In this document: piece after piece, positions 1 through 21,022 of the stretch | How the letters are laid out: each line of letters opens with the position of its first letter | Numbering within the stretch: the first letter of the stretch is position 1 | IMG/VR virus record: IMGVR_UViG_3300020411_000214 | Coordinates: 1 to 21,022 of that record | From: a virus | Length of the DNA: 21,022 nt | Reading direction: 5' to 3' (one strand) | Program-made: the position numbers and the translations under genes | Notes under the pieces: generated by a model | What the model saw: the letters and a program-made list of their open reading frames with translations, nothing else | The model's database searches: none | Told to the model about the DNA's origin: nothing

Positions 1-149
1 CTAGATACACCACCAAAGATAGAACCTGATATGAGTCCGTTAAAAACCAACGAACCCGTATCAACATATTGTTCACTATCCGATATATCGGATGCGAGTT
101 GGGTGTAGTCATCTCCAATTTCTTTTACAATGTCTTTCAGGAAATCCAT
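1..149 (-). CDS. uvsX: UvsX recombinase, N-terminal fragment
   Basis: N-terminal 49 residues of the phage RecA-like strand-exchange protein, which coats single-stranded DNA and drives recombination-dependent replication. The gene runs off the low-coordinate edge, so the ATPase motifs are not in the window. Visible residues begin MDFLKDIVKE and end with a GSLVFNGLISGSIFGGV stretch, the conserved segment just before Walker A in cyanophage UvsX (a Tyr/Asp-Thr-Gly-Ser helix followed by SGSIxGG). The ATG at 149 follows the stop of a 28-residue reading frame by two bases, and no clear Shine-Dalgarno sequence is seen, so it may be translated by coupling. Position downstream of gene 43 matches T4. 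The identification rests on a short stretch plus gene order. Confidence 0.85.
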   Translation of the reverse strand, partial: MDFLKDIVKEIGDDYTQLASDISDSEQYVDTGSLVFNGLISGSIFGGVS

Positions 150-151
150 AA

Positions 152-238
152 TTAATCAGTGTGTGATCTTCTACGATGAAATATTTGTATCACCATAACA
201 AATATAATGATAATGAATACTATTATATCATCAATCAT
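152..238 (-). CDS. 28-residue putative membrane peptide
   Basis: Small reading frame translating to MIDDIIVFIIIIFVMVIQIF followed by HRRRSHTD. It is one hydrophobic span of about 16 residues with two acidic residues before it and an Arg/His-rich tail after it, the layout of a single-pass inner-membrane peptide. Its ATG overlaps the end of the PsbN-like gene by 8 bases, and its stop lies two bases before the uvsX ATG, so it fills the gap exactly. It shares a 17-base identical block (210-226 against 415-431) with the start of the PsbN-like gene, which suggests a partial duplication. It is too short for a homology call; coding status rests on tight packing and amino-acid character. Confidence 0.5.
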   Translation of the reverse strand: MIDDIIVFIIIIFVMVIQIFHRRRSHTD

Positions 239-434
239 GTTTATGTGCCAGTTTACCAGATACCTCCCATGCATCCTTATTACCTCCATGACCATGAGCA
301 ATACCTAACTCATGCATTTTGGCATGTTCGTCAATAGGATCTGATAGATCATTCTTTCCTGGTCCAACTGTTAACCACAGTCCATAACCCATAATAAAGA
401 ATAGTAATCCTACTATAATGAATACTATTATCAT
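231..434 (-). CDS. psbN: PsbN-like photosystem II-associated membrane protein
   Basis: A 67-residue protein with one N-terminal transmembrane helix (residues 2-22), then GYGLWLTVGPGKNDLSDPID and EHAK. This follows the cyanobacterial PsbN pattern closely: membrane helix, G-Y-x-L/I, then GPpSK-x-L-x-DPFeeHED. PsbN is a small thylakoid protein (about 43 residues) needed for assembly and repair of photosystem II reaction centres. The phage protein is longer, with a tail of about 25 residues rich in His and Gly (AHGHGG, HKHD). It starts by an ATGA overlap with the 48-residue gene upstream. Similarity is seen by eye over about 20 residues; a different small membrane protein with a chance resemblance is possible. 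Confidence 0.68.
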   Translation of the reverse strand: MIIVFIIVGLLFFIMGYGLWLTVGPGKNDLSDPIDEHAKMHELGIAHGHGGNKDAWEVSGKLAHKHD

Positions 435-577
435 ACTACCTCTCTGAGAAATTGCTTACCACCTTCCTCTCTAGTTTCCTTAACTAGCTTAAGTTTTTGA
501 TACAATGCTGTATCACCACCTAAGGTCAGTGATCTTACTATAGTATCTAGTTCTTTGTCGTTAATAGGTAATTCCAT
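431..577 (-). CDS. 48-residue hypothetical protein
   Basis: Reading frame beginning MELPINDKELDTIVRSLTLG and ending FLREVV, below the usual length cut-off. Its ATG directly follows the gp43 stop (TAAATG) and its stop overlaps the start of the PsbN-like gene as ATGA, so it occupies the gap exactly and is probably translated by coupling. The sequence is soluble, charged and probably helical (LYQKLKLVKETREEGGKQFL). I do not recognise a family. Packing between two coupled genes is the main evidence that it is real. Confidence 0.68.
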   Translation of the reverse strand: MELPINDKELDTIVRSLTLGGDTALYQKLKLVKETREEGGKQFLREVV

Positions 578-3067
578 TTAAGTAAAAAAGGATTCGAGGT
601 TTGCAGTTCTTTCCACCTGCCATCCAATAGAGTCCAATATGATCCTTAAAGGTTCAAGGAAACTCTTATTGAATTGTAAGTCATGATCGATATACTTGTC
701 GATACCTAACTCTTTGGGGAAATCTTGTATAAACGAGATAACATTCTCATGTATCTTGTTTGGTTTTTTGAGGTAGCAGAATTTAATCTTCTCACCATTG
801 CTTATCAACGAATACTTATTCGTCAACTTTTTCTCCTTGATGTAATGGTTAAACAGTAAAGCACCCCGAACATGTATCGGTGTGCCTTTGGTATAAATCA
901 TGCTTGCCGATTTATATTTAGTGACATCAGAAACTGACCTTGGGAATGCAATATCCTCAGGTGGAAGTTTCTTAAATTTCTTACGACTAGCAGCAATAAA
1001 ATTAATAACATCATCCTCTGAACCATTCATCATAAGTTTAAGAGCATCCTTAATCATCTGACGACAAGGTGCAGGTGTAGAAGATTTAACTGCCTCTATA
1101 CCCATCATCTTCAACTTAGGTTCATTGTATTGAACACCTTCACTGTTCCATACATTTAAGATGTATCGCTTCTTAGCAGTCCATATACCTCTGTCTGCGA
1201 TGTTCTCTCGTTTCATAAACATCTTTTGATCATAAGCACTAACATACTCTGCTAATTCTTTATAAGACTGATCGATGAAGGGTTCAAACTTCTCCTCACA
1301 AACCTTATCAAGAAACGGGACAATCTTAGCAGGATCTCTTTTCTTATCCTTATAGACAACATCGACAAGAGGACCAAGGTTAAGATAGATACTGTCAGTA
1401 TCACTAGCAATAACATAGTCAGTATCCTCCGTCTTAAGAATATTGTTTAAGTACTTATTAATCTTATTCTCTATCCATCTAATACTAACCTGACCTGATA
1501 GAGTAATGGCTTCAGCATTTGCTAGTTTATAATACCTGAAGTACTGATTGCCGATAGCACCATAAGCAGAATTAAGAGATATCTTCTTTGCCATTTGGAT
1601 GTTGTTACACCTGGCAATCTCTTTGACAAGATCAGGCGAGGGTGTCTTCTCGTATTTCTTCTTGGCATCGATCATCCTCTTCTTAAAAATTACACGCTCG
1701 TTATACATCTTCTCCATGAGTTCAGGGAGAAAACCACGAATGTCTTTACGATACTGTGCTCCATTAGCACAGGTAGCATACTGACTATCTACCTCAGTCT
1801 CCTGATTTAGAATCCTTTCAACGCTTGCACTGGGACATCTAGCCTGCCTGAGGGTTTCTGGACTGATATTATATTGCATAATGAGATGAGGATACAGGCT
1901 ATTGAGGTCAAAATTAACAACCCAATCATAGCGTCCTGGTTTCGGTTCCTTGACATAAGCTCCTGCGTACTTTTCATCCTTGTCGGATCTCTCCTTCGGT
2001 GGGATGACGATGTTCCGCTTCTTAAGGTAATTGTATATAATGTTGTCCCACATTCGGACTTGATAAAACACATCTGCATAATTCACCTTGGCATCATATG
2101 CCATAGTTAATGCAAGCTCAATGAGTTTCATCTTGTCTTCCAGACGGTCAACAAGTTCCACATCGATTATATTATACTCTACAAATTTTTGCCAGCCATT
2201 TGTATAGAAATCTTTAAATGTGTCGAATTCACTATGATCTAATTTCTGCTGACCCAATTCTACCTGTGCAATATAATCCAACCGATAAGACTCTTGTGCC
2301 TTATAAGTAAATTTCTTATAGAGATCTAGATAATCTAACTGAGTTACTCCACCAATATCATATGTCTGATACTGACGACCTTTAATAAAAATCTCCTTAG
2401 GAGAACATAGACCCCAAGGTGATAAACGCTTCATTAACTTATCACCAAGTACACGACTAATGCGTCTAGCAATGTATGGTATATCGAACAGTTGTATGTT
2501 CCATCCAGTCACAATATCTGGAGTATTATCCATCCACCATTGAATGAAACTACTCAACAGATCATGCTCATTATTAAACTGTATGTAACGAACATTCTCC
2601 TGCTTGATTTTAAAAGGACCAACACCCCATGTTGTAATCTCTTTAGTATTATAATCTTGCATAGAGATCAATAAGATCTCCTGATCTGCTGCTACAACAT
2701 CAGGAAATCCATTTTCAGATCTAGTCTCAATATCAATAGTATATAAACCGATCTTGCTTATATCAAACTTAATCTCATCTTCAGGATAACTATCAGCAAT
2801 ATACTGATAGATGAATCTATCCTGACCATAGATGGGGAAGTTTTCTACAAACTCATACTTCTTTATAAAATCTCGTGACTCTCTAACAGTACCAGGTTTA
2901 ATCTTCTCTACATATTCACCTTCTAAGGTCTGATACTTAGTCTTTTTCTTAGCAGGTACAAACAAAGTAGGAGAGTACTTCTCACGAATTTGGAAGTACT
3001 CTCCTTTGTCGTACCCACGAACGAGGAAATGATCCCCGATCATAACTACACTTGTGTAAAATTTCAT
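578..3067 (-). CDS. 43: DNA polymerase gp43 (family B)
   Basis: Replicative DNA polymerase with 3'-5' proofreading, 829 residues against 898 in T4. Exonuclease motifs: ExoI YTIDIETRS (D112, E114), ExoII TGWNIQLFDIPY and ExoIII YNIIDVELVD. Polymerase motifs: motif A NFDLNSLYPHL near 387-397, motif B KKISLNSAYGAIGN near 490-503 and motif C SDTDSIY with the catalytic DTDS near 555. The frame is intact, with no intein or intron. The C-terminus LESFFT resembles the hydrophobic clamp-binding tail through which phage polymerases hold gp45 (inference). The start overlaps the preceding small gene as ATGA. Gene order regA ... 43 ... uvsX is as in T4, but five genes or leader elements are inserted between regA and 43. 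Confidence 0.97.
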   Translation of the reverse strand: MKFYTSVVMIGDHFLVRGYDKGEYFQIREKYSPTLFVPAKKKTKYQTLEGEYVEKIKPGTVRESRDFIKKYEFVENFPIYGQDRFIYQYIADSYPEDEIKFDISKIGLYTIDIETRSENGFPDVVAADQEILLISMQDYNTKEITTWGVGPFKIKQENVRYIQFNNEHDLLSSFIQWWMDNTPDIVTGWNIQLFDIPYIARRISRVLGDKLMKRLSPWGLCSPKEIFIKGRQYQTYDIGGVTQLDYLDLYKKFTYKAQESYRLDYIAQVELGQQKLDHSEFDTFKDFYTNGWQKFVEYNIIDVELVDRLEDKMKLIELALTMAYDAKVNYADVFYQVRMWDNIIYNYLKKRNIVIPPKERSDKDEKYAGAYVKEPKPGRYDWVVNFDLNSLYPHLIMQYNISPETLRQARCPSASVERILNQETEVDSQYATCANGAQYRKDIRGFLPELMEKMYNERVIFKKRMIDAKKKYEKTPSPDLVKEIARCNNIQMAKKISLNSAYGAIGNQYFRYYKLANAEAITLSGQVSIRWIENKINKYLNNILKTEDTDYVIASDTDSIYLNLGPLVDVVYKDKKRDPAKIVPFLDKVCEEKFEPFIDQSYKELAEYVSAYDQKMFMKRENIADRGIWTAKKRYILNVWNSEGVQYNEPKLKMMGIEAVKSSTPAPCRQMIKDALKLMMNGSEDDVINFIAASRKKFKKLPPEDIAFPRSVSDVTKYKSASMIYTKGTPIHVRGALLFNHYIKEKKLTNKYSLISNGEKIKFCYLKKPNKIHENVISFIQDFPKELGIDKYIDHDLQFNKSFLEPLRIILDSIGWQVERTANLESFFT

Positions 3068-3336
3068 TCAGATATCAGTTGCTCGTATGCTTTCAATAGA
3101 GCAGGTTCTGGGTCAACAATAGTTAGTATAGCATCAGATGAGATCATGCACTTGTATTGTTGTGTCAGATTCTTACCTGGCCACCTTTGCAATCTATCTT
3201 TCCAATCTTCATCACTGATCCTGAACTCCACAGGATCTTCTAACTCACAATCAGGTTCACCCAATTCAGTCTGAACTTCTCTGATCTTGGTTATTAAAAC
3301 CTTAGAATCATTCTTTAAAACAAGTAGTTTAATCAT
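3064..3336 (-). CDS. Small possible LSm-fold protein, paralogue B
   Basis: A 90-residue protein, MIKLLVLKNDSKVLITKIRE..., ending YEQLISE. Its beginning resembles the protein encoded just upstream (MSVKIAVLNDGTQILADIKE): an initial beta strand, a DG/DS turn, a second strand with I-x-x-I-x-E, and a later D/N-x-x-x-x-T-V-x-x-P segment (LTIVDPEP here, VTTVCEPV there). That beta-rich plan, with a turn near residue 10, is compatible with the Sm/LSm fold, and small LSm-like proteins of putative cyanophage origin have been described; this assignment is inference. It is joined by ATGA overlaps to the gene before it and to gp43 after it, so it is probably made together with polymerase. Confidence 0.75.
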   Translation of the reverse strand: MIKLLVLKNDSKVLITKIREVQTELGEPDCELEDPVEFRISDEDWKDRLQRWPGKNLTQQYKCMISSDAILTIVDPEPALLKAYEQLISE

Positions 3337-3644
3337 TCTCTTCTACCGTTAGTTAAATCTTCATACATTGCCCTAAGATCTCCTACAGGTTCACACACTG
3401 TAGTGACACAATTAGGATTCAGAATATATGTATGATCCTCTGAAACTTCCATCCAAGATCTTAATCCAATCTTTTTAACCTCACCACCTGCTTTATCATT
3501 CTCCTCAACAAGTTTCATTTCTGTGGTGTAAATGATCTCGAAAGGTCTGATAACCAGATATTGACGAGTATCACCATCGGTAACTTCCTTTATATCAGCA
3601 AGGATTTGTGTACCGTCATTTAATACAGCGATTTTAACAGACAT
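3333..3644 (-). CDS. Small possible LSm-fold protein, paralogue A
   Basis: A 103-residue protein, first in the transcription unit that contains gp43. It begins MSVKIAVLNDGTQILADIKE and ends DLTNGRRE. The N-terminal DGTQILADI strand-turn-strand and the later ILNPNCVTTVCEP segment suggest an Sm-like beta barrel, an inference shared with its smaller paralogue downstream. The ATG at 3644 has no Shine-Dalgarno; it is preceded by a run of seven A and a G, and by about 200 nt of foldable leader. This start is the only ATG near the beginning of the conserved strand. If it is an RNA-binding LSm-like protein, autoregulation through that leader would be a reasonable idea, but nothing here proves it. Confidence 0.76.
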   Translation of the reverse strand: MSVKIAVLNDGTQILADIKEVTDGDTRQYLVIRPFEIIYTTEMKLVEENDKAGGEVKKIGLRSWMEVSEDHTYILNPNCVTTVCEPVGDLRAMYEDLTNGRRE

Positions 3645-3853
3645 CTTTTTTTGGAATATTTAGGGTGGGAGGTTGGATTCCTGTTTACCAACAAGAGGAG
3701 GGCATTTCTACAGTTTAGAATTACTCCTCTGCCTGAGACCCGATTGGTCATCGGTTCTGGTTCACTCGAACCAGCAGCACCACCTGTGTCTCATCACCTT
3801 AACCAGCTATATGCCAGTAAGTTTATTCAGTCACTCCCTGTGTTGCGTCCAAC
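3645..3853 (-). ncRNA. Highly structured leader or small RNA
   Basis: About 210 nt between a sigma-70 promoter and the ATG at 3644, with no convincing reading frame on the minus strand. Perfect helices readable in the transcript: hairpin 3842-3853 (GTTG/CAAC, loop GACG); a three-way junction closed by 3788-3793 pairing with 3734-3739 (TGAGAC/GTCTCA), containing hairpin 3757-3774 (7 bp CTGGTTC/GAACCAG, loop GAGT) and hairpin 3740-3754 (5 bp CCGAT/ATCGG); a long hairpin 3694-3700 with 3724-3730 (7 bp AGAGGAG/CTCCTCT) enclosing 3706-3710 with 3716-3720; and 3672-3676 with 3688-3692 (GTTGG/CCAAC). It could be a riboswitch, a protein-binding leader or a free small RNA. I did not match it to a named family; cyanophage leader motifs such as manA or wcaG are candidates to test. 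Confidence 0.6.
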
Positions 3854-3859
3854 GGAGTT

Positions 3860-3888
3860 ATTATAGCATAAAGAAAGGGAGGTGTAAA
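3860..3888 (-). promoter_or_regulatory. Sigma-70 promoter for the leader RNA and gp43 unit
   Basis: The -35 is TTTACA (3888-3883, five of six consensus bases), the spacer is 17 bp, and the extended -10 is TGCTATAAT with hexamer TATAAT at 3865-3860. The predicted start is near 3853. The -35 lies in the loop and inner stem of the terminator hairpin of the upstream unit, so termination and re-initiation share the same bases. It would be read by host RNA polymerase, giving a transcript that begins with the structured leader. Confidence 0.72.
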
Positions 3889-3896
3889 CCTCCCTT
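3871..3896 (-). terminator. Rho-independent terminator after hsp20
   Basis: Perfect 9-bp stem AAGGGAGGT/ACCTCCCTT (3896-3888 with 3883-3875) with a 4-base loop, followed on the minus strand by a TTTCTTT tract. It ends the unit that finishes with hsp20, about 60 bases after its stop codon. Confidence 0.72.
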
Positions 3897-3909
3897 CCCC
3901 TCTTTAAAA

Positions 3910-3944
3910 GAAATGCATTTCAGGTAAAGGGGGGTCCCCTTACC
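3910..3944 (-). repeat. Inverted repeat and palindrome downstream of hsp20
   Basis: Immediately after the hsp20 stop are a hairpin at 3923-3944 (GGTAA and CCCC/GGGG paired arms, 9 bp with one bulged base) and a perfect 12-base palindrome GAAATGCATTTC at 3910-3921. With the terminator at 3871-3896 they form a row of three possible hairpins. They may protect the 3' end of the transcript or help termination; the function is inference. Confidence 0.5.
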
Positions 3945-3954
3945 GCCTCCATGA

Positions 3955-4383
3955 TCAGATCCAGTCTTTACGCTGATGATGATCTGGGACAACCTTACCG
4001 AGTGTAACAGTTAGTAGTCCATCCTCAAAGTTAACTTCTTTGACAACAGTGTCATCAGAGATAGTCCATGCTCTATTAAAGGATCTTTGTGCAATCCCTC
4101 TATGACTGTAATTAACTTCTTCCTTGTCTTCCTTCTTACTCTCTACAACGAGTTTACCATATTCTGTGTAGACTTTAACCTCATCCTTTTTGAATCCTGC
4201 TAGAGCAATCTCTAGTCTAGACTCAGTGTTACTTACATTAATTAGATTGTAAGGTGGATAATTAGAACTGGTTTGTAAATCGAAGAATCGATCAAAATAA
4301 TTGTCGAGTCCTATGCTATTCTTGGTGATCTTGTCCATAAGATCAGGCAAGCTTTCAGCATGAAATCTTTGTATGTTAGACAT
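3955..4383 (-). CDS. Small heat-shock protein Hsp20
   Basis: ATP-independent chaperone of the alpha-crystallin family that holds unfolding proteins, 142 residues. An N-terminal arm (1-45) is followed by the alpha-crystallin domain (about 46-130): VSNTESRLEIALAGFKKDEV, the KLVVES strand, the RSFNRAWTISD segment and the end motif NFEDGLLTVTL (118-128, the usual G-x-L near the domain end). The C-terminal tail is short and lacks an obvious I-x-I motif. The start at 4383 is chosen because AAAGGAGG lies five bases before that ATG; an in-frame ATG at 4434 would add 17 residues with no ribosome site and no family match. Hsp20 genes are common in T4-like cyanophages. It is last in its unit, before a terminator. 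Confidence 0.93.
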   Translation of the reverse strand: MSNIQRFHAESLPDLMDKITKNSIGLDNYFDRFFDLQTSSNYPPYNLINVSNTESRLEIALAGFKKDEVKVYTEYGKLVVESKKEDKEEVNYSHRGIAQRSFNRAWTISDDTVVKEVNFEDGLLTVTLGKVVPDHHQRKDWI

Positions 4384-4413
4384 AATGGCCTCCTTTAAAA
4401 GCGAGTGTGAATT

Positions 4414-4436
4414 GTGTGACCCTTTCGGCATCACAC
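4414..4436 (-). promoter_or_regulatory. GAAA-loop hairpin in the hsp20 leader
   Basis: The 55-base gap between the HAD gene and hsp20 holds an inverted repeat GTGTGA/TCACAC (4436-4431 with 4419-4414), closed by CC-GAAA-GG. It ends 30 bases before the hsp20 ATG and does not cover the GGAGG ribosome site. It might be an RNA-processing site or stabilising element; a heat-sensing role is possible for an sHsp leader but is not shown. Confidence 0.45.
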
Positions 4437-4438
4437 TA

Positions 4439-5173
4439 CTATTTAACCACGGATCTATTATTTTGTCTTTCGTAAATACCCTCTAAAATAGTTCTGGTAT
4501 CCGTATGATCTTTAACTTGGTACGCTTTACCGCCCCTATCCTGTACTGCTTTTGCTAAAGCATAATCATTCTGGCCTTCTTCCATCATATCACCAAAGAA
4601 ATACAACTCCTCACCTAACCTAAAATCTCTTAAGATCTGACTCTTATTACAACCTGGTGCTCCTAAATCTAAACCAGTCTGTCCTCCTATATTAACCTCT
4701 AATTCTGGAAACTTTAACTTAAGTCTTCTGGCAATTTCTTTCCTTTCATTCGTTCTTTGATCCCACTTTACATACTCTTCTCTCTCAACAAAACATGTAA
4801 GACCTCTACCTAGAATACTAAAGTTAACTCCTCCTGGCCTTCTCTCAATATGCTCACCATTACGGACAGGGAACTTACTGAATAGTAATTCATTCTCCAA
4901 ATGGTTCTGAACATCCTTAGGTAACTCCCAGTCATCTCTATAGACACTAAGATCCCCTTCATATACATCAGAACCAGAGCAGTTATAAACTCTCTTAGCT
5001 TTGTTGTATATTCCTGGGGTAACCTGCTCAATAGTTTTTTCCCTATCACTACCAGTGACTAAGTATACATCATTACAAGTTGAAAACTCATAAAAGAAAT
5101 GTAAGAACTCAGGTTCAATGGTTTTTCTAGCAGGTGTCAGAGTCCCATCAACATCAAAAATAAATTTCTTCAG
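4439..5173 (-). CDS. Phosphomannomutase-type HAD phosphatase or mutase, CTG start
   Basis: A 244-residue HAD-superfamily protein of the eukaryotic-type phosphomannomutase family (about 246 residues), which interconverts mannose-6-P and mannose-1-P or acts as a sugar phosphatase. Motif I is FDVDGTLTP with nucleophile D7 and acid/base D9; motif II is VTGSD at 39-43; the cap has two spaced arginines (ERRPGGVNFSILGR) and GGQTGLD at 163-169; motif III Lys is near 177; motif IV is FFGD at 192-195, then a Gln-Asn-Asp segment at 201-203. The frame is open from a TAA at about 5200 and contains no ATG, GTG or TTG before motif I. The likely start is CTG at 5173, seven bases after GGAGG and overlapping the regA stop as CTGA. 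Starting at the first TTG (4900) would delete the catalytic aspartates. Product specificity is unknown. Confidence 0.85.
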   Translation of the reverse strand: MKKFIFDVDGTLTPARKTIEPEFLHFFYEFSTCNDVYLVTGSDREKTIEQVTPGIYNKAKRVYNCSGSDVYEGDLSVYRDDWELPKDVQNHLENELLFSKFPVRNGEHIERRPGGVNFSILGRGLTCFVEREEYVKWDQRTNERKEIARRLKLKFPELEVNIGGQTGLDLGAPGCNKSQILRDFRLGEELYFFGDMMEEGQNDYALAKAVQDRGGKAYQVKDHTDTRTILEGIYERQNNRSVVK

Positions 5174-5616
5174 GATTCTTCCTCCGTTTTTTTCCTTCCT
5201 ATATTATACTTGGTTTCAAGGATCCAGTCACCTTTATCCTTGTAAGATAATACTTTAATTTGATTCAGAGGAGCAATGTCCTGAATCATATCCGCATTTA
5301 AAATCTTTATGAGACCCCAATCAGCAAGAAGCTGAGAAATACGGTTCCTACGCTGAACATCGTTAGCAGTAAGGTTAGCTCTTTTTCCATCTAGGGCAAA
5401 TAGTTCTTTAAAATGAACTATAAAATATCTTCCCTGCTTATGTAGGATGTGGCAAGATTGATATAATTTCTTCTCTTTACGGGATGCCACACCTATACGG
5501 GTTAGTGTCTCCCTCACCTTCAAGAAATCATCGGGTTCACCTAGTGAGACCTCTACCATCTTATCGGCAGACCAGTCCACAGTTTGTTCAGTCACAACAC
5601 TCATCGTCTTAATCAT
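5170..5616 (-). CDS. regA: RegA translational repressor
   Basis: RNA-binding protein that in T4 blocks translation of many early mRNAs, including clamp and clamp-loader genes, by covering their start sites. The sequence matches T4 RegA strongly: MVEVSLGEPDDFLKVRETL, LYQSCHILHKQGRYFIVHFK (T4 has LYQSCHILQKKGLYYIVHFK), LLADWGLIKI and a KYNIG end. It is 148 residues against 122 in T4: about 19 extra residues at the N-terminus (residue 20 aligns with the T4 Met1, alternative ATG at 5559) and a short charged tail. It lies 12 bases after the putative hydrolase gene and overlaps the HAD gene downstream as CTGA. Confidence 0.95.
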   Translation of the reverse strand: MIKTMSVVTEQTVDWSADKMVEVSLGEPDDFLKVRETLTRIGVASRKEKKLYQSCHILHKQGRYFIVHFKELFALDGKRANLTANDVQRRNRISQLLADWGLIKILNADMIQDIAPLNQIKVLSYKDKGDWILETKYNIGRKKTEEES

Positions 5617-5628
5617 TAGATCGTAAAC

Positions 5629-6396
5629 TTATTTATCAAATGATTTTTTCCCTTTAGTAATATACTCAGTCACCTGTGCATAATACTTCTCCATCTCATA
5701 CTTTCTATTATACTGCTTTAAGTCAACCTTCTTACCAGTCATCTCCTCATAGACTGTCATAAATGTACCTATCATGTGCCAGTGTAAAGGTGGCACATAT
5801 CCTGGTGACTGACATACAAAGATCTGATCGAACTTACAATCAGAAACAAATTCATATTGTTCTCTAGTACAGAATCTAAAATTGTTAATATATTTTTCTG
5901 CAAAAGGAACATGAACTAAGTTATGACTATCTGAATTACCTATCCATGTAAAAGATTTTAACCTACCTTTAGTCTGTAACCACATACCCCAGTTACCTTC
6001 CATGACTCTATCAAATGTATCAAGAGCACCTATCTCATCCTCAGGATGTCCAAAGTTTCCTGAGAAAATATCGTCATGATGATCTATATTAACAATTTCT
6101 ATATCAGTATGACCTTCTAAACCATACAAAATATTATCGTGATCATATCCAAAATGAACATCATCACAATTCTTTAATGCTCTTAAGAATGCTCTCAGAC
6201 AATAATGATAGTTCTCTATATCTAATTCATGAGAGAACTGTCCTGGATATAGATTAAATAACTCCCACCACTTAGGGACTGGCCACATATCCGTGCCATC
6301 CATATCATCTTGTGATTGTAGTTCACGGAGTTTATTATCGTTATGAAGTATAGCAGGTCCAGATATAAAATCTAAATCAATACTAAGAATCTTCAT
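5629..6396 (-). CDS. Putative metal-dependent hydrolase with Asp/His motifs
   Basis: A 255-residue protein of uncertain function. It opens MKILSIDLDFISGP, and later has FGYDHDNILY (about 82-91), VNIDHHDDIF (about 102-111) and a GNWGMWL-x-x-WIGN region. DLDF and D-x-H-D-D clusters resemble the metal-binding motifs of the arginase fold, as in UPF0489-type proteins, some of which are peptide arginases. The order of the two clusters here (DLD first, DHHDD second) is the reverse of what I remember for UPF0489, and DHH is also a phosphoesterase motif, so the family is left open. It starts by an ATGA overlap with gp62 and is one of the inserts separating gp62 from regA. Confidence 0.72.
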   Translation of the reverse strand: MKILSIDLDFISGPAILHNDNKLRELQSQDDMDGTDMWPVPKWWELFNLYPGQFSHELDIENYHYCLRAFLRALKNCDDVHFGYDHDNILYGLEGHTDIEIVNIDHHDDIFSGNFGHPEDEIGALDTFDRVMEGNWGMWLQTKGRLKSFTWIGNSDSHNLVHVPFAEKYINNFRFCTREQYEFVSDCKFDQIFVCQSPGYVPPLHWHMIGTFMTVYEEMTGKKVDLKQYNRKYEMEKYYAQVTEYITKGKKSFDK

Positions 6397-6767
6397 ACCA
6401 TACCCCCAGTATTCTGTCTTTCTTTAATAAATTTTATCTGCTCCTTAGTAAGAATCCTCAATGCTGCTTCAGCTTTCTCAGTGCTATACTTATAGTACTT
6501 TTTGACTGCTAGGAGATCCTCTACCTTCTCCTTTTTCATCCACGGAGAAAACCTTTTTCTTTTTCTAAGAGAATGTAAATAGAAATCATACTGTAGTTGT
6601 TTATCTAAATGATGATTCATATTCATCTCATTAGCAAATAAAATAGAATCAATCTGTCCAGACAAACACTTATTCACAACAAAAGGTACATAAGATTTAA
6701 TCTCATCGGGATCCTCAGGAACTTCTTTGCTGAAGTTAATAGAATTTAACCAATGCTTTAGTTCCAT
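6393..6767 (-). CDS. 62: Clamp-loader small subunit gp62
   Basis: Partner of gp44 in the complex that opens the gp45 ring onto primer-template DNA. The protein has 124 residues, shorter than the 187 of T4 but normal for cyanophages. Recognisable cyanophage gp62 features are the N-terminal MELKHWLNSINFSKE, the LSGQIDSILFANEMNMN segment, QYDFYLHSLRKRKRFSPWMK, and the C-terminal KYYKYSTEKAEAALRILTKE. The ATG overlaps the end of the carbamoyltransferase gene by 10 bases. In T4 genes 44 and 62 are adjacent; here three genes lie between them. Confidence 0.9.
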   Translation of the reverse strand: MELKHWLNSINFSKEVPEDPDEIKSYVPFVVNKCLSGQIDSILFANEMNMNHHLDKQLQYDFYLHSLRKRKRFSPWMKKEKVEDLLAVKKYYKYSTEKAEAALRILTKEQIKFIKERQNTGGMV

Positions 6768-8443
6768 AACAAATAATTACCAATGACCAATAGATCCATG
6801 TCCATTTTTCTAAACCCTATTATAGCATCTTCTGGTGTTTCTACAATAGGTTCTCCATTATCATTAAAAGATGTATTAAGAAGGACAGGTTGTTCAAACT
6901 TACGAAGCAACTGACACAGTTTAGGATTTAATTCATCATTAACTGTCTGTATTCTACATGACTTATCCTCATGTGTAATAGCAGGTATCTCATGAGTTGT
7001 AGAATGCTGAGAGAATAGCATATAAGGAGTATCATATCCTTCTAAGAAATAATCTCCTACTGCCTCCTCTAGGATGACTCCAGCAAAGGGTCTCCAGTAT
7101 TCCCTATGTTTTACCCTTTCATTGATTATGTCCTTATTCTCTGCCCTTAGAGGACTCATTAAGATTGATCTAGATCCTAAAGCACGAGGACCATGTTCTG
7201 ATCTTCCTTGAAACCATCCAACAATTTTATTCTCATCAATCGCTTTAGCAACTACCTCACATAACTGATCAAAATCCTCAAAGTATTCATGCTCTTCTGT
7301 AGGTACATAATCATCATAATCTTTTCCTAACAATGCTATATTATGTGGCAACTCAATAGTTTCTTTACACTTATAAGTTCCATAAATTGCAGCACCAAAA
7401 TGAACCCCTGAATCATTTGTGAATGGAGGTATCCAAATACGATTAAACCATTGCTTGAGTAATGAATTAGCACAAACATTTAAGAAACATCCACCAGCAA
7501 AACAAACATCCTCTGTAAGATAATTTTCTTTTCTTAATTGAGATATCCATTTAACAATAGCTTCCTCATAATGATACTGAATATAATAAGCAATATCTTC
7601 CTTAGATAAACCTTTTAAATAATCAAAAACTTGATCATATTTGTGGAAGTTAATCCATGAAGGACCATAATCATACTTGTCAATCTCCATTGTCTTTAAT
7701 GGAAAATCTTCAGAGAATGTATATGGTGGATTTTTATCAGATGGTTTACCATATGCAGATAGTCCCATGATCTTACCTTCTGCACTAAACATTACTACAT
7801 CATCATAATCTTTTTTGTCTTTATAATGATATCTATTATCTTCTAGTTTAATTGCTTTAGCCATATTATATGTCATGACTGCCATGTTCATATAATAATC
7901 ACCAAAAGAATTTTCACCTGCACCAGACTTCATAGTTTGGTTTGTGAATATTCTTTTATCTTTATCAAAATATCCTATACTATTATTTTCATATCCCTTA
8001 GTCATTCCTGCTGCAAAATCCCACTGGGCAGCACCCATACCATCTAATGTCAAATAACTTCCAGAATTAAATGGTGATGTATAAACAGTAGATGCAGCAT
8101 GGCACATATGATGACTAACATACCATAGCTTTGCATTAGGAAATTGCTCTTTAATAAATCTAGCAACTGTTCCATCAGCAGTATGCTTATTACATAAATG
8201 AACTGCACTGGGAGCATAGACTACAATATCAATATCTTCTTTAGGAATATCTCCTAGTACATAATCTATTGATCTATATGGCCATGTACCATCATATTTT
8301 ATTCTACTTAATCTTGCCTCATCAATACTTCTAATATGTTTTCCATCCACAAATAAAGTTGCTCCAGAATCATGGATCCTAGAGAACTCATTTACATTGT
8401 TACCTTCCCAAGTAACAGCACTATGCAGACCTAATATTTTCAT
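6758..8443 (-). CDS. O-carbamoyltransferase (NodU/TobZ/CmcH family)
   Basis: A 561-residue enzyme expected to transfer a carbamoyl group from carbamoyl phosphate, through carbamoyl-AMP, to a hydroxyl. The N-terminal Kae1-like ATPase fold shows HDSGATLFVDG near 24-34, the metal-binding VSHHMCHAAS (H111, H112, H115), DGMGAAQWDFAAG, and GGCFLNVCAN near 330. The C-terminal region has GRSEHGPRALGSRSIL near 412-427, RPFAGVILEE and NTSFNDNGEPIVETPEDA. Length and all signature blocks are complete, so it should be active. The acceptor is unknown: a sugar, a nodulation-factor-like compound, or a hydroxymethylated DNA base, since phage relatives acting on 5-hydroxymethylcytosine have been reported (from memory). 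It lies next to dam, with a 23-base overlap. Confidence 0.92.
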   Translation of the reverse strand: MKILGLHSAVTWEGNNVNEFSRIHDSGATLFVDGKHIRSIDEARLSRIKYDGTWPYRSIDYVLGDIPKEDIDIVVYAPSAVHLCNKHTADGTVARFIKEQFPNAKLWYVSHHMCHAASTVYTSPFNSGSYLTLDGMGAAQWDFAAGMTKGYENNSIGYFDKDKRIFTNQTMKSGAGENSFGDYYMNMAVMTYNMAKAIKLEDNRYHYKDKKDYDDVVMFSAEGKIMGLSAYGKPSDKNPPYTFSEDFPLKTMEIDKYDYGPSWINFHKYDQVFDYLKGLSKEDIAYYIQYHYEEAIVKWISQLRKENYLTEDVCFAGGCFLNVCANSLLKQWFNRIWIPPFTNDSGVHFGAAIYGTYKCKETIELPHNIALLGKDYDDYVPTEEHEYFEDFDQLCEVVAKAIDENKIVGWFQGRSEHGPRALGSRSILMSPLRAENKDIINERVKHREYWRPFAGVILEEAVGDYFLEGYDTPYMLFSQHSTTHEIPAITHEDKSCRIQTVNDELNPKLCQLLRKFEQPVLLNTSFNDNGEPIVETPEDAIIGFRKMDMDLLVIGNYLLWN

Positions 8444-9272
8444 AATTTAAAACTAGAAGTTCTTTACGATCCTGTTGATCTCCCATATAATCACCAACAG
8501 ATCTCATGGTATATGTATGATCAAATTCAGCAAGTTTCCAATCTTTGAAGCGATCTTTAACCAACTGACTGCTGTTGTATGATATCAATTGTTTGGTAGG
8601 ATAATCATCACACCTTCTAGCAAATTCATCATGATCAAATCCTTTATGCATATTACCCTTCTTACCATATAGATTTTGTTTAATATCATAAGGAGGATCA
8701 AGGTACATAAAGTGTCCTTTATTATCCCAATCCTTTATAAACATTCTCTCATAAGAATGATTTGTAATTGTCCAGTTCTCGATTAACTTACTATACTCGC
8801 TAAGTTTTTCGATTCCTCGAAAGGAGAAGTTTGATTCGGATGCCTGTGGGGAGAACGAGGAAGACTCAGTAAGACCACTAAAGGAACACTTGTTACAAAT
8901 ATAAAAAGCAATGGCACGAGAGAAGTCATCTTTAGATTCATCATTAATATCCTCTTTAGATTGCTTAAACAATTCTCTAGCAGTATCCCTATCAGGATAC
9001 ATGTTTTTAATACTCCATAACTTATCCTGCATTGCTGCACCATCATGCTGCAACTGTTGCCAGAAAATAGCAAGTGGTCTATAGAGATCATTTACCCATA
9101 CATTTATATGTGGGTACATCTTAGTAACATATAATGCTACTGATCCACCACCTACAAAAGGTTCACGATACTCACCATAGGTACTAAGATCTGGAAAATA
9201 TTCAGCAATCTTAGTGATAGCACGAGACTTACCACCAGGATAACGAAGGGGAGTTTTAAGTGCCTTGCTCAT
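8421..9272 (-). CDS. dam: DNA adenine methyltransferase (Dam, D12 class)
   Basis: N6-adenine methyltransferase using S-adenosylmethionine. With the ATG at 9272 it has 283 residues (T4 Dam 259). Motifs follow the alpha-class order: LRYPGGKSRA at 9-18, EPFVGGGSVALYV at 37-49 (SAM binding, motif I) and YLDPPYD near 189-195 (catalytic motif IV). The ATG at 9272 is preferred over an in-frame TTG at 9293 because only a few residues should precede the PGGK motif. It overlaps the 68-residue gene upstream by 17 bases and the carbamoyltransferase gene downstream. Likely roles are protection from host restriction or a step of DNA modification; target site (GATC is typical) not provable here. Confidence 0.94.
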   Translation of the reverse strand: MSKALKTPLRYPGGKSRAITKIAEYFPDLSTYGEYREPFVGGGSVALYVTKMYPHINVWVNDLYRPLAIFWQQLQHDGAAMQDKLWSIKNMYPDRDTARELFKQSKEDINDESKDDFSRAIAFYICNKCSFSGLTESSSFSPQASESNFSFRGIEKLSEYSKLIENWTITNHSYERMFIKDWDNKGHFMYLDPPYDIKQNLYGKKGNMHKGFDHDEFARRCDDYPTKQLISYNSSQLVKDRFKDWKLAEFDHTYTMRSVGDYMGDQQDRKELLVLNYENIRSA

Positions 9273-9462
9273 TTTCTTTAATAATCTCTTCAAGTTTTTC
9301 TAAATGTCCAGACACATCAATAAGATTATCGATGCTTGCTAAGTAATCAGCAATGTGCTTACTGATATAAGGTTTCTCAGTCCTTGCTGCAAAAGATAAT
9401 GCATTACGCAAATGTGACTGTGCTTCTCTTAGAGAATCTTCAACTTGGTCTGATAAGGTCAT
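9256..9462 (-). CDS. 68-residue hypothetical helical protein
   Basis: Begins MTLSDQVEDSLREAQSHLRN and ends IIKENEQGT. The sequence is charged with regularly spaced leucines (LREAQSHLRNAL, LASIDNLIDVSGHLEKLEEI), consistent with two or three alpha helices, possibly a helical hairpin. I do not recognise a family. The ATG overlaps the gp44 stop (9459-9462, ATGA), and its end overlaps dam, so it is translated with the clamp loader. It is the first of three genes inserted between genes 44 and 62. Confidence 0.75.
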   Translation of the reverse strand: MTLSDQVEDSLREAQSHLRNALSFAARTEKPYISKHIADYLASIDNLIDVSGHLEKLEEIIKENEQGT

Positions 9463-10403
9463 TTGAATTCACACTCCACCATAAGTTCGGTTAAACATGC
9501 TAACAGATTTATTTCTTGGTCAGCCACGAAAGCCATTTGGTACTGATACTTAGCAATAATGAGCACAGCAGCAGCAATGCTAGGCCCTTCAAGGGATGTA
9601 GTAAGATTGTCATAAAGGCGACGCAAAAGTACAGCAGGATCATTGTCCAAATTATGAACGACCCAGCTACGGACTCCAGAAAAATCTTTCGACCTAATCT
9701 TTTTAACGAGGTCTTCAATCTTAACATCAGAAAATTCTGCTAGTATAGCTGCATCTATTGTACCACCAACTGAGTACCTTTGCAACTCATTTAAAACCCT
9801 CCTCCAATCTGGAAAATGTTTGTTAATGAGTTTAAGGAGAACTTTCTTATCAAATTCGATACCTTCCCCTTCAAGAATCCTAACAATCCTCTCGAAGAAC
9901 GAGACCTGTATCTCTGCCTTCTCCTTACCTTTGATCGAGAACTCAACCACAGAACACCTTGAGTGTAGTGGTTCGATGATTTTATTTTTATAATTACAGG
10001 TAAAGATGAACCTGCAATTTTTGTGGAATGCCTCAATGTTACTCCTCAACAACAACTGAACATCATGTGTTGTGTTGTCTGCCTCATCAATGATAATGAC
10101 TTTGTGCTTCGAGGATGGCAGCAACGACATAGTAGAAGCAAAGTTCTTTGCTTGTCCTCTAACTGTGTCTAGGAACCTACCTTCATCTGAACCATTAATT
10201 AGAATGTAATCACATCCTAACTGCTCACATAGAGCACGAGCAACAGTAGTTTTACCACATCCTGCTGGACCTGTTAAGAGAAGATTAGGAATCTCGCCTG
10301 TATTTAGGAATTCGCTAAAGGTTTTCTTAATATTGTCGGGAAGGATGCAATCAGCAATCGTCTTGGGTCTATATTTCTCGACCCAGAGAAAATCATTCTT
10401 CAT
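9459..10403 (-). CDS. 44: Clamp-loader large subunit gp44 (AAA+ ATPase)
   Basis: ATPase of the sliding-clamp loader, homologous to replication factor C; 314 residues (T4 gp44 319). The N-terminus FLWVEKYRPKTIADCILP is the classical RFC-box start. Walker A is GPAGCGKTT (45-53), Walker B IIIDEAD with DEAD at 106-109, sensor-1 FTCNYKNKI near 134-142, and the arginine finger SRC at 148-150. The C-terminal helical collar follows (about 230-314). It overlaps the end of gene 45 by 11 bases. Confidence 0.97.
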   Translation of the reverse strand: MKNDFLWVEKYRPKTIADCILPDNIKKTFSEFLNTGEIPNLLLTGPAGCGKTTVARALCEQLGCDYILINGSDEGRFLDTVRGQAKNFASTMSLLPSSKHKVIIIDEADNTTHDVQLLLRSNIEAFHKNCRFIFTCNYKNKIIEPLHSRCSVVEFSIKGKEKAEIQVSFFERIVRILEGEGIEFDKKVLLKLINKHFPDWRRVLNELQRYSVGGTIDAAILAEFSDVKIEDLVKKIRSKDFSGVRSWVVHNLDNDPAVLLRRLYDNLTTSLEGPSIAAAVLIIAKYQYQMAFVADQEINLLACLTELMVECEFK

Positions 10404-11064
10404 AAGTAGAGTCAGGTTCCAATGCTATAAAGTAATCTAAACTATAATTTGTATTTGTAAACTTAGAAAGTAAACTCTTAGAGATAGTAACCTCATATGT
10501 ACCTGGAATCAATTTGATATTCTCTATCTTAAAGTTGAACTCAAATACCTGATCTGTCCTACCAACAACAAGAGAAAACTCATTAGAGTTATCATTCTTA
10601 CGATCAGAAACGACCATAGTAACCTCTCTACCATCTCCAACCGCAGATAAATCTGGCAATTGATATACAGAAGATGCTTTAAGAAGTTTCTGTAACTGAA
10701 TACCATCTAACTGAAATGAAACATCTCTAGATGGAAGTGTAACTCCTTTCTCTGGTGGTGATATGATACAATCAGGATCCGCAAAGGCAAACTTAACCTT
10801 AGTTGACTTGCCGTCACGAATAATCATATAGGTCTCATTTCTAAGATCCAGATCAGGATCATTCATGAGATTAATTCCATTAAGGAATTGTGGGAGTTCA
10901 TAAATCCCGAAATCCCTCTCAAAATTCTCATCAATATCTGCCTCTGCAAGAATGTTCTTCATCACAGAAATAGTGCGAAGTTTAGAACCCTTCTTAACTA
11001 GGATAGATTGATTGATAGAGGAGAAATTCTCTAGGAGAGAAATTGTTTTGTCAGAAAGTTTCAT
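10393..11064 (-). CDS. 45: Sliding clamp gp45
   Basis: Trimeric ring that holds gp43 on DNA and, in T4, also activates late transcription. With the start at 11064 it has 223 residues (T4 gp45 228). The beginning MKLSDKTISLLENFSSINQS parallels T4 MKLSKDTTALLKNFATINSG, which is why this ATG is chosen over the in-frame ATG at 11070. Other clamp features are FERDFGIYELPQFLNGINLM near 47-66 and the beta-rich repeat FQLDGIQLQKLLKASSVYQL. It overlaps the DUF3310-like gene by 14 bases and gp44 by 11, so clamp and loader are translated as a chain. Confidence 0.95.
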   Translation of the reverse strand: MKLSDKTISLLENFSSINQSILVKKGSKLRTISVMKNILAEADIDENFERDFGIYELPQFLNGINLMNDPDLDLRNETYMIIRDGKSTKVKFAFADPDCIISPPEKGVTLPSRDVSFQLDGIQLQKLLKASSVYQLPDLSAVGDGREVTMVVSDRKNDNSNEFSLVVGRTDQVFEFNFKIENIKLIPGTYEVTISKSLLSKFTNTNYSLDYFIALEPDSTYEE

Positions 11065-11518
11065 ATCCATTAGTAGGTTCCTTGTCTAATCCTTCAAAGT
11101 GGTATAGAAGTACAGCATAGTGTATAATCTTCTCAATGTCAAGTCTAGTAGTACCTTTCTTATCATAGCGTGATGCATACTTAAGAATGTTACTACGACA
11201 AAATGCAGCTGCATCTCCCACTGCTTCAATAAGATCTAGGGTTTGTACACCCCTCTCATTATATGAGTAGTGAGAACTATATGTTCTGCCAATATAATCC
11301 TTGATTTTCTCAAGGATCTTTTCCTCATTGTACTTGTAATGTACAGGAGGTTTTTCTATCTCTGGTGGACAGTTGCTCATGTCTATAGTGACATTTCCAA
11401 GTTCAACCTGTTCCCACCTACTCTGATTAGAGTGTGTTCCGATTCCAGTCATAATAGGATAATCCTCATCAAATGTTCCATCCATAATAGATGCGGCTAA
11501 TGCCCATGCATTTACCAT
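11051..11518 (-). CDS. DUF3310-like protein upstream of gp45
   Basis: A 155-residue protein. The C-terminal half (about 75-150) has the pattern SSHYSYNERGVQTLDLIEAV, GDAAAFCRSNILKYASRYDK, then LDIEKIIHYAVLLYH: the H-Y ... QTxDxIEA ... F-x-x-x-NxxKYxxRY-xKK ... DxxKxxHY arrangement of phage DUF3310 proteins, whose function is unknown but which have been likened to nucleotide kinases. The N-terminal half (NAWALAASIMDGTFDEDYPI) is not recognised. The ATG at 11518 is chosen because AAGGGTGAT lies just before it; an earlier ATG at 11548 would overlap the oxygenase gene. Confidence 0.8.
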   Translation of the reverse strand: MVNAWALAASIMDGTFDEDYPIMTGIGTHSNQSRWEQVELGNVTIDMSNCPPEIEKPPVHYKYNEEKILEKIKDYIGRTYSSHYSYNERGVQTLDLIEAVGDAAAFCRSNILKYASRYDKKGTTRLDIEKIIHYAVLLYHFEGLDKEPTNGYETF

Positions 11519-11522
11519 TATA

Positions 11523-12155
11523 TCACCCTTTTTGAATGTTGTGTACATTAAAACTCATAGTAATCCTCTCTACATCGCTAGTAAACGGATAGACAGTATG
11601 TCTAAGAGTTGCTGGAAACAAATAAAGTTCACCTGTTTTGGGAACAACTTTAAATGATCCAGAGTATTCAAAACCATCTTCACCATGAATAAATTCCAAC
11701 TGACCAGGACAGGGCATATTAGTGCTAACAGTATTCTTTGCTTCCTCCCGAATAACTTCAGGTATATCAATAAAGATTACTGAACTTAATTGTCCACTGT
11801 GATTGTGAATCGGATTGAACTCATTTTTACGCTGAAAATTGATCCAAGGACCACTACCTAAATCAAATGCAATATGATGGAAGAGTGGTGGAGAATCAAC
11901 ATCAGTAAGGTTTGACATTTTTGTTTTATGTTCATGGCATTCTTTCATGTAATCATGAACATGTGGATAGACAAATTTTACAAATGCCTGACCATCTATT
12001 TTTAACTCTAATTGTTCATCAATATTTCCTGCTAATGAGTATCCTACATTAACAGGATTAATCCTAGAGTCATCTGCTGCATCTAGCAAAAATTGATGAA
12101 ACTCCCCTGATATATCTGTTTTGTATACCAGAGGAGAAAAAGGTTGTAGGATCAT
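11523..12155 (-). CDS. 2-oxoglutarate/Fe(II)-dependent oxygenase-like protein
   Basis: A 210-residue protein of the phage 2OG-Fe(II) oxygenase type (resembling 2OG-FeII_Oxy_5). The jelly-roll motifs are FNPIHNHSGQLSSVIFIDIP (113-132, with H117 and H119 as candidate iron ligands) and the distal GELYLFPATLRHTVYPF (175-191, H186), followed by VERITMSFN with R197, the likely 2-oxoglutarate-binding arginine. These enzymes hydroxylate proteins, small molecules or bases; the substrate is unknown. It starts by an ATGA overlap with the CobS-like gene and a GAGGAGG ribosome site lies immediately before the ATG. Confidence 0.88.
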   Translation of the reverse strand: MILQPFSPLVYKTDISGEFHQFLLDAADDSRINPVNVGYSLAGNIDEQLELKIDGQAFVKFVYPHVHDYMKECHEHKTKMSNLTDVDSPPLFHHIAFDLGSGPWINFQRKNEFNPIHNHSGQLSSVIFIDIPEVIREEAKNTVSTNMPCPGQLEFIHGEDGFEYSGSFKVVPKTGELYLFPATLRHTVYPFTSDVERITMSFNVHNIQKG

Positions 12156-13252
12156 TCCTCCTCACGAATGTCAACATCAGCATCTACCTTGTCATATAAC
12201 TCAAGGAATGATTGCTTAGTCTCATCATCGAAACGATTTAAGCATACCTTGATTGCCTTAAGTTTATCATTCCAGATACTGTAAGCACGAACGATATGAA
12301 CCAATCTACGAGTAGAAATAACCTCGTCAATACCACCATCGTAAAATGTCTTACGAATGATGTCTGCCCAGTCTGTAAGTTTCTTACAGAAATCAGTATC
12401 AGTAACACCTAATTGTGAAGCAAGACCACCTAGAATCTTATACTCTACAGCAGCAGATGGATACTCTTGCTCAAAGGTTACAGGGAATCTTTCTAGGAAT
12501 GCTTCATTCAATACATTAGTACCAATGAATCTACCGTCCTCAGATCCTTTACCCTTAGTGTTAGCAGTTGCAATAACATTAAATCCTGGTGCAGGTTGAA
12601 CAAACTTACCTATCTTCTTAAGGAAGAGTCCTTTACCTTCTAGTACAGGTTGTAAACATAAAATCTTATTAGATGCTAAATCAATTTCATCTAAAAGGAG
12701 TGTAGCTCCCCTTTCCAGTGCCTCGATAACTGGACCATTATGCCATACAGTGTTACCATCAACAAGACGGAACCCACCAATAAGGTCATCTTCGTCTGTT
12801 TCAATTGTAATATTTACCCTAATTAATTCTCTATTTAGTTGAGCACATGCTTGTTCTACACTAAAGGTTTTACCATTGCCAGAGAGTCCTGTAACAAACG
12901 CTGGATAGAACTGACGAGATTGAATAACCTTTTTAATGTCACCAAAATTTCCAAACTTAACGAAAGTAACATCCTTCTCAGGTACTAAATTCTGCTTTAC
13001 CTCAGGAGTAAACTTTACTTGATTTTCTAATTGCTGACGAGCTTCCTTAACAGTCAAATCCCACCGACCACGAACAACCCTATAAGGTCTAAGATAATTC
13101 GTGACGGTGCGATAGTTTAAAGGTTTGTTGTTTGCACAATAGTCCTTGATATCTGCTGCTGTAATTTTAGCACCGAATGTATCCCTTAGGGTATCAACCA
13201 GATTGTCTACATTGATTCTGCGGTTAGCAGGTCTTGACTTAATCTTCGCCAT
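12152..13252 (-). CDS. cobS: MoxR/CobS-type AAA+ ATPase
   Basis: A 366-residue ATPase of the family annotated in cyanophages as CobS (cobaltochelatase subunit), structurally a MoxR-type AAA+ protein. Residues 1-75 form an N-terminal region with the helical DNLVDTLRDTFGAKITAADI and TVTNYLRPYRV segments. The AAA+ core has Walker A GLSGNGKT (122-129), DEDDLIGGFRLVDG, Walker B LLLDEID (185-191), a sensor-1 ATANT near 228-232 and NEAFLERF. No other cobalamin gene is nearby. A VWA-domain metallopeptidase-like gene lies two genes upstream, and MoxR ATPases commonly work with VWA proteins, so a chaperone or remodelling machine is as likely as cobalt insertion. It has its own promoter at 13279-13327. 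Confidence 0.9.
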   Translation of the reverse strand: MAKIKSRPANRRINVDNLVDTLRDTFGAKITAADIKDYCANNKPLNYRTVTNYLRPYRVVRGRWDLTVKEARQQLENQVKFTPEVKQNLVPEKDVTFVKFGNFGDIKKVIQSRQFYPAFVTGLSGNGKTFSVEQACAQLNRELIRVNITIETDEDDLIGGFRLVDGNTVWHNGPVIEALERGATLLLDEIDLASNKILCLQPVLEGKGLFLKKIGKFVQPAPGFNVIATANTKGKGSEDGRFIGTNVLNEAFLERFPVTFEQEYPSAAVEYKILGGLASQLGVTDTDFCKKLTDWADIIRKTFYDGGIDEVISTRRLVHIVRAYSIWNDKLKAIKVCLNRFDDETKQSFLELYDKVDADVDIREEE

Positions 13253-13278
13253 AATAATGTCTTTTGTTGTTTATATAG

Positions 13279-13327
13279 ACATTATAACTCAGATAAGATA
13301 GGATATCAGGGACTAGTGGACACTTTA
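13279..13327 (-). promoter_or_regulatory. CobS-like gene promoter with upstream box
   Basis: The -10 is TATAAT (13286-13281) within TTATAATGTCTATATA. There is no recognisable -35. Instead a 14-base box TAAAGTGTCCACTA lies at 13327-13314, about 40-53 bases before the predicted start near 13274. The same box and -10 block occur before the VWA gene at identical spacing (26 bases between blocks). The first three bases of the box are the stop codon of the upstream gene. Confidence 0.68.
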
Positions 13328-13891
13328 AAAATTGACTGTGAAGCTCTTTGCTCCTGATGCTGTTAACTCTGTAAAGAAATCTTGTAGAGAGAAATTTGCT
13401 TGAGCAAAATTAGTATCTAGTGCTTCAGATATAGGATCAGAATCTACAGCATTAGCATAGACTGTTGCTGGTGCTTTAGGGATCCTTACCCTAGACTTTT
13501 TCTTACGAGATTTAACAGTAGTGGCAACATAACTCTTACCTTGCTTTCTTTCGATAAGACCAGGAAAAGTTCTACCATACTCACCATCTGTGAGTTGCTT
13601 AGACTTCATACCTGCTCTACGGCTAATACTTTCACGAAAGTATGTGACCTGATTTTTAGCAGTTGGTGAGAGTTTATAGAATGGTTCTACAAGGTGGCCA
13701 TGTTCTTCGCAGAACAAGTCCAAACCATACATTTTATTCCACTGATGTGGTGGCAAATTAGCATAGCAATTCTTGGAGTGTCTCCGAATCCTATCAAGAT
13801 TCTGGGGAACCCATTTTGCATATGCATCAAGGGCATCGAGCTCGAACTGTAATCTTTGTTCGGGATCGATGCCACCTATGGATCTAGACAT
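13325..13891 (-). CDS. 188-residue hypothetical protein
   Basis: Begins MSRSIGGIDPEQRLQFELDA and ends GAKSFTVNF. I do not recognise a family. Visible features are an N-terminal helical part with a C-Y-x-N-L-P-P-H-Q-W segment and a CEEHGH stretch (about 61-66) that could bind metal, then a basic middle (SRKKKSRVRIPKAPA, near 130) that could bind nucleic acid, and an acidic/hydrophobic C-terminus. It sits between the VWA metallopeptidase-like gene and the CobS-like ATPase and has its own strong promoter inside the end of the former, so it may be a third component of that system (inference). Confidence 0.78.
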   Translation of the reverse strand: MSRSIGGIDPEQRLQFELDALDAYAKWVPQNLDRIRRHSKNCYANLPPHQWNKMYGLDLFCEEHGHLVEPFYKLSPTAKNQVTYFRESISRRAGMKSKQLTDGEYGRTFPGLIERKQGKSYVATTVKSRKKKSRVRIPKAPATVYANAVDSDPISEALDTNFAQANFSLQDFFTELTASGAKSFTVNF

Positions 13892-13913
13892 AGTGCATTA
13901 TAACAATACTAGT

Positions 13914-13942
13914 ATTATATAGAAATCCACTTCGCTTGTCAA
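13914..13942 (-). promoter_or_regulatory. Consensus sigma-70 promoter
   Basis: A perfect -35 TTGACA (13942-13937), 17-bp spacer and perfect -10 TATAAT (13919-13914). The start should be near 13907, 16 bases before the ATG at 13891. The -35 overlaps the stop-codon region of the VWA gene. A second TATAAT occurs at 13902-13897 without a good -35. No ribosome site is seen, so the mRNA is nearly leaderless. Confidence 0.75.
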
Positions 13943-16164
13943 GCGACTAAAGAGACAAACTCGTTAAGAATCTTTTTATTACTCTTTTTAACCTTAAAAG
14001 ATTTTACAAATGCTCTCTTAAGTTGTGCTTTAGTCATAGTTTCATCAGTCTCCTCATCAAAATCATAATCATCATTAAGTTGGGTAGCAGAGAGACCAAA
14101 ATACTTTGCGTATCCAGTTCCATTTAAAGAGAAACACTTATCTTTTCTCCATGATTCCATTGTTTTATCTAAGTCTGTCCAATACTCGCTACCATAAAGG
14201 TATGTACGAATGAATTGACTTGCCTCTCTCTTGCTAAGAATCCTAAATCCAATTAAATTTACTTCAGGATATGTGTCTTTAACATCCTCTAAAAGAAGTT
14301 TGGTAAACTCTGCCCAGTGATGACCAAAACGAGTTACCTTACCAGTCTTACGATTCCTTAAGAAACAATTAGAGTTAACACTAGCTTCACCCATATAAGG
14401 TTCAGTCTCCCAATGTCTTTGGACAGTGCGATTTCTTCTTAAAGGATGTGCTTCACCATCAGTCAAAACAACTACATTAACTTTCTCAGCACCACAACTA
14501 GATCTAAACTCAGGAATAATTTTATGGAGAGAAACAACTGCCTCATTTAATGGAGTACCAGATAGTGACAATCTTCTAGGTACAGTGTAAGTTGCATTTG
14601 CTGTTCTATATCCAGCATAGTATGAACATAGACGATAGAAGTTTAAACAATCCTCATCAAAATTCTTAGACTTACTAGATAAGAAATTCAACAATGCAAA
14701 CTCACGAGGTATTATCAAATTATTTTCATGTCTAGATCTTTCAGGTCTTAGATCTTCTTTATTCTCCCATGAATCATTATTGTAATGGTAACGCTGTGCA
14801 TACCACTCATTAGTAAAAGCATAAACCTCGAATGGAATGTTAACTTTCTTGCAGAAGAATACTAATTGCAATAATTGCTTACCAGTATCTTCTAATACAT
14901 GTGCCATTGATCCAGACCAATCTAATATAAAGACCAATCCATGATTCTTTCCATTAGGAACAACAGTTATCTTTTTAAATAGATCCTCATTGTACTTGTA
15001 AGTATGTAACTTAGTGCAGTCTAATACACCAGTCCTAGATGTAGTAGCACGAGCATAAGCACTAGCAGACTTCTTACACTCAAATTCTTTTACAAGATAA
15101 TTAACTTCCTTGGCACTATCCTTTTTAAACTGATTGAATTGAGCATCTGACTCTCCAAACATATCTCTTGGTGTATAATTATTTGGATAGCGTTGAGACA
15201 TTATTTTGTCATGCTCTTTACGAGATGCTATTTCTTCTTGCCAATAAGAATTTAATTCATCTCTAATATCATCAGATGATACTAGAATATCTTCTAAATG
15301 AATTTCAGGTATTTCTACATAAGTACTCTCTACTTTTCCTTTATCAACCATATCTTTCAATTTATTATCTAGAGATGTAACAGTCTCTGTCTCAAACTCA
15401 TTATTACAACGGTCACCAGCACTATTTTCTGCAGGTACATTTTCTTTCTCCTCACTAGGAGTCTCATCAGATTCTTCTGTATTAAAATCATCTGCAATTT
15501 CTTCCTCTGGTCTAGGAATAGATTCCTCATCTTCACCAGAACTTGCTTCTAAATTTGAACCTGGAACATTTACTTCTACCTGTTGATTAGAACCAGTAGA
15601 TTCCTCATTACTCATCTTATCAAAAAGATAATCTCTAAGTTCCAATGAAACATCTAGAACATCATCAAATGTATCTACATTATCAATCTTATTAACAAAG
15701 TATTGCTCATCATCATCAAATTCAATTCTAAGGAATGGTCCTACTTTAAAGTATAGATTAATGCGATCAGGGAAACTAAACTCATCAATTGATTTACCTT
15801 GAGTCTCAAAGAAATCATCCTCATACAACTGTCCATATCCACGATAAAATGTTTTAGGTAGACCAGGATACCTACGCTTCATTAACTTTTCAATACGAGC
15901 ATCCTCAATAATATTAACAAAAGCATGTGGTACTTTACTATACTTCTCTTCTTGAGTCCAATCTCTTGAAGGAGTGTACAATGCATGTGCTACCTCATGT
16001 GCTACCAATGAATCATATACATCATTGTTAGATACTGTCCAAGATGGTAGAGTAAGGACTCTGCTCTCAACATTGAATTGAGCAGTCTCAACACATTTGT
16101 GCTCTACAATGAGATTTTCAGTAGCAAGGAGTTTTGCAAGTTGACCTTTAATATCGTAAGACAT
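13939..16164 (-). CDS. VWA-domain protein with HEVAH zinc motif (CobT-like)
   Basis: A 741-residue protein. N-terminal part: YDSLVAHEVAHALYTP with zinc-protease-type HEVAH at 56-60 and a downstream NIIEDARIEKL that could give the third metal ligand. The middle (about 195-280) is very acidic and low-complexity (Glu/Ser/Asp). C-terminal VWA domain: GLVFILDWSGSM near 410-421 with the metal-binding D-x-S-G-S, SLSGTPLNEAV supplying the MIDAS Thr, and VVVLTDGEAHP. Architecture (acidic linker plus C-terminal VWA) recalls cobaltochelatase CobT, and the partner AAA+ ATPase is CobS-like, but a HEVAH motif is not a feature of classical CobT that I know. Peptidase activity is inferred from motif only. 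It has its own promoter at 16187-16235. Confidence 0.9.
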   Translation of the reverse strand: MSYDIKGQLAKLLATENLIVEHKCVETAQFNVESRVLTLPSWTVSNNDVYDSLVAHEVAHALYTPSRDWTQEEKYSKVPHAFVNIIEDARIEKLMKRRYPGLPKTFYRGYGQLYEDDFFETQGKSIDEFSFPDRINLYFKVGPFLRIEFDDDEQYFVNKIDNVDTFDDVLDVSLELRDYLFDKMSNEESTGSNQQVEVNVPGSNLEASSGEDEESIPRPEEEIADDFNTEESDETPSEEKENVPAENSAGDRCNNEFETETVTSLDNKLKDMVDKGKVESTYVEIPEIHLEDILVSSDDIRDELNSYWQEEIASRKEHDKIMSQRYPNNYTPRDMFGESDAQFNQFKKDSAKEVNYLVKEFECKKSASAYARATTSRTGVLDCTKLHTYKYNEDLFKKITVVPNGKNHGLVFILDWSGSMAHVLEDTGKQLLQLVFFCKKVNIPFEVYAFTNEWYAQRYHYNNDSWENKEDLRPERSRHENNLIIPREFALLNFLSSKSKNFDEDCLNFYRLCSYYAGYRTANATYTVPRRLSLSGTPLNEAVVSLHKIIPEFRSSCGAEKVNVVVLTDGEAHPLRRNRTVQRHWETEPYMGEASVNSNCFLRNRKTGKVTRFGHHWAEFTKLLLEDVKDTYPEVNLIGFRILSKREASQFIRTYLYGSEYWTDLDKTMESWRKDKCFSLNGTGYAKYFGLSATQLNDDYDFDEETDETMTKAQLKRAFVKSFKVKKSNKKILNEFVSLVA

Positions 16165-16167
16165 GTA

Positions 16168-16335
16168 TTAATTCTGTAGTATATACACATTATAAGACCC
16201 CCGATGGTGGTCGGAGGTCTTTAGTAGACACTTTATTAACTGTCTGCGTCTCTCTCTAGCAGAACGCAGTGCCTGTGGTTTAAGTTTTCGTTTCGGTGGC
16301 TTACCCGAATTGTGTTGCCAGTTAGGAGTTGTCAT
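16168..16335 (-). CDS. 55-residue basic hypothetical protein
   Basis: Reading frame MTTPNWQHNSGKPPKRKLKP followed by QALRSARERRRQLIKCLLKT and an ordinary-looking tail. The first 35 residues carry many Arg/Lys, suggesting nucleic-acid binding. The ATG overlaps the stop of the oxygenase gene as ATGA (16335-16332). Its last third is also the promoter region of the VWA gene (box, hairpin and -10), so that part is under regulatory as well as coding constraint, and the true protein could be conserved only in the N-terminal half. No family recognised. Confidence 0.58.
   Translation of the reverse strand: MTTPNWQHNSGKPPKRKLKPQALRSARERRRQLIKCLLKTSDHHRGSYNVYILQN
16187..16235 (-). promoter_or_regulatory. 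VWA gene promoter with upstream box
   Basis: The -10 is TATAAT (16194-16189) in TTATAATGTGTATATA, preceded 26 bases upstream by the box TAAAGTGTCTACTA (16235-16222). There is no recognisable -35. Predicted start near 16182, 18 bases before the ATG at 16164. It is the twin of the promoter at 13279-13327: the 14-base box differs at one position, and the -10 block differs at one position in 16. Confidence 0.68.
16194..16221 (-). terminator. Strong hairpin, possible terminator
   Basis: Arms AAGACCTCCGA and TCGGGGGTCTT (11 bp with one G-T wobble) close a 6-base loop. It lies between the upstream box and the -10 of the VWA promoter. The minus-strand bases after it are TATAATG rather than a T-run, so it is a poor intrinsic terminator; it may slow polymerase at the end of the gp46/oxygenase unit, or act as part of the promoter. 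Confidence 0.4.
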
Positions 16336-16862
16336 TTCATCATACAAGATACGGATACTCTCCAGAAAGGTGTGTCCACCTTAATGGGTAATGCATCATG
16401 AAGTTTGTTCGACCTAAACACTATAAAGTCTCCAGGTCCATATGTAAAGGTCTTGTCCTCAATCTGTAACTCTCCACCCCATGAGGGATCCCATTGTGGT
16501 GTGAGAAATCCTACTGCACTCCAGACATGTGGTCCTTTACCATCAGCATCAGTATGAAATTCTGGTACATTTCCTTTGCGTTGTGCATTGAATCCTATAG
16601 CAGCAATACTCTGTGTTGGTAATCTAAACCCATGCTTTTTTAAAAGTTCATCTCTGACTCTAGCCATGGTAGCAATAAAGTACCCTGCTAGGAATGGATC
16701 ATGCATACCATTCTCATCCATTGCTTGCATCCTAGGATACATTAACTCTGGATTGTCAAGACCTCCATAAGCACTATTTATTTTCCATAGACTATTTTCA
16801 ATGACATGAGTATAGATCTGTTGGATGTCCTTATTGGACATCACATCATGTAGTACATACAT
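16332..16862 (-). CDS. 2OG-Fe(II) oxygenase, prolyl-4-hydroxylase type
   Basis: A 176-residue oxygenase with a clear iron triad: EFHTDADG (H103 and D105), then the second beta strand WGGELQIEDKTFTYGPGDFI, distal H155 in NKLHDALPI, and R168 in WRVSVS for 2-oxoglutarate. This is the HxD...H...R order of prolyl-4-hydroxylase-like enzymes common in cyanophages. The substrate is unknown; protein side chains or a DNA base are possible. It begins two bases after the gp46 stop, and its own stop overlaps the 55-residue gene. Confidence 0.92.
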   Translation of the reverse strand: MYVLHDVMSNKDIQQIYTHVIENSLWKINSAYGGLDNPELMYPRMQAMDENGMHDPFLAGYFIATMARVRDELLKKHGFRLPTQSIAAIGFNAQRKGNVPEFHTDADGKGPHVWSAVGFLTPQWDPSWGGELQIEDKTFTYGPGDFIVFRSNKLHDALPIKVDTPFWRVSVSCMMK

Positions 16863-16864
16863 AA

Positions 16865-18592
16865 CTATTGCTCCACTGCAAGTTTAGCAGCATAAGAGAA
16901 TCCACCCTTCTTAGTAAATTCTATAACCTTTTCAAACCTATCTAACATATCTGCCTTATGTGATATCACAAATATATTAGCATCTTTAACAACATACTTA
17001 ATGATCTTAATAAATTCGTCTGTACCTAATCCATCCAAAGATGAATCAAATACCTCATCCATAATTAATAGATTAGTATTTGTAGAGTTTTTAAATCTAG
17101 CAACTTCTCTCCATGTGAAGAGAAGTGCTAGGTCGATACGCATCTTTTCTCCCTCAGAGAAAGATGAATAAGAGAACTTATCGTGTATTGGATTTTTTAT
17201 CGTCTCATTAAATTCTTCATCTAGATGGAAATTAATGTAGAAATCCATCATCTGAAGGTAACGATTAACTTGCTGATTAATAAGAGGTAGATATTTTTTG
17301 ATTATCTTACCTTTAACACCACCATCTTTTAGTAGTGCATATGCATAATCGTTATAGGTTATCTCCTCATTCTTAGTAGCAAGATTGTCAAAAACAATTC
17401 CTAGTTCTCTCTTATAATTTTCTAATTTCTCATGCTCAGTATTTCTGTTCTTAAGGTTGTTGGTAAGAGTTTGAATCTCTTGTTGTAGATCGCCTGTCTG
17501 TCGTTGTAATCCAGATACTTGAGCACTGTTCTGAGAAATGCCATAAGTTAGATTAGAAATCTCCTTGGTAAGTGTGTTGAAGTGACGCTCTCGGATACCT
17601 TCTTCTGTTATCGACTCCTCCAGCTTTTTATAGCCTTCTCTGAGTTCCTTTTCTCTAAATTGAGCGTCATCAATTCTATTTAACCGAAACGATTCTTCTA
17701 TATTTTGACTACATGTAGGACATACCGTATTGTCTGTGAAAAACTTATGCTCTTTTGTAATCCTTGATACTTTATTGGATATCTTACCCTTCAAAGACTC
17801 TAGTTTTTGCAAGCGTTTTGGAGAATCTGATACAGTTGCTAATTGTGTTTGAATGCTGTCTAAAGAAGTAGTTAAGGTTTCGTTTTTACTTAATAATTCA
17901 TCAATCTCTATAGAAATTGTATTGACTTTTGTTTCTTTTTCTTCTATATTTTTTCGGCCTCTAGTTTCCAACTCTTCGATAAAATTCTTCTGCATCTCAA
18001 CCTTATCTTTAATATTTTCTTTCTTAAGTTCTAGGGTTGTTACTGTCTGTCTAGACTCTCTCAAAGTATCCTTAAGAATATTATTCATTGCTGAGAAAAC
18101 TTTAATGTCTAATAGATCTTCTATAACTTCTCTACGGTTAGGACCATTTAATTGCATGAATGGTACAAAGTTACTGCTACCAAGTATTACAATCTGAGTA
18201 AATGATTTAAAGTTTAATTTAAGTATTTGTTCCTCTAATATTTTTTGATTAATCCTATCATCTGCTTCTTTGTTACGCATTCGACCATCAATCTCTATGT
18301 CAAATACATTTGGTTTTATACCTCTGCGAACAAGATAGGATGTCTTACCTATAGAAAATTCAATCTCTACAACAGTACCCTTCTCATTAGTAGTATTAAC
18401 CAACTGTGATTTTGTGATCTTACGGTATGGTTTATTAAACAGCACAAAGCACAGAGCATCCAGCATTGTGGATTTCCCTGCACCATTAGTACCTACTACT
18501 AGAGTAGTACCATCAGCATCTAATACAATCTCTGTCCACCTATCACCTGTTGACAGAAAATTTTTGAATTTAATCTTTTTGAACAGAATCAT
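16865..18592 (-). CDS. 46: Recombination endonuclease subunit gp46 (Rad50/SbcC-like)
   Basis: ATPase subunit of the complex that, with gp47, resects double-strand ends so UvsX can start recombination-dependent replication. It has 575 residues (T4 gp46 560). Walker A is GTNGAGKST (34-42). Two coiled-coil arms rich in E/K/L flank a zinc hook CPTC near 289-292. The ABC signature SFSEGEKMRIDLAL lies near 475-488 and Walker B LLIMDEVFDSSLD near 507-519. The first residues MILFKKIKFKNFLSTGDRW are typical of gp46. It overlaps the preceding gene by 23 bases. Confidence 0.97.
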   Translation of the reverse strand: MILFKKIKFKNFLSTGDRWTEIVLDADGTTLVVGTNGAGKSTMLDALCFVLFNKPYRKITKSQLVNTTNEKGTVVEIEFSIGKTSYLVRRGIKPNVFDIEIDGRMRNKEADDRINQKILEEQILKLNFKSFTQIVILGSSNFVPFMQLNGPNRREVIEDLLDIKVFSAMNNILKDTLRESRQTVTTLELKKENIKDKVEMQKNFIEELETRGRKNIEEKETKVNTISIEIDELLSKNETLTTSLDSIQTQLATVSDSPKRLQKLESLKGKISNKVSRITKEHKFFTDNTVCPTCSQNIEESFRLNRIDDAQFREKELREGYKKLEESITEEGIRERHFNTLTKEISNLTYGISQNSAQVSGLQRQTGDLQQEIQTLTNNLKNRNTEHEKLENYKRELGIVFDNLATKNEEITYNDYAYALLKDGGVKGKIIKKYLPLINQQVNRYLQMMDFYINFHLDEEFNETIKNPIHDKFSYSSFSEGEKMRIDLALLFTWREVARFKNSTNTNLLIMDEVFDSSLDGLGTDEFIKIIKYVVKDANIFVISHKADMLDRFEKVIEFTKKGGFSYAAKLAVEQ

Positions 18593-18845
18593 CAGTTTTG
18601 GGTGGCATTACGAAATCGTTAGATGTAATTACAGTGTACTTATAATTATACATCTCACACGCTTTTATTGCAACCTGCTCGTCAACTTCAACAACTTCCA
18701 TTATAGCATCATCTTGGATTTCTAGTTGCATTCTATATCGTTCAGCATCATCTTCATTCTGAAAAAGGAATAATACCTTATCATTAACTGCATCTTTAAC
18801 AGCGTAAGCACCCTCACGACTGCCTGATTCACAGAGTAACCACAT
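18570..18845 (-). CDS. DUF3110-like small protein
   Basis: A 91-residue protein, MWLLCESGSREGAYAVKDAV..., with VLFLFQNEDDAERYRMQLEI, then a valine-rich strand and EQVAIKACEMYNYKYTVIT ... FVMPP. The F-x-x-EDDAERYxxxLExQD core, EG near the start and final Pro pair follow DUF3110, a domain of unknown function found mainly in cyanobacteria and plants. It lies between the two subunits of the gp46/gp47 nuclease. TAATG overlap at its start and a 23-base overlap at its end make it part of one coupled unit. It may have been taken from the host; function unknown. Confidence 0.78.
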   Translation of the reverse strand: MWLLCESGSREGAYAVKDAVNDKVLFLFQNEDDAERYRMQLEIQDDAIMEVVEVDEQVAIKACEMYNYKYTVITSNDFVMPPKTDDSVQKD

Positions 18846-19906
18846 TACTCCACCTCACATGCCTTAGCGTATAAACCTCCAATAATTTTTTTAACTCTAT
18901 TTTTGTCAAGATCAATCTCCGACTCGTCTATGAATCTATTTAACAGAGCAATAGTGTTCTCATCTTCCTCTGCATTGAAATCTTGGCTATGAATATATCC
19001 ATGATTCCAATCAGCACTCTCAATAACCTTTAAGTCTTCTACCCCTACACTATGAAGTTTATCTACAAACTTCTCAAAGTCTTTTGGATTAGATCTCTTC
19101 TGTACTATAACCTTTACAATCTTACCAGCATACTCTGTAGCATCAAAGATCTGATATGGTGTATCATTATAATAAATCTTATAGAATAATCTATATGGAT
19201 TATTTACAGGAGTTGCTTCAAAAGTATCACTATCCCAAATATGGAATCCCCTAGTATCTTCACAATCATTCCAATACATTTCATAAGGATTTCCTAGATA
19301 GAAAACCTTACCATCATTTGATCTAGTATGATAGTGTCCTGTATATACTCTATCAAACTTTTGGAATATATCAGCATCTCCATGACATCCACCACCGTCT
19401 TGTGTATATCCTTTATAGACTGAATACCCATTCAATTCTAGGTGTGCAAATACTACCTTTGATTTGGATGATTTAATTTTTCTTTTTATTTTTGCTTTAT
19501 TCTCATCATTCATCCATCCTAAGAAAAGGCATTTGGTATCGCCAATCGTATATTCCGCATGGTTTCTAACGAGAACCATATTAGGATACTCTCGTAGTAG
19601 TAACTGAATTGAATTAACATCGTTATTGTTTTTGTAATAGGCAGTATGATTACCCACGACTGTATACACAGTAACCCCCATATCACGGAGCCTATCGAAG
19701 TAATTCGTTTTCGCCCATTCCAAAGACCAGAGATCGATTGACCTGCGATTGTCAAAAGTATCTCCCATGTCGATGAGGGTTTTGATTCCTTCTTTTTCGA
19801 GCGTTGGAAAAAAGATATTTTCATAAAATTTTTGGAAATACTCATGGAATAATCGACTGCCCTTCCTCATACCGAAGTGCTGGTCTGTAATAACTGCTGC
19901 CTTCAT
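18845..19906 (-). CDS. 47: Recombination endonuclease subunit gp47 (Mre11/SbcD-like)
   Basis: Nuclease subunit of the gp46/47 complex, 353 residues (T4 gp47 339). Calcineurin-like phosphoesterase motifs are present: TDQHFGMR (D8, H10), IDMGDTFDNR (D49), VVGNHTAYYKN (N86, H87), VFAHLELNG, and YTGHYHTRSN near 190-199. All metal ligands expected for Mre11-type nucleases can be seen. The start overlaps the stop of pyrE as ATGA. Confidence 0.97.
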   Translation of the reverse strand: MKAAVITDQHFGMRKGSRLFHEYFQKFYENIFFPTLEKEGIKTLIDMGDTFDNRRSIDLWSLEWAKTNYFDRLRDMGVTVYTVVGNHTAYYKNNNDVNSIQLLLREYPNMVLVRNHAEYTIGDTKCLFLGWMNDENKAKIKRKIKSSKSKVVFAHLELNGYSVYKGYTQDGGGCHGDADIFQKFDRVYTGHYHTRSNDGKVFYLGNPYEMYWNDCEDTRGFHIWDSDTFEATPVNNPYRLFYKIYYNDTPYQIFDATEYAGKIVKVIVQKRSNPKDFEKFVDKLHSVGVEDLKVIESADWNHGYIHSQDFNAEEDENTIALLNRFIDESEIDLDKNRVKKIIGGLYAKACEVE

Positions 19907-20427
19907 ACCAGATCGTCAATAGTAAATAATCTACGAAGTTCGAGGTCTGCATCTTTCATCGCTTCTATAGCACCTTCCTGCCTGTCTACGATGGTTACAA
20001 CACGCTCAACGACATAACCAGCATCACGAAGTTTCTCTACTGCTTTAATAGCAGATCCACCAGTGGTAGTTACATCTTCTAATACAGTTACCTTAGTTCC
20101 TTCTGGAAACTCTGGTCCCTCTATCCATGCACCTGTACCATGTCCCTTAGGTTCCTTACGAACTATCAGAGCATCTACAAGTCTCATATCTAAAGCAGAA
20201 CAGACTGCTACACCTGATACTAAAGGATCAGCACCAAGAGTTAGACCTGCCACTACTGGAGTTTCAACATGTTCGAGTAACATCATAGCAGCTAAAGTCA
20301 ACCCCCGTCCAGTCAGTGTGACAGGTTTACAATTGACATAATGCTCTGACTTCTTACCTGATGAGAGAGTAAAATCACCTTTACGATAACACTTCTCCTT
20401 TACCATTGTCAATAATTCTTCTCTCAT
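19903..20427 (-). CDS. pyrE: Orotate phosphoribosyltransferase
   Basis: Converts orotate and PRPP to orotidine 5'-phosphate in pyrimidine synthesis; 174 residues, slightly short for the family but complete. Features are FTLSSGKKSEHYVNCK (19-34), GADPLVSGVA (65-74), the flexible catalytic loop RKEPKGHGTG (90-99) and the PRPP-binding motif VLEDVTTTGGSAI (115-127), where T-T-T-G-G-S holds the phosphate. It is an auxiliary metabolic gene that would boost UMP supply for phage DNA during infection. It is joined by ATGA overlaps to a 59-residue gene before it and to gp47 after it. Confidence 0.94.
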   Translation of the reverse strand: MREELLTMVKEKCYRKGDFTLSSGKKSEHYVNCKPVTLTGRGLTLAAMMLLEHVETPVVAGLTLGADPLVSGVAVCSALDMRLVDALIVRKEPKGHGTGAWIEGPEFPEGTKVTVLEDVTTTGGSAIKAVEKLRDAGYVVERVVTIVDRQEGAIEAMKDADLELRRLFTIDDLV

Positions 20428-20603
20428 TTCTTAGTAGTATTGCTGCGTGTTCTATTAATTATACTAATAAATTTATCACCTGCAAATGTACCTCCAAGAC
20501 ATACATCAATTTCATCACCATCTAACCAATTCATATCACCATTCATCTTGGTGTGAAGCATAGCTTCCTGAATCTTATCAATTACCTCTTGTGTTAATTT
20601 CAT
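20424..20603 (-). CDS. 59-residue hypothetical protein
   Basis: Reading frame beginning MKLTQEVIDKIQEAMLHTKM, with NWLDGDEIDVCLGGTFAGDK in the middle and INRTRSNTTKK at the end. It starts by an ATGA overlap with the 122-residue gene (20603-20600), has AGGAGGATT just before it, and ends by an ATGA overlap with pyrE (20427-20424), so it fills the gap exactly. No family is recognised. The conserved-looking GGTFAGDK and acidic segment suggest a small folded protein. Confidence 0.78.
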   Translation of the reverse strand: MKLTQEVIDKIQEAMLHTKMNGDMNWLDGDEIDVCLGGTFAGDKFISIINRTRSNTTKK

Positions 20604-20968
20604 TTAATCCTCCTAGGTACTTGAATAGTCCATGCTGGAGATACAAGATCTACCATCTCAAACTGTTTCTTATTCTTTTCAATCTCATTCAACATTTTTT
20701 CACGACCAGGTTCAGGTTGTATCTCACCATAATGATTATGTTTTACACCCAAGTAGTCTAAGATAGAATCATCTATCATCTGATAAAGAGTATCCCATGT
20801 TAAGGTTTCTCTTAACTTAGTTGCAATGCGATCAATGTCACCTCCATCTAAGTACTCACCCTTGTTTACCTTTTCTGAGTAATCATCATACTGAGAAATA
20901 AGTTTTGCTCTGATCTCTACCAACTCATTGAGGTTGATAGTGATTTTTACATCATCATAAATTGCCAT
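20600..20968 (-). CDS. 122-residue hypothetical protein
   Basis: Begins MAIYDDVKITINLNELVEIR and ends WTIQVPRRIK. Two mainly helical parts are seen: residues 10-60, with INLNELVEIRAKLISQYDDY and IDRIATKLRETLT, and about 85-105, with REKMLNEIEKNKKQF. Several acidic residues lie between them (YLDGGDIDR). I do not recognise a family. Its ATG overlaps the stop of the preceding frame as TAATG, and its stop overlaps the next gene, so it belongs to the pyrE-gp47 unit. Confidence 0.78.
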   Translation of the reverse strand: MAIYDDVKITINLNELVEIRAKLISQYDDYSEKVNKGEYLDGGDIDRIATKLRETLTWDTLYQMIDDSILDYLGVKHNHYGEIQPEPGREKMLNEIEKNKKQFEMVDLVSPAWTIQVPRRIK

Positions 20969-21022
20969 TATCGTGAAGAAGATCTATACTGTATGTTATC
21001 TTTAATAGTATTATAATCGGAG
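20968..21022 (-). CDS. C-terminal end of an upstream gene (partial)
   Basis: In one minus-strand frame, 17 open codons (SDYNTIKDNIQYRSSSR) run to a TAA that overlaps the next ATG as TAATG. This junction is like most others in the window, so it is probably the end of a real gene beyond the edge. Too short to identify. Confidence 0.45.
   Translation of the reverse strand, partial: SDYNTIKDNIQYRSSSR

Follow-up and report, generated by a model that had tools for sequence, protein, structure and literature searches.

The window analysed here, a stretch of 21,022 nucleotides comprising positions 1 to 21,022 of the IMG/VR record IMGVR_UViG_3300020411_000214, carries a strongly folded intergenic sequence between an hsp20 gene and a unit encoding two LSm-like proteins and the gp43 DNA polymerase, raising the question of what this RNA is and whether it serves the genes that follow it. 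The first-pass annotation, which read the sequence as a regulatory RNA controlling polymerase expression, suggested an Rfam scan of the leader; the match returned is a full-length manA RNA (RF01745), with a covariance-model score of 175.8 bits against a gathering cut-off of 55.2 bits (Table 1). The folded stretch ahead of the gp43 unit is a member of this catalogued family, itself already known, and its source is a T4-like marine cyanophage. As described for the family, the window copy sits in the potential 5′ UTR of a codirectional gene; it begins approximately 6 nt past the -10 hexamer and ends 17 nt ahead of the DUF6561 ATG at position 3644.

Table 1. Coordinates of the manA element, its promoter and the neighbouring genes in the window.
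Feature	Position	Strand	Details
gp43 DNA polymerase, third gene of the unit	578..3067	minus	PHROG 262 DNA polymerase, 1210 bits
DUF6561, second downstream gene	3064..3336	minus	PF20198, E 1.4e-24
DUF6561, first downstream gene, LSm-like fold	3333..3644	minus	PF20198, E 1e-6
manA RNA (RF01745)	3662..3854	minus	full length, model positions 1-192; 175.8 bits, E 1.1e-47
Closing helix, GGGAG (3838-3834) with CUCCC (3669-3665)	3665..3838	minus	encloses the multiloop; 99.6% of cells paired in 51 sequences
Three-way junction	3734..3793	minus	stem 3793-3788 with 3739-3734 plus enclosed helices; nearly every pair in helices 4 to 7 covaries
Predicted sigma-70 promoter, TTTACA-17-TGC-TATAAT, extended -10	3860..3888	minus	-35 at 3888-3883, -10 at 3865-3860
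Terminator-like hairpin after hsp20	3873..3898	minus	11 bp, -18.1 kcal/mol; -35 hexamer in the loop region
hsp20, upstream gene	3955..4434	minus	PF00011, E 1.9e-13; PHROG 432

The LSm-like fold proposed for the first downstream protein is supported by its AlphaFold model (pLDDT 75.6), the best Foldseek match of which is 3by7 (TM 0.74, E 4e-5), and the start codon of its gene is preceded by CCAAAAAAAG, confirming that a Shine-Dalgarno sequence is lacking. On the other side of hsp20, a phosphomannomutase-like gene (4439-5173, minus strand) is open over its full length only from a CTG codon (LKKFIFDVDGTLTP...) and overlaps the regA stop; it is truncated when ordinary start-codon lists are used.

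The folding energy of positions 3860-3640 is -64.5 kcal/mol (z -2.2), a modest value taken alone, and the fold was therefore assessed by comparison. In a family-structure alignment of 51 diverse manA copies, 94.8% of cells are paired, 30 of the 49 base pairs show changes on both sides, and the covariation score of 0.345 compares with 0.141 in shuffles (none of 500 reach it), falling to 0.085 or less once the pairing partners are slid. This strong covariation of the helices, a check that had also been proposed, establishes a closed fold of multiple helices; the three-way junction and the long hairpin noticed in the first reading correspond to helices 4 and 8 of the family structure. The closing helix varies in a compensatory manner (GGGAG/CUCCC, GGGUG/CACCC and AGGAG/CUCCU, representing A-U/U-A and G-C/A-U changes). 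Its 3′ strand accounts for the ACCTCCC sequence at 3671-3665, which is indeed present as first noted and had been likened to an anti-Shine-Dalgarno; a decoy of this kind is rejected, the motif being better accounted for as a helix strand with compensatory changes. The 5′ hairpin is variable in length, yet found in all 165 copies examined.

A total of 231 manA matches, 202 of them full length, were collected from IMG/VR contigs and phage genomes, from which a comparison set of 169 non-redundant phage copies with flanking DNA was drawn. The remaining 29 matches are partial, often at contig ends, and metagenome contigs often stop inside manA (for example L003, L013, L047 and L077), as would be expected if assembly fails at near-identical copies carried by phages that occur together.

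Upstream of manA in the window, the promoter described in the first-pass annotation is present, with its -35 hexamer inside the hsp20 hairpin, and transcription is predicted to start near 3854-3853. Near-perfect in sequence (11/12 plus TG), it ranks first among 35 promoter-like sites within 8 kb; the total of such sites is at chance level, and the case for its strength therefore rests on comparison among manA copies. A promoter scoring at least 11/13 occupies the matching place in 164 of the 169 copies (97%), 152 with an exact TTGACA, and ends at a near-fixed place, 20 to 35 nt before GGGAG. The same score is reached in none of 166 controls taken from DNA 150 nt upstream and in 0.1% of shuffles, and 174 of the 285 near-perfect promoters in 230 manA-bearing loci are located at manA. 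Judged from its position and sequence, this promoter is part of the manA unit, and a promoter of its own, as expected of a trans-acting RNA, thus precedes these 164 copies. The host RNA polymerase most likely initiates near 3854 from what would be an early-type consensus sigma-70 promoter.

The geometry of the overlap between the -35 hexamer and the hsp20 hairpin is evident in the sequence, and the hairpin probably functions as a terminator; its U tract is interrupted (UUUCUUU) and a simple terminator scanner does not list it. The same few bases may therefore both end the hsp20 transcript and begin the next. With the -35 hexamer located within a terminator hairpin in 69 of the 169 copies, the composite in the window appears to be a recurring design. 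Composite terminator-promoters of this design, with the -35 formed by the hairpin loop (for example AGGGATCTTGACGATCCCTTTTTTTATGTTATAAT), were observed at L032:10401, L064, L092, L269 and window positions 3898-3860, and recur in these cyanophages at sites including those lacking manA.

The genomic contexts bear directly on the proposed control of the polymerase. The structured RNA is real and belongs to a family of candidate regulators, however the polymerase-specific part of the proposal does not hold: DUF6561 follows in 10 of 140 cases and manA is usually far from it, several to tens of kb away in most isolates, so that a gp43-specific leader is rejected and a dedicated polymerase switch is not supported. 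In several phages manA is absent and DUF6561 is driven by a composite terminator-promoter like that of the window. The tandem pair of LSm-like DUF6561 genes precedes gp43 in all 23 T4-like cyanophages searched, including seven that lack manA, hence the suggested specific partnership between the LSm-like proteins and manA is not indicated and was rejected: the LSm-like genes are universal in this set, and manA is not.

In most of these phages the LSm-like/gp43 unit lacks manA and often lies behind another leader RNA that is not listed in Rfam (GAAAUACUGGCUGCGGUUAUG...CUACC). This RNA of about 62 nt precedes DUF6561-gp43 in relatives, is absent from the window, and gave no hit in Rfam up to an E value of 1. 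It contains covarying pairs (G-C/C-G/U-A) and lies a fixed 15-17 nt from the ATG of mostly one target; 49 of 60 copies have a strong promoter. Loci with this RNA (GAAAUACUGGCUGCGGUUAUGCCCUUUGGUAGGUUCAGCAUAAGCGGCUAUAGGAAUCUACC) include L031:920-990, L055, L076, L269 and L122:5250-5330, among others. It shares with manA the genomic slot and the promoter type, whereas its fixed spacing and mostly constant target are features of a cis-leader, and the two RNAs have no sequence match.

Each of the 18 manA-bearing phage records contains exactly one copy, distributed over at least seven genomic places; one contig, L103, holds two copies. The element is located after gp23 in P-HM1, MED4-213, P-RSM1, P-RSM4, S-SSM5 and MbCM1, after pstS in P-SSM3, P-SSM4, P-RSM3 and S-SSM4, between regA and purS in P-SSM2, after ferredoxin in P-SSM7, before talC in P-RSM6 and P-TIM40, before gp32 in P-HM2, and before tRNA-Gly-DUF6561-gp43 in S-SSM7, and was not found in seven other T4-like Synechococcus phages. 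Small hypothetical ORFs are annotated over manA in the deposited genomes of P-HM2 (PHM2_011/012), P-SSM4 (PSSM4_169.1), S-SSM5 (SSSM5_127) and S-SSM7 (SSSM7_180), and are probably spurious. A host origin of the element was rejected, as 300 genomes of the Prochlorococcus family are without manA while the same query detects it in Photobacterium and phages; a pattern scan of genome contigs was too unspecific, with no real manA among its matches. Distant copies (79-90 bits) occur in 6 of 52 Photobacterium genomes at one chromosomal place, with an extended -10 just before them. These copies (L382-L387) follow a histidine-phosphatase-like gene, and a conserved intergenic stretch of approximately 250 nt extends to the next gene.

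The cores of 370 pairs of copies are at least 95% identical, and in 278 of these pairs (75%) neither flank is related. The core of the window copy is 99.4% identical to that of L331, which precedes a different, unrelated gene, and the isolates P-SSM3 and P-RSM6, with manA in the pstS and talC places respectively, have cores that are 98.8% identical and unrelated flanks. P-HM1 and P-HM2, which taxonomy places in a single species, carry different versions of manA in different places. Chimeric metagenome assembly could partly explain near-identical cores with unrelated flanks, however the isolates show the same pattern.

The sequences directly after manA are as varied as its locations. Of the 169 copies, 80 lead into an ORF that begins within 60 nt, no terminator intervening; 41 are followed by a farther ORF, 25 by a terminator ahead of the first ORF and 15 by a tRNA gene (Asn, Gly or Asp), and 8 have other arrangements. 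Terminators of any kind follow 32 of the 169 copies, compared to 18 of 507 shuffles; in the window, neither a terminator nor a tRNA is evident directly after the 3′ end. The tRNA genes (tRNA-Gly, tRNA-Asn or tRNA-Asp) begin within about 5-20 nt of manA at L256:4001-4254, L007, L037, L061, L107, L113 and L024. A conserved 40-nt hairpin, AGACCUAAGAUGCAACUCnnnGAGUcGGGCAGAUGGUCU, was also observed 6-14 nt after manA in L064:4030-4090 and 27 further non-redundant copies, often with a U run next to it and with stems that covary from GACC/GGUC to AACC/GGUU. Its core has 120 matches in viral contigs, 109 directly behind manA, one at a contig edge, and the remaining 10 without the second half; no Rfam match was obtained at E up to 0.5. 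The late promoter motif TAAATA directly follows manA in 28% of copies compared to 5% of shuffles, and was set aside as an argument because it is enriched but present in a minority of copies.

The identity of the downstream genes bears on the published reading, in which manA is a cis-acting riboswitch in the 5′ UTR that would sense a metabolite related to sugar phosphates or nucleotides and switch the gene that follows. Weinberg et al. 2010 (PMC2864571) place manA among the riboswitch candidates located in 5′ UTRs, with ibpA chaperones among its neighbours, and PMC9964418 repeats the label. The 140 downstream proteins include transaldolase (22), gp32 (18), ThyX (14), DUF6561 (10), ManA (7), PMM (7) and Hsp20 (6), with others such as PurS; the ORFs represent more than 20 families with a lean towards sugar-phosphate, nucleotide and replication functions, tRNAs and structural neighbours occurring too. 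This lean, exemplified by transaldolase, PMM, ManA, PurS and ThyX, fits the riboswitch idea and counts against gene independence. Of 162 genes that follow manA, 160 share its orientation, compared to 141 of 159 upstream genes (p 1e-4), and the long unpaired stretches conserved in the 51-copy alignment would suit ligand binding. A shared expression platform was not found, however, as the 3′ strand of the closing helix pairs downstream in 5.9% of copies compared to 7.8% of shuffles, and spacing to the next ORF ranges from about 10 to over 200 nt, with tRNAs or terminators directly after some copies. Shine-Dalgarno sequences are rarer in the downstream genes (14%) than in other genes (25%). Identical RNAs ahead of unrelated genes, structural and replication genes among the neighbours, and a single copy per genome regardless of neighbour also argue against a gene-specific switch, which we consider unlikely.

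An equally doubtful alternative, drawn by analogy with the putRNA of phage HK022, is a gene-independent cis leader that would cause RNA polymerase to ignore downstream terminators, or would stabilise the 5′ end of the transcript. The putRNA is described in the available text of PMC9378689 as binding RNA polymerase and acting on the transcript that carries it. The position of manA, always right behind a strong promoter and nearly always heading codirectional genes of any kind, often with terminators just downstream, agrees with such a device. However, a single copy per genome would be surprising if many operons could profit from the device, DUF6561 is driven by the same type of promoter without manA, and half of the manA copies have no terminator to pass. 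Least credible, and very improbable, is the suggestion that the manA sequence serves chiefly as a preferred site of homologous recombination among phages, its varied neighbours resulting from module exchange at a shared sequence and not from RNA function; the abrupt switch of flanks around near-identical cores and the differing copies of P-HM1 and P-HM2 fit this idea. However, most helices show strong compensatory covariation, which only selection acting on the RNA can produce and which disfavours recombination as the sole explanation, and Photobacterium retains the fold at a constant position in the chromosome.

The reading we favour, with a probability of about 0.48, is that manA is a self-contained phage RNA driven by its own promoter and independent of the following gene, probably acting in trans. 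The narrower description of manA as an exchangeable, independent noncoding RNA gene instead of a riboswitch, with one copy per genome, always its own promoter, indifference to neighbours and sometimes a 40-nt 3′ hairpin, is tentative, at somewhat short of even odds. Gene independence is suggested by the constant promoter, the one copy per genome, the near-identical RNAs with unrelated flanks, the varied downstream genes and the lack of a shared platform. The transcript adopts the closed multi-helix domain demonstrated by covariation, its function would not depend on whichever gene follows, and a trans-acting RNA might be released by a terminator, by tRNA processing or by RNase cleavage. In the window, transcription probably continues, such that manA would also form the 5′ leader of DUF6561-DUF6561-gp43. 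Several observations count against this reading. About half of the copies run straight into an ORF, one contig has two copies, and chimeric assembly may account for part of the near-identical cores. The codirectional genes headed by manA are as expected of an operon leader, so that manA may have a general role as a 5′ leader; a strong promoter active early would be acceptable only ahead of genes running the same way, a point that softens this objection and does not remove it.

The element was listed in 2010 as a riboswitch candidate and has stayed an orphan, a label that subsequent work on cyanophages has kept. The constant promoter, the one copy per genome, the identical RNA before unrelated genes and the terminators or tRNAs right behind it, as observed here, point away from gene-specific control. 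If manA does act in trans, it would represent a widespread early RNA tool of Prochlorococcus-infecting phages, and the question is testable in phages with cultured hosts, such as P-HM1, P-HM2, P-SSM2 and P-SSM4. A transcript map of manA was not found in the literature, and the main text of the P-HM2 RNA-seq study (PMC5082946) is silent on manA.

In comparison to known systems, the window copy shares with the published manA RNA a match across all 192 model positions, the same helices, a cyanophage source and a chaperone neighbour, here hsp20 upstream, and differs in leading an LSm-like/gp43 unit. The constant promoter, the one-copy pattern and the frequent tRNA or terminator neighbours do not appear in the available published passages on manA and are a misfit with a gene-specific riboswitch. 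Glutamine riboswitches (RF01739 / RF01704) are likewise structured cyanophage RNAs, and matches to them lie shortly after manA at L102:1194-1242, where the match directly follows manA, and L116:3320-3368, that in L102 alone being above the Rfam cut-off; they have a different structure and constitute a proven aptamer class, whereas manA is an orphan candidate. The HK022 putRNA resembles manA as a promoter-proximal, folded phage RNA that heads early units irrespective of the gene that follows; a difference is that manA is present as one copy per genome.
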